Assembly (NCBI GenBank): GCA_025059995.1
Contig: JANXCF010000006.1
Location: 1 to 64,000, forward strand
Direction: 5' to 3'
Source of the DNA: Leptospiraceae bacterium
GTDB taxonomy: Bacteria; Spirochaetota; Leptospiria; Leptospirales; Leptonemataceae
Length of the DNA: 64,000 nt
Part shown: one piece after another, positions 1-64,000 of the stretch
How positions within the stretch are numbered: the stretch's first letter is position 1
How the letters are laid out: the number at the start of each line of letters is the position of its first letter
The notes under the pieces: generated by a model
What the model saw: the letters and a program-made list of their open reading frames with translations, nothing else
Told to the model about the DNA's origin: nothing
Database searches by the model: none
Program-made: the position numbers and the translations under genes

Positions 1-63
1 AAACTATTTCTATTACCCAAGAAACCTGATTTGATAGGTTTAATTTCTAAGTTGCGAACTTAA
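1..63 (+). CDS. C-terminal end of an upstream gene (partial)
   Basis: Reading frame 1 is open from the window edge to a TAA at 61-63, giving about 20 residues that end in ISKLRT. The stop lies 5 bp before the cheB start, which fits the tail of an upstream chemotaxis gene in the same operon. Too little is left to identify the family, and a chance open frame cannot be excluded. Confidence 0.35.
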   Translation, partial: KLFLLPKKPDLIGLISKLRT

Positions 64-68
64 CATTT

Positions 69-1109
69 ATGGATATTCTCATTGTGGATGATTCGCCCTT
101 AGCAAGGGTGATAGTTTCGGATATTCTTCATGAGCTTCCATTTGTTAATAGAATAGAAGCAGTAAGAAACGGAAAATCTGCTTTAGAAGTTATTCAAAAA
201 CAAAAACTTGATCTAATTATTTTAGATGTTGAAATGCCTGTGATGAATGGCATAGAGTTCTTACAAGAAAAGAGAATGAGGGGAATTGAAATCCCTGTTA
301 TTATGCTATCTTCTTATACACAAAAAGGTGCCGAAATAACTTTAAAAGCATTGGAGTTAGGAGCAATGGATTTTGTGCCAAAACCTGATGCTTCAAGAAG
401 TTCTCTTAAAGATATCAAAGAAGATTTACTAAAAAAAATAGAAAATTTTTATAATGATTTTTTTCTAAAAAAGAGTTTAAAAGAACAAAAGAGAGCTGTA
501 ATCGAAAAAATCACCCCCAAAAAATCCTTAAAAGACTTCGAGGTTTTATTGATTGGAGCTTCCACAGGTGGACCCAAAGTAATTTTCAAGATTATTAGGC
601 AAATTCCTCGAAATTTTCCTTTGCCAATTGTCATAGTTCAGCATATGCCAGAATTTTTTACTCGTTCTTTCGCACAGCGTTTAGATACTGAATCTTCACT
701 CTTGATTTTTGAGGCAGAAGATCTAAGAGAGCTCGAACCAGGACAAGCCGTAGTTGCCAAAGGAAACAAACATTTATTGTTTCGTAGATTAAAAGAAAGG
801 ACTTTTCGAATATTTTTGAGTGATGAAGAAAAATACAATTCTCATCGACCTTCTGTTGATAAAACATTATTGAATCTAATAGAACTAACGAATGGTAAAG
901 TGGTTGCTATCATCCTCACAGGAATGGGGAAGGATGGTTTGGAGTCTTGTAGAGTATTAAAAGAAAAAAATGGTTTCATTATCGCTCAGGATGAGGAAAC
1001 AAGTGTGATTTTTGGTATGAATCGAAGGGTAATTGAAGAAGGGTATGCAGATGTAGTTTTGCCTGATGACAAAATTGTTGATTATTTGCTTACAATGAAT
1101 GAATTTTAG
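69..1109 (+). CDS. cheB: Chemotaxis response regulator protein-glutamate methylesterase CheB
   Basis: CheB removes methyl groups from (and deamidates) glutamates of chemoreceptors in the cytoplasm, so the cell adapts to attractants. The 346 residues show a receiver domain (about 1-110) with acidic pocket D7/D8, phospho-acceptor D53 and conserved K105, then a linker, then the methylesterase domain from about 155. The catalytic triad is visible: S165 in GASTGG, H192 in QHMP and D289 in GMGKDG. Length is normal for the family. The ATG is 5 bp after an upstream stop and a CheY-like gene follows, so this is the end of a chemotaxis operon. All key residues are present and the call is firm. Confidence 0.96.
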   Translation: MDILIVDDSPLARVIVSDILHELPFVNRIEAVRNGKSALEVIQKQKLDLIILDVEMPVMNGIEFLQEKRMRGIEIPVIMLSSYTQKGAEITLKALELGAMDFVPKPDASRSSLKDIKEDLLKKIENFYNDFFLKKSLKEQKRAVIEKITPKKSLKDFEVLLIGASTGGPKVIFKIIRQIPRNFPLPIVIVQHMPEFFTRSFAQRLDTESSLLIFEAEDLRELEPGQAVVAKGNKHLLFRRLKERTFRIFLSDEEKYNSHRPSVDKTLLNLIELTNGKVVAIILTGMGKDGLESCRVLKEKNGFIIAQDEETSVIFGMNRRVIEEGYADVVLPDDKIVDYLLTMNEF

Positions 1110-1172
1110 TTGCAATAATAAAAATGATTCATTTTTTCATAATATAAGAATATATTTTAATGTGGAGCGGCT

Positions 1173-1532
1173 ATGGCAAGAATTTTAGTAGTTGATGATG
1201 CTAAATTCATGAGAACTTTAGTAAAAGATGCCCTTACCTCAAAGGGGCATGTAATTGTGGGTGAGGCGGAAAACGGAAATCAAGCAATTGAACTATATGA
1301 GAAATTAAAACCAGATTTAGTTACAATGGACATAACTATGAGGGAGAAGGATGGATTAGAAGCAGCTGCTGAAATCCTCAAGAAGGACCCTAATGCAAGA
1401 ATCATTATGGTGACAGCTCTAGGTCAAGAGGATCTTTTGGCAAGAGCTATCAAAATGGGGGTTAAAGATTTTGTTGTAAAACCATTCCCACCCGAACGAC
1501 TAATTCAAGCAACAGAAAAAGCTCTTTCTTAA
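1173..1532 (+). CDS. cheY: Single-domain CheY-like response regulator
   Basis: A stand-alone receiver domain of 119 residues. D8/D9 form the acidic pocket, D53 is the likely phosphorylation site in TMDITM, and T81 and K103 complete the switch. This architecture carries a phosphate signal from CheA to the flagellar switch, and the position just after cheB supports a chemotaxis role. The segment MREKDG after the phospho-site is typical of spirochaete CheY-like proteins. A GGAG ribosome site precedes the ATG. Some single-domain regulators act outside chemotaxis, so the exact partner is inferred. Confidence 0.88.
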   Translation: MARILVVDDAKFMRTLVKDALTSKGHVIVGEAENGNQAIELYEKLKPDLVTMDITMREKDGLEAAAEILKKDPNARIIMVTALGQEDLLARAIKMGVKDFVVKPFPPERLIQATEKALS

Positions 1533-1535
1533 ATC

Positions 1536-2294
1536 ATGCACGGTAATGAAACCCAATCTATTGAGTCTTTTTTAGTTAAGTGGAAAGGTCCGAATGGAGA
1601 AGAAGAAGGACCTTTATATGTTTTATGGCAACTGATTGAGTCATATAAAGTTGATATCTTCGAAGTTTCACTTCAAAGAATAACAGAAGATTTTTTGAAT
1701 TTTATTCGCAAAGCTAAGGAATGGAAGATTGAATTAGCCTCTAACTTTGCTTTAATTGCTTCAAAATTAATCTTTTACAAAAGTAGGATTTTGCTTCCTG
1801 ATCCTGGTTTTGTCGAGGAAGATCAAGATCGCTTACCAAAAGAAATGATTCAACAACTACTTGAGTACCGAAAATACCAACAGGCTGCAGAACATCTGCA
1901 AGAAATACAAGAATTTTCTGAAGGAATATTTACGAAAAATAATCATTACGTTTTTTGGGATTACGAAGAGACCTACTCCATCAACGATCTAATCCGAGTT
2001 TATGCACAGTTTTTAAAGTCTAAACAACAAACAAAACGAGACTCTTTTATCGAAATCGAGCTCGAAAATATTACTGTAGAAGAAAAGATGAATTTTATTT
2101 TGGAAGTTCTTCAAGACAACATACACATTGGACTTTTTGACCTCTTCGAAAATCACTATCAAATTTCCCTAATAGAGTTCATTGTTACCTTTTTAGCCAT
2201 TTTAGAACTAGCTCGCCTACGAAAAGTCATCATTGAACAAAAATATATTTTTGGTCCTATTTTGATTTTCAAAAACACCGCAATCGTTCGATAA
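1536..2294 (+). CDS. scpA: Segregation and condensation protein A
   Basis: ScpA is the kleisin that bridges the SMC ATPase heads in the bacterial condensin complex, which compacts and segregates the chromosome. The N-terminus has the family's GPLYVLWQLIE stretch (matching the usual GPLDLLLHLI) followed by KVDIFEV. The C-terminal winged helix that binds SMC is suggested by the segment near residues 205-240. The 252 residues are typical. The start is only 3 bp after the cheY-like stop, and scpB follows 39 bp downstream, so the pair is probably co-transcribed. Confidence 0.92.
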   Translation: MHGNETQSIESFLVKWKGPNGEEEGPLYVLWQLIESYKVDIFEVSLQRITEDFLNFIRKAKEWKIELASNFALIASKLIFYKSRILLPDPGFVEEDQDRLPKEMIQQLLEYRKYQQAAEHLQEIQEFSEGIFTKNNHYVFWDYEETYSINDLIRVYAQFLKSKQQTKRDSFIEIELENITVEEKMNFILEVLQDNIHIGLFDLFENHYQISLIEFIVTFLAILELARLRKVIIEQKYIFGPILIFKNTAIVR

Positions 2295-2333
2295 TAGAAT
2301 TGATCTCTTAGCTTCTAATGAAAAACTAAACAT

Positions 2334-3017
2334 ATGAATAGTGATAGTAAAAATATAATTTCCGAAAGAAAATTAAAAGCTCAAAACAATGGTCATAGTA
2401 ACATCAAGATCGAAATACAGAATTTCGAAGATGTAGAAATTCCTAACTATCGAGAACTAACCTCGGAAGAAATGGATCATTATCGAGGCTTGATAGAGGC
2501 GATTCTTTTTCTAGCGGATGAACCATTAAGTGTAGCTACCATTGCAAGACAAATCAAACTAGATAAAACCAATACAAGGATATTATTAGATTCTTTAGTA
2601 GATGAATACTTAGAAAGAAATGGGGGATTGCAAATAAGAGAAATTGCGGGAGGGTATCGTATGACAACATCGGATCGATATGTAGAGGATTTGAAAAAAA
2701 TCATCAAACCCAAAAATACAGAAAAATTATCCAAATCCCTTCTTGAGACTTTAGCCATCATTTGTTATAAACAACCAATCACGCTACCTGAAATTGAAGA
2801 AATACGTGGGGTGAATAGTCGAGCTATGGTTTCAACACTATTGCAAAAAAATCTCATCAAACCTCAAGGATATAAACCAGTTCCAGGAAGACCTACCCTT
2901 TACGTAACCACAAAAGAATTTTTGATTAAATTCAATTTAAATTCCCTGGCTGATTTGCCTCCTTTGAAGGATCTAAAAGAACTTCCTTTTGATGATATCG
3001 ATGAGATTGAGCTATAA
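2334..3017 (+). CDS. scpB: Segregation and condensation protein B
   Basis: ScpB is the winged-helix accessory subunit that binds ScpA in the SMC condensin. It has an N-terminal extension of about 50 residues, then EAILFLADEPLS, GGYRMTT, the LETLAIICYKQPIT segment and GRPTLYVTT, all ScpB hallmarks. At 227 residues it is slightly longer than average because of the N-terminal extension. Its TAA overlaps the stop of the convergent purB gene by a few bases, so no separate terminator space exists here. Confidence 0.93.
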   Translation: MNSDSKNIISERKLKAQNNGHSNIKIEIQNFEDVEIPNYRELTSEEMDHYRGLIEAILFLADEPLSVATIARQIKLDKTNTRILLDSLVDEYLERNGGLQIREIAGGYRMTTSDRYVEDLKKIIKPKNTEKLSKSLLETLAIICYKQPITLPEIEEIRGVNSRAMVSTLLQKNLIKPQGYKPVPGRPTLYVTTKEFLIKFNLNSLADLPPLKDLKELPFDDIDEIEL

Positions 3018-4313
3018 TAACCCCAATCGCTTATATAAAAAGTTGATATGCCTCAAGTAGGGTTGATAATCAAAGATTTCTTCTATTTCTGAGGGAGAAG
3101 AAAAATACTGAGAAATTTCTTCTCGTTTCTGGACTTCTTCTTTTAAAGTTGAGTTGGTATGATTCCAAACATGCATTGAAGCCCTTTGAACTAAAGAATA
3201 GGCTTTATCTCGATCCAAACCCTTTTTTACTAAATGAAGTAAAAGTTTTTGGGAAAAAATCAATCCTCGATTCATTTCCATGACTTTTTCCATGTTTTTT
3301 GGATAAATGTGAAGATTCTTCAAAACAAAATAGGTTTTATCTAAAATATAGTCCAAGGCAATCGTTGAGTCTGGCAATATTACTCTTTCGGCAGAGGAAT
3401 GGGAAATATCTCGTTCATGCCATAGGGGTATATTTCGATAGGCAGTGATAACGTTGGATTGGATAACTCGAGCTAATCCACAGATTCGCTCGCTAATAAC
3501 AGGATTCCTTTTGTGGGGCATGGCGCTGGATCCTTTTTGTCCTTCTAGGAAAGGTTCTTCGACTTCACGACTTTCAGTTTTTTGTAGAAGACGTATTTCT
3601 TGGGCAATTTTCTCTAAGGTTCCGGCAATAATTCCTAAGACTGACAAAAAGAAGGCATGACGATCCCGACTAATAACTTGGGTAGAAATCTTTTCGGGTT
3701 GAAGACCTAAACGAGCACATACTTCTTCTTCGATATCAGGATCAATGTTTGAGAATGTTCCCACAGCTCCACTGAGCTTTCCTACAGCAATTTCTTGTTT
3801 TGCGTGTTCCAATCGTTGTTTATTCCTCAGCATTTCTGCGTAGAACTGAGCAAATTTAAATCCCAACGTAATGGGTTCAGCATGGACACCATGAGTTCTT
3901 CCTATCATGGGAAGATCTTTGTATCGTAGGGCAAGTTCTTTTAGAACCTCTATCAGTTGGTTGATCTTTTTAAGTAGGATTTCGCTACTTTGCACCAATT
4001 GAAGAGAAGTGGCTGTATCAACGACATCAGAACTAGTAAGTCCATAATGAATCCAGCGACCAGCTTCTCCAACAAATTCTTTTACATTGGTGACAAAGGC
4101 GATCACATCATGATGAACTTCTTTTTCAATTTCTTCGATTCTTTGAGGGTTGAAATTAGCCTTTTGTCGGATTTCTTGAATTTCCTCATCAGAAATCACG
4201 CCACGACGATGCCATGCCTCACAGACTTCCAACTCAATCTTGAGCCACAAACGATATTTGTTTTCTAAGCTCCAAACCTGAGAAATCTCAGGATTGCTAT
4301 ATCTTTCGATCAT
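3012..4313 (-). CDS. purB: Adenylosuccinate lyase
   Basis: PurB cleaves SAICAR and adenylosuccinate, releasing fumarate, in purine synthesis. The 433-residue protein carries the fumarase/aspartase superfamily regions: GRTHGVHAEP with the general-acid histidine, GLTSSDVVDTA, and the signature loop GSSAMPHKRNP with the catalytic serine. Length and motif order match the compact bacterial form. The gene points toward scpB and overlaps its end by 6 bp. No other purine gene is adjacent, so it seems to be transcribed alone. Confidence 0.96.
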   Translation of the reverse strand: MIERYSNPEISQVWSLENKYRLWLKIELEVCEAWHRRGVISDEEIQEIRQKANFNPQRIEEIEKEVHHDVIAFVTNVKEFVGEAGRWIHYGLTSSDVVDTATSLQLVQSSEILLKKINQLIEVLKELALRYKDLPMIGRTHGVHAEPITLGFKFAQFYAEMLRNKQRLEHAKQEIAVGKLSGAVGTFSNIDPDIEEEVCARLGLQPEKISTQVISRDRHAFFLSVLGIIAGTLEKIAQEIRLLQKTESREVEEPFLEGQKGSSAMPHKRNPVISERICGLARVIQSNVITAYRNIPLWHERDISHSSAERVILPDSTIALDYILDKTYFVLKNLHIYPKNMEKVMEMNRGLIFSQKLLLHLVKKGLDRDKAYSLVQRASMHVWNHTNSTLKEEVQKREEISQYFSSPSEIEEIFDYQPYLRHINFLYKRLGLL

Positions 4314-4462
4314 GGTTGATCTCCTCTGATCCTTGATCTACGCTTTGCCACTCATTCTTGTGTTTTCCCAGAAGTCCACCCCTTATGTCTTGATCAAACG
4401 CACATGTTTTTTTCACAACAAAAAAGAATCGTCGGTGAAAGTAAAATCAAATTCTTGATTTC

Positions 4463-5077
4463 ATGCTTTTTTCTTTAGATAAACTATCAATCGATGAAAA
4501 AAAACAACTTTTAGGAGAAGTCTTAATCCCTCGACCTATAGCTCTCATTTTGACAAAAAGTGGCGAGGAAAGATATAGTTTATCAAACATTTCGTTTTTT
4601 AGTATTGCTTCGTATGAACCTGCCTTGTTGTTTTTTTTAATAGAAAGAAAACCTGATGGTTCAAAAAAACAGACATGGCTCAACATCGAAGAACGTATCG
4701 ATTTTTCGTTATTCTTTTTGAATGAAACCTTACAACAAAAACTTCACTCGAAAATCATAAGCGATCAGGAAGAATGGGAATTACCACAAGAAGAATTAAA
4801 CTACGATAAAAAAATTTCTCCTTTACCCATTTTAAAAGAATCTTATCTGGCTTTTTTCTGCGAAAAGTACCAGATTATCGAAATTGGTGATATACCCAAC
4901 GGTCTCATTTTGGGAAAAATCAAAAGCATTTATGTAGATAATCAGTTTTTAGAAAATTCGAAAGAAATAAACATCAAAAATCCAGCAGAACTTCGCTCGA
5001 TAGTAAAAATTGGATTGAACAAAACTATTTCTTTGATAGAGATTGCTCATGGTGTTTCAAAAGATCCTTCGAATTAG
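4463..5077 (+). CDS. Flavin reductase-like domain protein
   Basis: The 204 residues match the flavin reductase-like/flavoredoxin family (split-barrel FMN-binding fold). The N-terminal IPRPIALILTKS and SNISFFSIASYEPALLFF segments correspond to the family's opening strands and FMN phosphate loop. Such proteins use FMN to reduce small substrates or partner proteins; the substrate here cannot be told. A 7-bp inverted repeat with a 4-nt loop (4444-4461) sits directly before the ATG and could mask translation. The next gene (YjbQ family) starts inside its 3' end, so the two are translationally coupled. Confidence 0.8.
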   Translation: MLFSLDKLSIDEKKQLLGEVLIPRPIALILTKSGEERYSLSNISFFSIASYEPALLFFLIERKPDGSKKQTWLNIEERIDFSLFFLNETLQQKLHSKIISDQEEWELPQEELNYDKKISPLPILKESYLAFFCEKYQIIEIGDIPNGLILGKIKSIYVDNQFLENSKEINIKNPAELRSIVKIGLNKTISLIEIAHGVSKDPSN

Positions 5078-5471
5078 CACAGATCAGCGAGAAACATTAG
5101 TCGATATTACCCATCATGTAAAGTATTTCCTTCAAGAAATTCAAAAACAACATAACATCCAGACTGGCTTTGTGAATGTTTTTGCACAAGGAGCTACTGC
5201 GGCAATCATGATCCAAGAAAACTGGGATGAATCAGTCCAAAGAGATGTAGTTCAATTGTTAAGAAAACTCATACCACGAGGTGTTTGGGAACACGACAAA
5301 CAAGACGGCAATGGCGATGCTCACCTCAAAGCAGGGATCGTAGGATCATCAGAAACTATTCCCATAATAGAAGGAAAATTAGGATTATCCACATGGCAAA
5401 ATATTTTTTTCTGTGAGTTTGATGGACCCAGAGCTCAACGAAACATCGTTATTACCATTTATGGAGAGTAA
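5049..5471 (+). CDS. YjbQ family protein (UPF0047)
   Basis: About 140 residues of the YjbQ/UPF0047 family, which databases describe as secondary thiamine-phosphate synthase-like. The physiological role is not settled. Visible marks are FVNVFAQGATAAI, the central GDAHLKAGIVGSSE with its conserved histidine, and the C-terminal FFCEFDGPRAQRNI. I place the start at ATG 5049 rather than the TTG two codons before. The gene overlaps the 3' end of the flavin reductase-like gene by 29 bp and the next start by 11 bp, so all three form a tight operon. Confidence 0.85.
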   Translation: MVFQKILRISTDQRETLVDITHHVKYFLQEIQKQHNIQTGFVNVFAQGATAAIMIQENWDESVQRDVVQLLRKLIPRGVWEHDKQDGNGDAHLKAGIVGSSETIPIIEGKLGLSTWQNIFFCEFDGPRAQRNIVITIYGE

Positions 5472-5859
5472 AAGTCTTTTAGTTTGGTTCGTATTGGATT
5501 TTGTTTTAGAAGTTTTTCATCTTTCATTGGTTTTGTTTAATCTGTTTGGTTGGATTTTTCCGAGATTACGACTCGCTCATTTTGTAAGTTTAAACTTGGT
5601 TTTTTTGTCTTGGGTGGGACTGGGATATTTTTACGGCTGGGGATATTGTCCTATCACAGATTACCATTGGTATGTAAAAGCCCAGAAGGGAGAAGTAAAC
5701 CTTCCTTATTCATATATTGACTATACACTTCAACGATTTGGATTGTTTTTCCCTCCAGAAAAAATTGATTTTTATGTTTTGTGGATTACGATTGGTTTGT
5801 ATTTGATTTCTCTTTTCTTTTTTATAAAAAGAATTCGAAAAAATTCAAAGAATTTTTAA
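5461..5859 (+). CDS. DUF2784 family membrane protein
   Basis: A 132-residue membrane protein with about four hydrophobic segments. The block GYFYGWGYCPITDYHW and the later FFPPEK segment match DUF2784, a small inner-membrane family without known function. A GTG at 5413 would extend it but would lie deep in the upstream gene; ATG 5461 gives a short 11-bp overlap and starts right before the first membrane segment. Its 3' end overlaps the convergent YihY-like gene by 15 bp. No function is proposed. Confidence 0.75.
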   Translation: MESKSLLVWFVLDFVLEVFHLSLVLFNLFGWIFPRLRLAHFVSLNLVFLSWVGLGYFYGWGYCPITDYHWYVKAQKGEVNLPYSYIDYTLQRFGLFFPPEKIDFYVLWITIGLYLISLFFFIKRIRKNSKNF

Positions 5860-7701
5860 TTTACCCATAGCATCAAAACGTTGATAAACCTTTGTCATGT
5901 GAACCCGAGTGACTTCTAAACCAAACAAAAAGATTTGGATTGAGGCAAGTAAAATCAAAAGACCAATCGGTATGGAAAACCAAATCCCATAGACAAAATA
6001 AGTACTCGAAAAAAGCGGTATGATAAGTTGAAAAATCGACATAAATAGAACTACACCTGTAGCTCCTACCAAACCTCCTAAAAATGCTGAAACAAAACGA
6101 ATCTTCTTATTTGGCAGAATAAGGTAAAAAAACGTAAAAACTATAACCACATAAAAATAGTTGAGAATAATTAATACAATCTTAGGCAAAAGTAATTTTT
6201 CTTTTGAAGGTTCATAATATTTTAATACACGAAATTTAATCAAAGGTAAGTCTGATTTGGGATCAATAGTTATAGAAAAAACTTGTGCCTTATACCAACT
6301 ATTTTGTTCCCCAATAAAAACAAAATTTTGTTTATAATGGTAAACATCATTGATAGAAGATAACGATACTTCTTTTTCGTTGCTGTCATAAAATTTCGCT
6401 AAGTACCAGTCTTTCCCTTGATTCAGAGAGAAACGTATTTCTTTCAATCCATAAAGAAACCCTGTGCCATCTGAGAAAAACTTCATACCTTTGATGTTTT
6501 CTAATTGGTTGATTCTGATAAGAGGATAATGAATCTTTTCCTTTTCCCAAAAAGCAACACGCTTCGTTTGACTCAAAAGTAAAACATGCTCTTTAAAAAA
6601 ATAGGCATTTTCTATCAAGTTAGAGAACTGAGGAATAGTAAAGTTTTTCATACTCCATTTATTGATGTCTATTACTAAGAATGAACCTTTGCTACTTAGA
6701 TACACATCATCATTGTAAAAGAAGATTTTATTGAAGTAGGTTTCGAAGACGAGTTTGTTTTTGATTTCGAAAAAGTTTTTATCCATAACCAAAAAGTAGG
6801 ATTGTTTTCCCGTGGTGAGCAAAACAAAAATTTGATTTTTGTAAAAGGCTATATCTTCAATGATTGGGAACTCATAGGTCTTTCCTTTATGGGAGAATAA
6901 AAAATAACGAAAATCCCAATTCAAACCTCCATCAAAGCTAAAAAACAAAAAGGCAGGTTGATAACTCACCAAAATAAAATCATTTTGAACGAAAAAACCA
7001 ACAGGTTTTTTCAAAAGGGATTTGATGAAATCTCCCGTTAAATCATAATCAAAGGGCTCGTCATTAATGATGATCCTACGATTGAGAACCAAAAAATCAA
7101 CTTTCTCTAAAAAGTTAATACTTTCTATAAACTCGAAGTTTTCATTGAAAACTTCAATGGTTTTCTTTTCGGTTAAAGTATAAAAGTTTTTGCTGTAGGT
7201 AATTTGAATATAGTTAGGAGGTTTAAAGAAACCTTCGACACGTTTTGAAAACTCAAACAAAAAAATCAAAACAGCTGGAATAAAAATCAGCCAAGTAGTA
7301 AAAATAGAAGTCCGAACAAGAAAACCTCGAGAAGTGGATTTAAAAATTTGGTTTGCACTTTCTTCTAAATGTTGAAAGATGTTTAAAGAAGAGTAGATCA
7401 AAAACAAAATCCCAATCCCACTAATGGTATTTGCACGATTCAGAATGTCTTGGATGATATCCAGAATGGGTTGAACTCCCACAATTCCGTACAAAGAAAA
7501 AATTTGATTGATTTGCTTTAATAATTCTTCTTGTTGTATGTTGGCAATTCGTATAAGAACCGTTAAAAGTGGGATGATAGCTACTATGATAGAATAAGCA
7601 ATCGCATTTGCTCGAATATGTAATTTGTCTTTATAAAAAAATAGAAAGGCATGAATGAAAAAGTTCAATGTATTTCTAAAGCCTTGTTTGAATTTCAACA
7701 T
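5845..7701 (-). CDS. YihY/BrkB family membrane protein with a large propeller-like insert
   Basis: Residues 1-155 and 505-618 together form a YihY/BrkB (formerly 'RNase BN') membrane protein, shown by RANAIAYSIIVAIIPLL, the GIVGVQPILD region and the C-terminal SAFLGGLVGAT and YFVYGIWFSIP segments. The normal family length is 280-420. Between the halves lies an insert of about 345 residues rich in short beta strands with two Asp-box-like turns, SFDGGLNW (255-262) and SLNQGKDW (425-432), as in BNR/sialidase-type propellers. The insert should face outside the inner membrane, between two transmembrane helices. The function of YihY proteins is unclear. The call on the membrane halves is firm; the propeller is inferred. 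Confidence 0.85.
   Translation of the reverse strand: MLKFKQGFRNTLNFFIHAFLFFYKDKLHIRANAIAYSIIVAIIPLLTVLIRIANIQQEELLKQINQIFSLYGIVGVQPILDIIQDILNRANTISGIGILFLIYSSLNIFQHLEESANQIFKSTSRGFLVRTSIFTTWLIFIPAVLIFLFEFSKRVEGFFKPPNYIQITYSKNFYTLTEKKTIEVFNENFEFIESINFLEKVDFLVLNRRIIINDEPFDYDLTGDFIKSLLKKPVGFFVQNDFILVSYQPAFLFFSFDGGLNWDFRYFLFSHKGKTYEFPIIEDIAFYKNQIFVLLTTGKQSYFLVMDKNFFEIKNKLVFETYFNKIFFYNDDVYLSSKGSFLVIDINKWSMKNFTIPQFSNLIENAYFFKEHVLLLSQTKRVAFWEKEKIHYPLIRINQLENIKGMKFFSDGTGFLYGLKEIRFSLNQGKDWYLAKFYDSNEKEVSLSSINDVYHYKQNFVFIGEQNSWYKAQVFSITIDPKSDLPLIKFRVLKYYEPSKEKLLLPKIVLIILNYFYVVIVFTFFYLILPNKKIRFVSAFLGGLVGATGVVLFMSIFQLIIPLFSSTYFVYGIWFSIPIGLLILLASIQIFLFGLEVTRVHMTKVYQRFDAMGKLKIL
6187..7224 (-). other. Propeller-like insert inside the YihY protein
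   Basis: Residues about 160-505 of the YihY/BrkB protein. They alternate short hydrophobic strands and turns with lysine, aspartate and aromatic residues, and include two Asp-box-like motifs 170 residues apart. The segment has no transmembrane character. It is bounded by a predicted helix ending near residue 152 and one starting near residue 506. A beta-propeller sensing or binding domain is the best guess, not proven. Confidence 0.5.
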
Positions 7702-7829
7702 ATCAAATTAAAATTCACCTAAACCTTCTATTTTTGAAATCTTTTTTTTAAATCTTTTTTTAGATAATATAATTTTCTGTAATCCAATTAGGGAATTTCC
7801 AAAAACTTCTATGAAGAAAAATTAAAAAT

Positions 7830-7946
7830 TTTATTGACTAAAGAATCCTTGTGAAAAAGATAGTAGAACACAACAATCAGAATATTTGACTTATCAAAAA
7901 AACGAAAAAAATAAAACTAAATGGGGCATTAAAATAAAAAAAGGAG
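7830..7946 (+). promoter_or_regulatory. Candidate promoters and ribosome site upstream of greA
   Basis: Two TTGACT boxes lie in the AT-rich leader before greA, but neither has a clearly good -10 box at 16-18 bp, so the exact start of transcription is uncertain. A clear ribosome site, AGGAGA, lies at 7942-7947, 5 bp before the ATG at 7953. The 251-bp gap is the space between divergent yihY and greA and must hold both promoters. Confidence 0.35.
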
Positions 7947-7952
7947 AATTCA

Positions 7953-10862
7953 ATGAGCACAATCGTAGATGCCAAAAACAAAGAAATCATTCAAAAATTA
8001 ATTACATTTATCAACGAAGAAAAGTTCATACGTGATTTTTCATCTTATCAATTAAACAAAATAGAAATGTATATTCAATATGCAAAGCAATTGGCAAATG
8101 CATCCAAAGAAGATCAGTCAGAAGCTTTACAATTGTTAGCGGATTATAAAAATAACGAAAATGAAAAAAGTGTTCTTGGTAGGTTGATTCCCCCCATCAT
8201 TGCTTTTAGCCAATCTTTGGAAAGAGACCCCTCAGAAGAAAATAAATTGTTTGATTTGATCATTTCTGTGATGAATGATTTTCAACTGTCATCACGTTGG
8301 GCAATTGTAGAGTACATAGCCGATCAAATCCTGAGTCTATTCCCAAAAGAAATACAGAAATTAAGAAATCATCCTAATATCGTAGATGTTTTACGTTTAA
8401 AGATGGATGCAAAAGAAAAATTGGTGGGGAAAAAAGAAACCAAAACCATACTCAAGATGATCGTTGAAATTGATCGAAAGGATTTTGCCTCAAGAATTCG
8501 TTATGCTAAGTTGATACAACCGGAAGATCCCCACGAAGCAAATAAGTATTTACGGGAAGCAGCAGAAATCTTAGCAAAAGAAAATAAAACCGACAAGCTA
8601 GACGAAATATGGAAGCAATTAGTTGATGAAAATTTCGAAGACGTCAAGTTCTTCGATCGCTTGGAAAGAATACTCAGTAATAATAAGAATTATTCCTTCA
8701 TTGTGGCGAGTTATCAAAGCATCATGGAAAAATTCAAAGAAATAGAAGATTGGGATACAGTGATCTATTTCTTAAAAAAAATCATACAGAATGCATTGGA
8801 AGCTGAAAAACGTGAGGAAAGTGAACGAAGAAACAAAGATCCACAATCCAAAGGCAAAAGAAAAGAAAGTAAAATTTTGACCAAGTTTAGAGAAGAATTG
8901 ATCCGAGCCTACAAAAATAAATATAAAAATCATTCCTTAATTGATGTTTTTTTGAGACTTTCGAATTTATCGAATTCAAAGATTCCTATTACTATCGGAA
9001 TAAATAACTTTGAAAAGTATATTGTATTTGATGCTGGAAATTATGTTTATCACAGAACAAGAGGAGTGGGGAAAATCAAAGAAATCAATGACAAATTCAT
9101 TATAGTAGATTTCGAGAAATATCCCAATCAAAAGATGTCTTTGGATTTAGCCATTTCGAATTTGCAAGCTCTTCAAAAGGATCATCTTTGGGTGATGGAT
9201 TATGAGAACAAAGAAGAATTAAAACGAATTTTTGAACAAGATAAAATCAAGTTTTTTATGTTGTTGTTGAACTCCTATAATAGAAAAATCACTCTTAGCC
9301 AAATCAAAAAAGAACTCTTTGAAAAAAAATTATTAACGGAAAAAGAATGGAATAAATGGTGGCAAGAAACTCGCAAACTCCTGAAAGAAAATCCAATGTT
9401 TGGTTTTAATCCGAAAAAACGTGATGAAATCTTGATGTGGGAAAGAGAACTTAGTTATTCAGAAGAATTGGAAAACAAATTTAATAACGTCAAAGAATGG
9501 GAGAAAAAATTAGAAATTGCCATCGAAAGCATTACCATGAGTCCAGAACTTACAGAAAAAGCAGCCGAAACCATTGCTGAATATTTTCTCGCTCAAGAAA
9601 GCAAAATGGATCCTCGAGATGATAAGAAAAAAGTAATTGAAATATTCTTATTCTTCGAGTACTTTAAGCAAGTATTTCCTGATAATCCAATTCCCAAAGA
9701 AAGAAAAAACAAAAAAGAACATATCATTGAAATCATTAAAGGCATGGATGATGAGGAAATAGTAAAATTTTTCGAAGAACTCAAAATCACAGAATTTAAA
9801 AAAGGTTATGTGGATCTCGTCATTGAATCAAAAGAGAACTATCCAGAGCTCCTAAAGAAAATCCTTTTCGAAGGTACGATCAAGATTCACAAATACATCA
9901 TTGATGAGTTGGATAAACGAAACCATAAAGAATTACTCTCGGATTTTTTATACAGCTTGTTTAGGAAATATAAAGAAAATCCTGAGCTATTTTTATGGTT
10001 TGGTAAGAACATCATTCATAATAACTGGGAAGAAGAGTATGATTGGATTTCAATTTCAAAATACGATTTTATTCTACAGCTTTTTAGATTAATAAAGTTT
10101 TTGTCAAAATTAGATATACGAGGAAATAAATTGAGAAACTCTGCGATTGAAGCTATTTTTGGAACAACAAACATTAATCTTGAAACTTTAGAAAAATCAA
10201 AACTCAAAGAATTTATACAAAATGGTAGCGAAGATTTTGTTTTGAAATTGTATATAATTTTTAGAGATACTCCTAATATTCCTCAAGCTCATAAAGAAAA
10301 TTTATGGGAATTCATCAAAAAAATCAAACCTGATATTTCTTTGATATCAATGCAAGAAGAGATAGAAGAAGAAGTGGTAAGTCTACTTCCACCAGAAGAT
10401 ATTGTATACATAACAAAAGAAGCTATCGAAAAGCTAAGAAAGCATCTTGATCATCTAATTTATGTTGAAATGCCTGAGAATGCAAGAGAAATAGGAGAAG
10501 CTCAAGAAAAAGGTGACTTACGAGAAAATGCTGAATACAAAGCGGCATTAGAACGTCAAGATAAACTAAGAGCTGAGATCAAAAAATTAGAAGAAGAACT
10601 CAAGAAAGTAAGACCCATAGATCCCGATAAGATACGCACAGATTTAGTTTCTATTGGAACAAAAGTAACATTAAAAGATCACGAAGGAAATTCCTTACAA
10701 TACACAATCTTGGGACCTTGGGATACTGACCCTGAATTGAATATCATTTCCTATGCTTCTCCTTTAGGTAAGAGTTTGATTGGAAAGAGGGTAGGAGATA
10801 TTGCCCAACTTAGTTCAGAAAAAACTTTTACTATAGAGAAAATTGAAAAGGCTATCGAATAA
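7953..10862 (+). CDS. greA: Giant GreA-type transcription elongation factor
   Basis: GreA rescues backtracked RNA polymerase by stimulating transcript cleavage through the secondary channel. Only the last 155 or so residues are GreA: the coiled coil holds GDLRENAEYKAA with the acidic tip, followed by the FKBP-like C-terminal domain (TKVTLKDHEGN to GKRVGDIA). In front are about 810 residues of mostly helical, repeat-like sequence, with a short segment near 350-400 (YHRTRGVGKIKEIND) that resembles a CarD/KOW-like barrel. From memory, long GreA proteins of this kind occur in Borrelia and Leptospira, so the extension is a spirochaete trait and not a recent fusion. Its role is unknown. Confidence 0.88.
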   Translation: MSTIVDAKNKEIIQKLITFINEEKFIRDFSSYQLNKIEMYIQYAKQLANASKEDQSEALQLLADYKNNENEKSVLGRLIPPIIAFSQSLERDPSEENKLFDLIISVMNDFQLSSRWAIVEYIADQILSLFPKEIQKLRNHPNIVDVLRLKMDAKEKLVGKKETKTILKMIVEIDRKDFASRIRYAKLIQPEDPHEANKYLREAAEILAKENKTDKLDEIWKQLVDENFEDVKFFDRLERILSNNKNYSFIVASYQSIMEKFKEIEDWDTVIYFLKKIIQNALEAEKREESERRNKDPQSKGKRKESKILTKFREELIRAYKNKYKNHSLIDVFLRLSNLSNSKIPITIGINNFEKYIVFDAGNYVYHRTRGVGKIKEINDKFIIVDFEKYPNQKMSLDLAISNLQALQKDHLWVMDYENKEELKRIFEQDKIKFFMLLLNSYNRKITLSQIKKELFEKKLLTEKEWNKWWQETRKLLKENPMFGFNPKKRDEILMWERELSYSEELENKFNNVKEWEKKLEIAIESITMSPELTEKAAETIAEYFLAQESKMDPRDDKKKVIEIFLFFEYFKQVFPDNPIPKERKNKKEHIIEIIKGMDDEEIVKFFEELKITEFKKGYVDLVIESKENYPELLKKILFEGTIKIHKYIIDELDKRNHKELLSDFLYSLFRKYKENPELFLWFGKNIIHNNWEEEYDWISISKYDFILQLFRLIKFLSKLDIRGNKLRNSAIEAIFGTTNINLETLEKSKLKEFIQNGSEDFVLKLYIIFRDTPNIPQAHKENLWEFIKKIKPDISLISMQEEIEEEVVSLLPPEDIVYITKEAIEKLRKHLDHLIYVEMPENAREIGEAQEKGDLRENAEYKAALERQDKLRAEIKKLEEELKKVRPIDPDKIRTDLVSIGTKVTLKDHEGNSLQYTILGPWDTDPELNIISYASPLGKSLIGKRVGDIAQLSSEKTFTIEKIEKAIE

Positions 10863-10869
10863 AAAACTA

Positions 10870-11634
10870 TCACTTTTTTCTTTTCTCTTTTAGAGTTGCA
10901 AAGGCTTCCTGAGTTTTTTCGGAAGCTAGGATATCTTCGATTTCTTTTAGGTCTTTTTCTAATTGGATTTCTAAGTGTTCTTTGGATATCCACCGTTGAT
11001 AACCTTTTTTGATAGATACAAGTGAATGCAGGGAAAATTTGCTTAGTTGCTCTGCAAATTTATAGGCATTCTTTTTTGTTTCTTCATAGGTTTCAAAAAC
11101 TTCGTCAACAAGTTGGTATTTTAGGCAATCTTCCGCTTTGAATAATTTTCCTTGAATAGTGGTTTGGACAACATTTTGGTAACCAATTTTTATGGCTAAA
11201 AGTTCCAATGCTATCGATGGTATCGTCATGGATAAATAGATTTCCGTAAAACCAATTCTAGATTTTGTTTTGTTCATAAAACGAAAATCGCTGAAAGTAG
11301 CTAAAAAAGCACCACCACCAGCGGCATAGCCAGAAATGAGAGAGATCGTAGGAAGAGGAAAGAAGAAATGTTCCCATCCTAAAATAGCCAAGCTTTTCAT
11401 GATATTACGTATTGATTCTTTACTTCCATAAAGAAAAATATCTGGATTTAAACCATTACAAAAAAAATCCGTTTTGGCTGATTCAATCAAGACCACCTTC
11501 GCATCACTTTGTTTGATGTTTTGAAAAGCCTCTTGAAACTCTTGGATAAAAATTTCGTCGATTGAATTTTCTCTGTCAGAATCAAGTGTGATAACTGCGA
11601 TAGAATTTTCTATTTTGAGATGTATTTTTGACAT
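10870..11634 (-). CDS. Crotonase-fold (enoyl-CoA hydratase/isomerase family) protein
   Basis: A 254-residue crotonase with the oxyanion-hole segments FFCNGLNP and GYAAGGGAFLA and the usual C-terminal helices. ATG 11634 is preferred to a TTG 33 bp upstream because it opens directly with the first strand (KIHLKIEN). One catalytic glutamate is kept (TEIYLSM), but the position of the other glutamate of classical hydratases (after GGG) is phenylalanine. A true hydratase is therefore unlikely; an isomerase or a thioesterase-like or structural role is possible. It points toward greA with a 7-bp gap. Substrate unknown. Confidence 0.8.
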   Translation of the reverse strand: MSKIHLKIENSIAVITLDSDRENSIDEIFIQEFQEAFQNIKQSDAKVVLIESAKTDFFCNGLNPDIFLYGSKESIRNIMKSLAILGWEHFFFPLPTISLISGYAAGGGAFLATFSDFRFMNKTKSRIGFTEIYLSMTIPSIALELLAIKIGYQNVVQTTIQGKLFKAEDCLKYQLVDEVFETYEETKKNAYKFAEQLSKFSLHSLVSIKKGYQRWISKEHLEIQLEKDLKEIEDILASEKTQEAFATLKEKRKK

Positions 11635-11745
11635 AATAATAGAATAAAAAATCGATTTCTTTGTCAATTTGATTATTTCTAATTCTAAAAACAGAAATTG
11701 AACTTTTGAATTGACAAAAAAAGAAAAAAAAATTTGTTAAGAACT

Positions 11746-12246
11746 ATGAAATTAAAAATTCTACCTGTATTTGGTTTGGTGATAACTTCTCTTTTCAGTT
11801 TACATTCAGTGGATAAAGAATCTATATCAAAATTAGATGTTTCAAAAAAATCCTTAGATGAATGTATAGAAGGGATAAAGAGTTTAAATCCACAAGAACA
11901 ATTAGTTCATCTGTACACGTGTGCGAAGAATTATACCAAAGACGAAAAATTTCAACGAGCTCTATTAGATGTTATTTCAGATTCTCAGAATTACCAAGTT
12001 TCTCGTAATAGTTTGTTATTATTGGCGAACCAGAAAAAAGACTACATAAATACAAGGCTTTTGGAAATATCTCAAAAAGAATACTATAAAAATCAAACTT
12101 CTCTACAATACATGATTTCAATGGTAGTTTACAGTAACTCTACAACAAAGACTAAAAATCAAGAAAAAGATTATTATAAGCAACTTCAAAATTCGGAGGA
12201 TGAGTTTCTAAAAGATTTGGCTTCTCAACTCCAGAAATCCAAATGA
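11746..12246 (+). CDS. Secreted protein of unknown function
   Basis: About 166 residues starting with a signal peptide (MKLKILPVFG then VITSLFSLHS), so it is probably exported. The mature part is helical and charged with three cysteines in total, and resembles short HEAT-like pairs (RNSLLLLANQ). ATG 11746 is chosen over a TTG four codons earlier because it begins the signal sequence. A TTGACA box at 11711-11716 may belong to its promoter, but the -10 is poor. Its stop overlaps the next start as ATGA, linking it to the ThiF-like gene. I do not recognise the family. Confidence 0.6.
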   Translation: MKLKILPVFGLVITSLFSLHSVDKESISKLDVSKKSLDECIEGIKSLNPQEQLVHLYTCAKNYTKDEKFQRALLDVISDSQNYQVSRNSLLLLANQKKDYINTRLLEISQKEYYKNQTSLQYMISMVVYSNSTTKTKNQEKDYYKQLQNSEDEFLKDLASQLQKSK

Positions 12247-13097
12247 ATGAACTTTACGAAACTAAGAATTTTAAATTAACTAAAGAAGAAATCACTCGTT
12301 ATTCGAGAAATATATTTCTCAAAGAGATTGGACTTGAGGGACAAGTAAAACTAAAAAAAAGTAAAGTATTAATAATTGGGGCTGGTGGTCTTGGGAGCCC
12401 GATTTTGTATTACCTTGCTGCATCAGGTGTTGGATTTTTAAAAGTGTGTGAATATGATATTGTAGATCCAACGAATTTACAAAGACAATTTCTTTATGAT
12501 ACCAAAGATGTAGGAAAGAAGAAATCAGAGGTGTTGAAAAAAAGAATTTTGGAATTTAATCCCTACATAGAGCTCGAAGTCGTATCAGAACGATTAACTC
12601 CTGAGAATGCTTTTCATATTATACGTAATGTAGATTTAGTGATTGATGGTTCTGATAACTTTGCCACAAGGTTTTTAGTAAATGATGTATGTTATTTTCA
12701 AGAGATACCTCTAATTACAGGTGGAGTGATTCAATTCTATGGATTAATAATAGGAATTGAACCAAAAAAAACTTTTTGTTATCGGTGTTTATTGGAGCAT
12801 CCACCAGAAGAAGCAGAAAATTGTTCTACGGTTGGAGTGATGGGATCTATGGTGGGAGTCATTGGTTCATTAATGTCTCTGGAAGCAGTTAAATATTTAC
12901 TAGGGATAAGTCCTAACATAATGGGACAGATTATTCGATATGATGGTTTGATGCAAGAATTTAGAATTCAAAATATTCAAAAAACTCCTACTTGTATATT
13001 ATGTGGAGAAAATCCCCAAATAAAACACTTTGAAAAAGAAAATTTTGATTATCAACAAGTTTGTAATCCTTTACCCGCATTTATGAAAGTCATTTAA
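12243..13097 (+). CDS. ThiF/MoeB/HesA family E1-like adenylyltransferase
   Basis: These enzymes adenylate the C-terminal glycine of ubiquitin-like sulfur carriers (ThiS, MoaD) for thiamine or molybdopterin synthesis. The 284 residues show the ATP loop GAGGLGSPIL, the DPTNLQRQFLY segment with the arginine finger, GSDNFATRF, and two zinc CxxC pairs (CYRC and CILC). The candidate acceptor cysteine lies in AENCSTVGV. There is no rhodanese domain. No carrier gene is adjacent, so ThiF cannot be told from MoeB. It is not obviously connected with the Pup-like gene at 23125, since pupylation needs no E1. Confidence 0.88.
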   Translation: MNELYETKNFKLTKEEITRYSRNIFLKEIGLEGQVKLKKSKVLIIGAGGLGSPILYYLAASGVGFLKVCEYDIVDPTNLQRQFLYDTKDVGKKKSEVLKKRILEFNPYIELEVVSERLTPENAFHIIRNVDLVIDGSDNFATRFLVNDVCYFQEIPLITGGVIQFYGLIIGIEPKKTFCYRCLLEHPPEEAENCSTVGVMGSMVGVIGSLMSLEAVKYLLGISPNIMGQIIRYDGLMQEFRIQNIQKTPTCILCGENPQIKHFEKENFDYQQVCNPLPAFMKVI

Positions 13098-13208
13098 AAT
13101 TCAAAAAAGAAAAATTTTAGTTGTATGTCTTTTATCAAAAAAAAATCAAACCTAAATATTTTATTAAAAATCGTCGTTTTTTTAGATAACCATTTAAAGG
13201 AGGAAAAT

Positions 13209-13466
13209 ATGTTAGAACTTAATGCTAAAAAATGGGAAGATGAGGAAGAAGATTTAGAAGAAGAAGATGAAGATTGGGAAGATGAAGATCTTGAGGATGA
13301 TGAGGATTTTGATGATGATGAAGACTGGGAAGACGAAGACCTCGAAGATGAAGATTGGGAAGATGAAGATCTTGAGGATGATGAGGATTTTGATGATGAT
13401 GAAGACTGGGAAGACGAAGACCTCGAAGATGAAGATTGGGAAGATGAAGAAGATGAAGACAAATAG
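13209..13466 (+). CDS. Asp/Glu-rich tandem-repeat protein
   Basis: An 85-residue protein that after MLELNAKKW consists almost only of Asp and Glu with regularly spaced Trp, Leu and Phe. It has one of the best ribosome sites in the window (AAAGGAGGA, ending 6 bp before the ATG), so it is clearly translated. A repeat of 27 residues recurs more than twice and is exact at the DNA level (81 bp). Long polyacidic tracts often bind cations or basic proteins such as ribosomal proteins or histone-like proteins, but nothing here proves that. The upstream in-frame start at 13125 lacks a ribosome site. Family not recognised. Confidence 0.75.
   Translation: MLELNAKKWEDEEEDLEEEDEDWEDEDLEDDEDFDDDEDWEDEDLEDEDWEDEDLEDDEDFDDDEDWEDEDLEDEDWEDEEDEDK
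13266..13450 (+). repeat. 81-bp exact tandem repeat, about 2.2 copies
   Basis: Copies begin at 13266, 13347 and 13428, spaced exactly 81 bp apart and identical over the parts compared. The period equals 27 codons, so copy number can change without breaking the frame. Perfect identity, including third codon positions, points to recent expansion or ongoing homogenisation. The repeats lie entirely inside the acidic protein gene. Confidence 0.92.
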
Positions 13467-13481
13467 TGATTAAATAAATGG

Positions 13482-13694
13482 ATGATACCCCTGAGATTAG
13501 TTCTCGTTTTTTTGGGGATTTTTATAGTAATTCTATTCTTGATAAGTAATCCCCAAGAAGTTTCTTTTCATTTTTTGTTTTGGAAAAGTGTTTATCGCTT
13601 GTATGAGGTGATTATATTCAGCATGATCTTGGGGGTATTGTTGTATATTCTCGTTATAGGACATATTAAAGATGTTATGGATAGGAAAAAATAA
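13482..13694 (+). CDS. LapA-domain small membrane protein
   Basis: A 70-residue protein with two transmembrane helices and the motif FLISNPQEVSFHFLFW between them, which matches the LapA/DUF1049 domain (lipopolysaccharide assembly protein A). In other Gram-negatives LapA-type proteins help to coordinate LPS production in the inner membrane. It starts 15 bp after the acidic protein and 7 bp before the RsmD-like gene, so it is part of the same run. The last residues are basic (DRKK), predicting a cytoplasmic tail. Confidence 0.78.
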   Translation: MIPLRLVLVFLGIFIVILFLISNPQEVSFHFLFWKSVYRLYEVIIFSMILGVLLYILVIGHIKDVMDRKK

Positions 13695-13701
13695 ATAGTA
13701 A

Positions 13702-14385
13702 ATGAATATCTCACAAAGAAAAAAAATTCATATACCAGTCATAAAAGGTTTTTTGAAAGGGAAAAAGATACCTCTGCCTCCGTCTTTAAAGGGATACAGA
13801 AATTTTACCTCTGGTTTAATCAAGGAAGCATTATTTCAACATATTGAAAATTTTTTTGGAGTGTCTCTTGATGGTCAAAAGAAGTTATCTATATCATTTT
13901 TTGATTTGTGTGCTGGTTCTGGACAAATTGGTATAGAAGCTTATAGTCGTGGGATGACACCTGTCCATATTGTCGAAAAAGATAAAAAACGATTTGATTT
14001 TATCTTAGAAAACCTTAAAAGTTTTGAAAAGAATGGAAGAAGAATCCATTTTCATCAAAAGGATTTCAGAAGATTAGCGGATGAAATCGTTCTATCTCTG
14101 AAAACAGCCGTTTTTATTGATTTGCCCTATACTTTTTGGAAGAAAGATGGTGTATGTTATCATATCGATCAATTTTTCATGAAATACTTAGAACATTTGA
14201 AAAAACAAGTTGGTTTATTTTCCCAAGAGCAAAAAGAAAGATTTGCACATATATTCTTTATTCAATCACCAGTTCCATATGTGATACCTGATAATTTAAA
14301 AAATTCGAACTGGTTTATTTTAGATGTTGACATAAAATATTACAGAAAGCATTATTTAGTCATAATAAAAATACATTTGATTTGA
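13702..14385 (+). CDS. rsmD: RsmD-like 16S rRNA methyltransferase
   Basis: RsmD methylates G966 of 16S rRNA using S-adenosylmethionine. The 227 residues show the N-terminal RNA-binding segment (FTSGLIKEALF, matching the usual T.D.vreALFN), the SAM motif DLCAGSGQIGIEA and an acidic ligand in HIVEKD. The catalytic tetrapeptide, normally D/N-P-P-Y, reads DLPY here, which is unusual. The rest of the fold is intact, so it may still be active or act on a different target. It lies between LapA and a glycosyltransferase. Confidence 0.78.
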   Translation: MNISQRKKIHIPVIKGFLKGKKIPLPPSLKGYRNFTSGLIKEALFQHIENFFGVSLDGQKKLSISFFDLCAGSGQIGIEAYSRGMTPVHIVEKDKKRFDFILENLKSFEKNGRRIHFHQKDFRRLADEIVLSLKTAVFIDLPYTFWKKDGVCYHIDQFFMKYLEHLKKQVGLFSQEQKERFAHIFFIQSPVPYVIPDNLKNSNWFILDVDIKYYRKHYLVIIKIHLI

Positions 14386-14410
14386 GTGGATTTGAAAAAA
14401 CTTTGGTCTT

Positions 14411-15949
14411 ATGTTTCTTCATGACATATTTGTTTTTGCACTCATTTCTGTTTATTTCATCGATGTTTTCTTGCTTTTTATATATGGCGTTCATCTATAT
14501 GTGATGATCTATCTATACAAAAAAAATAAACACAAATGCATAAGTAATCTGGAGAAACCCCCTATTGACTTGGAAAAGACTGACTTAAATCAAATACCTG
14601 AAGTTGCCATCCAATTACCAATTTACAATGAATATTACGTGGTAGATCGTTTGTTGGATTCTATTCGAAATATACGCTGGCCTAAAGAAAAATTATATAT
14701 TCAAGTCCTAGATGACTCAACTGATGAAACCGTAGAAAAGGTTTCTAAAATTGTCAAAAAAATGCAAGATGATGGTTATCGTATAGAACTCATCCACAGA
14801 AATAATAGAGTTGGTTTTAAAGCAGGAGCTTTAAAAGAAGGTCTTGAAAAAATTAAAGCTGAGTACGTTGCCATTTTTGATGCGGATTTCATTCCAAATC
14901 CAGATTTTTTTGTAAAGCTTATACCTTATTTTCAAGATCCAGAAATTGGAATGATTCAAACTCGCTGGGGACATATCAATAAAAATTTTTCTCTTCTCAC
15001 TTATGCCCAGTCGTTAGGGATTGATGGGCATTTTGTTATAGAGCAAGTTGCAAGAAATGGTTCAGGTTTATGGATGAATTTTAACGGAACTGCAGGGATA
15101 TGGAGAAAACAATGCATCATAGATGCTGGAAGTTGGGAAAGTGATACCCTAACTGAAGATTTTGATTTATCCTATCGAGCTGAATTAAAAGGATGGAAAT
15201 TTCGTTATTTCTCTGACATTGTAAATGATGCAGAACTTCCTGTTACTATACAAGCCTTTAAATCTCAACAGTTTCGTTGGTGCAAAGGTTCAATCCAAAC
15301 TGCTATAAAATTAATTCCGAGAATTATCAAAGCAAATTTACCCTGGAAAATCAAAATAGAAGCCATCATACATTTAACCAACTACCTAGTTCATCCATTG
15401 ATGATTCTTAATATCTTACTTACTTTACCTTTAATTCATATAGAGAAATGGTCAAATTATAAATTTTCTAATTTAGCAACGGAGTTTGTGCTTTTCATTG
15501 CTTTTCTTTTGAGCATATCTACATTTGCTCCAACAATTTTTTATTTATATACTCAAAAAGAGCTCCACCAAAACTGGAAGAAGAAAATACCATACATGTT
15601 TGTCTTGATGATGATAGGAATAGGTATTTCTGTTTCTAATACAAAAGCTTTTCTGGAAGCTATTTTTGGAAAAATTTCGAATTTTCAACGAACTCCAAAA
15701 TATAAAATCGAGACCAAAAATGATAATTACATAAATCGAAGCAAATACAAACAAAATATAGATCCTACCATTCTTGTAGAGTTTTTGTTTTTTATTTATT
15801 GCCTATTAACTATCTGGTTTGCATATAGTTATGAAAAATATCTAGTTATACCTTTTATGTTTATTTATGCCATAGGTTTCTTTTATGTAATGTTTTTAAA
15901 TATTTACCAACAAATCATCATAAAGACAAGTTTTTTTATTAAAAATTGA
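14411..15949 (+). CDS. Family 2 processive glycosyltransferase, cellulose synthase-like
   Basis: A 512-residue membrane glycosyltransferase. Two N-terminal transmembrane helices are followed by a GT2 catalytic domain with QLPIYNE, VLDDSTDET, the metal-binding DAD (FDADFIP), TEDFDLSYR with the catalytic base, and QQFRWCKG (the QxxRW motif of processive synthases). Four or so helices follow at the C-terminus. Such enzymes polymerise and export beta-linked polysaccharide; cellulose versus mannan cannot be decided. A PilZ protein lies 61 bp downstream, and PilZ domains commonly activate such synthases with cyclic di-GMP. Confidence 0.88.
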   Translation: MFLHDIFVFALISVYFIDVFLLFIYGVHLYVMIYLYKKNKHKCISNLEKPPIDLEKTDLNQIPEVAIQLPIYNEYYVVDRLLDSIRNIRWPKEKLYIQVLDDSTDETVEKVSKIVKKMQDDGYRIELIHRNNRVGFKAGALKEGLEKIKAEYVAIFDADFIPNPDFFVKLIPYFQDPEIGMIQTRWGHINKNFSLLTYAQSLGIDGHFVIEQVARNGSGLWMNFNGTAGIWRKQCIIDAGSWESDTLTEDFDLSYRAELKGWKFRYFSDIVNDAELPVTIQAFKSQQFRWCKGSIQTAIKLIPRIIKANLPWKIKIEAIIHLTNYLVHPLMILNILLTLPLIHIEKWSNYKFSNLATEFVLFIAFLLSISTFAPTIFYLYTQKELHQNWKKKIPYMFVLMMIGIGISVSNTKAFLEAIFGKISNFQRTPKYKIETKNDNYINRSKYKQNIDPTILVEFLFFIYCLLTIWFAYSYEKYLVIPFMFIYAIGFFYVMFLNIYQQIIIKTSFFIKN

Positions 15950-16010
15950 CAATAACTAAGTTGAAATAAAAGATTTACTATGTAAAGATAAAAAATATTA
16001 TGCAAAGTAT

Positions 16011-16352
16011 ATGAGCAATTATCGTGATCCTTCGAAGCAAAAAAGAAGGCACGCAAGAATCGCGGTATCAAATTTACAAGGAACTTTCCTTGTAGAAGGT
16101 AGTGGACAAGAACATGACTGTAGTATTCTTGACATTGGAACAGGAGGAATGGGAATATCAAGTAAAACTTTGTTGTATCCAGGAGAAAGAATCAAGATGA
16201 GGTTTTGGTTAGAAAATCAGGAGTTTGAAATCCCTGGGATTGTATCGCGTGTATCAGGAAAAAATGTAGGCATTATATATGATAATCCTCCTCAGGATGT
16301 AATTATGAAAATTCAGAACTTTATTCATTCAAAACTATTTAAAGGAAAGTAA
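16011..16352 (+). CDS. PilZ-domain protein
   Basis: A stand-alone PilZ domain of 113 residues. The cyclic di-GMP-binding RxxxR motif is present near residue 10 (RRHAR), and the second motif reads DIGTGGMG, with Gly where Ser is usual in DxSxxG. Binding is therefore likely, though weaker binding is possible. It follows a processive glycosyltransferase, and the window encodes several GGDEF proteins, so control of polysaccharide synthesis by cyclic di-GMP is a reasonable inference. Confidence 0.85.
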   Translation: MSNYRDPSKQKRRHARIAVSNLQGTFLVEGSGQEHDCSILDIGTGGMGISSKTLLYPGERIKMRFWLENQEFEIPGIVSRVSGKNVGIIYDNPPQDVIMKIQNFIHSKLFKGK

Positions 16353-16378
16353 TAATCCATGAGTGTTTGGAGGTTGTA

Positions 16379-16678
16379 ATGGGAACACAAAAGATATTAT
16401 GTGCTAATTGTCGTCATTGTATCGTCCTTCGTCAATATGAGTCAGATCAAGAGAAATATATTCTGAGAGTTCGATGTATCAAAAAAATGTGGTCTAAAAG
16501 ATCAGGCGAAGAAAAATTGTATAAATACTTTACTGTTGCACGGAGAATGATGAATCATTGTGAACATTACAAAAAAATGGGAGATGAATTACCTTTTATT
16601 AAAAATTTAAAAAAAGAATTACCTATCAAGGATGAAATTTATACTACAAAAAAACCGGTTCTGAAAGTTCCTCAATAA
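16379..16678 (+). CDS. Cysteine-containing small protein of unknown function
   Basis: A 99-residue soluble protein with five Cys residues: a CxxC pair near the start (CANCRHC), one in RVRCIKK and one in NHCEHY. The pattern suggests a zinc or iron-sulfur site. The ATG at 16379 has a GGAGG ribosome site 5 bp upstream; a TTG four codons earlier overlaps that site and is rejected. It precedes the RnfC-like gene by 9 bp, so a role linked to that iron-sulfur protein is possible. Family not recognised. Confidence 0.65.
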   Translation: MGTQKILCANCRHCIVLRQYESDQEKYILRVRCIKKMWSKRSGEEKLYKYFTVARRMMNHCEHYKKMGDELPFIKNLKKELPIKDEIYTTKKPVLKVPQ

Positions 16679-16687
16679 GCTTTTTAA

Positions 16688-17773
16688 ATGAGTCTAGCTT
16701 TTTCTACAGAAAAGAAATATGATATTCAACTTTTTATCCCAAGTATTTTGGAATTTTCTCTTCCGAATTCTTTTACATTAAGAAAAGATTATCGACTTTA
16801 TGGCGATTTTCCAAGAAGAGTGGAACAGTACGAACCACTCATTGATGTTCATGGTTTTTTATTAAGATCCCCTCTTGCAGGTGTAGTTTCCTTAAAAGAC
16901 TCAAAAGACTCAAAGAAGCCAATTTTTGAACTTAAAGTGTCAGGAAAAAACATTTTGCGTCATCTTGACCATGACGTAAATCCAACACGGAAAATTGAAA
17001 ATACATCTCAGTGGATTTCTTTCTTGAATTCTTATGGGTTATATTCTTTTGAATATGAACAACCTTTATCATTTCTTTTTCAAAATGAAAAATTAACTGA
17101 AGTCTTTTTTCTACTAAAAGATCCTTATTATCCTGAGTTTTGGTTTCATATAATGAAACAACACCTTGATGAATTGATCGAATTTAAGGACGTTTTAAAA
17201 AAAATATATTCTAATATTTCCATTGAGTTTCTTCCAGATTTGAATAGTCTTAAAAAGCAAAATGAGTTTTCAAAAGATTATAAATTTCATTTCAAATATC
17301 TACAGCATAACAAAAGTATAAACACTCTTGTTTTTGGACCATCTACTTTGTATTCTATTATTCGTGCTTTATACTTTTCTGAACCGTTTGTGAAAAATTT
17401 TTTATTTGTAAAAAATTACGAAACCAATGAAACCAAAATCAAGCTCTGTTATCATGGCACACCTTTGAAGGATTTAGATTTGCAAGTTGATACTTTGTCT
17501 AATTTCTCTATCAATCGTAAAATCAATGTCTTAGAAGAATATTATGATGTTTTTACAGATTATTATTACTTCTTTCGTAAATCAAAAAATCGTCAGTTAT
17601 GTATAGCTTGTTTTTTGTGTAATGATTACTGTCCAGTTAACGCTAATCCAATGGGATTATGGGAAAACATAAAATATTTTAAAATCCAAAACTGTATTCG
17701 TTGTGGTTTATGTGAAGAAGTTTGCTTGAGCAACTTACCTCTAATGATTAAGATTAATGAACTCTTTTCTTAA
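16688..17773 (+). CDS. RnfC-like iron-sulfur protein with two [4Fe-4S] sites
   Basis: The C-terminus holds two ferredoxin-type motifs, CIACFLCNDYCP and CIRCGLCEEVC, arranged as in RnfC, the electron-input subunit of the Rnf ion-pumping complex. The N-terminus (LPNSFTLRKDY to LRSPLAGVVSL) resembles the biotinyl-like hybrid domain of RnfC. At 361 residues it is shorter than true RnfC (about 430 or more), and the NADH/FMN-binding Rossmann region and SLBB domain between are poorly conserved. No rnfA, B, D, E or G genes adjoin it. It may be the remnant or a specialised derivative of Rnf/Nqr, working with the membrane protein that overlaps its end. Confidence 0.65.
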   Translation: MSLAFSTEKKYDIQLFIPSILEFSLPNSFTLRKDYRLYGDFPRRVEQYEPLIDVHGFLLRSPLAGVVSLKDSKDSKKPIFELKVSGKNILRHLDHDVNPTRKIENTSQWISFLNSYGLYSFEYEQPLSFLFQNEKLTEVFFLLKDPYYPEFWFHIMKQHLDELIEFKDVLKKIYSNISIEFLPDLNSLKKQNEFSKDYKFHFKYLQHNKSINTLVFGPSTLYSIIRALYFSEPFVKNFLFVKNYETNETKIKLCYHGTPLKDLDLQVDTLSNFSINRKINVLEEYYDVFTDYYYFFRKSKNRQLCIACFLCNDYCPVNANPMGLWENIKYFKIQNCIRCGLCEEVCLSNLPLMIKINELFS

Positions 17774-18503
17774 ACTTATTTATTTTCCCTTAATTTGTAT
17801 TAGTATTTTACTTTTTGATGTTTATATAACGAGTAATTACGTATCTTTGATTTTTCTATTTTTGTCATTGATAATTGTTATTCTTAAAAATGCAGTTTGG
17901 AAGAGAAAATTTTCAGTTAATATATGGATATTCGATTTCATTTTTCTATTCAGTTTTGTTTTGATTCTCGTTTCAGAGAAAGATATATACAATTTTATCT
18001 TTCTGAGTATATTGTACGCTTTATTTTGGTTTTTGCCTACTTATTCACTTTTAGACAAATTACCTATACATCTATTTCTAGTTTTGTTTGTAGTGATTTT
18101 GCATTACTCTGTAGGAATTGATAATCTTCTTTTTCAATATAGTTTGTGGTTTTTTGTATTTTTATTGCCTCTTTTGTTTTTAAATTTTCAAAAGTTCGTT
18201 TTGATTTCACTTCGTATATTGGCCATTTTGTTAATTCTTTTTTTAGTAAATTACGACTACATTTATTCAGGAATTTCGAAACTCTTAGGAATATTTTCAT
18301 ATTATATTTTCTTTCCTTTTCAGCTGTATCGATATGATTCAAAAAAATTAATTTTAAAGTTGGTCTTATTCGTATTCGAGATTATCATATTTATTTTTGC
18401 TTTTAATTTGATTGGAAATGATGCATTACTTTTTTTGATGATATCTTTCTTAATTTCAGAGATTATATTTTATTTTTTAAAAAATAGATTGTTTATTAAT
18501 TAA
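17757..18503 (+). CDS. Polytopic membrane protein coupled to the RnfC-like protein
   Basis: A 248-residue, very hydrophobic protein with about seven or eight transmembrane segments. It starts inside the end of the RnfC-like gene (17-bp overlap), implying translational coupling and a physical partnership. By position it could be an RnfD/NqrB-type subunit, but I see none of their flavin-attachment (SGAT-like) or conserved loop motifs. The assignment rests on context only. Rich in Phe, Ile and Leu; no recognisable active residues. Confidence 0.6.
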   Translation: MNSFLKLIYFPLICISILLFDVYITSNYVSLIFLFLSLIIVILKNAVWKRKFSVNIWIFDFIFLFSFVLILVSEKDIYNFIFLSILYALFWFLPTYSLLDKLPIHLFLVLFVVILHYSVGIDNLLFQYSLWFFVFLLPLLFLNFQKFVLISLRILAILLILFLVNYDYIYSGISKLLGIFSYYIFFPFQLYRYDSKKLILKLVLFVFEIIIFIFAFNLIGNDALLFLMISFLISEIIFYFLKNRLFIN

Positions 18504-18524
18504 AATCAAAATAATTTGCTTGCT

Positions 18525-18983
18525 ATGAAATTTTCTGAACTTATACAGCCTGATAAAATCTACTATTATGAAGTTCTACCAACAAAAGACAAGTATGAGT
18601 TCTTAAAATTACTTCTATATAATACCTTAAAAAAAAGTAAATATGAAAAAAATTACCAAGAGATTTTAGAAGCACTTTTAGAAAGAGAACAAGCCATGTC
18701 CACTGGAATTGGAGGGTCTATCGCAATCCCCCATTGCACGACAGAATATGTTAATGAAATTGTTGCTTCCTTGACACTACTAAAAGAAGAATTGGATTTT
18801 CAATCCTTAGATAAAACTCCAGTTCGTATTATAGTTTTACTAATCATATCTCGTAAGAACTTTGATGCTCATATTAAAGCTTTAGCAAGTGTTGCAAAAA
18901 CCTTTCAGAATCAAGAAATAAAAAAGAATATGTTAGAAGCAAAAAGTCCTGAAGAAATTTATGAAATAATAAAAAGCGTATGA
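18525..18983 (+). CDS. ptsN: PTS EIIA-type regulatory protein (PtsN-like)
   Basis: A 152-residue PTS IIA domain of the fructose/nitrogen type. The active-site histidine lies in GSIAIPHC, followed by the typical VASLTLLKEELDF and PVRIIVLLI segments and a C-terminal helix pair. PtsN proteins accept phosphate from a PTS chain and regulate metabolism rather than transport sugar. No sugar permease domains are near, which favours regulation. ATG 18525 is taken rather than the TTG three codons before. The tRNA-Ala gene follows. Confidence 0.85.
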   Translation: MKFSELIQPDKIYYYEVLPTKDKYEFLKLLLYNTLKKSKYEKNYQEILEALLEREQAMSTGIGGSIAIPHCTTEYVNEIVASLTLLKEELDFQSLDKTPVRIIVLLIISRKNFDAHIKALASVAKTFQNQEIKKNMLEAKSPEEIYEIIKSV

Positions 18984-19047
18984 TGTCTTTTTTTGTTGAG
19001 AATCCGATTGAAAAGATAAAAAATTTAAAAATTCTGGTTTTCCAAAT

Positions 19048-19120
19048 GGGGGTGTAGCTCAGCTGGGAGAGCGTTAGAATGGCATTCTAAAGGTCGGGGG
19101 TTCAAATCCCCTCACCTCCA
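19048..19120 (+). tRNA. tRNA-Ala (anticodon GGC)
   Basis: Full cloverleaf of 73 nt. The acceptor stem pairs 19048-19054 with 19113-19119 (one G-U), the D stem is GCTC/GAGC, the anticodon stem TTAGA/TCTAA encloses loop ATGGCAT with anticodon GGC at 19081-19083, and the T loop is TTCAAAT. The discriminator is A at 19120. CCA is not encoded; the DNA continues AAAATT. It reads GCC and GCU codons. Confidence 0.96.
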
Positions 19121-19176
19121 AAAATTCTTGTCAGTGTTTAGTTTTTCTTTTTTTTAAGACAATAAAAGGAATAAAT

Positions 19177-19737
19177 ATGTCAGTTAGAAATATTCTCAGA
19201 ATCGGAAATCCGATTTTAAGGATGCGTTCAGAGGAAGTTCCTATATCAGAAATATGCTCGAAAGAAATCAAGGATTTAGTTAAAGACATGTTTGACTCCA
19301 TGAAAGCGGCTCAAGGAATTGGACTTGCGGCACCACAAATTGGTGTGCTCAAAAGAGTTGTTATTGTTGGTTATGAAAATTCTGAGAGGTATCCAGAAAT
19401 TAAATTTGATCGCGTTGATGGAGAATATAAATTCAGAGTTCTCATCAATCCTGTAATTGAACCGCTCACAGATGAAGTAATGGGTTTTTGGGAGGGTTGC
19501 TTATCTGTACCAGGCATGAGGGGTTATGTAGAACGACCTAAGAAAATACGCCTTCAGTTTTACGATTTAGAAGAAGTTTATCATGATGAAATCATAGAAG
19601 GTTTTGAAGCCATCGTTGTTCAACATGAATGTGATCATTTAGATGGAATTCTATACGTGGATCGCTTGAAAGATACAAAACTCTTTGGATATGATGAAGA
19701 ATTAGACAAAGCCAAAAAACAAGTTAGTTTTGTTTAA
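19177..19737 (+). CDS. def: Peptide deformylase
   Basis: Removes the formyl group from the first methionine of new proteins; a metal enzyme at the ribosome exit. All three signatures are present in the 186 residues: [18 protein letters not shown] with the metal-binding Cys, and QHECDHLDG with two metal-binding His and the catalytic Glu. The insertion between motifs 1 and 2 ([16 protein letters not shown]) is longer than in E. coli and resembles the Leptospira enzyme. No fmt gene is adjacent. The stop touches the convergent YqiA-like gene. Confidence 0.96.
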
Positions 19738-20382
19738 TTATAGCCTGAGGAATTGCTGTGTGTATGTTAGTATCGTGTTTAATGAATTTAATAAAGAATG
19801 ATCGGAATTTAGCAAAACTAAATGCGAAAGAGAATTTTGTTTTAAATACTTCAAACTTACTTCATAAGGAACAACTTCATCATAAACTCCGTGAAAAATT
19901 AGTACTGGGATTTCTCTTGTGAATTCTAATTTTTCATACGTTTTTGCATCGATATAAAAAAGAAAATTCAAAGGAAGTGTTTTTTTCCATGCATAATGTT
20001 CTATTTCAATATAACCTTCTTTTTTCCATTTCTGAAACTTCTCTTTATCTTTTCTTAGAATCCTTTTGGTAAATTCTAAAGCTGGAGCAAGTAAAACTAA
20101 TTTATGTATATTTTTAAAAATTTTCTCTTGGGAAATAAGATGCATGCAAAGCAAAGACACGTATCCCCCCATGCTTGATCCAATGAGAATATATTTTTCT
20201 TTTGGATTTGTTTTCATAATGTCCTTTATGATTTCAATTTGCTTTGTGATTGTCATATTCGTAAAATTTCCACAATTTAAATCTGGGACGATTATGTCAT
20301 AACCTGAGAGATTTTTTTTAAAGAATTTTGCTTTTTGGGAAGAAGGACTAGAAGCAAATCCATGAAGGTATATTATTTTCAT
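19738..20382 (-). CDS. YqiA-like alpha/beta-hydrolase
   Basis: A 214-residue alpha/beta-hydrolase of the YqiA/UPF0227 type, starting with IIYLHGFASSP. The nucleophile serine is in GSSMGG, the acid in FHGVYDEVVP and the histidine in NSDHSL. YqiA proteins are esterases of unknown natural substrate. It is 8 bp downstream of the inositol monophosphatase-like gene and may be the last gene of the minus-strand run that starts with the Pup-like gene. Any functional link is only positional. Confidence 0.82.
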   Translation of the reverse strand: MKIIYLHGFASSPSSQKAKFFKKNLSGYDIIVPDLNCGNFTNMTITKQIEIIKDIMKTNPKEKYILIGSSMGGYVSLLCMHLISQEKIFKNIHKLVLLAPALEFTKRILRKDKEKFQKWKKEGYIEIEHYAWKKTLPLNFLFYIDAKTYEKLEFTREIPVLIFHGVYDEVVPYEVSLKYLKQNSLSHLVLLNSDHSLLNSLNTILTYTQQFLRL

Positions 20383-20390
20383 TTTAGGCT

Positions 20391-21248
20391 TTATTCAATA
20401 TCTTCTAAAATCAGTTTTGTGAATTCTACGTGAATATTTTTATTTGTAGCAATTAGTAATTCATCTCCTGGTTGGTATTGCTTTTTGTTTTGATTGATTA
20501 CAATACCACCTGCTTCTCGTACAATCACAATTCCAGCAGCTGTATCCCAAGCAGAAAGATTCCATTCATAATGGGCATCAAATCTTCCTTCTGCTAACCA
20601 ACATAAATCAAGAGAAGCCGAACCGGTTCTTCTTAAACCTCGAGTGTTCTTTAAAACTTTCTGAAAAGATGAAGTAAGTTTCTTCATAAGATGATCCCTT
20701 TTGTATGGAAAACCTGTTACAATAATTGACTTACGTAAATCCGAAGTTTCAGAAACGTGGATTTGTTTATGATTTTTATAAGCACCATCATTATAAACAG
20801 CACGATATACGTCATTGAAAGTAGGGATAAAAACTAACCCACCAACAGGTAAGTCCTCGTAAAGTATCCCGACAGAAATAGCATACAAAGGAATTCTATG
20901 GGAATAGTTGACAGTTCCGTCTAAAGGATCAATACACCAAGTGAACTTAGATGAAACCATATTAATGAGATTAGTGTTATTTATGATTGGCTCTTTTCTA
21001 CCTGATTCTTCAGTTAAGATAGAATCCATAGGAAATTTAGTTTGAAGAAAATGGATGATGGTGCTTTCAGATAAATAATCAGCTTTTGTGACTAAATCTA
21101 CATCCGATGATTTATATTGGATGTGCAAATCTTCTTCTTGCTGTATTTCCAAAAGGATTCTTCTGAGTTCGGGAAGCAATCCTTCAAAGATATCAAGACG
21201 TCTATGAACTTCTTCTTTTAGGTTGTAGGGTAGAACTATATCACTCAT
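20391..21248 (-). CDS. Inositol monophosphatase family protein
   Basis: A 285-residue magnesium-dependent sugar/inositol phosphatase. The metal-binding motifs are intact: LVTKADYLSE, ILTEESG, DPLDGTVNYSH and AWDTAAGIVIVREAGG. Members hydrolyse myo-inositol-1-phosphate, and some hydrolyse fructose-1,6-bisphosphate or PAP; the substrate cannot be decided here. It starts 64 bp after the ligase-like gene and could be transcribed from the same promoter, though a separate one is possible in the gap. Confidence 0.92.
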   Translation of the reverse strand: MSDIVLPYNLKEEVHRRLDIFEGLLPELRRILLEIQQEEDLHIQYKSSDVDLVTKADYLSESTIIHFLQTKFPMDSILTEESGRKEPIINNTNLINMVSSKFTWCIDPLDGTVNYSHRIPLYAISVGILYEDLPVGGLVFIPTFNDVYRAVYNDGAYKNHKQIHVSETSDLRKSIIVTGFPYKRDHLMKKLTSSFQKVLKNTRGLRRTGSASLDLCWLAEGRFDAHYEWNLSAWDTAAGIVIVREAGGIVINQNKKQYQPGDELLIATNKNIHVEFTKLILEDIE

Positions 21249-21312
21249 AGATGATCTAGCTAATCAAATTTTCTAAGATAGTAAGTCCCTGTAAATCCAT
21301 TTATGTTTTGAA

Positions 21313-23121
21313 TTATTCTTCTTTTTGATAATCTTTTAATGGGATTATTTTTGAAATTAAGCTATCACCCACTTGAATGAAGTTCCATGACATTCTTACG
21401 TTATGATAGGAACTATGTAATTTTTTTATGATCAAACTTCGGATTTTAGCAAAACTTTGATCATCATTTGGAGGATGATTCATGGCATGTTCGATTTCTT
21501 CATCAGAAAATATTCTTTTCGCAAGGTTTAATTCCTCGAGTTTATAATAATATCCATTGTATAAATCATGATATTTGATATCTATAGTTTTCAGTAGTTC
21601 ATAATAATTAAGGTATTCTTTAAAGTCCACTAATTCTTTGTTATGGTTTTTATGTTGTTTGATTTCTTTTAATAAAACTTCTTCTATTAGATTTTTTTTT
21701 GTCACCCAGTCAATTCTTCCAAAAAGTGATTGCCAATCTTTTTGTTCAATCAAAAATAAAATTTCTTCCCAAATCTTAATTATTAGCTGATACTCTGGTT
21801 CTTGCACTACTTTGGTTCTTAAAAAGTCCTTTGCTTTTTCGAGATACCATTTTTGGATTTCAATGGCAGTCATTTCTTTTTTTGTATTTAAACTCTCATG
21901 GTTTTTTATTATTGCTTTTTGATTGAAAAAATTTGGATACTGATTGATTTTTTCTAAAAACTTTATAGGTTTTTCAATCTGTGGGGATTCTTTTAAATAT
22001 TGTTGATCAATCATGTCTAAAATGAGGGCAGTTGTTCCTACTTTTAGAAGTTCTGCTTCTTCACACATACATGAATCCGACATGCCAATTTGAAGCCTTT
22101 GTTCTTTTTTGATTAGTTGCAAGAAGTAAGAAACATTCAATTTAAACAGGGAAAGAACAGCCAAATAAGAAAGTTTTAGTATGTTACCAGAGTCATAAAT
22201 ACACCTTTCGGAAGGAAGATTCGTTGTTCTTGAGACTCTTTTTGTAAACAATGCTTTTTCTGAGAGGTAAAATGTTCCGTTTTTTTCTATGGTTCCACTT
22301 CCAGTTAGGATTATACGGGTTATTAAAAAAGCTAATAGATTTTTTTTATAAGGACGGAAAGCAATAAGATTAAAAATAGTAATAAAAGGAAAAATCATGG
22401 GATAAGAAAAAACGATTTCAATCGACGATAAGACTATTCCTGAAATTTTTTCATACATCTGAAAAAAACTTCTATTGTTATTAGAATAAAAGAAGTCATA
22501 CGTATGGTATTTTGTTTGTCCAAACGCTTTCGAAGTAAGGTAGAAAAAATATAAAACAATCAACAATATACTTTGGATTAGAAGAATGATAAAAGAAAGC
22601 AAAAAAACACCAAAAATATATATAGCCAATAAAGGGATATAAAGATAAATAAATAGACGATAAAGTTTATAGGTAATATCATTTGCTACTGAAGCACTAT
22701 AATTTTCTTGTGCTCCGTAAACGTTTTGGTAAGCATCTTTACAGTTTTTGATAAGACTTATGGTGCTGTTGGCAAAAGAAATGTTTGAAGAGTTAATTTT
22801 TTGTAAGCTTTTCTTTAAAAGTTTGTCTATCGCCCTTTGATATAAGACTACTTCAATGGGATTAGTTGTCTCAGGGGTTGCCGCTTCTAGTAAGCCACTT
22901 TCTAAATGGTTTGGTAAACATTCATAACAAATGGAACTTCCATTTTCGAGAAAAATTTGCCCCCACTTGATGATGGAAGTTCCACTTATTGTTTTTGTAT
23001 AGTCATTTAAATATTTTAAGATAGAGTCATATATGATACGGTTGTCAGGTCTTTCAATGACGTTAGATGAAAATCTGATAGCATACTCCGTTTCTAACCC
23101 CATTAATCTTTTATTGGGCAT
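21313..23121 (-). CDS. PafA/Dop-family Pup ligase-like enzyme with a membrane insert
   Basis: A 602-residue member of the glutamine synthetase-like PafA/Dop family, which joins Pup's C-terminal glutamate to lysines (PafA) or deamidates and removes it (Dop). Family marks in order: RLMGLETEYAI (E10 and E12, metal/ATP), FLENGSS, EAATPETTNP, YGAQENYS, FLITRIILTGSG, RLQIGMSDS then LLKVGTTALIL, AIEIQKWYL, RIDWVTKKN, IKYHDL and NHPPNDDQ. Normal length is about 480-500. About 104 extra residues (155-258), mostly hydrophobic, interrupt the catalytic domain between ENYS and FLITR. Glu67 seems to replace the catalytic Asp, and the usual TRDEPHAD motif is absent. A Pup-like gene lies 3 bp upstream. Ligase versus deamidase cannot be decided. 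Confidence 0.88.
   Translation of the reverse strand: MPNKRLMGLETEYAIRFSSNVIERPDNRIIYDSILKYLNDYTKTISGTSIIKWGQIFLENGSSICYECLPNHLESGLLEAATPETTNPIEVVLYQRAIDKLLKKSLQKINSSNISFANSTISLIKNCKDAYQNVYGAQENYSASVANDITYKLYRLFIYLYIPLLAIYIFGVFLLSFIILLIQSILLIVLYFFYLTSKAFGQTKYHTYDFFYSNNNRSFFQMYEKISGIVLSSIEIVFSYPMIFPFITIFNLIAFRPYKKNLLAFLITRIILTGSGTIEKNGTFYLSEKALFTKRVSRTTNLPSERCIYDSGNILKLSYLAVLSLFKLNVSYFLQLIKKEQRLQIGMSDSCMCEEAELLKVGTTALILDMIDQQYLKESPQIEKPIKFLEKINQYPNFFNQKAIIKNHESLNTKKEMTAIEIQKWYLEKAKDFLRTKVVQEPEYQLIIKIWEEILFLIEQKDWQSLFGRIDWVTKKNLIEEVLLKEIKQHKNHNKELVDFKEYLNYYELLKTIDIKYHDLYNGYYYKLEELNLAKRIFSDEEIEHAMNHPPNDDQSFAKIRSLIIKKLHSSYHNVRMSWNFIQVGDSLISKIIPLKDYQKEE
22348..22659 (-). other. Predicted membrane insert in the PafA/Dop-like enzyme
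   Basis: Residues 155-258 of the ligase-like protein. Residues 156-195 are almost entirely Leu, Ile, Phe, Tyr and Val, long enough for two helices crossing the membrane as a hairpin. Residues 229-255 form another hydrophobic stretch. A polar 30-residue loop (200-228) joins them. Actinobacterial PafA and Dop have only about 20 residues at this point, judged from memory of their sequences. Confidence 0.75.
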
Positions 23122-23124
23122 TTC

Positions 23125-23277
23125 TTATTCACCGCCAGCATCGACCTTACTTTCTTCTAAGTAATTTTTTTCTTTTTTCACATCGATTTGAATGTAATGA
23201 ATTAGTTTTTGAATTTTATTTTCTTTTGTTTCCGAAGGCATACGATCTTCTTTTAATTTTTTTGCTGTATTATCCAT
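23125..23277 (-). CDS. Pup/UBact-like small protein modifier ending in GGE
   Basis: A 50-residue, Lys/Glu-rich protein without hydrophobic core, ending in VDAGGE. Pup (64 residues in mycobacteria) is likewise small, disordered and charged and ends in GGQ or GGE; the terminal Glu side chain is the one joined to target lysines. UBact proteins of other Gram-negatives also end in Gly-Glu/Gln. Ending in Glu means no deamidation step would be needed. ATG 23277 is set by the ribosome site GGAGG (23284-23288); an in-frame TTG upstream is rejected. The stop lies 3 bp before the PafA/Dop-like start, so the two are co-translated. The ending plus the neighbour make the assignment; sequence similarity elsewhere is weak. 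Confidence 0.8.
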   Translation of the reverse strand: MDNTAKKLKEDRMPSETKENKIQKLIHYIQIDVKKEKNYLEESKVDAGGE

Positions 23278-23280
23278 CTT

Positions 23281-23288
23281 CTTCCTCC
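23281..23288 (-). promoter_or_regulatory. Strong ribosome-binding site of the Pup-like gene
   Basis: GGAGGAAG on the minus strand ends 3 nt before the ATG at 23277, with the GGAGG core 6 nt away. It decides the start: the TTG codon ten codons upstream lies before this site and would itself have no ribosome site. It implies high translation of the modifier. Confidence 0.8.
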
Positions 23289-23305
23289 AATAAAGGTTTA
23301 AAAAC

Positions 23306-23335
23306 AATATATAATCACATCTTAAAGGATGTCAA
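23306..23335 (-). promoter_or_regulatory. Predicted sigma70-type promoter of the Pup-like/ligase operon
   Basis: On the minus strand a perfect TTGACA (-35) at 23335-23330 is followed after 16 bp by TATATA (23313-23308), or after 18 bp by TATATT. Transcription would start near 23300, leaving a leader of about 23 nt containing the ribosome site. It lies in the 72-bp gap after the lipoprotein gene, so the pair has its own promoter. Confidence 0.55.
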
Positions 23336-23349
23336 CAAGTTTTGAATAT

Positions 23350-23646
23350 TTAAGGTTGTTTGTTCAAAGGATCACACTTACTTCGATGGACCTCCCTTTG
23401 GTATTTTAGTAGTTTTTCGTAATCAATCGTTCCATCTTCTTTCACAAATTCCTTCGAGAAATAGTGATCTCCGTGTTCATAGTAACTCAAAAAGGGATCG
23501 CATGGATGAAATTCCTCCAGACCAAATACATAATCCAATATTTCTTTAATAAAAGGGATTTGTTTAACTGAATGACAGCTCAAAAAAAAGAAAAACGAAA
23601 TGATAATGAGTTTATAGCGTAAGGTCCACCACCTGTCCTTTAGCAT
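23350..23646 (-). CDS. Small predicted lipoprotein
   Basis: A 98-residue protein with a basic N-terminus, a phenylalanine-rich hydrophobic stretch and a lipobox-like FLSC at residue 24, so probably a lipoprotein anchored in the membrane. The mature part has two more Cys (HPCDPF and SKCDPL) and many charged residues. An ATG nine codons earlier is also possible. It overlaps the preceding small gene by 35 bp. It lies upstream of the Pup-like promoter. I do not recognise the family. Confidence 0.6.
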   Translation of the reverse strand: MLKDRWWTLRYKLIIISFFFFLSCHSVKQIPFIKEILDYVFGLEEFHPCDPFLSYYEHGDHYFSKEFVKEDGTIDYEKLLKYQREVHRSKCDPLNKQP

Positions 23647-23830
23647 AATGGTTTTGAATACCTTGTTTTGCATAAAAACGAAATAAATCCATTTTTTGGA
23701 TTTGTTCAGATGAAAAGAAAAAATTTTTATCTATTTTTTCAATTGGGGGGACCTTTTCAAAGTTTTGGTATCGAGGTATCGCATAAGCACGTATAGGAGA
23801 AATAATATTCGTAATTCCTTCAACTCTCAT
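23612..23830 (-). CDS. Small conserved-looking protein of unknown function
   Basis: A 72-residue soluble protein ending in YAKGQVVDLTL. It starts with ATG 44 bp from the divergent gene at 23875 and has no strong ribosome site. Supporting a real gene: it fills the space upstream of the lipoprotein gene, overlaps it in the usual compact manner, and has a balanced composition. Many bacterial small proteins end in a 'Y..kG..VD' pattern, but I cannot name the family. Confidence 0.45.
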   Translation of the reverse strand: MRVEGITNIISPIRAYAIPRYQNFEKVPPIEKIDKNFFFSSEQIQKMDLFRFYAKQGIQNHYAKGQVVDLTL

Positions 23831-23874
23831 AAAAACTTTATCGACAAAACAAAAACAAAAATCAATCGTTAGAA

Positions 23875-24669
23875 ATGCTCAAAAGAGTTTTTTTTCTGTT
23901 TTTATTGAATTCCTATTGTATCTATAATTCGTCATTTTACTATAACATTCCAAGAGATACCCATAGTGACTTGGTAAAAGTTTCTTCGATAAATGAAAAA
24001 TTATATTTAGTCGAAGACTTCAACTATTGGAAAACCAATACCCTCATTTACATCTCAAAAGAAAAAGTTTATTTTTTTGGCACGGGTTGGAGTTCAAAAA
24101 GTGCCCAGCAAATCCTTTGGAAAGCCAAGTCCCTAACAACAAAGGAATTTCAAGGGGTCTTTTTGATAGCTCCTACTTTGGATTACTCGGGAGGTATTTT
24201 TGAGTTTCGTATCAATGAGAATGTGCCCATTTATATTCATAAAGCAGGTTATTCTTATCTACTTTTAGAATGGGAAAAATGGCAAGAAGAGATGAAAGAG
24301 AAATTCCAAAGTTGGATAATAGAAAGACAAACTCCATCGTTTGACGGTTTATTGGATGATTCTCTCGAAATCGAAAACGGAGAAATCATGATTTTTTATC
24401 CCGAAGAAATCTTTGTTCCCGGAAACTTAGTTGTTTACTTTCCTTACGATAAATTAATTTATGGTGGGAACTTATTTTTTGATCCTGATGAATATCATTT
24501 ATATCTCAACTCGAGACAAAAACAATTTCTCGAAAATTACAAGCTCCTATTAAGAAAATTAAAGAGACTCGATATAGAAATTATTATTTCCGGTAAAGGT
24601 TCACCTTATCATAAGAAAAATCTTCTTTTTGAGATAGAAAAATATCTTAATTCTTTCAGTTCGATTTAG
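23875..24669 (+). CDS. Exported metallo-beta-lactamase-fold protein lacking the metal ligands
   Basis: 264 residues with an N-terminal hydrophobic signal. The layout follows class B beta-lactamase-like hydrolases: LYLVEDFNYWKTNTLIYIS, YFFGTGWSSKSAQ (matching the usual IDTGW), APTLDYSGGIFEF where HxHxDxxGG is expected, and later FVPGNLVVYFPYDKLIYGG matching the GHTPDNIVVYLP..kvLfGG region. The zinc histidines are replaced: only Asp of HxHxD remains, and the GHT histidine is missing. It is therefore probably not a zinc hydrolase but a binding protein with the same fold. Its end overlaps convergent ileS by 14 bp. Confidence 0.65.
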   Translation: MLKRVFFLFLLNSYCIYNSSFYYNIPRDTHSDLVKVSSINEKLYLVEDFNYWKTNTLIYISKEKVYFFGTGWSSKSAQQILWKAKSLTTKEFQGVFLIAPTLDYSGGIFEFRINENVPIYIHKAGYSYLLLEWEKWQEEMKEKFQSWIIERQTPSFDGLLDDSLEIENGEIMIFYPEEIFVPGNLVVYFPYDKLIYGGNLFFDPDEYHLYLNSRQKQFLENYKLLLRKLKRLDIEIIISGKGSPYHKKNLLFEIEKYLNSFSSI

Positions 24670-27600
24670 ATAATATGATTTCTACAGGGTTGTCATCGAT
24701 GTCTATTTGTTCTTTGTATGTTCCATCTTCGAGATGAGACTGGAATTTCGATAAAGTTTCTTGTTCGATATAGTTTTGGAATATAGTAATTGCTTCGTTC
24801 AAATCCTGGAAGTTGGTTTTGATATTGATATAAATTCGATCACTGATGTTGAATTTGGCTTTCTTTCGAGTTTCTTGGATGTTTCGGATGAGGTCCCTTA
24901 CCAAACCTTCTTTGTAGAGTTCTGGTGTGATTTGTGTGTCGATAGCAACAACAAAACCTTTTGACTCAGCTCCTTGTGTTCCTTCTCTGGATATGCCTTC
25001 AATCAGAAATTCCTCTTTTTTGAATTCATGTTCTTGACCATCAATGGGGATTTTGATTACTCCTTCTTTTTCTAAAACTTTAAAAATTTGATTGTGATCA
25101 TGAGTTTTTAAATACTCTTGCAAGTGCTTGATTTTGTTTCCTAAGCGTTTTCCTAAAACTGGCAAATTCGGACGTATTTGGTAATAGAAAATCCCCGATG
25201 AGTCATCCAAAAATTCCATTTCTTTGACGTTAAGTTCTTCAAGAAGGATTTGTTTTCCTTCAATGAGGATATGTTGGTATTCTTTAGGGGAATAAATAAA
25301 GATTTTTTTCAATGGCTGACGAATTTTGATCTTTGCTTTTTGTCTTGCTGATCTACCCAAAAAAGCAACAAGTTGTAGGATGTTTCCTTTCTCTAAAGCT
25401 TCTTTGTTATAAAATTCAGGATTAACTTTAGGCCAATCGAGTAAATGTATGCTTTCAGGTAGTTGTCTGTGGGCTTTTAGAACCTTTCTCAATTCCAGAT
25501 AAACATGTTCAGACAAAAAAGGAGTGTAGGGAGCCATGAGTAAAGCTAAATTCAATAAACTTTGGTATAAGGTATAATACGCTGAAAGTTTTTCGAAATC
25601 TTTTTCATCCTTCCAGAATCTTCTTCGATTCCTTCGTATATACCAGTTTGATAAGGAATCAACGAAATCTTCTATAGCTTTACCTGGTCGAAGACAATCG
25701 TACTGGTCTAAATGATTGGTTGTGAGTTCAATCAAGTCCTGAAGTAAAGATAAAATCCATTGATCAATCTCTGGCAATTGATCAAATTTGAATTGTTCTT
25801 GGAATTTTTTGATTTGGGTATAATTGATTTTATCTAGTTTTGCATAGATTTTAAAAAATTCCAATGAGCTCAAGATCATACGAAAAAAACCCAAAACTTG
25901 AAAGAGTGGATCTCCCGGTTGATTGGGTTTCCCTATTCTTCGAGAGTTTCCTGGAGGTGCGCCAGTGAGGAAATACCAACGCAAAGCATCAGCACCATGG
26001 GTATCAAAGACTTCCCATGGATCAACAGTGTTTCCTTTACTTTTTGACATCTTCTCGCCTTTTGTGTCTAAGACATGACCCAGACACACGACATTTTTAA
26101 AAGAAGACACCCCAGACACCATCGTAGAGATGGCAAGTAGAGTATAAAACCATCCTCTGGTTTGATCGATAGCTTCACTAATAAAGTCAGCTGGAAAATA
26201 TTTTTCTAAAAGATTTTGATTCTTATGAGGCCAGCCCCATTGAGCATACGGCATGGCACCAGAATCGAACCAACAATCAATCACTTCGGGAACTCTTTTG
26301 AATACTTTTTTTGTTTTTAGATCCACCCATGTAATTTCATCAATATAAGGTCTATGCAAATCCAAATGAGAAAGGTCTTTTTTTGTTTTTTCTTCGAGTT
26401 CTTTTAAAGAACCAATGAATTCAATATTTCCGTCCTCATCCATCCAAATGGGAAGTGGTGTGCCCCAATATCGTTCACGTGATAACGCCCAGTCTTTATT
26501 GTTTTCGAGCCAATTTCCGAATCTTCCGTCTTTGATGTGGGAAGGAACCCAGTTAATGGTTTGGTTGTTTTTGATTAGGAGTTCTTTTACAGCGGTTGTT
26601 TTGATGTACCAGGCTTCTTTTGCAAAATACATGAGAGGTGCTCCAGAACGCCAACCAAAAGGATAATCATGTTTGTATTGATCGTGTTTCCAAACCTTGT
26701 TTTGTTTTTTCAAATCCTTGATGATTTCTTTGTCTGCCTCTTTAAAGAATAAGTCTTTGTAAGGTCCAACATGAAATTTCCCATCCAATTGAACTCCATA
26801 GATGATAGGCAGATTATACTTTAGACCAACTTCTAAGTCTTCTGCGCCATAAGCAGGAGCTATGTGAACAATCCCAGTTCCAGTATCCATTGTAACGAAA
26901 TCCGCACAAACTGTATAAAAGGCTTTCTTTGTTTTGTCTTCTTCTGAAAGGGGAAGAAAATCCATCAAACGTTCATAAGAAAGATTTTCTAATTCTTTCC
27001 CAGAAAACTCTTTTATGATTTTGTATTTTTTGTCTTCTTCAGGTAAATGCTGAATGTTTGCATCAAGCAAAGCTTTAGCTAAAATATAACGTTCATCTTT
27101 GATTTCAATCCAAACATATGTTTCATTAGGATTCAAAGCCAATGCAACATTCGCAGGCAAGGTCCAAGGAGTGGTGGTCCATACCAAAAAATAAGTATTA
27201 GGAAAATCCTCATCCAAGATTTTAAACTTTACAGTCAAAGAAGGATCGACCACTTCTTTGTATCCTAAAGCAACTTCAGCATCACTTACAGTCGTTCCCA
27301 TTACTGGATCAAAAGGAACAACTTTATAACTCTTATATAATAAACCTTTTTTGTAAATTTCTTTTAACAAATACCATACGGATTCAATGTATTCGTTATC
27401 CATTGTATAGTAGGGATTTTCTAAATCCACCCAAAAACCTAAGCGTTCACTAAACTCATTCCAAGCATCTACATATCGTAAAACAGATTCTCTACATAAT
27501 CGATTAAAAGTCTCAAGTCCGTATTTTTCTTCAATTTCGGATTTTGTTTTTATGTTGAGTTCTTTTTCTATTTCTCGTTCTACTGGGAGTCCATGACAAT

Positions 27601-27877
27601 CCCAGCCTGCTTTTCGTGGAATATGATAACCCTTCAAGCCATAGTATCGGATATAAATATCTTTATAAACTCTACTCAAAACGTGATGTATGCCGGGTTT
27701 TCCATTGGCTGTGGGAGGACCTTCATAAAATACAAATAAGGGACCATTTTCATTTTTTTGGACGTGTTTTTGGAAGATTTGATTTTTCTTCCAGTGTTTG
27801 AGTATTGATAGTTCAATCTTTACCAATTCTGAGGTTTGTTTTGATTTTGAGGTTTTAGAGGAAGTGGAAGAACTCAT
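24656..27877 (-). CDS. ileS: Isoleucyl-tRNA synthetase, eukaryote-like (IleRS2) type
   Basis: Charges tRNA-Ile. The 1073 residues have the HIGH-type motif as PGIHHVLSR, KMSKSKGN, the HGLPVEREIEKEL segment and an editing domain. The segment around HIGH and the long C-terminus without a clear zinc-finger tail mark the second bacterial class, IleRS2, shared with eukaryotes and found in bacteria naturally insensitive to mupirocin. The N-terminus starts with a Ser/Thr/Lys-rich tail. The class assignment is from remembered motif differences. Confidence 0.95.
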   Translation of the reverse strand: MSSSTSSKTSKSKQTSELVKIELSILKHWKKNQIFQKHVQKNENGPLFVFYEGPPTANGKPGIHHVLSRVYKDIYIRYYGLKGYHIPRKAGWDCHGLPVEREIEKELNIKTKSEIEEKYGLETFNRLCRESVLRYVDAWNEFSERLGFWVDLENPYYTMDNEYIESVWYLLKEIYKKGLLYKSYKVVPFDPVMGTTVSDAEVALGYKEVVDPSLTVKFKILDEDFPNTYFLVWTTTPWTLPANVALALNPNETYVWIEIKDERYILAKALLDANIQHLPEEDKKYKIIKEFSGKELENLSYERLMDFLPLSEEDKTKKAFYTVCADFVTMDTGTGIVHIAPAYGAEDLEVGLKYNLPIIYGVQLDGKFHVGPYKDLFFKEADKEIIKDLKKQNKVWKHDQYKHDYPFGWRSGAPLMYFAKEAWYIKTTAVKELLIKNNQTINWVPSHIKDGRFGNWLENNKDWALSRERYWGTPLPIWMDEDGNIEFIGSLKELEEKTKKDLSHLDLHRPYIDEITWVDLKTKKVFKRVPEVIDCWFDSGAMPYAQWGWPHKNQNLLEKYFPADFISEAIDQTRGWFYTLLAISTMVSGVSSFKNVVCLGHVLDTKGEKMSKSKGNTVDPWEVFDTHGADALRWYFLTGAPPGNSRRIGKPNQPGDPLFQVLGFFRMILSSLEFFKIYAKLDKINYTQIKKFQEQFKFDQLPEIDQWILSLLQDLIELTTNHLDQYDCLRPGKAIEDFVDSLSNWYIRRNRRRFWKDEKDFEKLSAYYTLYQSLLNLALLMAPYTPFLSEHVYLELRKVLKAHRQLPESIHLLDWPKVNPEFYNKEALEKGNILQLVAFLGRSARQKAKIKIRQPLKKIFIYSPKEYQHILIEGKQILLEELNVKEMEFLDDSSGIFYYQIRPNLPVLGKRLGNKIKHLQEYLKTHDHNQIFKVLEKEGVIKIPIDGQEHEFKKEEFLIEGISREGTQGAESKGFVVAIDTQITPELYKEGLVRDLIRNIQETRKKAKFNISDRIYINIKTNFQDLNEAITIFQNYIEQETLSKFQSHLEDGTYKEQIDIDDNPVEIILSKSN

Positions 27878-27983
27878 ACTGACAAATTTTACAGATTTGT
27901 TAAGGAATCAATCTCAAACTTTTTTAAAACATTTTCTGATTTTCTTTTTGAAAGAATTCAAAATTTCGTATAATTCTATTAAC

Positions 27984-30293
27984 ATGACTGAAAAGATTGA
28001 AGAAGAAAAGATGCATTTTATATTCGGGACTAAAAAAAAGTTCATTCGTAATTTTCCTTTCGGACTTGTACAAGTGAATTATAAAATCGAAGAGGGAAAA
28101 GTTATTTATAAAAAAGTGCATTTTTATAATCCTGAGAAAATCCATGAACTCTACAAAGGTATCGTCACCGTAGATTATCAAACTTTTTTAAAGAAAATTG
28201 AAGTTTTAAAAAATAAACCAAAGTTAATACTTTTCTTTATTAAAGACTTTGATCAGGTAGAAAAAATTTTTTTGGAATTACCCAAAGAGCGTAATTTTTC
28301 TACCACTATACAACTTTATACACATCCAAGGATTGCTATTGATATTTTTGTTTCAAATAAAGATGAAATATCAAATACATTTAGTGTATATGTAAATGCT
28401 TTTTTGTTAGAGTCCTTACAAAAGGAAAATCATTATATTTCGATATTCCTTTTTCAAGACATAACGAAAGAAAATTATTTATATCGCTTGATGGATCAAG
28501 CAGTTCCGATTGGAATCTTTTTATATAGAGATACTTTTGTTGATGTAAATGAACAATTATGCAAAATAACTGAATATTCAAAAGAAGAGCTATACAATAT
28601 GCCAATTTGGAAACTTGCTGATGAAAGCATTCGAGATATGGTTCAAGACATTGCTACAAAAAGAATAGAGGGAATTAGAGGAGATAGACATTATAACGAA
28701 GTTTGTATTTACACAAAAAGTGGCAACAAAAAGTGGCTTCAAGTTTTTGGTACCACAGTCAATTACAAGGGCGTTTTTTATGGATTAGGTGTTGTATTAG
28801 ACATCACAGAGAGAAAAATACAAGAAATTAAGAATCAAGAACTCAAAAATTTCTACAAGACTATTAGTGAAGTTCAGAGAGTTTTGATTACTTCATCGAG
28901 TAATTCAGAAATCGAAATCTTAGCAGAAGTTGCTGAAATTTTGATTAGCCATCTGAATTTAAACCTGGTTATTATTCACAAAGAAGACTCGGAAAGTAGA
29001 AAACCTTTCAGGCTATTAAAAAAAATAAAAGAAAACTATGAAAGTAAAAACATAGATGAAATTGATACGATTTTGAGTCACATTATCTATGAAAAAGTAT
29101 TTATAGAAAATCAGATTCATTATTTTGATACACAAAAAAATCAAAATCACGAATATTTTCAAAAGTTATCTAGCTTACGAATTCTTTCGTTTAGTTCCAT
29201 ACCCATTCAAACTCCAAAGGATAAGTATGTTTTGACTTTGTGTTCTTTTCTTTATGGTTATTTCTCAGAAGAAATAAAAGATTTATTATCAAAAGTCAAA
29301 ACTACCATTGAGTTTTCATTTCAAAAATTGTATCAAACAAAATGGTTGAGAATTTATCAGCAAATTTTAGAAAACGCGAACGTGACTTTTATTTTAACAA
29401 ACTCACAAAATAAAATTCTTTATGCAAATCCATATTTGGAAAATTTATCGGAGTATGCTTTTGATGAGTTATTGTATAAAGATCCCAAGATTTTTTCTTC
29501 TTATTTACATCCAAAAGAATTTTTTCAAAAATTATGGAATCGAATTTTGCAGAAACGAATATTCAGTGATATCTTTATCAATCGAAAAAAATCAGGGGAA
29601 CTTTTTTGTTTGCACCAAAGTATTTTCCCTATACTCGAGAATGATGAAATCACTCATTATGCTGCAATAGGAATTGATATTACTGAAAAATTCCTACAAC
29701 AAGAGATAGCAGAAGTAATGCTTTATGATCCCATTACCAATCTGCCAAATAGGTTCTTTTTCTCAGAGCATTTGGAAATTTTTTTAAAATTTCAAAGAAT
29801 AGGTAAAGGAAATTCAGATTTGAAGTTTGCCATAATAGAATTAGATATTTTCAATTTTAGCTCCCTAAATCAAACTGAAGGACCCAACTTTGGAGATATT
29901 TATTTAAAATTTTTTGCTGAGCTACTAAGAAGTTTCATGGAAAATCAGGATTTTCATTATCTTTTAGGAAAGTACGATGATGAATTTTTTATTTTTGTTG
30001 ATTTATCGAAAATCAATGATATAGAAAAATCATTATTGAGTTTTCTTCATAAATTGATTCAAACATGCCAGAATGAGTACACAATTTATGATACTTTTAG
30101 AAAAATAAACACCCAACAACGGTTTCCCTTTCATGCTGGTATCACAATATTTCCAAATGACTATCCAGAGATAAAAAAATATTCAACAGAAAAGGAGATA
30201 GTACAAATTCTATTACAAAATCTCAATATAGCCTTGAACGAAGCAAAAAAAGAAAGTCCCTATACATATAAGTTTTATAATGCCTTCTTATAG
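27984..30293 (+). CDS. PAS/GAF-like sensor protein with degenerate GGDEF domain
   Basis: About 769 residues from ATG 27984; earlier in-frame starts lie inside ileS on the other strand. In order: an N-terminal region of unknown fold, a PAS domain (LMDQAVPIGIFLYRD to VVLDITERK), a GAF-like helix-rich region, a second PAS (ILENANVTFILTN to GIDITEKF), then a GGDEF-like domain beginning DPITNLPNRFFF. The active loop reads KYDDEF instead of GGDEF, and the usual metal and substrate residues are altered, so cyclic di-GMP synthesis is doubtful; a receptor or structural role is more likely. No transmembrane segment, so cytoplasmic. Confidence 0.8.
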   Translation: MTEKIEEEKMHFIFGTKKKFIRNFPFGLVQVNYKIEEGKVIYKKVHFYNPEKIHELYKGIVTVDYQTFLKKIEVLKNKPKLILFFIKDFDQVEKIFLELPKERNFSTTIQLYTHPRIAIDIFVSNKDEISNTFSVYVNAFLLESLQKENHYISIFLFQDITKENYLYRLMDQAVPIGIFLYRDTFVDVNEQLCKITEYSKEELYNMPIWKLADESIRDMVQDIATKRIEGIRGDRHYNEVCIYTKSGNKKWLQVFGTTVNYKGVFYGLGVVLDITERKIQEIKNQELKNFYKTISEVQRVLITSSSNSEIEILAEVAEILISHLNLNLVIIHKEDSESRKPFRLLKKIKENYESKNIDEIDTILSHIIYEKVFIENQIHYFDTQKNQNHEYFQKLSSLRILSFSSIPIQTPKDKYVLTLCSFLYGYFSEEIKDLLSKVKTTIEFSFQKLYQTKWLRIYQQILENANVTFILTNSQNKILYANPYLENLSEYAFDELLYKDPKIFSSYLHPKEFFQKLWNRILQKRIFSDIFINRKKSGELFCLHQSIFPILENDEITHYAAIGIDITEKFLQQEIAEVMLYDPITNLPNRFFFSEHLEIFLKFQRIGKGNSDLKFAIIELDIFNFSSLNQTEGPNFGDIYLKFFAELLRSFMENQDFHYLLGKYDDEFFIFVDLSKINDIEKSLLSFLHKLIQTCQNEYTIYDTFRKINTQQRFPFHAGITIFPNDYPEIKKYSTEKEIVQILLQNLNIALNEAKKESPYTYKFYNAFL

Positions 30294-30342
30294 AGGGGTA
30301 TTAATAATTCTTTCAAAAAATTTACTTAACTTGAAATTTCGG

Positions 30343-30378
30343 TTGACTTGATAATGAGTCTCAATATAATGATAATGC
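30343..30378 (+). promoter_or_regulatory. Promoter of bfd-bfr with overlapping Fur-box-like sequence
   Basis: TTGACT (30343-30348) and a perfect TATAAT (30365-30370) are 16 bp apart. The spacer and -10 contain TGATAATGAGTCTCA and ATAATGATAATG, which resemble Fur operators (consensus GATAATGATAATCATTATC). The predicted transcript start (about 30377) is only some 3 nt before the ATG, so the mRNA may be almost leaderless. Iron control is inferred from the site and from the genes. Confidence 0.55.
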
Positions 30379-30379
30379 T

Positions 30380-30589
30380 ATGTATGTTTGTATATGCAAT
30401 TCTGTCTCTGATAAAGAGTTGGAACGAATTTTCATTCATCATAAAGACAAGCTACAATATTTGGATCTCGTTGAAGTTTTTCATTTAGCAAAGATTGGAA
30501 ACAGATGTGGAATTTGTATAGAGACAGCAAAAGAAATTTATGAAAATTTTTTTATAAAAGCGAAATCAATGGAAATAATTCAAAAATAG
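30380..30589 (+). CDS. bfd: BFD-like [2Fe-2S] ferredoxin
   Basis: A 69-residue bacterioferritin-associated ferredoxin-like protein. Four Cys in the family pattern: CIC at residues 4-6 and CGIC near residue 38-41. In Pseudomonas, Bfd reduces the haem of bacterioferritin so that stored iron is released. It stands directly before bfr with a 59-bp gap, which supports this role. The start Met is immediately followed by the Cys motif, as in the family. No ribosome site, consistent with a near-leaderless transcript. Confidence 0.88.
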   Translation: MYVCICNSVSDKELERIFIHHKDKLQYLDLVEVFHLAKIGNRCGICIETAKEIYENFFIKAKSMEIIQK

Positions 30590-30648
30590 GTTGAAGTATT
30601 GTCAAGATTGCCATTCTTGAATTATATTTCACTATTAAGGAGTTTTAG

Positions 30649-31113
30649 ATGAAAGGAGATCCAAAAGTTATCGAATTACTGAATGCTTGCTTGAAAAATG
30701 AGCTCACTGCTATCAATCAGTATTTTCTGCATTATCGGATGCTTCATAACTGGGGAATACACAAACTAGCCCATAAGATCAGAGAGGAATCAATAGGTGA
30801 AATGAAGCACGCAGATAAAGTAATCGAACGGATTCTTTTTTTAGAAGGTTTGCCTAATCTACAAGACATTGGTAAATTAAGAATCGGACAAGATGTTAAA
30901 GAAATTTTAGAAAAAGATTTATCATTGGAGTTTGATTCGAACAAACAACTCAAAGAAACGATCTCCTATTGTGAATCCATGCATGATTACGTAACAAGAG
31001 AATTGCTAGATGACATCTTGAAGGATACAGAAGAGCACATCGACTTTTTGGAAACTCAATTAGAGTTGATAGAAAAAATTGGGATTCAAAACTATATCCA
31101 AAGTTGGATGTAG
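30649..31113 (+). CDS. bfr: Bacterioferritin
   Basis: Bacterioferritin stores iron inside a 24-subunit shell with haem at subunit interfaces. The 154 residues carry the ferroxidase ligands (the Glu of NELTAINQY, the E..H of GEMKHAD, and EEH in KDTEEHIDF) and the Met of EMKHAD that binds haem. Length is typical (about 158). A clear AAGGAG site lies 7 bp before ATG 30649. Forms a unit with bfd and is probably under the same iron-responsive promoter. Confidence 0.96.
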
Positions 31114-31115
31114 CA

Positions 31116-32633
31116 TCAATAGTATTTGTAAATTTCTTTGAAATAAAAAATCATTTCTTTCATTTCAAAAATTTGGTCATATTCATTCACTAAAGATTGA
31201 ATGTGACCCTTTTTTGTCTCGTCAGTTTCTAAAAACAAACTAAGAACCAGAAATTCCCGTAATCTCGTGTTTTCGGATAAAATCTTTTTGATTTCTGAAA
31301 TATCAGGTTCATTTATGTTTTTTTCCCATTCTTGAATCAATCTTTCAAGAGAAATTGCATGTTTTGAATAATTCAATTTCTCATAAACTTTTTTGAAATA
31401 CAACAAAAGAAAATAAATCTCATTTTTTTGTTCTAAGGATAAACTCAATTCGAGAGCCTTCCTTAAAACATGAAGGGCTTCTAAAAATCTCTGGTTTTTG
31501 TATAAAAATCGAAAAAACTCAAGATAAAATTCTATTTCTTGATTGTTGAGAAGAGCTAAACGATACAGGTGATAAGTTCCTTGGTAATTCATTTGATTGT
31601 AGGATAAACATTCTCTAAATTTGATTTGAGTTTTTTCATCATGAGGAGTAGATAAAATTGTTTCTAAAAACAAAACAAATTCATGCTCTTTTTTGGTTAA
31701 GTTGTCTCTCCAATAGAAGGGATAGGGTTTTCTTTTTGTAGTTTGATCTTTTTGACAAGAAAAGGGAAGAATGGTTTTTCTGTCTTCATCAAAATTGTTT
31801 ACGTTCATTAGTTCTTTCAGATAAGTTTTGATTTCTGTATATTTCTTCTCTTCGAAAAGTTCCAACGTTTTTAAATACAAAACAAAAGGATCAATCCCAT
31901 TATTTTCTTTCAGTCGGTCGAAATAAAATCTCGATGTAAGAAAGTCTTTTTCCAAAAAAAAAATCAAAAAATTCAATTTCAAAAAGTCCTTTTTTGCTGA
32001 TACTTCATCTTCTTGAATTTGTTTAAGGGTTTTTTTAGCTTTGTTTATATTTCCTTGAAGAAAGGCATCAATTGCAGAATCCAAAAGGGGTTTTGAGTGG
32101 ATTCCCCACATTCCCCAAAAAGATGCAAAAAAGAAAATCAAAACAATCATTTTATGTTTCATGATTGGTTTTTTTTTTAGAAATTGTTTGATTGCTTGGT
32201 TGGCTAATTTGTCAGCCCTTTTGTTTTCTTCTCGAGGGATATGATGAACATGAAAGGAAGAAAATTTCCCCAATGAAGAAATGATATCATTGTAGATTGG
32301 AATCAAATTTTGATTTTTGACTTGATATTCCCCTTGGATTTGCTTTACGATCAACTCTGAGTCCATGTATATTTCTAAATGATAGGATTGTTTTTCTTCT
32401 TTTAAAATTTCTACGATTTCTTTGAGGCATGTTGATAATGCGAGATACTCTGCTACATTGTTGGTTTGATTTCCCACATACTGGCTAATTTCTTTTATGA
32501 CTTGATCATCAATCAAAATCAAGCCTCCAATTCCTGCTGGTCCGGGATTTCCTTTGGATGCTCCATCGCAAAAGATTTTGATGGTTTTTTTGTTCATTTG
32601 TCTTGGAAGATTTTGTTTTTCTTCAATATTCAA
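31116..32633 (-). CDS. rnhA: RNase HI joined in frame to a secreted helical-repeat protein
   Basis: Residues 1-150 are an RNase HI of the plant/archaeal-like type, with all four acidic residues: D23 (FCDGASKGNPG), E62, D91 (YMDSEL) and D141. RNase H removes RNA from RNA-DNA hybrids. From residue 158 a new Met begins a typical signal peptide (MKHKMIVLIFFFASFWGMWG), followed by a TPR-like helical protein of about 350 residues. The joint is a run of ten A residues (32169-32178). A change of one base there would end RNase H at a stop overlapping the second start. Two separate genes are more likely than a true fusion. Confidence 0.75.
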   Translation of the reverse strand: MNIEEKQNLPRQMNKKTIKIFCDGASKGNPGPAGIGGLILIDDQVIKEISQYVGNQTNNVAEYLALSTCLKEIVEILKEEKQSYHLEIYMDSELIVKQIQGEYQVKNQNLIPIYNDIISSLGKFSSFHVHHIPREENKRADKLANQAIKQFLKKKPIMKHKMIVLIFFFASFWGMWGIHSKPLLDSAIDAFLQGNINKAKKTLKQIQEDEVSAKKDFLKLNFLIFFLEKDFLTSRFYFDRLKENNGIDPFVLYLKTLELFEEKKYTEIKTYLKELMNVNNFDEDRKTILPFSCQKDQTTKRKPYPFYWRDNLTKKEHEFVLFLETILSTPHDEKTQIKFRECLSYNQMNYQGTYHLYRLALLNNQEIEFYLEFFRFLYKNQRFLEALHVLRKALELSLSLEQKNEIYFLLLYFKKVYEKLNYSKHAISLERLIQEWEKNINEPDISEIKKILSENTRLREFLVLSLFLETDETKKGHIQSLVNEYDQIFEMKEMIFYFKEIYKYY

Positions 32634-32680
32634 GTAAAATCTGATTTGTTTACTATCCTTAAAAAGAAAACTTGGTTTTG

Positions 32681-34180
32681 ATGAATGATCAGTATAATGT
32701 TCGCTTAGAAAAATTACAAAAACTTAGAGCTTCAGGGTATGATCCCTACCAAAAGGAGTTTGAACGAAAAAACACCATAAAAGAGCTCCTTGAGGTTGAT
32801 ACAAGTCTTTATTCTTCCGAGACTCAATATTCAATAGCCGGAAGAATACGTTCCAAAAGAATGATGGGGAAGGCAGGTTTTTTTGATATCGAAGATGATA
32901 CTGGAAGAATCCAGTTTTATGTTCGAAGTGATGAGGTGAATTTTGAAATTGTTAAAAACTTGGATTTAGGGGATATTGTGGGAGTTCAAGGATTTTTGTT
33001 TTTAACCAAGACGGGAGAAAAAACCGTTCATGTGAAACAAATAGAACTTTTAGCTAAGTGCTTACGCCCACTTCCAGTCGTGAAAGAAGCAGATGGAGTC
33101 ATCTATGATGCTTTTGCTGACAAAGAACAAAGATACCGAATGAGGTATGTGGATTTGATTGTTTCACCGGGAGTTCGGGAGGTGTTTATCACTCGCTCGA
33201 AGGTGATTTCGTTCATACGGCAGTTTTTGACCAATGAAGGATATTTAGAAGTGGAAACCCCTATGATGCAGCCTATTCCTGGAGGTGCGAATGCAAGACC
33301 TTTTATTACCCACCTCAATGCTTTAGATATGAATTTATACTTACGGGTAGCTCCTGAACTCTATTTGAAAAGACTACTTGTTGGTGGTTTTACAAAGATT
33401 TTTGAATTGAATCGAAATTTTCGTAATGAAGGAATTAGCTACAAACACAACCCTGAGTTTACCATGTTGGAAGTGTATCATGCCTATGGGAATATGAACA
33501 CCATGATGGATTTATGTGAAAGATTGATCACTTCCACAGCCAAAGAAATTTTAGGAACTTTGAAGATTTCCTACGAAGGCAAAGAAATAGATTTAACTCC
33601 CCCTTGGCGAAGAATTTCTTATTTGGATGCCATCAAAAAATATGCAGGTATCGATATTCATGTTAACTCTGAGGTTTCGGATTTAGTATCCCATGCAATC
33701 AAAAATGGATTCTCTAAGAATTTGTTTGAACAAGCAAAGACGAAATGGGATGTAGCAGAAATCTTATTCGATGAAGCAGTGGAAAAACATCTGATCCAGC
33801 CTACATTCATTACCTTTTACCCCAAAGAATTATCACCCTTAGCAAAAGCAAACAAAGAAAATCCCCTTTTTGTAGATCGATTTGAGCCCTACATAGCAGG
33901 AAGAGAAATTGGAAATGCTTTTAGTGAATTGAATGATCCTTTTGATCAGAGAGAAAGATTTTTAGAGCAGGTAAAACGTAGAGAAGCTGGGGACGAAGAA
34001 GCTCAATTTATGGACTACGATTTTTTGAGGGCATTGGAATTTGGCATGCCACCAGCCGGAGGTTTAGGGATTGGGATTGACCGATTGGTAATGATTCTTA
34101 CAAACCAACATTCCATTCGAGATACCATTTTCTTTCCACTGATGCGACCCGAAAAACCCGAAGACATCGAAAGAAAATAA
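32681..34180 (+). CDS. lysS: Lysyl-tRNA synthetase, class II
   Basis: Charges tRNA-Lys; cytoplasmic homodimer. From ATG 32681 the protein has 499 residues. The OB-fold anticodon domain ([20 protein letters not shown]) is followed by class II motif 2 ([21 protein letters not shown]) in a core with GGANARPF, and motif 3 GIGIDRLVM near the end. The length agrees with the bacterial enzyme. A TTG three codons earlier is rejected. It diverges from the rnhA gene with 47 bp between. Confidence 0.95.
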
Positions 34181-34310
34181 GTGGTTAGATATGATCGAAT
34201 TCTTGAGTTTCAAAAGGTATTTCTTTAAAAAAGAACATTAGCATAACATTGAAATTTTTGTTTCTTGTGGCAGATTTTTTTTCTTGAAGAATAAATAATT
34301 CCTTTCTTTC

Positions 34311-35054
34311 ATGTGGGAGATGAAACACAGCTTTAACCTCAAACGAAAGCTCTGGCATTTATTGGGATTAATCATTCCTTTTTTGTTGTTTATTGATATC
34401 TTTCGGTTTCTTGAACCCGAAAATCCCAACATCACAAGATGGGTGGGAATGTGGTTGCTTTTGGCTTTTTTTATTTTCATCTTTTTTGTTGAACTCATCC
34501 GAATGAAGAATCCCAAATTCAATCGGTTTTTTATTCGATTTGCCGGTGCTTTGATGAAAGAGTCCGAAAAAAAACAATTTCATGGAACAGTGGCTTATAT
34601 TTTTGCGAATTTCCTTCTATTTGCTTTTTTCACAAAAGAAATCATTTTTATTTCATCTTTGATACTCATGATTTCGGATCCAATTGCTGCTTATGTGGGA
34701 ATTCATTATGGAAAGCATAAGTTCTTCAAAGGAAAAACAATTGAAGGGATGTTAGCATTTTTCATTTCTTCGTTTCTGATTTCGTTTCTCTTTTTGATGT
34801 TTTTGAGCGTTTTTGAGTTTGGAAATTCTGTGTTTTGGATCACTCAGCAAAATTTTATTTCATTGTTTTTTACGATACTTTTTGTTAGTTTTTCTTGTTC
34901 TGTTGTAGAAGTATTCTCCTTCACAACACTAAATGGTTTGATTGATGATAACCTGACCATTCCTATGACGGCGGCATTGACTTTGAGCCTTCTACTCTTT
35001 GTGTTTGGTTTTCCTTTGGATTCCTTTTTTTCGCCCCTTCTCTTTTTATCATGA
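34311..35054 (+). CDS. Dolichol/diacylglycerol kinase-like membrane protein (CTP-transferase family)
   Basis: A 247-residue membrane protein with about seven helices. Motifs shared with CTP-dependent lipid kinases (Sec59/DgkA1, phytol kinase): KRKLWHLLGL near the start, FHGTVAYIFANFL, SDPIAAYVGIHYGKHKF, KGKTIEG and a late LNGLIDDNLTIP. Such enzymes phosphorylate polyprenols or diacylglycerol at the membrane. Its stop overlaps the LptF/G start (ATGA), suggesting an envelope lipid operon. The substrate is not decided. Confidence 0.75.
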   Translation: MWEMKHSFNLKRKLWHLLGLIIPFLLFIDIFRFLEPENPNITRWVGMWLLLAFFIFIFFVELIRMKNPKFNRFFIRFAGALMKESEKKQFHGTVAYIFANFLLFAFFTKEIIFISSLILMISDPIAAYVGIHYGKHKFFKGKTIEGMLAFFISSFLISFLFLMFLSVFEFGNSVFWITQQNFISLFFTILFVSFSCSVVEVFSFTTLNGLIDDNLTIPMTAALTLSLLLFVFGFPLDSFFSPLLFLS

Positions 35055-36172
35055 GGATTCTTCGAATTAAGTTGATTGATGCGTATCTTTTTTCGAACTT
35101 TTTTCGAGCCTTTCTCTTTTCTCTCATTGGTTTGGTTTTCGTTTTTGTGTTTATTAATTTGCTGGATTATTTGAGAATCCAAACTACCCAAAGTAGAACC
35201 TTGCTTTATTTAGCAATGGTCTATTCATTACCTCAGATCGTTGTTTTAGTGATGCCAGCTGCCATCATGTTTTCGGTTACATTTGTGGTTTCTTCTATGA
35301 CGTATGATCGAGAGTTTTTAGCAATTTTTTCTTCGGGAGTTTCTTTCTATCGAGCTATAATAAGCATTTTGATTTTTTCTGTTTTTTTGAGCATTTTTTT
35401 GTTTTTTTTCCACAACCTGATTGTGATTCGATTCAACGAAATTTCTCTTAAATACCTTAATGAATACAGAAAGAACATAAAAGACATCCAAACTCCCAAA
35501 GAAATGATCTTTCAGTTCAACTTCAAAGGGAAAGACAGCTATTTTTTTCTTCCGTATTTCGATCCAAAAACCACCGAAATCACGGGAGGATTTCATGTTT
35601 TAAAGTTTCGTATGATTCAATCTCAGGAAATCCCCGAACTCATGATTGAAGCAGAAAAAGCCACTTACAACCAAGAAACCAAAAAATGGACCCTACATAA
35701 AGTTCGAGAAATCTCTTTCAACGAAGACCTAACCATCGAAAGCATCAATTTCTTTTTAGAAAAAACCTATGACTTTATCGAAGACATAGAGTTTTTTCGA
35801 AATCCCAACAAGGAACCAGCAGAACTAAATATATGGGAGCTCCAGAAAGAAATTGAATTTCGAAAAAAATATTCTTTAGATTATAGTATTTATCAGGTTC
35901 ATTATTATTCGTTATTTTCTTTTCCGTTGATTACCATTCTTTCTTCTTTGATTGGTGCGATTGTGGGTAACATGGGGAATTTACGAGAAGCCAATCCTTT
36001 TGTGAAGTCTTTGTTATCATCCACGCTGCTAGTTTTTGTATATCAGCTACTTTATCGTCTAGGCATTAGCTTAGGTGAAGCAGGTGTGATTTCTCCTTTT
36101 TTGGCTGGTTGGAGTGCTTTTTTTCTTTTTTTGATTGTAGTAGTTGTGTTGATTTTGAAACATCGAAGATAA
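35051..36172 (+). CDS. LptF/LptG family LPS export permease
   Basis: LptF and LptG are the membrane subunits of the LptB2FG ABC transporter that pulls LPS out of the inner membrane. The 373 residues have three N-terminal helices, with SLPQIVVLVMPAAIM (the YxLP..l....PaA. motif), a periplasmic beta-jellyroll region (about 130-270) and three C-terminal helices with the YSIYQVHYYSLFSFPL segment. Which of F or G it is cannot be told. No LptB or partner gene is beside it. Confidence 0.85.
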   Translation: MRILRIKLIDAYLFSNFFRAFLFSLIGLVFVFVFINLLDYLRIQTTQSRTLLYLAMVYSLPQIVVLVMPAAIMFSVTFVVSSMTYDREFLAIFSSGVSFYRAIISILIFSVFLSIFLFFFHNLIVIRFNEISLKYLNEYRKNIKDIQTPKEMIFQFNFKGKDSYFFLPYFDPKTTEITGGFHVLKFRMIQSQEIPELMIEAEKATYNQETKKWTLHKVREISFNEDLTIESINFFLEKTYDFIEDIEFFRNPNKEPAELNIWELQKEIEFRKKYSLDYSIYQVHYYSLFSFPLITILSSLIGAIVGNMGNLREANPFVKSLLSSTLLVFVYQLLYRLGISLGEAGVISPFLAGWSAFFLFLIVVVVLILKHRR

Positions 36173-37285
36173 TTATATTTGCTCGAAGTTTTTGAGGAGT
36201 GTGTTTTTGTTTTTTATTTCTTCGGGGATTTTGAGGTTTAATACCTGACAAAGTTTACGTAAAACATCCTCAGGCTCAATGTAATTTAAACAAGCTAAAT
36301 CTTTTCGAAAGCATTTTTTATTTCCAAAAATTGAGCAAGGACGACATGGCAGAATTTCTGTAGGGATTTGAACGATGTTTTCTGGTTTTTGTCCAAAGGG
36401 AGCAAAGCCCGAAAAAGGATGAGTAGCTCCCCAAATAGAAATAACAGGAATACCAATCAAACTCGCAATGTGCATGTTAAAGGAATCCATCGCAATCATC
36501 ACATCTAATTTTTCCATCAATGCCATTTCTCCCTCTAAAAGAAGCTTACCAGCAACCACAATAGTATAATCAGGATGTTCTTTATGGATACTTTCTAAAA
36601 GCTCGATTTCTTTTTTTCCACCTCCAAAAAGAAAAATTTTGGTTTTAAAATACTTACCAATCAATCGGATGAGTTCTTTGGTTTTATGGATGGGCCAGGT
36701 TTTAGGAGGATGCCCTGCAAATGGAGCGATCCCAATCCAGAGTATTTCTTTTTTGTGGACATTATGCGTGATTAAAAATTCTTTTGCAAGCCGCTTTGAC
36801 TGAAAATCCAATGTAATATAAGGACCCGAAATCAACTTTGGATTCAAACCTGTCCTTTCAAAAACATGTAAATATCTTTCAACTGTGTGAGGTAAAGGTT
36901 TGAGAATTTTATTTTTTCTTCGTGTCTGTTCTCTTTTCTCCTTTCGTCCTTTAACAATAGAAGCAAATTTTAGTTCTTTTCGAAAAAAGAATCTCAAAAT
37001 TTTACTTCTTAAACTATCATGAAGATCAATCCCATAATCATAAGGTCCTAAACGTCTTAGTTCTCGATAAAGACGATAAATCCCCAAAAGACCTCGATAG
37101 TGTTTGTCTTTAAAGTCAACACCAATCAGTTCTACACCAGGTATGTTATAAAAGAAAGGCTCATATTCTTTTTTTGTGACGAAGGTTATGTGAATCTCTG
37201 GATAATGGGATACCAAAGAAGATATCACAGGTATGGTAAGAGCTACATCTCCCATAGAAGAAAATCGAATGACTAAAAGATGCAT
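36173..37285 (-). CDS. GT9 (heptosyltransferase-like) glycosyltransferase
   Basis: A family 9 glycosyltransferase of 370 residues, as in the LPS heptosyltransferases WaaC/WaaF. Marks: LLVIRFSSMGDVALTIPVI at the start, YDYGIDLHDSLRS, GIAPFAGHPPKTWP, AGKLLLEGEMALMEKLDVMIAMDSFNMH split by the D-x-x-x-H site, and a C-terminal cysteine group (CRPCSIFGNKKC). Sugar donor unknown. It overlaps DUF4254 by one base, a pairing I remember from other genomes, suggesting envelope polysaccharide or LPS work. Confidence 0.88.
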   Translation of the reverse strand: MHLLVIRFSSMGDVALTIPVISSLVSHYPEIHITFVTKKEYEPFFYNIPGVELIGVDFKDKHYRGLLGIYRLYRELRRLGPYDYGIDLHDSLRSKILRFFFRKELKFASIVKGRKEKREQTRRKNKILKPLPHTVERYLHVFERTGLNPKLISGPYITLDFQSKRLAKEFLITHNVHKKEILWIGIAPFAGHPPKTWPIHKTKELIRLIGKYFKTKIFLFGGGKKEIELLESIHKEHPDYTIVVAGKLLLEGEMALMEKLDVMIAMDSFNMHIASLIGIPVISIWGATHPFSGFAPFGQKPENIVQIPTEILPCRPCSIFGNKKCFRKDLACLNYIEPEDVLRKLCQVLNLKIPEEIKNKNTLLKNFEQI

Positions 37286-37917
37286 TATTTTTTGAGTCTT
37301 CTAAGGACGGGGTTTAATTCTTCGTCATTATACATTTTCATTTGTCGATAAACCTTCATGTATTTTTCGCCCTTTAGTATGTCTTGGATATACTCATCAT
37401 AACATTGGGATAAATCCTTTTGTTGTTCTAAGAGTATTAAGAGCTTTTGATGGCATTTTTCTCTATGTTCTTGGGAAGCATCTTTTCTTTGGGTTTCTAT
37501 CTGCATGTGATAAATCTTTAAACTCAAAATCGAAAGACGATCCAAAATCCAAGCAGGAGATTCCGAATTTAGTTTTGCATGAGGTTTTTTGGGAATATCT
37601 TTCAAGTGATAATAAAACCAATCATCAATCTTTTCTACGGTATCATTCCTTGCTTGATTAGAACGATCAATCCATCGCTTCAAGAAAGCAATTTCTTTGT
37701 CTTCAATCAGTGGATTTCGGATTTCGTCTTCTAAATGCCATTGGATGGTATCAATCCAGTTTTTGTGATAGATGAACCATTCAATGGTAGCTTCAGGATA
37801 AGGATTACGTTCTTCTGCATAAACAGAATCAATTTCATGATAATCATGAATGGATTGATTGAAAATTTCCAATGCTCTGTTGGAAGTTAATTCTGATGGA
37901 TGTTTGATATAGCTCAT
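37285..37917 (-). CDS. DUF4254 protein
   Basis: A 210-residue, all-helical, charged protein with no signal or membrane segment. The segments NQSIHDYHEIDS, ATIEWFIYHKNWIDTIQWHLEDEIRNP and ARNDTVEKIDDW match DUF4254 (conserved His, Glu and Asp). Usually beside a GT9 glycosyltransferase, as here, and in Leptospira and Bacteroidetes. The function is not known; the conserved acidic and histidine residues could bind a metal. It begins 2 bp after proC ends. Confidence 0.85.
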   Translation of the reverse strand: MSYIKHPSELTSNRALEIFNQSIHDYHEIDSVYAEERNPYPEATIEWFIYHKNWIDTIQWHLEDEIRNPLIEDKEIAFLKRWIDRSNQARNDTVEKIDDWFYYHLKDIPKKPHAKLNSESPAWILDRLSILSLKIYHMQIETQRKDASQEHREKCHQKLLILLEQQKDLSQCYDEYIQDILKGEKYMKVYRQMKMYNDEELNPVLRRLKK

Positions 37918-37918
37918 C

Positions 37919-38722
37919 TTACTTTCCTAATTCTTTACTCCTTAAAGTTGCTTGATGAACGGCTTCTATGAGGGCGTATTTTATGGCATATTTTTCTAAA
38001 GAAACCAAACCTTCTATGGTTGTTCCCGCAGGGGAAGTGATCTTTCTTTTTAAATCCGCAGGATGAAGAAACTGTTGATTTTGTTGGTATTCTTCTAAAA
38101 GTAATTTTGCTGTGCCCATCAAGATATGTAAACTAATCCAATAGGCTGTTTCATAGGAAAAACCTTCTCGAATGCCAGCTTCAATCATCCCATCTAGAAA
38201 AGAAAGAACAAAGGCAGGTCCAGAACCCCCAAGGGCAGTAAAAGCATGCATCATTTCTTCGTTATTTAGAATCAGAGTTATTCCCACTTGATCGAAGATG
38301 GTCTTTGCTATTTCGACAGTTTCAGGATTTTGTGAGTATATAGCTGAGACAGAATGTTGAACGATTGTGGCTATGTTGGGCATTACTCTTGCAATCTGAG
38401 TAAGCTTAGGATTCCAACTAAGTATTGTTGACAAAGAAATTCCAGCAGCAACAGAAATATAATGTTTTTGGTTTTGCGGATTTTTACACTCCATCACGAC
38501 ATTTTTCATGTCTTTGGGTTTAACAGAAAAAATGACGACTTCGGCTGAGGATTCCAATTCTTCAATCGTTTTCGTTTTTTGAATTTGATCAGCAAACGAG
38601 AAATTTTTTACAACTTCTTCTTGAATATCATAATAATAAATTCGAACATCTTTTTTTTTTGTAATCAACCCTGCGGTTATGCCTTTTGCTATGTTTCCAA
38701 AGCCAATGAAACCAATTTTCAT
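37919..38722 (-). CDS. proC: Pyrroline-5-carboxylate reductase
   Basis: Last step of proline synthesis: reduces pyrroline-5-carboxylate with NAD(P)H. From ATG 38722 the 267 residues start with the Rossmann motif KIGFIGFGNIAKGI, then VVIFSVKPKDM, ARVMPNIATIV, GGSGPAFVLSFLDGMIEAGI and TSPAGTTIEGL, all family marks. An upstream in-frame start would add 17 residues before the Rossmann strand and is less likely. It diverges from trpE and is followed closely by the DUF4254/GT9 pair. Confidence 0.94.
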   Translation of the reverse strand: MKIGFIGFGNIAKGITAGLITKKKDVRIYYYDIQEEVVKNFSFADQIQKTKTIEELESSAEVVIFSVKPKDMKNVVMECKNPQNQKHYISVAAGISLSTILSWNPKLTQIARVMPNIATIVQHSVSAIYSQNPETVEIAKTIFDQVGITLILNNEEMMHAFTALGGSGPAFVLSFLDGMIEAGIREGFSYETAYWISLHILMGTAKLLLEEYQQNQQFLHPADLKRKITSPAGTTIEGLVSLEKYAIKYALIEAVHQATLRSKELGK

Positions 38723-38824
38723 TTCGAACCATGTTTTTATAAAAGAACTTTGACTCAAATGATTTTTAAACAAACAACAAAAGAAACTTGTTAAATACTC
38801 TATAGAAAAAAATTTGTAAAAAAA

Positions 38825-40195
38825 ATGAAATTACCCGACATTCAAATCCCACAGAAACCAGAAATCCTTCCATTGGAACATGATATCGATTTTTTGGGTC
38901 TGTTTGAAAAGATTGACTCAGAATTTTCGTATTGTTTTTTTTTAGAGTCCCTTGGTGATAGAACCCCTCATTCACGTTATTCAGTGATTGGCTTCGATCC
39001 AGAAGCTGTCATTGTGGGAGAAAGACATCTTCTTCGTTGGATCAAGTCAAATGAAAGGATAGAAATAGAAACAAAAAATCCATACGACTATTTAGCAAGT
39101 TGGTTTCCTAAAAATAAGATTTCAAAAACCTACTCAGGAGGATTGGTAGGTTATCTTGGTTATGATGCAACTGTTTATTTTGAGCCAAAGCTGTCATTAA
39201 AACCTCACCCTAATTTTCCCCTCTTTATGTTTGGTTTGTATCTTGATGGTTTAGTTCATGATACCTATACAGGAGAAACCTTTTATTTTTTTTACAAAGA
39301 AAATCGCATCAAAGAGATTCTTGAATTAATAAAAAAACCAGCACCTCATCATTCACTGAAGGTCCGATTTCTGCAACAAAGTGTCACCCAGGAGAAGCAC
39401 AGAGAAATGGTTCTTTTAACGAAAGAAGAAATCTACAAAGGAAATACCTTTCAATGTCAAATTGGATTCCAAAAAAACTATGAAGTTCAATCAAATAGTT
39501 TAATCCCTTTTTATAAACAATTAAGAATCATCAATCCTTCACCTCACATGTTTTATTTGAAGTTTCGAGATAAATATATTGTCGGAGCAAGCCCAGAACT
39601 CATTTTTCGATTGCGAAATGGAGAAATGGAAACCTTTCCTTTGGCTGGCACCATCCATCGAGGAAAGACCTACGAAGAAGACATCCAATTAGCACGTAAA
39701 CTTTTGAATGATCCCAAAGAAATTGCCGAGCATAATATGTTAGTAGATTTACATCGAAATGACTTAGGACGTGTAGCAAAACCGGGCACCGTAAAAGTTC
39801 GTCATTTAATGGATATAAAAAAATTTAGTCATGTTCAGCACATATCCAGTGAAGTCGTAGGATTAATAAGAAATAACCTTACAATGTTTGATGGTTTAGC
39901 AAGTGTTTTCCCTGCAGGGACTTTATCAGGAGCTCCAAAAATTGAGTCTATGAAAATCATAGAACGGATTGAAGATTCACCTAGGGGACCTTATGGTGGT
40001 GCTGTTGGACATTTTGGATTTGATGGGAATTGTACTTTTGCTATCCCTATACGAACGTTTTTTGTTTCTGGGGAATTAGGATTTACCCGTGCCTCCAGTG
40101 GGATTGTATATGACTCTGTGCCCGAAAAAGAATATGAAGAAATCCAAAGAAAATTGAGTGCATTAGATAAAAGTCTTGAGGTTTTTACGTCATGA
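38825..40195 (+). CDS. trpE: Anthranilate synthase component I
   Basis: Converts chorismate to anthranilate with ammonia from TrpG. The 456 residues include the tryptophan feedback element FLESLGDRTPHSRYSVIGF, and the chorismate-binding core IVGASPELIFR, PLAGTIHRGKT, EHNMLVDLHRNDLGRVA and GLASVFPAGTLSGAPK. The end reads GGAVGHFGFDG, closer to TrpE than PabB. It overlaps trpG by 4 bp (ATGA). No trpD, C, F, B or A genes are here, so the other steps are elsewhere. Confidence 0.9.
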   Translation: MKLPDIQIPQKPEILPLEHDIDFLGLFEKIDSEFSYCFFLESLGDRTPHSRYSVIGFDPEAVIVGERHLLRWIKSNERIEIETKNPYDYLASWFPKNKISKTYSGGLVGYLGYDATVYFEPKLSLKPHPNFPLFMFGLYLDGLVHDTYTGETFYFFYKENRIKEILELIKKPAPHHSLKVRFLQQSVTQEKHREMVLLTKEEIYKGNTFQCQIGFQKNYEVQSNSLIPFYKQLRIINPSPHMFYLKFRDKYIVGASPELIFRLRNGEMETFPLAGTIHRGKTYEEDIQLARKLLNDPKEIAEHNMLVDLHRNDLGRVAKPGTVKVRHLMDIKKFSHVQHISSEVVGLIRNNLTMFDGLASVFPAGTLSGAPKIESMKIIERIEDSPRGPYGGAVGHFGFDGNCTFAIPIRTFFVSGELGFTRASSGIVYDSVPEKEYEEIQRKLSALDKSLEVFTS

Positions 40196-40785
40196 AAGTG
40201 TTAATTATCGATAATTATGATTCTTTCACTTATAACCTTTATCAATATGTAGCTGAATTACTCGAGGATAGCCAATCCATTGTCGATGTTTATCGAAATG
40301 ATGAAATCACAATTTCAAAAATTCTCCAAAAGAATTACGATAAAATAATCATTTCACCAGGACCAGGGCATCCAGCCGATCCTGAATATTTTGGGGTTTG
40401 TGCAGATGTGATAGCACATCTGTCTAAAGATATACCAACATTGGGCGTATGTTTAGGAATGCAAGGGATAGCTACAGTCTTTGGAGGAAGGGTAGTGCCA
40501 GCGAAAGTACCTATGCATGGAAAGACATCCAAAATTTGGCATGATGGAAAAGGAGTATTTTTAAATCTTCCACAAAATTTGACAACCATGAGGTATCATT
40601 CTTTGGTTGTAGAGAAAGAAAGCTTGCCTGATTGTTTGGAAATCACTTCTCTGAGCTTAGATACCGACGAGATCATGGGATTACGTCATAAAGAATATCC
40701 ATTAGAGGGGGTTCAATTCCACCCTGAGTCTTTTGCCACAGAAGGTGGAATGCAAATGCTTGCTAATTTTTTATTTGAAAGATAA
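40192..40785 (+). CDS. trpG: Anthranilate synthase component II (glutamine amidotransferase)
   Basis: Glutaminase subunit that passes ammonia to TrpE. The 197 residues contain IDNYDSFTYNL, ISPGPGHP, the nucleophile Cys in GVCLGMQGI, and the catalytic His-Glu in QFHPESFAT. It may also serve p-aminobenzoate synthase, as in some bacteria that have one shared subunit. Directly coupled to trpE through a 4-bp overlap. Followed 29 bp later by neuB. Confidence 0.94.
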   Translation: MKVLIIDNYDSFTYNLYQYVAELLEDSQSIVDVYRNDEITISKILQKNYDKIIISPGPGHPADPEYFGVCADVIAHLSKDIPTLGVCLGMQGIATVFGGRVVPAKVPMHGKTSKIWHDGKGVFLNLPQNLTTMRYHSLVVEKESLPDCLEITSLSLDTDEIMGLRHKEYPLEGVQFHPESFATEGGMQMLANFLFER

Positions 40786-40814
40786 GTTATTCAAAGTTGA
40801 ACAATGAAATCAAT

Positions 40815-41828
40815 ATGAAGACAGAATATTTTGATTTTGAAAATCAAAGTTTGCCTTATGTCATTGCCGAGATTGGTATAAACCACAATGGAAATGAAGA
40901 TTTAGCCATTAAAATGATTGAGCAGGCGGCAAAAGCAGGAGCCAATGCGGTTAAGTTCCAATTATACAAAACAGAAAATTTTATAGAAAAAAAGGCTTCT
41001 TTGCCCTTAGCCTTCGAAGGTTCCTTATTTGATTTTTTTCAAAGATATGAATTTCCACAAGAAGTATGGATGAAACTAAAGAAGGTTGCTCATCAAAACA
41101 AAGTGGATTTTTTGTGTTCCGTTTTTGATGATGAGTCGTTGCGATTTTATCACGAAAAACTAAACTCTAAAATGATCAAAGTTGCATCAACGGATATCAA
41201 TAATTATTTACTTTTAGAAAAGATAAAGGAATTGAACTATCAGTTTATATTATCCACAGGAGCTACAGAAGAACAGGAAATTGAGCAAGTGGTAGAACGA
41301 TTTGGAAAACCTTTTGCGATATTAGAATGTGTTTCAAACTATCCAAGTCAAACCCAAGATTATTTGTTAAGTTTGCTTCCTTATTGGGAAAAGAAATATG
41401 AATGTTTAGTTGGAGTTTCTGACCACACCTTGGACCATAAAGTTTCTTTGATTTCTGTTTTATTTGGAGGAAGACTCATTGAGATTCATTTTACAATAGA
41501 TAAAAAATTATCAGGACCCGATCAAAAATTATCAATTACTCCCAAAGAACTCAAGAAGTTAAAACAAGAAATAAAAATTTATAACCAATTAAAAAATGAA
41601 CCCATTAAACTCCCAAAGCAATCCGAAGAAAATGTTCGGATGTTTGGACGCCGTTCTCTTTTTTATAATAAAAATTTACAAGAGGGTTCCATTCTAAAAA
41701 AAGAAGATCTGATTGCTCTCAGACCCGGAGGTGGAATTCCTCCCAGTGAATATGAGCATTTTATTAACAAAACCTTGAAAAGAAACGTAAAGAAAGGAGA
41801 GCGCTTGCATTACTATGACTTTTTTTAA
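40815..41828 (+). CDS. neuB: NeuB-type sialic acid (nonulosonic acid) synthase
   Basis: Condenses phosphoenolpyruvate with a hexosamine to form a nine-carbon sugar acid. The 337 residues show a TIM-barrel part (IAEIGINHNGN, AGANAVKFQLYK, SVFDDES, SDHTLDH) and a C-terminal antifreeze-like SAF domain (GRRSLFYNKNL, LRPGGGIPPSEY). Could be NeuB, LegI or PseI; the barrel does not settle which. No neuA or neuC neighbour is in the window. ATG 40815 is preferred to a TTG six codons before. The next gene overlaps its end. Confidence 0.85.
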   Translation: MKTEYFDFENQSLPYVIAEIGINHNGNEDLAIKMIEQAAKAGANAVKFQLYKTENFIEKKASLPLAFEGSLFDFFQRYEFPQEVWMKLKKVAHQNKVDFLCSVFDDESLRFYHEKLNSKMIKVASTDINNYLLLEKIKELNYQFILSTGATEEQEIEQVVERFGKPFAILECVSNYPSQTQDYLLSLLPYWEKKYECLVGVSDHTLDHKVSLISVLFGGRLIEIHFTIDKKLSGPDQKLSITPKELKKLKQEIKIYNQLKNEPIKLPKQSEENVRMFGRRSLFYNKNLQEGSILKKEDLIALRPGGGIPPSEYEHFINKTLKRNVKKGERLHYYDFF

Positions 41829-43446
41829 AAGCGAGTATGCCTTGGTTGAATTAGATGAAGAATTAGTTAAAAAAATCCTATATCATGTTGATATTCCTTT
41901 TGTAGTTTTCGATCAAGAATTGAAAATTCTCTATGCCAATGAAAGATTTTATCTTATATTGAAGTTTGAACCAAACGAAATCATTGGAACAAAGATTGAT
42001 ATCAATTCCCGTCATATCAAAGATGATTTCTACTTTTTTTTGTTGAATGCAAGGTTCAAAAGTTCCCAGCGAGATTATACGATTCAAACCCCATTAAACA
42101 TCACTCCTTTTGAATTGAAAAATCAAATCTATTATTTAGGCACTATTCATAACGCTTACTATGATACATTAACGGGTTTTCCGAATGTTTCTATTTTTAA
42201 GCTGAACTTGGAGAAAGCCATTGCCAATGCAAAAAGAAAAAACCATGTCTTGGCAGTTCTTTTTATTGATGTGAATAATTTTAAATTTATTAACGATAAC
42301 TTTGGACATTATATAGGTGATAAATTAATACAAAAAATTGCAAGTATCTTAGAGTCTTCTCTAAGACATGGAGACTTTATTACAAGAAAAGGTGGTGATG
42401 AATTTTTGATGCTATTAAATGAACTTTCAAGCAAAGAAGAAGCAGTTCTTATTGTTCAGGATATGCTAAGAATTCTTGATAGTCCTGTTATTGTTGAAAA
42501 TCAAGAGATTTCGGTTTCATTAAGCATTGGGATTTCTTTTTATCCCTATGATGGCGAGCAAGCTCAGGAACTCATCCAAAAAGCTGATTATGTCATGTAT
42601 AGAGTAAAAGAAAAAAAACAGAATTCTTTTGCACTCTTTACAAATGAATTAGAAAAAGAGATGCAATTAAGAAATCAGATTGAAAAAGAATTCTTAAATG
42701 ATTATTATGATAATTTTAAGAACTTTGGGGTAGTATATCAACCCATATTTCGCTATCTTTCAAAGAATAAGTTTTATCTTGATTCTTTTGAAGTTTTTTT
42801 TCGTTGGAATCGCAGAACTCAAAATGAGTTCGATACAAAGACTGCATTGGAAGTAGCAAAACAAAAAGGTTTTTTGTTTGAAATTGAAAAATTTGTATTT
42901 TTAAATGTTTTAGAAACTTTCAAGCAAATTGGGAAGTTGACCATTCCCATTCATTTTAATATATCCGATAGAATGTTTTACGATGCAAATTTTATTAGTT
43001 TTATCATAGAAAAAATTACTGAATACCAAATATCTCATGAATTTTTTGTTTTAGAAATCAGCGAAACTACGTTGTATAAAAATACATCATACAGTTTAAA
43101 TATACTTTCTGTTTTAAAAGAAAAAGGCTTTGTAATTTGTGTTGATGATTTTATGAGTTCACAAACGGATGTTAAACTCTTGTTCAAAACTAAGCCTGAT
43201 TTTTTAAAAATCAATATTCAAAGTTTTTTGAGTTTGAATGATGATTTTGAGTTCTTACTCGAGATCATTGACTCAGTTTCTATGGTACTGAAACCTAAAA
43301 TCATAGTCAGTAAAATTGAAACAAAAGAAGTTTTACTTCGATTACTCCAATCAAAAAGATTTCAGTTTTTTCAGGGTTTTTATTTGGGTAAAATCTTGAA
43401 TTCATCTCAAGTTTTCGATTATTTGAAAAAAAGGAGTCGGTTATGA
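41815..43446 (+). CDS. PAS-GGDEF-EAL protein with intact GGDEF and degenerate EAL
   Basis: A 543-residue signalling protein. It has a PAS-like N-terminus (FVVFDQELKILYANERF), a GGDEF domain opening DTLTGFPNVS with FIDVNNFKFINDNFGH and an intact active site RKGGDEFLM (diguanylate cyclase, making cyclic di-GMP), then an EAL-like domain. The latter begins YQPIFRY but has SFEVFFRW where EAL should be and DDFM where DDFG is usual, so phosphodiesterase activity is unlikely. It overlaps neuB by 14 bp and hemL by 4 bp. Confidence 0.85.
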   Translation: MTFFKSEYALVELDEELVKKILYHVDIPFVVFDQELKILYANERFYLILKFEPNEIIGTKIDINSRHIKDDFYFFLLNARFKSSQRDYTIQTPLNITPFELKNQIYYLGTIHNAYYDTLTGFPNVSIFKLNLEKAIANAKRKNHVLAVLFIDVNNFKFINDNFGHYIGDKLIQKIASILESSLRHGDFITRKGGDEFLMLLNELSSKEEAVLIVQDMLRILDSPVIVENQEISVSLSIGISFYPYDGEQAQELIQKADYVMYRVKEKKQNSFALFTNELEKEMQLRNQIEKEFLNDYYDNFKNFGVVYQPIFRYLSKNKFYLDSFEVFFRWNRRTQNEFDTKTALEVAKQKGFLFEIEKFVFLNVLETFKQIGKLTIPIHFNISDRMFYDANFISFIIEKITEYQISHEFFVLEISETTLYKNTSYSLNILSVLKEKGFVICVDDFMSSQTDVKLLFKTKPDFLKINIQSFLSLNDDFEFLLEIIDSVSMVLKPKIIVSKIETKEVLLRLLQSKRFQFFQGFYLGKILNSSQVFDYLKKRSRL

Positions 43447-44741
43447 ACATTACCATTAACATAGAAAAAAGTCAAGAGTTATATAATGAAGCTCTGAGGT
43501 ATTTACCGGCAGGTGTAAATAGTCCTGTTCGAGCATTTCGACAAGTAGGAGGAACTCCTATCTTCATCAAAGAAGCAAAAGGATGTTATATTATAGACGT
43601 AGACGATAATGAATATTTAGATTTTTGTAATTCATGGGGTGCTATCATTAGTGGTCATAGACACGAAAAAATCATACAAGCCATCAAAGAACAAGCACAA
43701 CATGCTTTGACCTTAGGGATTCCCAATCCATTAGAGGTCGAAATCGCAAGGAAACTCGTTGATCGAATCCAAAAAAAAGTCCCATCTTTGCAAAAAATTC
43801 GTTTTGTGAATTCTGGAACTGAAGCCGTCATGAGTGCGATTCGGTTGGCTCGAGGTTATACCAAAAGAAATAAAATCATCAAGTTTGAAGGTTGCTATCA
43901 TGGGCATGTTGACTCACTTTTGGTTAAGGCTGGATCAGGACTTGCCACTTTTGGACAACCCAGTTCTGCAGGAATCCCAACGAGCTTTTCTGAACACACA
44001 ATTGTTCTTCCTTTGGATGACGAAGATGCTATTCGTAAGACATTTGAAAAATATCCTGATGACATCGCATGTGTGATTATCGAACCCATACCCGCAAATC
44101 ATGGGCTCCTTCTTCAACGAAGGGAATACTTAGAGTTTTTGAGGGAGATTACGAAAGAATACCAGTCAGTTTTGATATTTGATGAAGTTATTTCTGGCTT
44201 ACGAGTTAATTATGAAGGAGCTGCGGGATATTATCACATTGAACCTGATCTTTTAACTTACGGAAAAATTTTAGGGGGTGGGTTGCCTGTGGGAGCTTTT
44301 GGTGGGCGAAAAGAAATCTTTGACCTTATCTCTCCGGATGGTCCTGTTTATCAAGCTGGGACTTTGAGTGGAAATCCTTTAGCCATGGCTGCAGGGATTG
44401 CTCAGTTAGAACTCTTAACAGAAGAATTCTATCAGGATTTGGAAGAAAAAGGTAGATATTTAGAAGAAAATTTAAAAAAGATTTTCATGGAGAAATCCCT
44501 GCCATTTCGTGTGGTTCGAATAGCTTCTATTTTTTGGATTTACGTTGGAGAGAACCCACCTCGTAGAGCTGATCAAGTATCCAGTGAGAGTATGAAAATC
44601 TATGCAAAATTCTTTCATCATTGCCTTCAACATAATGTCTATTTAGCCCCTTCTGGATACGAAGTTGGATTTCTGAACTCTGCCATGACCTATGCGGATT
44701 TGGACAAATTCTTAGAAGTTGTAAGAAAATTTTATGTTTAA
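43443..44741 (+). CDS. hemL: Glutamate-1-semialdehyde 2,1-aminomutase
   Basis: A PLP enzyme that makes 5-aminolevulinate, the haem precursor. The 432 residues match HemL along their length: YLPAGVNSPVRAFR, VNSGTEAVMSAIRLARG, EGCYHGHVDSLL, LIFDEVISGLRV, TYGKILGGGLPVGAFGG (with the PLP lysine in YGKILGG) and YQAGTLSGNPLAMAAG. Its start overlaps the GGDEF-EAL gene by 4 bp, and the sensor kinase starts within its end. Part of the haem cluster hemL-hemK-hemR-hemE. Confidence 0.96.
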   Translation: MNITINIEKSQELYNEALRYLPAGVNSPVRAFRQVGGTPIFIKEAKGCYIIDVDDNEYLDFCNSWGAIISGHRHEKIIQAIKEQAQHALTLGIPNPLEVEIARKLVDRIQKKVPSLQKIRFVNSGTEAVMSAIRLARGYTKRNKIIKFEGCYHGHVDSLLVKAGSGLATFGQPSSAGIPTSFSEHTIVLPLDDEDAIRKTFEKYPDDIACVIIEPIPANHGLLLQRREYLEFLREITKEYQSVLIFDEVISGLRVNYEGAAGYYHIEPDLLTYGKILGGGLPVGAFGGRKEIFDLISPDGPVYQAGTLSGNPLAMAAGIAQLELLTEEFYQDLEEKGRYLEENLKKIFMEKSLPFRVVRIASIFWIYVGENPPRRADQVSSESMKIYAKFFHHCLQHNVYLAPSGYEVGFLNSAMTYADLDKFLEVVRKFYV

Positions 44742-45798
44742 GATTACAAAAGAATTCAGTTTTTATGTGATTGCTTTGAACGTCTTAATCATTGTCCAAG
44801 TTGTTTGGTGGATAATCTTTTTTTTTGGGATTTTAAGAGAATACCAAAATATTCTCGAAGTCAAAGAAGCCATTTTGTTGTCTTATCTAAATCACAAAGA
44901 AATTGAAATACCTGATTTTGTGTATTTCGACGAGGGAGAAAAAATCTATAAAATCAAATCCGAGCATGAGCTAGCCAATCAAATTAGATTTAAAGGATAT
45001 AGAAACATGCTACTTTGGGAAGGTGGTTTTTTTGCTTTCGTCTTGATTTTGATTTCTTTTGTCATGATAAAAAGCTATTTGAAAGAAAAAAAAACATTAG
45101 AAGAGAAATTATTGTTTTTAAATAGTTTTACTCATGATCTAAAAACCCCTTTGGCAGCAGTCAAACTCAACTTGCAAACCATGAAAAAGAAATTTGAAGA
45201 TCCGTTATTTTCTGAACTTTTGAGCTCTAGCTTAGAACAATTGGAACGTCTGAATCAAAGAATTTCCATGATACTTTTGAATAAAGAAATGAATTATCTC
45301 AAAGAAAATGGTATATACAAAATTCAGTTTTTATCAATCCTTCAAGAAGTTTTGTCTGACTTAGAAAAAATCATAATAGAAAAAGATGCAAGGATAACTC
45401 TACAAAACACTTCTAATCAACAAGAACTACATTTAAAAATATCTCCTCAGTGGTTTTATTTTATATTGAAGGAATTAATCACAAATTCATTGAAATATTC
45501 CCATAGGGGAGTTCAGATAGAAATTTCTTTTCAGTTTATAAAAGCTTGGTGGAGAAAAAAATTCGTAATAAAAATAAAAGATGATGGATGGGGTATTAAC
45601 GAGAAAAAAGGGTTTTTGCTTTTTGAACCTTATCAGCGTTTTCATGATGTTCAAACTCAAACCCAAACTATTGAAGGGACCGGCTTAGGTTTATATTATA
45701 TCAAAGAAATTTTGAGCAAAACCAAAGGAAATATCACATGGAAAAGATTAAATCAAGGTTCTGAATTTCAAATAGAATTTTCTTACTACTATGAATAG
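44734..45798 (+). CDS. hemK: Membrane sensor histidine kinase (HemK-like)
   Basis: A 354-residue kinase with two transmembrane helices (about 10-32 and 92-112) enclosing a short extracytoplasmic loop of some 60 residues. The phospho-accepting His is in FTHDLKTPLA, and the ATP domain has ELITNSLKYS, DDGWGI and GTGLGLYY. It lies between hemL and hemE and overlaps the regulator by 8 bp. As I recall, Leptospira has such a pair, HemKR, within its haem locus, controlling haem synthesis and use; the name is given by synteny only. The signal sensed is unknown. Confidence 0.8.
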   Translation: MFKITKEFSFYVIALNVLIIVQVVWWIIFFFGILREYQNILEVKEAILLSYLNHKEIEIPDFVYFDEGEKIYKIKSEHELANQIRFKGYRNMLLWEGGFFAFVLILISFVMIKSYLKEKKTLEEKLLFLNSFTHDLKTPLAAVKLNLQTMKKKFEDPLFSELLSSSLEQLERLNQRISMILLNKEMNYLKENGIYKIQFLSILQEVLSDLEKIIIEKDARITLQNTSNQQELHLKISPQWFYFILKELITNSLKYSHRGVQIEISFQFIKAWWRKKFVIKIKDDGWGINEKKGFLLFEPYQRFHDVQTQTQTIEGTGLGLYYIKEILSKTKGNITWKRLNQGSEFQIEFSYYYE

Positions 45799-46510
45799 CA
45801 AACCTAAGTATAAAATACTCTTGATTGAAGATGAAGATGCTATTCGAAAAGCACTAAAACTCAATTTAGAAGAAGAATTTATTGTAAGTAATTATAAAAG
45901 CGTCGAAGAATTTTTATCTAATGAAAGCAATTTTTGGGAAGAATTTCCATATGATTTAGTGATTTTGGATATCATGCTTCCTGGAAGGCTCAATGGTTTG
46001 GATTTTCTGAAGCAGATAAAGTCTCGCTGGGATAAACCAGTGATTATCATCACAGCTCGTAATCGTTTAGATCAAAAGTTAGAAGCCTTTGACTTAGGAG
46101 CAGATGATTACATAACAAAACCTTTTGAATTAGAAGAATTAATTGCTCGAGTAAAAAGCAAATTAAAAATAAAAAAACATCACAAGATCAAAATTGGCGA
46201 TGCTATCGTAGATTTTCATAAACAAGAAATCTATAAAATCTCAACAAAAGAAATCATTCCGTTAACCAATAAAGAAGCTGGTATCTTATATTTGCTATAC
46301 GAAAATAAGGGAAAACCCGTCTCAAGGGCAGATATTTTAGAGAAATTGTGGCCTAATGAATATCCCACTAATCGCACAATTGATAATTTCATTCTCAGAT
46401 TACGAAAGGTGTTAGAACCTGATCTTTCTAATCCCAAGTATATTATCACTAAACATGGAAAGGGTTATGAACTTTCGGATGAAGTAAGAGTATATCAGGA
46501 ATCCTTATGA
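45791..46510 (+). CDS. hemR: OmpR/PhoB-family response regulator (HemR-like)
   Basis: 239 residues: a receiver domain (D13/D14 region EDED, phospho-Asp in VILDIMLPG, Thr in IITARNR, Lys in ITKPF) and a winged-helix DNA-binding domain (LTNKEAGILYLLYENKGKPVSR split by the turn, RTIDNFILRLRKVLE, HGKGYEL). It overlaps the kinase and hemE by a few bases. By synteny it corresponds to HemR of Leptospira, reported to act as both activator and repressor of haem genes. I have not identified its binding box here. Confidence 0.85.
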   Translation: MNSKPKYKILLIEDEDAIRKALKLNLEEEFIVSNYKSVEEFLSNESNFWEEFPYDLVILDIMLPGRLNGLDFLKQIKSRWDKPVIIITARNRLDQKLEAFDLGADDYITKPFELEELIARVKSKLKIKKHHKIKIGDAIVDFHKQEIYKISTKEIIPLTNKEAGILYLLYENKGKPVSRADILEKLWPNEYPTNRTIDNFILRLRKVLEPDLSNPKYIITKHGKGYELSDEVRVYQESL

Positions 46511-47523
46511 GAATACTAAAAGCTCTGCAAAAACAGCCTTTAGATAGAGTTCCGTATTGGTTCATGCGACAAGCGGGTAGATATTTGCCTGAGTATCATC
46601 AAGTTAAAGGTTCAGAAAACTTTTTGTCGCTAACTAAGAATATAGAAAAATCCATCGAGATTTCCCTTCAACCCCATAAGCGTTTCGATGTGGATGGTGT
46701 GATTATTTTTGCGGATATTCTAACTCCCCTTGAGGCATTGGGCATTTCTATAGAATTTCGAGAAACAATTGGTCCAGTTGTTCAATTTGATATTTTTCAT
46801 CCTGAGCAACGCCAAAAGTTAAAACAATTTGATCCCGAAAATCAAGTTGCTTTCATAAAAAAAGTCATTCAAGGAATAAAGAATTATCGAGATTCCCGTA
46901 GTCCCGAAACAGGCATCATTGGTTTTGCAGGAGCTCCCTTTACTTTGCTGAGTTATTTGATTGAGCGAAAAACATCCAAACAATTCGAAAACACAAAAGA
47001 ATTCATGTTTAACTTTGAGGATTTATATCATGAAGTCATGATGGATTTAACTTCTATTACGATTTCTTATCTTAACCATCAAATTGACTCAGGAGTAGAT
47101 GTAGTTCAATTGTTTGATAGTTGGGGTGGTTATCTTACTTTTGATCAATATCATGAATTTGTTTTTCCCTATATGAAAAAAATTATTGATGAAATCAAAA
47201 GAAAGATTCCCGTAATTTTGTTCGTTGGGAATCATGCGCACCTAACTTCTCTTCTTGTAGAATTGAAGCCATCGTGTTTGAGTTTGGATTGGCGTATTGA
47301 ACGCTTTGATGATATTCCTGATGATATCGCCATTCAAGGAAACATGGATCCTTTGATACTACTTGGAAAACAAGGAAGAGTGACTCACGAAACAACTAAA
47401 ATCTTAGAGAGGTTTGCTCGTAGGAAAAATTTTATCTTCAATCTTGGTCATGGGATGAATCCTCATACTCCTTTACACAATGTTGAAGCTATGATAGAAA
47501 CAATTCGGAACTTTCGTTTATAA
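46507..47523 (+). CDS. hemE: Uroporphyrinogen decarboxylase
   Basis: Removes four carboxyl groups from uroporphyrinogen III in haem synthesis. The 338 residues include RVPYWFMRQAGRYLPEYH with the substrate-binding arginines, VIIFADILTPLEA (catalytic Asp), GFAGAPFTLLSYLIE, FDSWGG, and GNMDPLIL and LGHGMNPHTP. The length is typical. It is the last gene of the plus-strand operon starting at trpE and overlaps the next, convergent gene by 6 bp. Confidence 0.96.
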   Translation: MRILKALQKQPLDRVPYWFMRQAGRYLPEYHQVKGSENFLSLTKNIEKSIEISLQPHKRFDVDGVIIFADILTPLEALGISIEFRETIGPVVQFDIFHPEQRQKLKQFDPENQVAFIKKVIQGIKNYRDSRSPETGIIGFAGAPFTLLSYLIERKTSKQFENTKEFMFNFEDLYHEVMMDLTSITISYLNHQIDSGVDVVQLFDSWGGYLTFDQYHEFVFPYMKKIIDEIKRKIPVILFVGNHAHLTSLLVELKPSCLSLDWRIERFDDIPDDIAIQGNMDPLILLGKQGRVTHETTKILERFARRKNFIFNLGHGMNPHTPLHNVEAMIETIRNFRL

Positions 47524-48477
47524 ATCAAGTTCAAAACTTTCATATGCTATAAAAATCTGTAAAGAATGGGAATTATCGTAATCGACTATATCTTTATATT
47601 TAATAGCCTTTTGATAAACTTGATCAATCATTTCATCGTTGTATGATGGATCATGATGAAATAAAATCAAATTTTTTACGTTGGCTTTTAGTGCTAAATC
47701 GGTAGCAATATTAGCAGAGCTGTGCCCCCAGTCTATTTTCATGAGTAGTTGTTCATCAAGCGTATATTGTGTATCAAAAACTAAAACATCAGCATCGGAA
47801 AAAAATTCGATGTAGCTATCTAAATCTTTATTATCGAAGCGAAATTCTGCATCGGAAGAGAAAACAAAAATTTTATCATTTTCTTGGATTTTGTATGCAT
47901 AAGAAATTCCTGGATGTCGAAGTGCTTTTGAGTTAATCTTTAAGTCATAGATTTGGAAAACCTCTCCTTCTTTATGGATGTGGAAATACTTTGTAGCTTG
48001 CATCTGATCAAAACTTACAGGGAAATGTTCAAAATGATTTTGATATCGTAATCGTTCTTCTATGTCGGGATGAATTCCATGGAAATGGAATATATTTCCT
48101 TTAACGTATAGGGGTTCGAAAAAAGGGATTCCTTGAATATGATCCCAGTGGGAGTGGGTCATCAAAATATGAGCAATTCCTTTCCCATGACGAAATCCTT
48201 CATTCATGAGTGATTGTCCTAATTCCCGCATTCCAGTGCCACCATCGATGATAAGAATTTCGTTCTTTGAGGTTCGAACTTCTATACAAGTCGTATTTCC
48301 ACCATAGGTAGAGACCATGGAAAAAGGCAGGGAATTGATAAAGTTTTCAATTGATTTTTCATCTAAAATATCTGAGGGTTTTGCAAGAGAGAGAACTTTT
48401 TTTATTTTGGATTTAATCATATGACCTTTGATGGGAGAAGGGATAGAACCTCTAACACCCCAGAACCGAATTTTCAT
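47518..48477 (-). CDS. Metallo-beta-lactamase-fold hydrolase
   Basis: A 319-residue MBL-fold enzyme with an intact metal motif THSHWDHIQG and further ligands in RHPGISYAY, FSSDAEF and FHHDPSY. The opening KIRFWGVRGSIPSP and the segment YGGNTTCIEVR match a group of phosphodiesterase-like MBL proteins (PhnP/CpdA-like and GGDEF-linked forms). Likely cleaves a phosphodiester or cyclic nucleotide; not known. It diverges from the hybrid kinase with 52 bp between. Confidence 0.85.
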   Translation of the reverse strand: MKIRFWGVRGSIPSPIKGHMIKSKIKKVLSLAKPSDILDEKSIENFINSLPFSMVSTYGGNTTCIEVRTSKNEILIIDGGTGMRELGQSLMNEGFRHGKGIAHILMTHSHWDHIQGIPFFEPLYVKGNIFHFHGIHPDIEERLRYQNHFEHFPVSFDQMQATKYFHIHKEGEVFQIYDLKINSKALRHPGISYAYKIQENDKIFVFSSDAEFRFDNKDLDSYIEFFSDADVLVFDTQYTLDEQLLMKIDWGHSSANIATDLALKANVKNLILFHHDPSYNDEMIDQVYQKAIKYKDIVDYDNSHSLQIFIAYESFELDL

Positions 48478-48529
48478 ATTAAACTAATTTTAGTTGTATG
48501 AAATTTTTGAAAAGAAAAAATGAAAATGA

Positions 48530-50503
48530 ATGGATAAAACTTTCGACCTCTTTGAAATATACAAAAACGTTTTTGATCATGGTGATTTAGCAATATTTGT
48601 ATTCAAGGTTATAAAGAAATCAGAAGATTATGATTATCAATTTTTATTAACCAATCAAACCCACCAAAAATTAACGGGGATCACTTTAAAAGAAATCCAA
48701 AACAAATATTTAATGGAACTTAAATCGATTGTTCCTACAGAAGAACTGAAAAAAATAAAAGAACATTATGATACTTGTGCTCGAGAAAAGAAAATGATCG
48801 AATACGAAGAAGAAATAATCATAAAAGGAAAAAAGACCTATTGGTTTACAAAGTTGACTCCTATTCTGCATAATGGCGAAGTAGATATCATCATAGGAGC
48901 CTCAATTGATATTAGTAAACTAAAGCAATATGAAAATACCATTATCAATCAATTGAGTATTCTTGATATCTTAGTTAAAAATACACCTGTTGGTATTGCT
49001 ATTACTGATAGTAATTTTCATATCATTTTTTATAATCCGAGGTTTTTAAAAATCTGGGAATTGAATGAAGAAACACTTAAAAGTGACAAACAAGTATTTT
49101 TTCATATGCTAAAGCAGATCAAAAACCGTAAAAAAGTTTATCCAAAGATCATGGAAGTAGTGAATAAAAGAAAAATTGGAACAATTAGATACATAAGATT
49201 GAAAAACAAAATCATTGAGTTCTTAATAATTCCTATGTATCATGATCAAACTTTTTCAGGTTATTTTGGTTTTTATAATGATGTAACAAAAGACTATGTT
49301 TATAAAAAACGATTGAAAAAAATGTTAATACAACTGAGACTAGCGAATAAAAGTAAAAGTGAATTTTTAGCAAATATCAGCCATGAACTACGAACACCAT
49401 TAACTACTATCATTGGATTGACAGATATAATCAAAAATCATATCAAAGAGTCAAGTCTTGCTAAATACATTTCCATAATTGAGGAATCTTCTCAGGTTTT
49501 ATTAAACATCATACAGGATTTACTTGACTTATCTTCAATTGAATTAGGCACAGTCAAGATACAAAATCAGCCATTTCTATTAAGTAAACCGATTGAACTT
49601 TTGATACAAACTTATAAGATGCATTGTCAGAAGAAAAACTTAAAATTCTTATATACCACCAATTTAGAAACTTTTCCTTTTGTTTATGGGGATGAAAAGC
49701 GATTGTATCAAATTATCAATAATTTGCTATCGAATTCTTTTAAATTTACAAATGTTGGCTTCATACATCTTAAAGTTTTTGCTAAGGAACAAAATGAAGA
49801 TGAAATCAAAATCCATATCATAGTTGAGGATACAGGGATTGGTATTCCAGAACATCGTTTAGATGAAATCTTTGAAAAATTTAAAAAATTTGATGAACTA
49901 AATGTAAATCCTCAAGGAACAGGTATAGGTTTAGCTATAGTAAAGGAATTTGTAAAATTAATGAATGGAAATATCTCCGTGCAATCCAAAGTAGGGGTAG
50001 GAACTTCGTTTGAAATCCTTTTACCTTTTAAAAAATACAAAGAACCAATTAATGTCAATGTTGCTGAACAGACTGTGGAAGAAATCTTAGAGACTTATAA
50101 ATTTTTGCTGGAAAATAAAAAGATCCTCATTTCCGAAGATGCGATAGAAATTCAATTATTGTTAAAAAAATACTTAGAAAATACAGGTTTGAAATATGAT
50201 ATTGTATCTAATGGGATAGAAGTCTTAGAAAAGATCAAGAAAAATACCTACGATGTCATTTTGTTGGATTTACGTATGCCAATTATGGATGGTTTTGAAA
50301 CCTTCAGGCAAATTGATAGTAAAATCAAAAGTAATACTCCTATAGCTGCTTTGACTGCTTATTCATCAGAAATTGATATAAGAAAAACAAAAGAATTAGG
50401 TTTTACAACCCATATCAGTAAACCAATAAAAAGAAAAGATTTGATTCTCAAAATCATAGAATTGTTAAAAACGAAAGAAAGGATTACTCAAAATCAAAAG
50501 TAG
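48530..50503 (+). CDS. Hybrid histidine kinase with PAS domains and receiver
   Basis: A 657-residue cytoplasmic hybrid kinase without transmembrane segments. Two PAS domains (about 15-140 and 145-265), then HisKA with ISHELRTPLTT, HATPase with NNLLSNSFKFT, DTGIGIPEH and GTGIGLAIVKE, and a C-terminal receiver (ISEDAIE, LLDLRMP with the phospho-Asp, and SKPIKR). The receiver on the same chain implies a phosphorelay or internal regulation, but no Hpt protein is seen nearby. Signal unknown. Confidence 0.9.
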   Translation: MDKTFDLFEIYKNVFDHGDLAIFVFKVIKKSEDYDYQFLLTNQTHQKLTGITLKEIQNKYLMELKSIVPTEELKKIKEHYDTCAREKKMIEYEEEIIIKGKKTYWFTKLTPILHNGEVDIIIGASIDISKLKQYENTIINQLSILDILVKNTPVGIAITDSNFHIIFYNPRFLKIWELNEETLKSDKQVFFHMLKQIKNRKKVYPKIMEVVNKRKIGTIRYIRLKNKIIEFLIIPMYHDQTFSGYFGFYNDVTKDYVYKKRLKKMLIQLRLANKSKSEFLANISHELRTPLTTIIGLTDIIKNHIKESSLAKYISIIEESSQVLLNIIQDLLDLSSIELGTVKIQNQPFLLSKPIELLIQTYKMHCQKKNLKFLYTTNLETFPFVYGDEKRLYQIINNLLSNSFKFTNVGFIHLKVFAKEQNEDEIKIHIIVEDTGIGIPEHRLDEIFEKFKKFDELNVNPQGTGIGLAIVKEFVKLMNGNISVQSKVGVGTSFEILLPFKKYKEPINVNVAEQTVEEILETYKFLLENKKILISEDAIEIQLLLKKYLENTGLKYDIVSNGIEVLEKIKKNTYDVILLDLRMPIMDGFETFRQIDSKIKSNTPIAALTAYSSEIDIRKTKELGFTTHISKPIKRKDLILKIIELLKTKERITQNQK

Positions 50504-50574
50504 TATTGGATTTTATGATTCTGAAAAAATAGGTTTTTATTTGACCCTAAATAGATTTCTGTAGTTTCGAAATT

Positions 50575-51678
50575 ATGTCTTTGAAATGTGGGATTGTAGG
50601 TTTACCGAATGTAGGGAAGTCAACTATCTTTAATGCTTTGACGAATGCTGGTGCGGCTTCTGCGAACTATCCTTTTTGCACTATTGATCCTAATTTTGGA
50701 GTCGTTGAGGTTCCCGATAAGCGATTGTGGAAATTGGCAGAGGTTGTGAAACCGAAGAATGTAGTCCCTACGTATATGGAGTTTGTAGATATTGCTGGTC
50801 TTGTGGAAGGAGCTCATAAAGGAGAAGGCCTTGGAAACCAATTCCTATCCCATATTCGAGAAACTCATGCTATCGCTCATGTAGTTCGTTGTTTTGATGA
50901 TCCTAATATCATTCATGTCAAAGGAAAAGTAGATCCTTTGTATGACATTCAGGTCATTCATTTAGAGCTCATCTTAGCAGATTTAGAGTCATTAGAAAAA
51001 CAACTACAAAAATTAGAAAGAAAGATCAAAGGCAACGACAAAGAAGCCAAGGCAAAATACGAGTTGGGTAAAAAATTTTATTCTGTTCTTGAGCAAGAAA
51101 AAAAAGCAAGAACATTGATCTCAGACTTAACTGAAGAAGAAATACGATTAGCACGGGATTTTCACCTTTTAACGTGGAAACCAGAAATCTATGTTTTAAA
51201 TGTAGATGAGGGTTCCATCTCTAATGGCAATGAAATGACTCAAAAAGTTATCGAAAAAGCCATAAAAGAAAATACTGAATTTGTGATTGTATGTGGTAAG
51301 ATCGAAGAAGAACTTTCGGTATTATCAAAAGAAGAACGAAAAGAATATTTAGAGTCCTTAGGGGTGCAAGAATCAGGATTGGAAAAATTTATATTAGCTT
51401 CTTATCGTTTGTTGGATTTGATTACTTTTTTTACTGCAGGTGAACAAGAAGTTCGCGCTTGGACCGTCAAAAAAGGAACCAATGCAAAAGATGCTGCTGG
51501 TGAAATCCATTCTGATATTGCTAAAGGCTTCATAAAAGCCGAAGTCATTTCTTATAGTGATTTTGAAGAGTTTGGTTCATTACAAAAAGCAAAGGAAGCA
51601 GGAAAACTACGCTTTGGAGGAAAAGATTACCCCATACAAGATGGAGATATTTGTTATTTTCGATTTCACGCAGGGTAA
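50575..51678 (+). CDS. ychF: Ribosome-binding ATPase YchF
   Basis: An Obg-family P-loop protein preferring ATP; binds ribosomes and is linked with oxidative stress in E. coli. The 367 residues show GIVGLPNVGKST, DIAGLVEGAHKGEGLGNQFL, and NVDE where true GTPases have NKxD, a marker of ATP use. The C-terminal TGS domain (ITFFTAGEQEVRAW to GDICYFRF) is complete. Ends 6 bp before the convergent flippase-methyltransferase gene. Confidence 0.95.
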   Translation: MSLKCGIVGLPNVGKSTIFNALTNAGAASANYPFCTIDPNFGVVEVPDKRLWKLAEVVKPKNVVPTYMEFVDIAGLVEGAHKGEGLGNQFLSHIRETHAIAHVVRCFDDPNIIHVKGKVDPLYDIQVIHLELILADLESLEKQLQKLERKIKGNDKEAKAKYELGKKFYSVLEQEKKARTLISDLTEEEIRLARDFHLLTWKPEIYVLNVDEGSISNGNEMTQKVIEKAIKENTEFVIVCGKIEEELSVLSKEERKEYLESLGVQESGLEKFILASYRLLDLITFFTAGEQEVRAWTVKKGTNAKDAAGEIHSDIAKGFIKAEVISYSDFEEFGSLQKAKEAGKLRFGGKDYPIQDGDICYFRFHAG

Positions 51679-51684
51679 AATTTT

Positions 51685-53235
51685 TTATGTCTTTTCCATG
51701 ATGAACGAAATGTGAGCTGAAAATTTCCTCAAAGAAGATGTTTCTAAAAAAGCTTCTATAGGTTCAAAGATTTTTAAAAGAAATTTGGGAAGAAAATCTG
51801 GTAAAAAAGTAAAATATTCAATTTTAATAATAGAAAACATAGAAAGCGCAGAAAAATTCTTCAACAAAGAAATATCAATCCAGATTTCTGTTCCTTCATC
51901 AATTGATTTGATGAGGGGGAAGATATAGCTTATATAAAAACGAAAAAATGGATTTAAAACATTAATTTCATGGATGATTAATTTTCCTTTGGGTTTCAAA
52001 ACCCGGTAGAACTCATTTAAAGCTTTGATTTGTTCTTCCTTTGTGGGTAAATGATGAAGCACATTGATTGTATAAATAAAATCAAAATATTCATCAGGAA
52101 AAGGGAGTTCTGTGATGGAGCCATGAAAAAGATTTGGATTTTTTGTGAGTTCTTTTGCTTTTTGAAGTTGTTTTTCTGAAAAATCAATGCCATACATTTG
52201 GTATCCTATGTTCATCATTTCTTTTACATACCAGCCTTGACCACAGCCCGCATCTAGACCTTTGGCGTTTTTAGGAACTGAGTTCGTAATGATATCAATC
52301 TTTTTTTTTAGCACTCGTTCTTTGATGTGCTGCGGGATTTGCTCTTCGTATTCTTCGGCAATTTGATCAAAATGGGTTTCTTTTGAAAAGAGTTGTTTAC
52401 GAAAGAAAATCAAAAAAAGAAACGCAGTTCCAATAGCAACCCAACTGGTAGAAATTTTAATTAGAAAAACACTGTATATTGTGATATCTTTAGGGATTGG
52501 GGTTTGTAGAAGAAATTCAATTAACTTCTCACTTGAGATATACACGCCCGTAGGGAAAATCGCCAATAGGTTCCCAAGATTCATGATAGATAAAGAATAA
52601 AGGGAAATATCTATGGGAAATTCAAGGTTGAAACTACCTATAGCCAAAGGGAAAACCCAAGAAGTGAGGAACCAAATCATGACTGTATAAGATAATGCAA
52701 AAAAAATCCCACTGACGAAAAAGACATCTCGATAAAGATGCTGATATCGAAAATAATAATGCAAAGCAAAAGAAATCACGGAAGTAAAAAGAAAGAAAAG
52801 AAATATTGTTAAATAAAATTTATAAAAAAAATAAAATAATAAAATAACAATAAAATCAAGGCTCAAGTCCAAAAAAAACACAAAAATCCCACGAAATTGT
52901 TTTGATTTAAAAATAGGAATTAATCGTAAAAGATAAAGAAAATAAAAGGGTGTTAGATTCCCAATATATGAAGTAAAATAATAACTTAATAATTCCCTCG
53001 ATGGTATGTAAATAAAGTAAGTTCTTAAAAGAAAATTCCATCGGAAGAAGCGGAGAGTTAAGTTGAACAAAGTTAAAATTGGGATTAGCAAGAAATATCC
53101 ATTTTTAAGATTTTGTATCAAACCCAAGAAAGATACATCGTATTGTTGGAATATATAATGGGTAGAATAACTTCCCATGAAAAAAATTATCACGAGAAAA
53201 CCTAAAAAGATGATTCTTGGATGGAGCTTTATCAT
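51685..53235 (-). CDS. Flippase-like membrane domain fused to a SAM methyltransferase
   Basis: 516 residues in two parts. Residues 1-285 form a polytopic membrane domain with about eight helices; it resembles the lysylphosphatidylglycerol synthetase/AglD-type (UPF0104) family (YIGNLTPFYFLYLLR, LGNLLAIFPTGVYISSE). Residues about 300-460 form a class I methyltransferase: LDAGCGQGWYVKEM, YGIDFSEKQL, and FDFIYTINVLHHLP. The sequence runs straight through with no internal start of note. Probably modifies or moves a lipid-linked sugar. Overlaps the upstream membrane gene (ATGA). Confidence 0.7.
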   Translation of the reverse strand: MIKLHPRIIFLGFLVIIFFMGSYSTHYIFQQYDVSFLGLIQNLKNGYFLLIPILTLFNLTLRFFRWNFLLRTYFIYIPSRELLSYYFTSYIGNLTPFYFLYLLRLIPIFKSKQFRGIFVFFLDLSLDFIVILLFYFFYKFYLTIFLFFLFTSVISFALHYYFRYQHLYRDVFFVSGIFFALSYTVMIWFLTSWVFPLAIGSFNLEFPIDISLYSLSIMNLGNLLAIFPTGVYISSEKLIEFLLQTPIPKDITIYSVFLIKISTSWVAIGTAFLFLIFFRKQLFSKETHFDQIAEEYEEQIPQHIKERVLKKKIDIITNSVPKNAKGLDAGCGQGWYVKEMMNIGYQMYGIDFSEKQLQKAKELTKNPNLFHGSITELPFPDEYFDFIYTINVLHHLPTKEEQIKALNEFYRVLKPKGKLIIHEINVLNPFFRFYISYIFPLIKSIDEGTEIWIDISLLKNFSALSMFSIIKIEYFTFLPDFLPKFLLKIFEPIEAFLETSSLRKFSAHISFIMEKT

Positions 53236-54518
53236 TGAAGAATATAAAATTCACCTATTTTTTTTAAGAATAGATATCGGGGAATCAAAAATAATGTAAT
53301 CAGAGTATTTAAGAATAAGAATCCGTAATCATTATAATTCTCGATAAGGTTGAGAACTTTTATTGCTATAATCCACAAGAAAGAAAAAGCATAAATACGA
53401 TAAATATTATCAAAAGCCAACCAGTATTCGTAATCTACAATAGCTATCGATAAAACAGTCAATACGATAGGCACTGAGAATAACCATCTTTGGATTTCTG
53501 GATTTTGTAAGTTGCTTAATGATTTTGGAAGAGGAAAAAAATTCTTCAGGTTAAAAAGAAGCAAAATCCATAAAATCAAAACAAGTCCATTAGATATCCA
53601 CTTCGAAATCTTAAAATCTGTAATCATTTCTGTGATTACATGGAGCATAGTCGAAAGAGGAATACGTATTCTCTGAACATGGGATTGAATAGAACCTAAT
53701 GATATGATGTAGGGATCATCTCCAATACGAAATTCCACTATAATATACCATAAGAAAAAAAACCATAAAGGGAAAAAAGAAAACATAACTCCAATTTGAT
53801 TCTTGTTAATCTTCATGATGATATACATGGGGATTAAGAAAAACAAAATGGTTTCTTTTGTTAGAGATAGAAAAATCAAAATTAAATAGGCATAGTGAGT
53901 GTATTTAAAGTTACCTTGTTTTTTCTCAGGTGATGTAAGACTTAGTTCAGAAGAATGGAAAAAATAAACAAACATAACAAATAAGCTGATAAAAAGATTA
54001 TCTCCAATCAATAAAAGAATTGAGATAATAGAGAAGGGATTAAAAAGATAAAGGATTGCGATGTATTTTTGGTTTTGTGGTAAAATTATGTGAAGCATTT
54101 TTGTTGAGATAAAAAGTAAAACGATATTAATAAATATAACCCAATAAGTGTACAGTTCCCAACCATAGATGGCTGGAACAAACCCATAAACAAACGAAGG
54201 AAAAATTCTCAAAAAACGAAACTCAGAAGAATCCAAGTATAAAAAAAAGACTTCTTTTTCATAGATATAGCGAGCAATGTAGTAAAAAAATTGACCATCA
54301 TAGCCTTCATTCTTTAAAACTACCATGTCTTTAAATTTCATTCTGTCATTCAATTGTATGAACTCTTCGTGAATGTGAAGAAGCAAATTCCAGTTGAATT
54401 CGGCTTGCTTTGTGTAGAAAATAATCAAGAGAATCATCATGGCTAAATAAATCGTATAGAAGTAATACAAAGGGATTTTGGATATAATTTCTTGGATTCT
54501 TTTCAAGGCATTCGTCAT
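53232..54518 (-). CDS. Polytopic membrane protein, probable C-type mannosyltransferase-like
   Basis: A 428-residue protein with about ten transmembrane helices. The first loop holds GYDGQFFYYIARYI, a motif I associate with a family of bacterial membrane glycosyltransferases that use lipid-linked sugars (GT-C like). A catalytic role is not proved. It is the first gene before the flippase-methyltransferase gene, with a 4-bp overlap, so both may build a surface glycan. A 14-bp palindrome lies 5 bp upstream of its start. Confidence 0.55.
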   Translation of the reverse strand: MTNALKRIQEIISKIPLYYFYTIYLAMMILLIIFYTKQAEFNWNLLLHIHEEFIQLNDRMKFKDMVVLKNEGYDGQFFYYIARYIYEKEVFFLYLDSSEFRFLRIFPSFVYGFVPAIYGWELYTYWVIFINIVLLFISTKMLHIILPQNQKYIAILYLFNPFSIISILLLIGDNLFISLFVMFVYFFHSSELSLTSPEKKQGNFKYTHYAYLILIFLSLTKETILFFLIPMYIIMKINKNQIGVMFSFFPLWFFFLWYIIVEFRIGDDPYIISLGSIQSHVQRIRIPLSTMLHVITEMITDFKISKWISNGLVLILWILLLFNLKNFFPLPKSLSNLQNPEIQRWLFSVPIVLTVLSIAIVDYEYWLAFDNIYRIYAFSFLWIIAIKVLNLIENYNDYGFLFLNTLITLFLIPRYLFLKKIGEFYILQ

Positions 54519-54522
54519 AGAA

Positions 54523-54536
54523 CCATAATATTATGG
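54523..54536. promoter_or_regulatory. 14-bp perfect palindrome upstream of the GT-C-like gene
   Basis: CCATAATATTATGG reads the same on both strands, 5 bp before the start of the minus-strand gene ending at 54518. It could be an operator that blocks ribosome or polymerase entry. Palindromes of this length with AT core do arise by chance in AT-rich DNA, so the confidence is modest. Confidence 0.3.
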
Positions 54537-54640
54537 AATTCTTTTCGTCAATACATTGTATCTAAGAAAAGAGTAGTTAAGTACTAAGAAAGAATAATAA
54601 TTGACCAAAATGATAATAAAGAATTCTCTTTCTTATTGTA

Positions 54641-55444
54641 ATGTTAGAACAACTAAAAAACCTTTTCAAGAAATGGAAAGAAGGCACTGAATATTTGAAC
54701 TATGGGAGAGAAATTATCCAGAATTGGGCTTATGATCATATTCTATATCGCTATCAGAAATTCCAACAAAAGGAGTTCGTTTTACTTGATCAAGGCTGTG
54801 GGCATGGCGATGATTTGTATTTGATCAAAAGAAAAATAGAATCAGATAACTCCTTAAAGGAGCTGACTTTAAAACTATATGGGATTGAAAATTTTCTACC
54901 CTTCATTGAGGAAGCAAAAAGTAAAGGGATAGAAATATTTAATATTGATTTAGAGCATGATGTGTACCCTTTACCGAAAGGGAGTGTGGATATTTTGATC
55001 ACAAATCAAGTTTTGGAACACACAAAGGAAATTTTTTGGATCATGGAACAATTTGTTCAACTGGTCAAGCCTGATGGGATTTTGATTATTGGGGTTCCCA
55101 ATTTAGCGAGTTTGCACAATCGGATTTTACTTTTATTGGGAGAACAACCCTCGGTCCAGCAATCCTTGAGTGCTCATGTTCGAGCTTTTACTTTGCCAGA
55201 TTTGCGTCGTTTAGTGGAATGGAATGGATACTTTAAATTTATAGAACGAAAAGGCTCAAATTTTTATCCATTTCCACCTATTATCAGCAAGCCATTGGCG
55301 AAAGTCTTCCCTTCCTTTGCTTGGGGTTTGTTTGCAAAATTCCAACGAACTCACAAGCATGGTAGCTTTTTAAGTTTTTTAGAAGAAAATTTTTTAGAAA
55401 CACCCTTTTATGGCTCACCACAAAACCCGGCCAAAAGAAGTTAA
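54641..55444 (+). CDS. Class I SAM-dependent methyltransferase
   Basis: A 267-residue methyltransferase with LLDQGCGHGDDLYLIK (SAM site), YGIENF and VDILITNQVLEHTKEIFW, then a C-terminal part of about 100 residues with conserved Pro and His (SAHVRAFTLPDL). This pattern fits the Methyltransf_11/23 group often placed in surface-polysaccharide loci. It diverges from the GT-C-like gene. The substrate is not known, but the neighbours suggest glycan or lipid. Confidence 0.8.
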   Translation: MLEQLKNLFKKWKEGTEYLNYGREIIQNWAYDHILYRYQKFQQKEFVLLDQGCGHGDDLYLIKRKIESDNSLKELTLKLYGIENFLPFIEEAKSKGIEIFNIDLEHDVYPLPKGSVDILITNQVLEHTKEIFWIMEQFVQLVKPDGILIIGVPNLASLHNRILLLLGEQPSVQQSLSAHVRAFTLPDLRRLVEWNGYFKFIERKGSNFYPFPPIISKPLAKVFPSFAWGLFAKFQRTHKHGSFLSFLEENFLETPFYGSPQNPAKRS

Positions 55445-55454
55445 GAGAAATTAA

Positions 55455-56297
55455 TTATTCATTTCTCTTTTTTTGTTTTTTGATAAAATTTTCGATGATA
55501 CTACGGAATTCCTTGCTATCAAGGAATGTAGAATTCCACAGAGCTACGTAATTCATGCCATCGAGAGTATTGTGAGTTTCCATGTAATTTAAAACTTGTT
55601 TAATTCCCCACAATACTATTGAAGGATTACTTGCGATTTCTTCGGCTAATTGGATGGCTTGGGGAAGTAAGTCCTCTTCTTTTTCGACAATCTTTTCGAA
55701 CAATCCCATTTCGAAGCATTCTTCGGCTGTGAAATCTCGTCCTGTATAAGCCATCAGCTTGGTTGCACCAAACCCAATGATAAAAGGAAGTCGATTGAGA
55801 CTTCCCATATCTGCTACAATTCCAACTTTAGTTTCTCTTAATGACACAATTGCGTTTTTTGAGGCAATTCGCAAATCACATGCTGCAATCAAATCCAGTC
55901 CACCACCATAACAATGTTTATGAACTGCAGCAATGTATATTTTCTTCCCAGTGATGATTTTCTTCAAACCTTCTTGCATTTTCAAAATGGTTTGAAACAA
56001 GGTTTCTCTATCCTCAGCGCTCTGGCTTTGAATAATGTCTTTGAACTTATCATAAAATTCCACTAAATCCAATCCAATTGAAAATGATTTTCCTTTCCCT
56101 GCTATGATAGCAACGGATATATTGGAATCATTTTCGATTTCTTCTATTACACTGGGTAATTCTATCCAAAATTGCCATTCTAGGGTATTCCTTGTATTCG
56201 GTTGATTGAGGTAGATTATAGCCGTTTTTTTATCATATTGTTTTTCTACTTGAAAAAATTGAAATTCCGTTTTATTTTGCATAGTTAAGAAAGACAT
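55455..56297 (-). CDS. Dienoyl-CoA isomerase-like crotonase
   Basis: A 280-residue crotonase closest to delta-3,5-delta-2,4-dienoyl-CoA isomerase. The three acidic residues of that enzyme (rat D176, E196, D204) are matched: GGGLDLIAACD, VSLRETKVG and VADMGSLNRLP. The oxyanion parts FSIGLDLVEF and HKHCYGGG are present. It would help in the breakdown of unsaturated fatty acids with odd-numbered double bonds. Leptospira-like organisms live on fatty acids, which fits. Its promoter region is shared with the gene at 56327. Confidence 0.82.
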   Translation of the reverse strand: MSFLTMQNKTEFQFFQVEKQYDKKTAIIYLNQPNTRNTLEWQFWIELPSVIEEIENDSNISVAIIAGKGKSFSIGLDLVEFYDKFKDIIQSQSAEDRETLFQTILKMQEGLKKIITGKKIYIAAVHKHCYGGGLDLIAACDLRIASKNAIVSLRETKVGIVADMGSLNRLPFIIGFGATKLMAYTGRDFTAEECFEMGLFEKIVEKEEDLLPQAIQLAEEIASNPSIVLWGIKQVLNYMETHNTLDGMNYVALWNSTFLDSKEFRSIIENFIKKQKKRNE

Positions 56298-56303
56298 TTT
56301 ATT

Positions 56304-56319
56304 TTGATTTATAAATCAA
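56304..56319. promoter_or_regulatory. 16-bp perfect palindrome in a 29-bp divergent gap
   Basis: TTGATTTATAAATCAA, a full dyad, sits in the short gap between the dienoyl-CoA isomerase-like gene and the gene at 56327. A position between divergent starts and complete symmetry suggest an operator for a dimeric regulator. A chance origin is possible in AT-rich DNA. Confidence 0.4.
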
Positions 56320-56326
56320 TGAATTT

Positions 56327-56956
56327 ATGAAATTAGAAGAATTAGAAAGCATAATTCTCGATGCAAGCTCAAGTTTTAGAAGGTATCAGTTAATAGAAGA
56401 ACTTTCTGAAGGCATATCTAAAAATCGTGATATCTTAAATCAACTATATTACTTGTTATCCAATAAATGTAATTCCTTTGATAATATAAAAGCTAATAGT
56501 GTATTATGTTCATCTTGTATACATATTTTGATACAATCAAAAAGACCAGAAAGTTTATTTTTACTGATTCAGTATATCAAATCGCTACCCGTTCAAATTC
56601 CTATTACATATGTAGAATTCTTGGGAAAGCTACTTCCTTTTTTTGGAAAAATTGTAATTGGACCTGCGAAAGAGTTAACTCGATATCCAGATGGCACACC
56701 ACAAAAAGCAATAGGTATCCAGATACTCTGTAATCTTTTTTTGGATGGATTATTAGGAGAAGAAAACTATATGTATTTAATTGATTTGACTCAAAATTAT
56801 CAAAATGACCCATATTTTACAAAACATTTATTTGATTTAGTGAAATCTACGAATGAATATCATAACTTTATCAAAAGTAAGAATCTTTATGAAATTGAAC
56901 CACAAGATGATATTATAATCGATGATACGATAATCATTGAAAAAAATTCAAGTTAG
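56327..56956 (+). CDS. Hypothetical helical protein
   Basis: A 209-residue soluble protein, mainly helical, with Leu-rich pairs and an acidic, Ile/Asp-rich tail (DDIIIDDTIIIE). The layout resembles short HEAT- or ARM-like repeats (VEFLGKLLPFFGKI), but I do not recognise a family. It diverges from the dienoyl-CoA isomerase-like gene and precedes the gene at 56978 by 21 bp, so the two may be co-transcribed. No signal peptide. Confidence 0.55.
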   Translation: MKLEELESIILDASSSFRRYQLIEELSEGISKNRDILNQLYYLLSNKCNSFDNIKANSVLCSSCIHILIQSKRPESLFLLIQYIKSLPVQIPITYVEFLGKLLPFFGKIVIGPAKELTRYPDGTPQKAIGIQILCNLFLDGLLGEENYMYLIDLTQNYQNDPYFTKHLFDLVKSTNEYHNFIKSKNLYEIEPQDDIIIDDTIIIEKNSS

Positions 56957-56977
56957 TTCCTTACCAACAATAGCTCA

Positions 56978-57589
56978 ATGTCAAACAAATTAAGTTCTGT
57001 TTATTTCTTCGTTTCATGGATGCTTTATTATTTAATATTAGAGTTCAATTTGGATAGCTTGCATAGTAAACCGATAATTATTGATGGAAGAACATATAAT
57101 ATTGATTATAAGAATTCTTTTATTAAATTTAAAGTTGAGACAATTGTTTCGTCTGTAGTCAATGGGCAAATCAATGAGTTTTATTTGACATCAAGTAAGC
57201 AAGTATCAAACTATAAAAAATCATCGCTTTTTATTTTTAACATAAAATCGAAATCAATCAAAATAGGAAATTTATACATTGATGAGGCTATTCAATCAGA
57301 ATATTATCTTGATTCCAAAAACCATCCAAATATAACTGTGAAAATTTTAGAAATGCAGCCAACGAATATTCTTAAGAATTTTTACTATATTACTTATAGC
57401 ATTCAGATCAAAAACATAGAAAAACAATACAGAGAAATTTTCTATTATCAAAGAAAAGGTAATCAAATTATCATCAAAGGAATAGCAAATATTCCAAAAG
57501 ATGATTTTTTCAAATGGAATTTGATTTTAGATTTTGTTTTTAAAGAAAATATTCAGATAGATTTTTTAATCATCCTGAAAAAAGTCTAA
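56978..57589 (+). CDS. Exported YceI-like protein (tentative)
   Basis: 203 residues with an N-terminal hydrophobic segment (about 8-25) that fits a signal peptide. The mature part alternates beta strands: TYNIDYKNSFIKFKVETI, then SIKIGNLYIDEAIQSEYYLDSKNHPNITV split over the classic 'D...hP.I' position. This resembles the lipocalin-like YceI family, which binds polyprenoids in the periplasm, but the match is weak. The gene is rich in Lys, Ile and Asn. Unknown function otherwise. Confidence 0.45.
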   Translation: MSNKLSSVYFFVSWMLYYLILEFNLDSLHSKPIIIDGRTYNIDYKNSFIKFKVETIVSSVVNGQINEFYLTSSKQVSNYKKSSLFIFNIKSKSIKIGNLYIDEAIQSEYYLDSKNHPNITVKILEMQPTNILKNFYYITYSIQIKNIEKQYREIFYYQRKGNQIIIKGIANIPKDDFFKWNLILDFVFKENIQIDFLIILKKV

Positions 57590-57611
57590 TTTGTTAAATA
57601 TAAAGGATTTT

Positions 57612-58322
57612 TTATTTATTTTTCTGAAAGTTATTTTTATCAAGATTTTCTCGCTGTTGTTCTATATTTTTTATTTCCTTAAGAATTTCTTTCGTTAGGG
57701 ATAAGTGCTGATAATAAAAAAATGTTAAAATTCCAACCAAGACAGAAAAAAGAAAGGAAATGAACCATTGTAAAAAACTAAATCTTTTATTCATGTCTTC
57801 AAATCTTCTGTTGATTTCTTCGAAGCGTTTATCTGAGGATTCTTTGGCTTCTAAGAATCGCTTTTCTGTGAAATCTTTTAATTCAAGGAAACGCTTTTCT
57901 GTGAAATCTTTTAATTCAAGGAAACGTTTTTCTGTGAAATCTTTTATGTCATCGAGGCGTTTGTTGACTACTTCAAAATGTTTTTCAATTAGGAATTTTT
58001 GGTTTTCAAAATATTCTTTTGTGAAGAATCTTTGGTCATCGAAGCGTTTGTTTAAAACTTCGAATCTTTTGTTGATTTCTTCGAAGCGGATGTTTGAGTA
58101 ATTTAAAATTTCTGAAAAGCGTTCATGAAAATGTTGAAACCCTTGTTTTAATTCTAAAAACAATTGTTGAAAATCTTCTTTTTTGACGTATTTTTCTTTA
58201 TCTTCAAGAAATAAATAAGAAAGTTCATTTAATTCTTCTTCAACTTTAGGATAATTACTTTCTTTAAAAAGCTGAATGATCTTTTTTATTTTTGTTTGTA
58301 AGTATTCATAAGTTAAGTTCAT
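57612..58322 (-). CDS. Coiled-coil protein with 11-residue repeats and C-terminal membrane anchor
   Basis: A 236-residue protein (from ATG 58322; an in-frame start 90 bp upstream is possible but adds a low-quality segment). After a helical head, residues about 80-190 form a long coiled coil with repeated units such as KRFLELKDFTE, followed by one transmembrane helix (FLQWFISFLFSVLVGILTFF) and a charged tail. The design resembles Borrelia Bdr proteins and CCDC90/DUF1640-type anchors. Function unknown. Converges on the YceI-like gene. Confidence 0.6.
   Translation of the reverse strand: MNLTYEYLQTKIKKIIQLFKESNYPKVEEELNELSYLFLEDKEKYVKKEDFQQLFLELKQGFQHFHERFSEILNYSNIRFEEINKRFEVLNKRFDDQRFFTKEYFENQKFLIEKHFEVVNKRLDDIKDFTEKRFLELKDFTEKRFLELKDFTEKRFLEAKESSDKRFEEINRRFEDMNKRFSFLQWFISFLFSVLVGILTFFYYQHLSLTKEILKEIKNIEQQRENLDKNNFQKNK
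57861..57959 (-). repeat. 33-bp tandem repeat in the coiled-coil gene
   Basis: Two exact copies at 57861-57893 and 57894-57926 and a diverged third to 57959. Each encodes 11 residues, one hendecad turn of a coiled coil, so copy number changes would lengthen the rod by fixed steps without shifting the frame. Confidence 0.85.
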
Positions 58323-58469
58323 CGATAGCATAGATATATTCTTTTGTAATCGAATGCAATTTTTTTTTGATCCAATGTTTGTATTGTTTCTGATGCTCAA
58401 GGAATTACACATCGTTTAATCTAATTTTTGTATTTTCTTTTCTTGTTATGATTTGCCAAAAAAATTGGC

Positions 58470-59861
58470 ATGATGACTTCTCAATATAAGCAAGAACTGG
58501 GTTTGAAAGAAAGTATAGCTATAATTATCGGTAAAATCATAGGCTCAGGGATTTTCAAAACCCCTGCACCAATCATGCTTTTGAGTGGTTCAGTTTTTGT
58601 TTTTTTTCAGACTTGGATAGTGGGTGGAATACTGACCTTTTTAAGTGCTATGTTGTATGCGGAAATGGTTTCAGCATTTCCGAAGTCAGGAGGTCCTTAT
58701 GAATACTTAAAGCGAGCGTATCATCCTTTAGTCCCTTTTTTACGTGGTTGGGCAATGTTTTTTGTTTCTGAAACCGCTGCTATAGTGGTTGTTTCGATTG
58801 TTTTCTCTGAATATACCATCAAGATTTTGCAATATTACTTTTTCGTTGAGGCTACTTTTCTTTTAGAAATGTTTTTAACAATAGCTTTGATCTGGTTTTT
58901 TACTTTCTTCAATACTATTGGTTTGGAATTTTCTGGTTGGTTTCAAGATGTATTGAGTTTTCTGAAAATGCTTAGCTTGTTTTATATTATTATTGTTTGT
59001 TTTTCGCAACCTAAAAGTTATGAATCAAAAATGTATTTTCCTGAATCTTTTGAATTTGCCAGTTGGATCTCAGGGATGGCCATATCTCTTCGCTATGCCC
59101 TGTTCACTTATAGCGGCTGGGAAGGGGCTACTTATGTAGCTGAAGAGGTAAAAAATCCGAGTAAAAATTTACCCTTGTCTTTATTTTTAGGGATTTTTAT
59201 TGTGATGACAATCTATCTTTTAACTAATGTTGGTTATCTAATGCAATTATCTCCAGAAGAAATAGCAAATTCAAAATTTGTTGCCGCTGAAGCAATGGAA
59301 AAAGCCTTAGGACCAATAGGAGCTACTACTATTTCTTTTATTATTGCCTTAAATACAGCAGGAAATGTGAATGCCCAGATTTTTACAAAATCAAGGACAT
59401 GGCAGGCAATGAGTAGAGATGGTCTCTTTTTTTCGTTTTTGGCTCCCTTGAGTTCAAATTCTTTACCCGTTCGTTCGTTGATATTCCAAGCGATGTGGGC
59501 AACAGTTTTAACCCTTTTGGCATATAGCTCCTACTTTCTAAAAACTACGGTTTCCATTTACGATCGTTTAATTGACTTTTTTTCTTTTACTTCTTCTGTT
59601 TTTAATATCTTAACAATCGTGGCAGTGTGGATACTAAGAAAAAAATATCCTGATGTGCCAAGGCATTTCAGAATTCCCGATAGACTTTTCTATGTGGTTT
59701 TTTTTATTGTCTTAGCAATCTATTTTTTGTATGCATTTTATACCTTAGTTTCTGCGTTTTTTGAATCTTTGATGGGGATAATCTTGACCTTGTCTGGGCT
59801 TCTTTATTGGAAATACAAAATTAAACCAAAATTAGAAAAATATAATCTTTCTGAATTGTAA
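58470..59861 (+). CDS. APC-family amino acid permease
   Basis: A 463-residue transporter with 12 predicted helices. Opening with SIAIIIGKIIGSGIFKTPAP (the family's GxxIGxGIF motif), then GGILTFLSAMLYAEMVSAFP split by helix 2, GGPYEYLKRAYHP, and SGWEGATYVAEEVKNPSKNLP in the middle. It resembles the LAT/serine-threonine exchanger group. The substrate is presumably an amino acid. It diverges from the coiled-coil gene and is followed by the long non-coding stretch. Confidence 0.88.
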   Translation: MMTSQYKQELGLKESIAIIIGKIIGSGIFKTPAPIMLLSGSVFVFFQTWIVGGILTFLSAMLYAEMVSAFPKSGGPYEYLKRAYHPLVPFLRGWAMFFVSETAAIVVVSIVFSEYTIKILQYYFFVEATFLLEMFLTIALIWFFTFFNTIGLEFSGWFQDVLSFLKMLSLFYIIIVCFSQPKSYESKMYFPESFEFASWISGMAISLRYALFTYSGWEGATYVAEEVKNPSKNLPLSLFLGIFIVMTIYLLTNVGYLMQLSPEEIANSKFVAAEAMEKALGPIGATTISFIIALNTAGNVNAQIFTKSRTWQAMSRDGLFFSFLAPLSSNSLPVRSLIFQAMWATVLTLLAYSSYFLKTTVSIYDRLIDFFSFTSSVFNILTIVAVWILRKKYPDVPRHFRIPDRLFYVVFFIVLAIYFLYAFYTLVSAFFESLMGIILTLSGLLYWKYKIKPKLEKYNLSEL

Positions 59862-59987
59862 GTAAAGATATGAAGCCAACGGAAAACTCTAAACCAAATT
59901 GAAAACAAAAACCAATCTATTTATCTGCATGTTTTAAAAGTTTATCACGTGTTTTTGCTAAGGGCATTCTATTTTGGGATAGAATAC

Positions 59988-60238
59988 TTATTCATAAAAG
60001 TTTTCAAGAATTTGTTTTTTTTTGATATCCTCTGAAGATAATACGAGCTTCATGATGAAATGAAATATCGCCAACTCCAAAGGATGGATTTTCTTTTTGG
60101 TTGAAAGTCTCCGATTTTAGGGAAAGTATTTAAGAAAATTTTTTCTTTTAGTAATTCAGATTTCTTATTTCAGTTCCATTCATGATAACCTCTGGTATCG
60201 ATATGAAAAGATTTTTTAGAATAAGTTGATTTTCTCAT
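59988..60238 (-). pseudogene. Possible decayed gene, frameshifted
   Basis: The minus strand here carries protein-like stretches in different frames: MRKSTYSKKSFHIDTRGYHEW, ended by a TGA; then SETFNQKENPSFGVGDISF continuing HHEARIIFRGYQKK; then, after a shift in a run of nine A residues, QILENFYE and a TAA stop at 59988-59990. The parts join in order and look coding (balanced polar and hydrophobic residues), consistent with a short gene broken by indels. I cannot name the family. Chance is possible. Confidence 0.3.
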
Positions 60239-60240
60239 AG

Positions 60241-60277
60241 GGGTAGGTTTGCTACCCATAATCAAAAGAGTTTTGAT
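60241..60277. repeat. Two adjacent hairpin-forming inverted repeats
   Basis: GGGTAG (60241-60246) pairs with CTACCC (60252-60257) over a 5-nt loop; ATCAAAA (60261-60267) pairs with TTTTGAT (60271-60277) over a 3-nt loop. They lie just upstream of the decayed gene's possible start. They could be operator or terminator relics. Confidence 0.45.
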
Positions 60278-60509
60278 TTGCTAGATTTAGCTCAACTTGC
60301 TGATTTCTTGAATTAAAAGTTCATTTTCTTAGTGAATAAAATTTTTTTGATAATGAAGACATTTCCAAGTATATTGACTATTACACATTTCGTATTGTAT
60401 ATTACAACTTGCTAATCTTATAAGTATTTCTTTCTATATCTTTTCTTTTCCCTGAAGGACAAGGAAGGACAAGAGGCAATGGTTCAGCCAAAGCAATCAT
60501 GCAAAATAT

Positions 60510-61898
60510 TTACTTTTCTATTACCTTTAAGAGTTCTCTTTCATTGTATTTAGCTATATAAATTGTTGCTATGAAGGTTAAAATAAACCCAGCAAAGCCA
60601 CTGAAACGAATACCTAAGTCATTGTATGGATCCTTTCCAAACAAAGTCAAAATCGCAAAAATAAAAATACCAAAGGTTTGCCCTATTTTTTGTAAGAAGG
60701 TTCTTGCAGCGAAGTACATTCCTTCTTTCGGTAAAGAAGTTGTGATGGCATCATACTCAGCGATATCTGCTAAAATTGCATTAGGCAAAATGCTTACGAA
60801 CGATAAAGGAATGGAGTATAAGATGATCAATCCAAAGGCTTGAGCCTCAGGTGGTAAAATCTGATTGTAAAACTTTTCCCCTAAAAAGTAAACTTGAAAA
60901 AAAATTAAGCTCATAAATGCATAGGAAAAAACTAACAAGTTTTTCTTCCCCATTCTCTTTGCTAAATAGTTAACCAATGGATACAGAATAAAAGAAATTA
61001 AAATCATCAAAGGCAATAGTATTCCCACTAAGTTCTCCCCTTTGGTTTTGTCATTAGGGAATAGTAGAACCGTAGTATAGAAAAGTAATCCAGTCATGAT
61101 AATGGTTAGGGATGCAAAGTAGGCAAAATCAGCTATAACATAATAAATGAAATAGGGATTTTTGAAGGTACTTTTTAATGACTCAAGAATTGAGATATCA
61201 ATAGGTTGGGATTTGCAATATTTCTTTTCTTCGATAAACCAAACGGGAAAATACATAAGAATTATAGAAAAAAAAGCAAATATCCCAATAGAAATTTGAA
61301 GAGAGCTCGTGTTAGTAATTCCAAATACTTGTTGGATTGTGTTTGAGACCAGTGGGACTTGAGCTGCTGTTATAATTCCCAAAGCATAAGTTACAGAGAT
61401 ATAAGTAGATAAATTCAGCCTTTGATTCGAGGTATGCCCCAGCTCTGCCAATAAAGCAAAATAGGGAGTTACATACATCGTCAAAAATAGAAAAAACAAG
61501 GTTTGAAAAACAAAAATGAAAACAACATTCAGAATTGAAATCTCATGTTTGATTGGAAAGAAAATCAAAAACAAAAAAAGAGCTGAAGGTAGAGCTCCCC
61601 ACTTCAAAAAAGGAATGCGTCTTCCCTGAGGATGCCTCGAACGATCGCTAAGTCCTGCAATGATTGGGTCTGTAATCGCATCAAATAACCTACCAGAAGC
61701 TGCTAAAATTGAAACAAAATTCAAAAACCCAAGAAAAGTGAATTGGGGAATGAAATAAGGAATTCCTGCGTTTTCTGGAGGTGCATAAAAATAAACTAAT
61801 TGAAGGCTTAGAATATTTACTAAGATGGACCAGCCCCATTGCCCTATAGCATAAGCAATTTGTTTGCTCAAAGGTAATTCTTGGATTTTGATTTCCAT
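60510..61898 (-). CDS. GPH-family sugar:cation symporter (MFS)
   Basis: A 462-residue transporter with 12 helices of the glycoside-pentoside-hexuronide group (MelB-like). Marks: GRLFDAITDPIIAGLSDRSRHPQGRRIPFLKWG split across the helix 2-3 loop, and the early AYAIGQWGWS. GPH proteins bring sugars in with sodium or protons. The substrate cannot be told. Divergent to ndk. No sugar-hydrolase gene stands beside it. Confidence 0.86.
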   Translation of the reverse strand: MEIKIQELPLSKQIAYAIGQWGWSILVNILSLQLVYFYAPPENAGIPYFIPQFTFLGFLNFVSILAASGRLFDAITDPIIAGLSDRSRHPQGRRIPFLKWGALPSALFLFLIFFPIKHEISILNVVFIFVFQTLFFLFLTMYVTPYFALLAELGHTSNQRLNLSTYISVTYALGIITAAQVPLVSNTIQQVFGITNTSSLQISIGIFAFFSIILMYFPVWFIEEKKYCKSQPIDISILESLKSTFKNPYFIYYVIADFAYFASLTIIMTGLLFYTTVLLFPNDKTKGENLVGILLPLMILISFILYPLVNYLAKRMGKKNLLVFSYAFMSLIFFQVYFLGEKFYNQILPPEAQAFGLIILYSIPLSFVSILPNAILADIAEYDAITTSLPKEGMYFAARTFLQKIGQTFGIFIFAILTLFGKDPYNDLGIRFSGFAGFILTFIATIYIAKYNERELLKVIEK

Positions 61899-61995
61899 AG
61901 TGCTTTCTCTTTTGTGTTAATTATTAATGGATTTTATAAATTTGTAAATATTTTTTCCATTTGACATAAGCTCATGAACAAAAAAGTGGTGTTTG

Positions 61996-62412
61996 ATGGA
62001 ACGAACTCTTTTCATTATTAAACCAGATGCTGTTCAAAATAAACACATTGGACATATTTTAACGAAGATAGAGGAAGCTGGTTTTCGCATCGTTGGATTG
62101 AAATACTTAAGCATAACCAAGCAAGAAGCACAGAAGTTTTATGAGGTCCATAAACATCGTCCTTTCTTTGAGGATTTGTCGAATTTTATGAGTTCTGGTC
62201 CAATTGTTGTTGGCGTTTTGGAGTCTGAAAATGCTGTTCAAAAATGGCGAGATCTAATTGGAGCTACAGATCCTAAAGAGGCAAAGGAAGGAACGATACG
62301 AAAACTTTTTGCCGAAAACAAAGAAAGAAACGCAGTCCACGGTTCTGATTCCCCCGAGAATGCCATCAAAGAAATAAGCTTTTTCTTTAGTGAAAGAGAA
62401 TTATTATCTTGA
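61996..62412 (+). CDS. ndk: Nucleoside diphosphate kinase
   Basis: Keeps NTP and dNTP pools balanced by moving phosphate through a histidine. The 138 residues have [25 protein letters not shown], the [17 protein letters not shown] segment with the active His, and [13 protein letters not shown]. From ATG 61996; the TTG one codon before is not needed. Typical length. The next gene starts with GTG inside its end, so they are coupled. Confidence 0.95.
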
Positions 62413-63442
62413 TTTAACACAAAAAGAAAAGATCCAAAAGACATTAAGTTTTTTACAAAGTAAAGTTGATGCTTTTTTAGCAAAAGAAATTTCTGATTTT
62501 GTAAAGAAAGAGTCTCATTACGTTTATGAAGTATATGAGCCAATCTTGTATTCATTGTTAGGCGGGGGAAAACGTTTTCGTTCTGTTTTGTTTTTGTTGT
62601 TTTCTGATTATCACGATTCTTTGTCTAATGACGAAAAATTTGATTTGTTGTTAACATCATCATCAATTGAACTCATACATACCTACACTTTGATACATGA
62701 TGATTTACCCGCAATGGACAATGATGAACTTCGAAGAGGTAAACCCACCTGCCACAGAGCTTTCAACGAATGGGCAGCAATCTTAGCCGGTGATGCTTTA
62801 AATACCTTGGCATTTTATCTTTTAAGTAAAACAAAAAAAAATCCTATAGAAAAAATACAAGTGTTGTCGAGATTTGCAGGCATTCATGGCATAATATTGG
62901 GACAAGCATTGGATTTATCATCAGAAAAAAAAGATTTTCCCCATAGTTTTCGTGGGTATGAACAATTGCTTTCAGTTATTAAAGAAAAGAATTACTACTT
63001 TTTGTTAGAAAATTTTCTTTCTTATTCTAATGCTTTACAAGTGATTTTGATACACTATCACAAAACAGCTCTATTATTTCGTGCTGTAGGGGAAATGGCG
63101 TTATATTCTTCGGATATTTATCAAAACATAGTTCTTGATGAGAAAAGAAAACAACCATACATTGAATATTGTGAACTCTTGGGATTGCTTTTCCAAATCA
63201 CTGACGATCTTCTGGATGAACTGGGGATTGAAGAAGAAGTAGGTAAAAAAGTCAAGAAAGATCAACAAATAGGGAAATTGACTTTCCCATCCGTTTTTGG
63301 TTCAGAAATCACATTGCAAATAGCAAAAAGCCTTGCAAAACGTTGCTCGGATTATGTTGAAGAATTTTCCATTAGACCTCAAGAGGATTTTACTACAACT
63401 TTAAGATACTTGCCATTTTTTTTGTTGGAAAGAAAATCCTAA
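62390..63442 (+). CDS. Farnesyl/geranylgeranyl diphosphate synthase-like
   Basis: A short-chain trans-polyprenyl synthase of 350 residues making isoprenoid diphosphates. First aspartate-rich motif DDLPAMD at 104-110, second DDLLD at 272-276, plus [10 protein letters not shown] and GQALDLSSE. Relative to IspA (about 300 residues) there are roughly 30 extra residues (182-215) between the LDL and HYHKT parts. The start is GTG 62390, overlapping ndk by 23 bp. Product chain length cannot be told from sequence alone. Confidence 0.85.
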
Positions 63443-63445
63443 ACG

Positions 63446-63464
63446 AGCTTTACAAAAAGCTTTT
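63446..63464 (+). terminator. Weak hairpin terminator after the isoprenyl synthase gene
   Basis: AGCTTT (63446-63451) pairs with AAAGCT (63456-63461) over a 4-nt loop, followed by TTT. A second stem, AATGCTTT (63511-63518) with AAAGCATT (63536-63543) over 17 nt, follows downstream and ends in a T run. Either may stop the ndk-isoprenyl synthase transcript. Confidence 0.4.
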
Positions 63465-63625
63465 ACATGGTTTTAATTAGAAGAATTTTGAAAATTTAAT
63501 TTTTAAAGTGTAATGCTTTTCAAATGAGTTTAACAGAAAGCATTTTTGGTTCTTTTTAGTTTTTAATTAAAATCATATTTTTGATTTCTTGTTGCTTTTA
63601 ACTTTTATAAAAAAAAGTTAGTTTT

Positions 63626-64000
63626 ATGGAACCACGCTATATTCAATACTTAGCACAAGAAAAAGCAGCTGAAGCTCCAGTTACAACAGGAGGCGATGAT
63701 CAATCTTTGATTGCATCTTTTTATCCCTTAATAATGTTGATTTTGATCTTCTTGTTTCTTTATTTCTTTACTATTCGACCACAACGCAAAGAAGAAAAAA
63801 GAAGACAACAACTCATTGCAAGTTTAAAGAAGGGTGATGTTGTAATAACACAAGCAGGTATTATTGGATCCGTTCACTCAATCAAAGACGACACTATAAT
63901 TTTACGAATTGGAGATAATGCAAAAATGGAGGTATTAAAATCCACTATTTATGATTTGCGAAAACCACAACCATCGCAAGAACAATCTACCTCCAATTCT
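63626..64000 (+). CDS. yajC: Preprotein translocase subunit YajC (partial at the edge)
   Basis: Open from ATG 63626 to the window end with no stop (125 codons). A short polar N-terminus, one transmembrane helix (SFYPLIMLILIFLFLYFF), the hallmark FFTIRPQRKEEKRR, and KKGDVVITQAGIIGSVHSI split by the family's GD.V.T.gGi.G motif. YajC is the accessory subunit of SecDF-YajC in the inner membrane; secD usually follows. The C-terminal Pro/Gln/Ser-rich end continues past the edge. Confidence 0.92.
   Translation, partial: MEPRYIQYLAQEKAAEAPVTTGGDDQSLIASFYPLIMLILIFLFLYFFTIRPQRKEEKRRQQLIASLKKGDVVITQAGIIGSVHSIKDDTIILRIGDNAKMEVLKSTIYDLRKPQPSQEQSTSNS

Follow-up and report, generated by a model that had tools for sequence, protein, structure and literature searches.

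Discussions of ubiquitin-like tagging outside Actinobacteria usually link it to proteasomes, and UBact loci carry proteasome genes. Pupylation of the Corynebacterium type, which operates without a proteasome, keeps the proteasomal ATPase ARC and Dop (PMC3511204). A further kind was predicted by Iyer, Burroughs and Aravind in 2008 (PMC2588565), who described ligases with transmembrane (TM) segments in Plesiocystis and Rhodopirellula, likewise without a proteasome, and predicted that the insert anchors the enzyme on the cytoplasmic face. We searched the literature and found no experimental follow-up of these TM-type ligases.

Here we describe a locus of this kind in a spirochaete. The window, by which we mean the whole stretch of 64,000 nucleotides analysed, shares with the Plesiocystis/Rhodopirellula type (PMC2588565) a Pup-like gene adjoining one PafA-family ligase gene, TM segments just after core strand 4 of the ligase, and a lack of linked proteasome genes; none are present elsewhere in the host genome either. 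The locus differs in its phylum, Spirochaetota, and in the number of TM segments (four were counted there, two to four here). It also lacks the linked membrane-protein gene, an association of the 2008 report and not a defining one, and has no conserved neighbour. With its TM insert, an ORF ending in G[EQ], no linked 20S genes and a ligase in the same clade, the host locus is a further member of the kind predicted in 2008, apparently an uncharacterised one.

The Corynebacterium type (PMC3511204) also combines Pup and a ligase without proteasome subunits, with pup directly before pafA. However, it has ARC, Dop and a soluble PafA, whereas here neither ARC nor Dop is found and the ligase bears a membrane insert. 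The actinobacterial system of Pup, PafA and Dop with a 20S proteasome has in common with our locus the PafA/Dop fold, the active-site set, the GGE end and a tag gene adjoining the enzyme; different here are the TM insert and the residue at the catalytic position, Glu instead of Asp. Of the actinobacterial components, we found a PafA/Dop-family ligase but no Dop, no Mpa/ARC, no 20S proteasome and no Pfam-level homology to Pup. UBact resembles the locus as a Pup-like modifier in a Gram-negative lineage and, compared by description, differs from it in that our host genome contains no proteasome genes. As far as could be tested, the locus represents neither classical actinobacterial pupylation nor UBact.

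The gene pair and its host

Three base pairs separate the stop codon of the tag gene from the ATG of the ligase ORF (Table 1). Coordinates and sequence thus agree with the preliminary description, made from sequence inspection, of a 50-residue protein ending in GGE 3 bp before a PafA/Dop-like gene. A shared promoter with TTGACA and –10 elements had been claimed as well. The site is present and is the best of 13 promoter-like sites in the region, but the number of such sites is at chance level, being no higher than in shuffles (11.8 ± 3.5). Judged by eye, a similar TTGACA...TATATT lies upstream at two of three other loci of the genus (L006 and L007; less so L004).

Table 1. Coordinates of the tag–ligase locus within the window
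Feature	Position	Strand	Basis
Pup-like modifier gene, 50 aa	23125..23277	–	Sequence MDNTAKKLKEDRMPSETKENKIQKLIHYIQIDVKKEKNYLEESKVDAGGE, end YLEESKVDAGGE, ATG start
Membrane-inserted Pup ligase (PafA/Dop superfamily), 602 aa	21313..23121	–	PF03136, PDB profile match, AlphaFold2/Foldseek, single copy
Ribosome-binding site GGAGG (CCTCC on + strand)	23284..23288	–	Sequence; GGAGG before ATG in L004, L006 and L007 too
Promoter-like TTGACA-18-TATATT, upstream of tag gene	23306..23335	–	11/12 matches
Hydrophobic ligase insert	22366..22680	–	Predicted helices at residues 148–199 and 219–252, ~2–4 membrane passes
Codon of ligase Glu67	22921..22923	–	Position of canonical PafA/Dop catalytic Asp

The pair is flanked by an inositol phosphatase gene (downstream) and a small lipoprotein-like ORF. 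Because the closest loci come from Leptospiraceae MAGs, two of which have the same downstream inositol phosphatase gene, the host is Leptospirales-like, as the preliminary description had supposed. These two shared neighbours, together with the presence of the pair in four genomes of the genus, also led us to reject MAG contamination. When about 1300 ORFs of at least 90 aa were compared, no neighbour gene proved to be kept widely beyond close relatives. Elsewhere in the window, positions 23875–24669 (+) encode a metallo-beta-lactamase-fold protein weakly nearest to subclass B2 (NCBIfam 68 bits, cut-off 535), probably an ordinary hydrolase of that fold.

Scanning 84,980 species genomes, we obtained 46 TM-type ligase records and one actinobacterium; six of the TM-type records are contigs already found among the spirochaete relatives. 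At 44 of these 46 loci, a small ORF ending in -GE lies upstream of the ligase gene (39 GGE, 5 xGE; one of the ORFs starts beyond the contig end and one lies ~410 bp upstream). The exceptions are L052, whose tag ends in GAE, and L060, which has no small ORF. In all seven spirochaete genomes bearing PF03136, the ORF is directly upstream of the ligase and its GGE end is invariant. Among control frames from the same loci (40–110 codons, n = 4880), 5 end in GE and 0 in GGE. The tag family has the consensus ...I..DA...P..YL.E..VP.GGE, and its profile finds exactly one match in the host genome (E = 9e-13). In our search of spirochaete genomes, the tag gene was never found apart from the ligase: one match per genome in 7/7 ligase-bearing spirochaetes versus 0/15 convincing matches in related genomes without the ligase (best E = 0.07). 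The control frames and this co-occurrence reject a chance ORF. Given these same data and the conservation of the upstream GGE ORF, tag and ligase very probably form a functional pair, to judge from their sequences. The preliminary description had named relatives with a broken small ORF, or one lacking the GGE end, as grounds for abandoning the idea, and the idea survived the comparison.

At L055, L058/L005 and L024, no ATG, GTG or TTG occurs between the tag stop and the conserved ligase N-terminus, reflecting an unusual start codon, a frameshift or a sequence error.

Sequence comparison does not establish the tag as a homologue of Pup. None of 25 tag members matches the Pfam Pup family, no Pfam family is matched significantly by the host tag, and a PDB search with the small protein found no meaningful match. 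The comparison with Pup profiles that had been proposed thus yielded no Pfam match but did give a weak hhalign alignment between the tag family and actinobacterial Pup (P = 0.017, 32 columns). The core motif of the tag is YL[ED][ED]xxVPxGGE, versus EEFVxxYVQKGG[EQ] in actinobacteria. Trypsin would not generate the GGE-modified lysine put forward earlier as a mass-spectrometric marker; the tag has its final basic residue at K44, so that VDAGGE would be left on the lysine instead (+528.22 Da by our own arithmetic).

The ligase, its insert and its active site

The ligase matches the Pfam Pup_ligase family (PF03136) with E = 3.2e-62 (211 bits, cut-off 25; positions 1–439 of 441), and a profile of seven homologues found PafA and Dop as its only matches in the PDB. 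Its AlphaFold2 model (pLDDT 88.6, pTM 0.89) gave the PafA–Pup (4bjr) and Dop–Pup (7oyh) structures as best Foldseek matches (E about 1e-25). The PF03136 match and the fold, together with the conserved GGE-ending neighbour, uphold what the sequence had first suggested, namely a Pup-type modifier adjoining a PafA/Dop-family ligase. Weaker Foldseek matches to gamma-glutamyl-cysteine ligases (3ln7, 1r8g) reflect a fold common to those enzymes and PafA, and on this basis the protein could be a gamma-glutamyl peptide or metabolite ligase, with the small protein a scaffold or substrate and not a modifier of proteins. We give this a slim chance, as PafA/Dop is matched far better than GCS2 by both sequence and fold and no biosynthetic genes are conserved beside the pair.

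In the host ligase, 129 residues separate the strand-4 motif (GAQENY) from the F..[ST]R strand, compared to 22–23 in canonical PafA/Dop. An insert of 106–150 residues with hydrophobic segments is present in 45/45 full-length TM-type members (L029, masked across the insert, was left out) and in 0/13 canonical enzymes. AlphaFold2 predicts two long helices (Table 1), and hydropathy mostly indicates two to four TM segments; the exact count is uncertain. The preliminary description had looked to actinobacterial PafA and UBact for relatives, but the insert places the ligase with the Plesiocystis/Rhodopirellula type of PMC2588565.

In the model, the TM helices protrude right next to the active-site strand (core strand 4), an arrangement that would bring the pocket to the membrane surface. 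With the pocket there, and neither a proteasome nor an unfoldase that could recognise a degradation signal, the acceptor might be a membrane amine such as phosphatidylethanolamine, the module lipidating its own tag in a manner analogous to Atg8. Known PafA enzymes use protein lysines, however, and we regard tag lipidation as highly improbable.

Residues E10 and E12 (the GhExE metal/ATP residues), E84, R269, R342, D349, W472 and R561 match their canonical counterparts, and the strand-4 [HQ]xN motif appears as QEN within GAQENY (motifs compared with PMC2588565). Position 67, by contrast, is Glu in 46/46 TM-type ligases and Asp in 13/13 canonical PafA/Dop enzymes, an equivalence that rests on a sequence alignment ungapped around this position (NGSSICYE versus NGSRLYLD). 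The aligned Asp of Dop (D94) has been proposed to activate water (PMC8599861). As the canonical catalytic Asp is replaced by Glu in TM-type ligases, their chemistry or rate may differ from that of PafA/Dop. We found no discussion of this fixed substitution in the literature examined.

Missing partners and spread of the module

A genome search for prcA, prcB and mpa/ARC, as suggested in the preliminary description, found none of them in the host (2.38 Mb, 95.8% complete). Its sole PF00227 protein is a 180-aa HslV, which rejects a hidden 20S proteasome. The Mpa/ARC OB domain (PF16450) is absent from 7/7 spirochaete carriers, while the controls, C. glutamicum and four archaea, all matched. For the bacterial 20S beta subunit (TIGR03690), no protein scored over the cut-off in 35 genomes, including 34 TM-type carriers, and the controls were also below it. 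Across the other phyla, most carriers lack Mpa/ARC; four weak matches fell on ORFs of 75–120 aa, and there was one ARC-like AAA protein (in genome G416). With no 20S proteasome and no Mpa/ARC found, the pupylation–proteasome pathway does not apply. One caveat is that an absent gene could sit in a gap of the host assembly; six relatives are without these partners too.

The host genome has one PF03136 match and hence no separate Dop, and PF03136 is found at a single locus in 32/34 non-actinobacterial TM-type carriers. This raises the question of whether the enzyme is bifunctional, attaching and removing the tag, or mainly of the depupylase/deamidase type, freeing the tag from something else. The single copy would fit, as would a structural likeness to Dop as good as that to PafA (TMt 0.77–0.81 versus 0.72), and in a 2020 study planctomycete homologues present in single copy served as outgroup to PafA and Dop alike (PMC7947786). 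On the other hand, a lone depupylase would have no ligase partner beside its GGE-ending tag gene and, the tag ending in Glu, nothing to deamidate. NCBIfam scores also rank PafA (151 bits, cut-off 551) above Dop (122 bits), though both are far below cut-off. We therefore consider an enzyme of this type unlikely.

The 46 TM-type loci are distributed over Planctomycetota, Myxococcota, Acidobacteriota and Spirochaetota. In the tree, TM-type ligases form one side of a 100/100 branch, opposite actinobacterial PafA/Dop, with Plesiocystis (L048) inside. The window's genus groups with Candidatus Uabimicrobium (100/98), and three other spirochaete ligases group with Myxococcota/Acidobacteriota sequences (92/91). 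Vertical descent from one spirochaete ancestor was rejected under a single-clade constraint (p-AU 0.007, a value that long branches keep from being final). Because the spirochaete ligases fall into two clades and a single clade is rejected, these trees suggest that they were probably acquired more than once; horizontal spread of the module is likely, with the same caution about long branches. The phylum had been flagged as unexpected for pupylation, and indeed our literature search found no paper tying pupylation or UBact to Leptospira or to spirochaetes.

Presence within the spirochaetes is patchy (6/22 genomes in the family, 7/393 sampled in the phylum), as it might be for a functionless relic or a decaying pair acquired horizontally. 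Yet the pair is intact in 4/4 genomes of the window's genus, at about 53–56% ligase identity, and must be regarded as settled there since all four carry it. The catalytic residues and the tag end are invariant, and dN/dS is below 1, weakly, in all five computable small-ORF comparisons. The probability that the pair is a relic seems to us close to negligible.

Several other PafA-related arrangements were encountered. Two Pirellulaceae genomes also encode, at L111 (G402:C75:5500-11500) and L112 (G418:C433:65000-71000), two divergent Pup_ligase-family proteins in tandem. One of the two is about 830–875 aa long, with an extended additional C-terminal region, and the tandem adjoins a gene for an AAA ATPase in which no proteasomal OB domain was detected; this is possibly a third kind of PafA-based system. 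G416, the genome of the early-branching planctomycete L052 (tag GAE), encodes an AAA ATPase (L126) that matches the proteasomal-ATPase OB domain weakly and adjoins a 332-aa protein without a Pfam match. The actinobacterium Flaviflexus huanghaiensis (L059, L113; genome G421) has two separate Dop–Pup–PafA-like sets with four PF03136 matches, along with two proteasomal-ATPase OB matches and no 20S beta subunit over the cut-off.

A proposed role at the membrane

Taken as a whole, the sequence data make it fairly probable that the locus encodes a stand-alone, two-gene Pup-type conjugation module with a membrane-held ligase and a non-proteasomal mark. We infer the conjugation chemistry from the fold and the conserved residues, and the membrane location from the insert. 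The tag would be made with its C-terminal Glu already exposed, and therefore no deamidation by Dop would be needed. The ligase, a glutamine-synthetase-fold relative of PafA/Dop, would bind the C-terminal segment of the tag, use ATP to phosphorylate the terminal Glu at its gamma-carboxylate, and then pass the tag to a lysine amine to give a gamma-glutamyl isopeptide. One or more TM hairpins would hold the enzyme at the inner membrane, on its cytoplasmic face, and its targets would therefore be membrane or membrane-near proteins. As neither a 20S proteasome nor Mpa/ARC was found, the classical Pup–proteasome route would not read the mark; most likely it would alter the function or assembly of membrane proteins, or pass proteins to a protease such as FtsH. 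Since there is no separate Dop, removal of the tag, if any, would fall to the same enzyme or to an unrelated protease.

More tentatively, the TM-type modules of the several phyla may constitute a second, separate Pup system that marks membrane components, possibly aminolipids, in a manner unrelated to proteasomal degradation, with a membrane-embedded ligase that has Glu where PafA/Dop have the catalytic Asp and that both writes and erases the mark. This broader idea is possible, although we would not bet on it.

The kind of module described here was predicted in 2008, and its occurrence in a spirochaete appears to be unreported in the literature we searched. A clade spanning at least four phyla keeps only the tag and a membrane-inserted ligase. 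It follows that, with no 20S proteasome, tagging in these organisms must serve something other than feeding one. The invariant Glu at the position of the catalytic Asp poses a directly testable question of enzymology, and the pair, a minimal system of two genes, lends itself to asking what such a ubiquitin-like mark achieves when no degradation machinery accompanies it.
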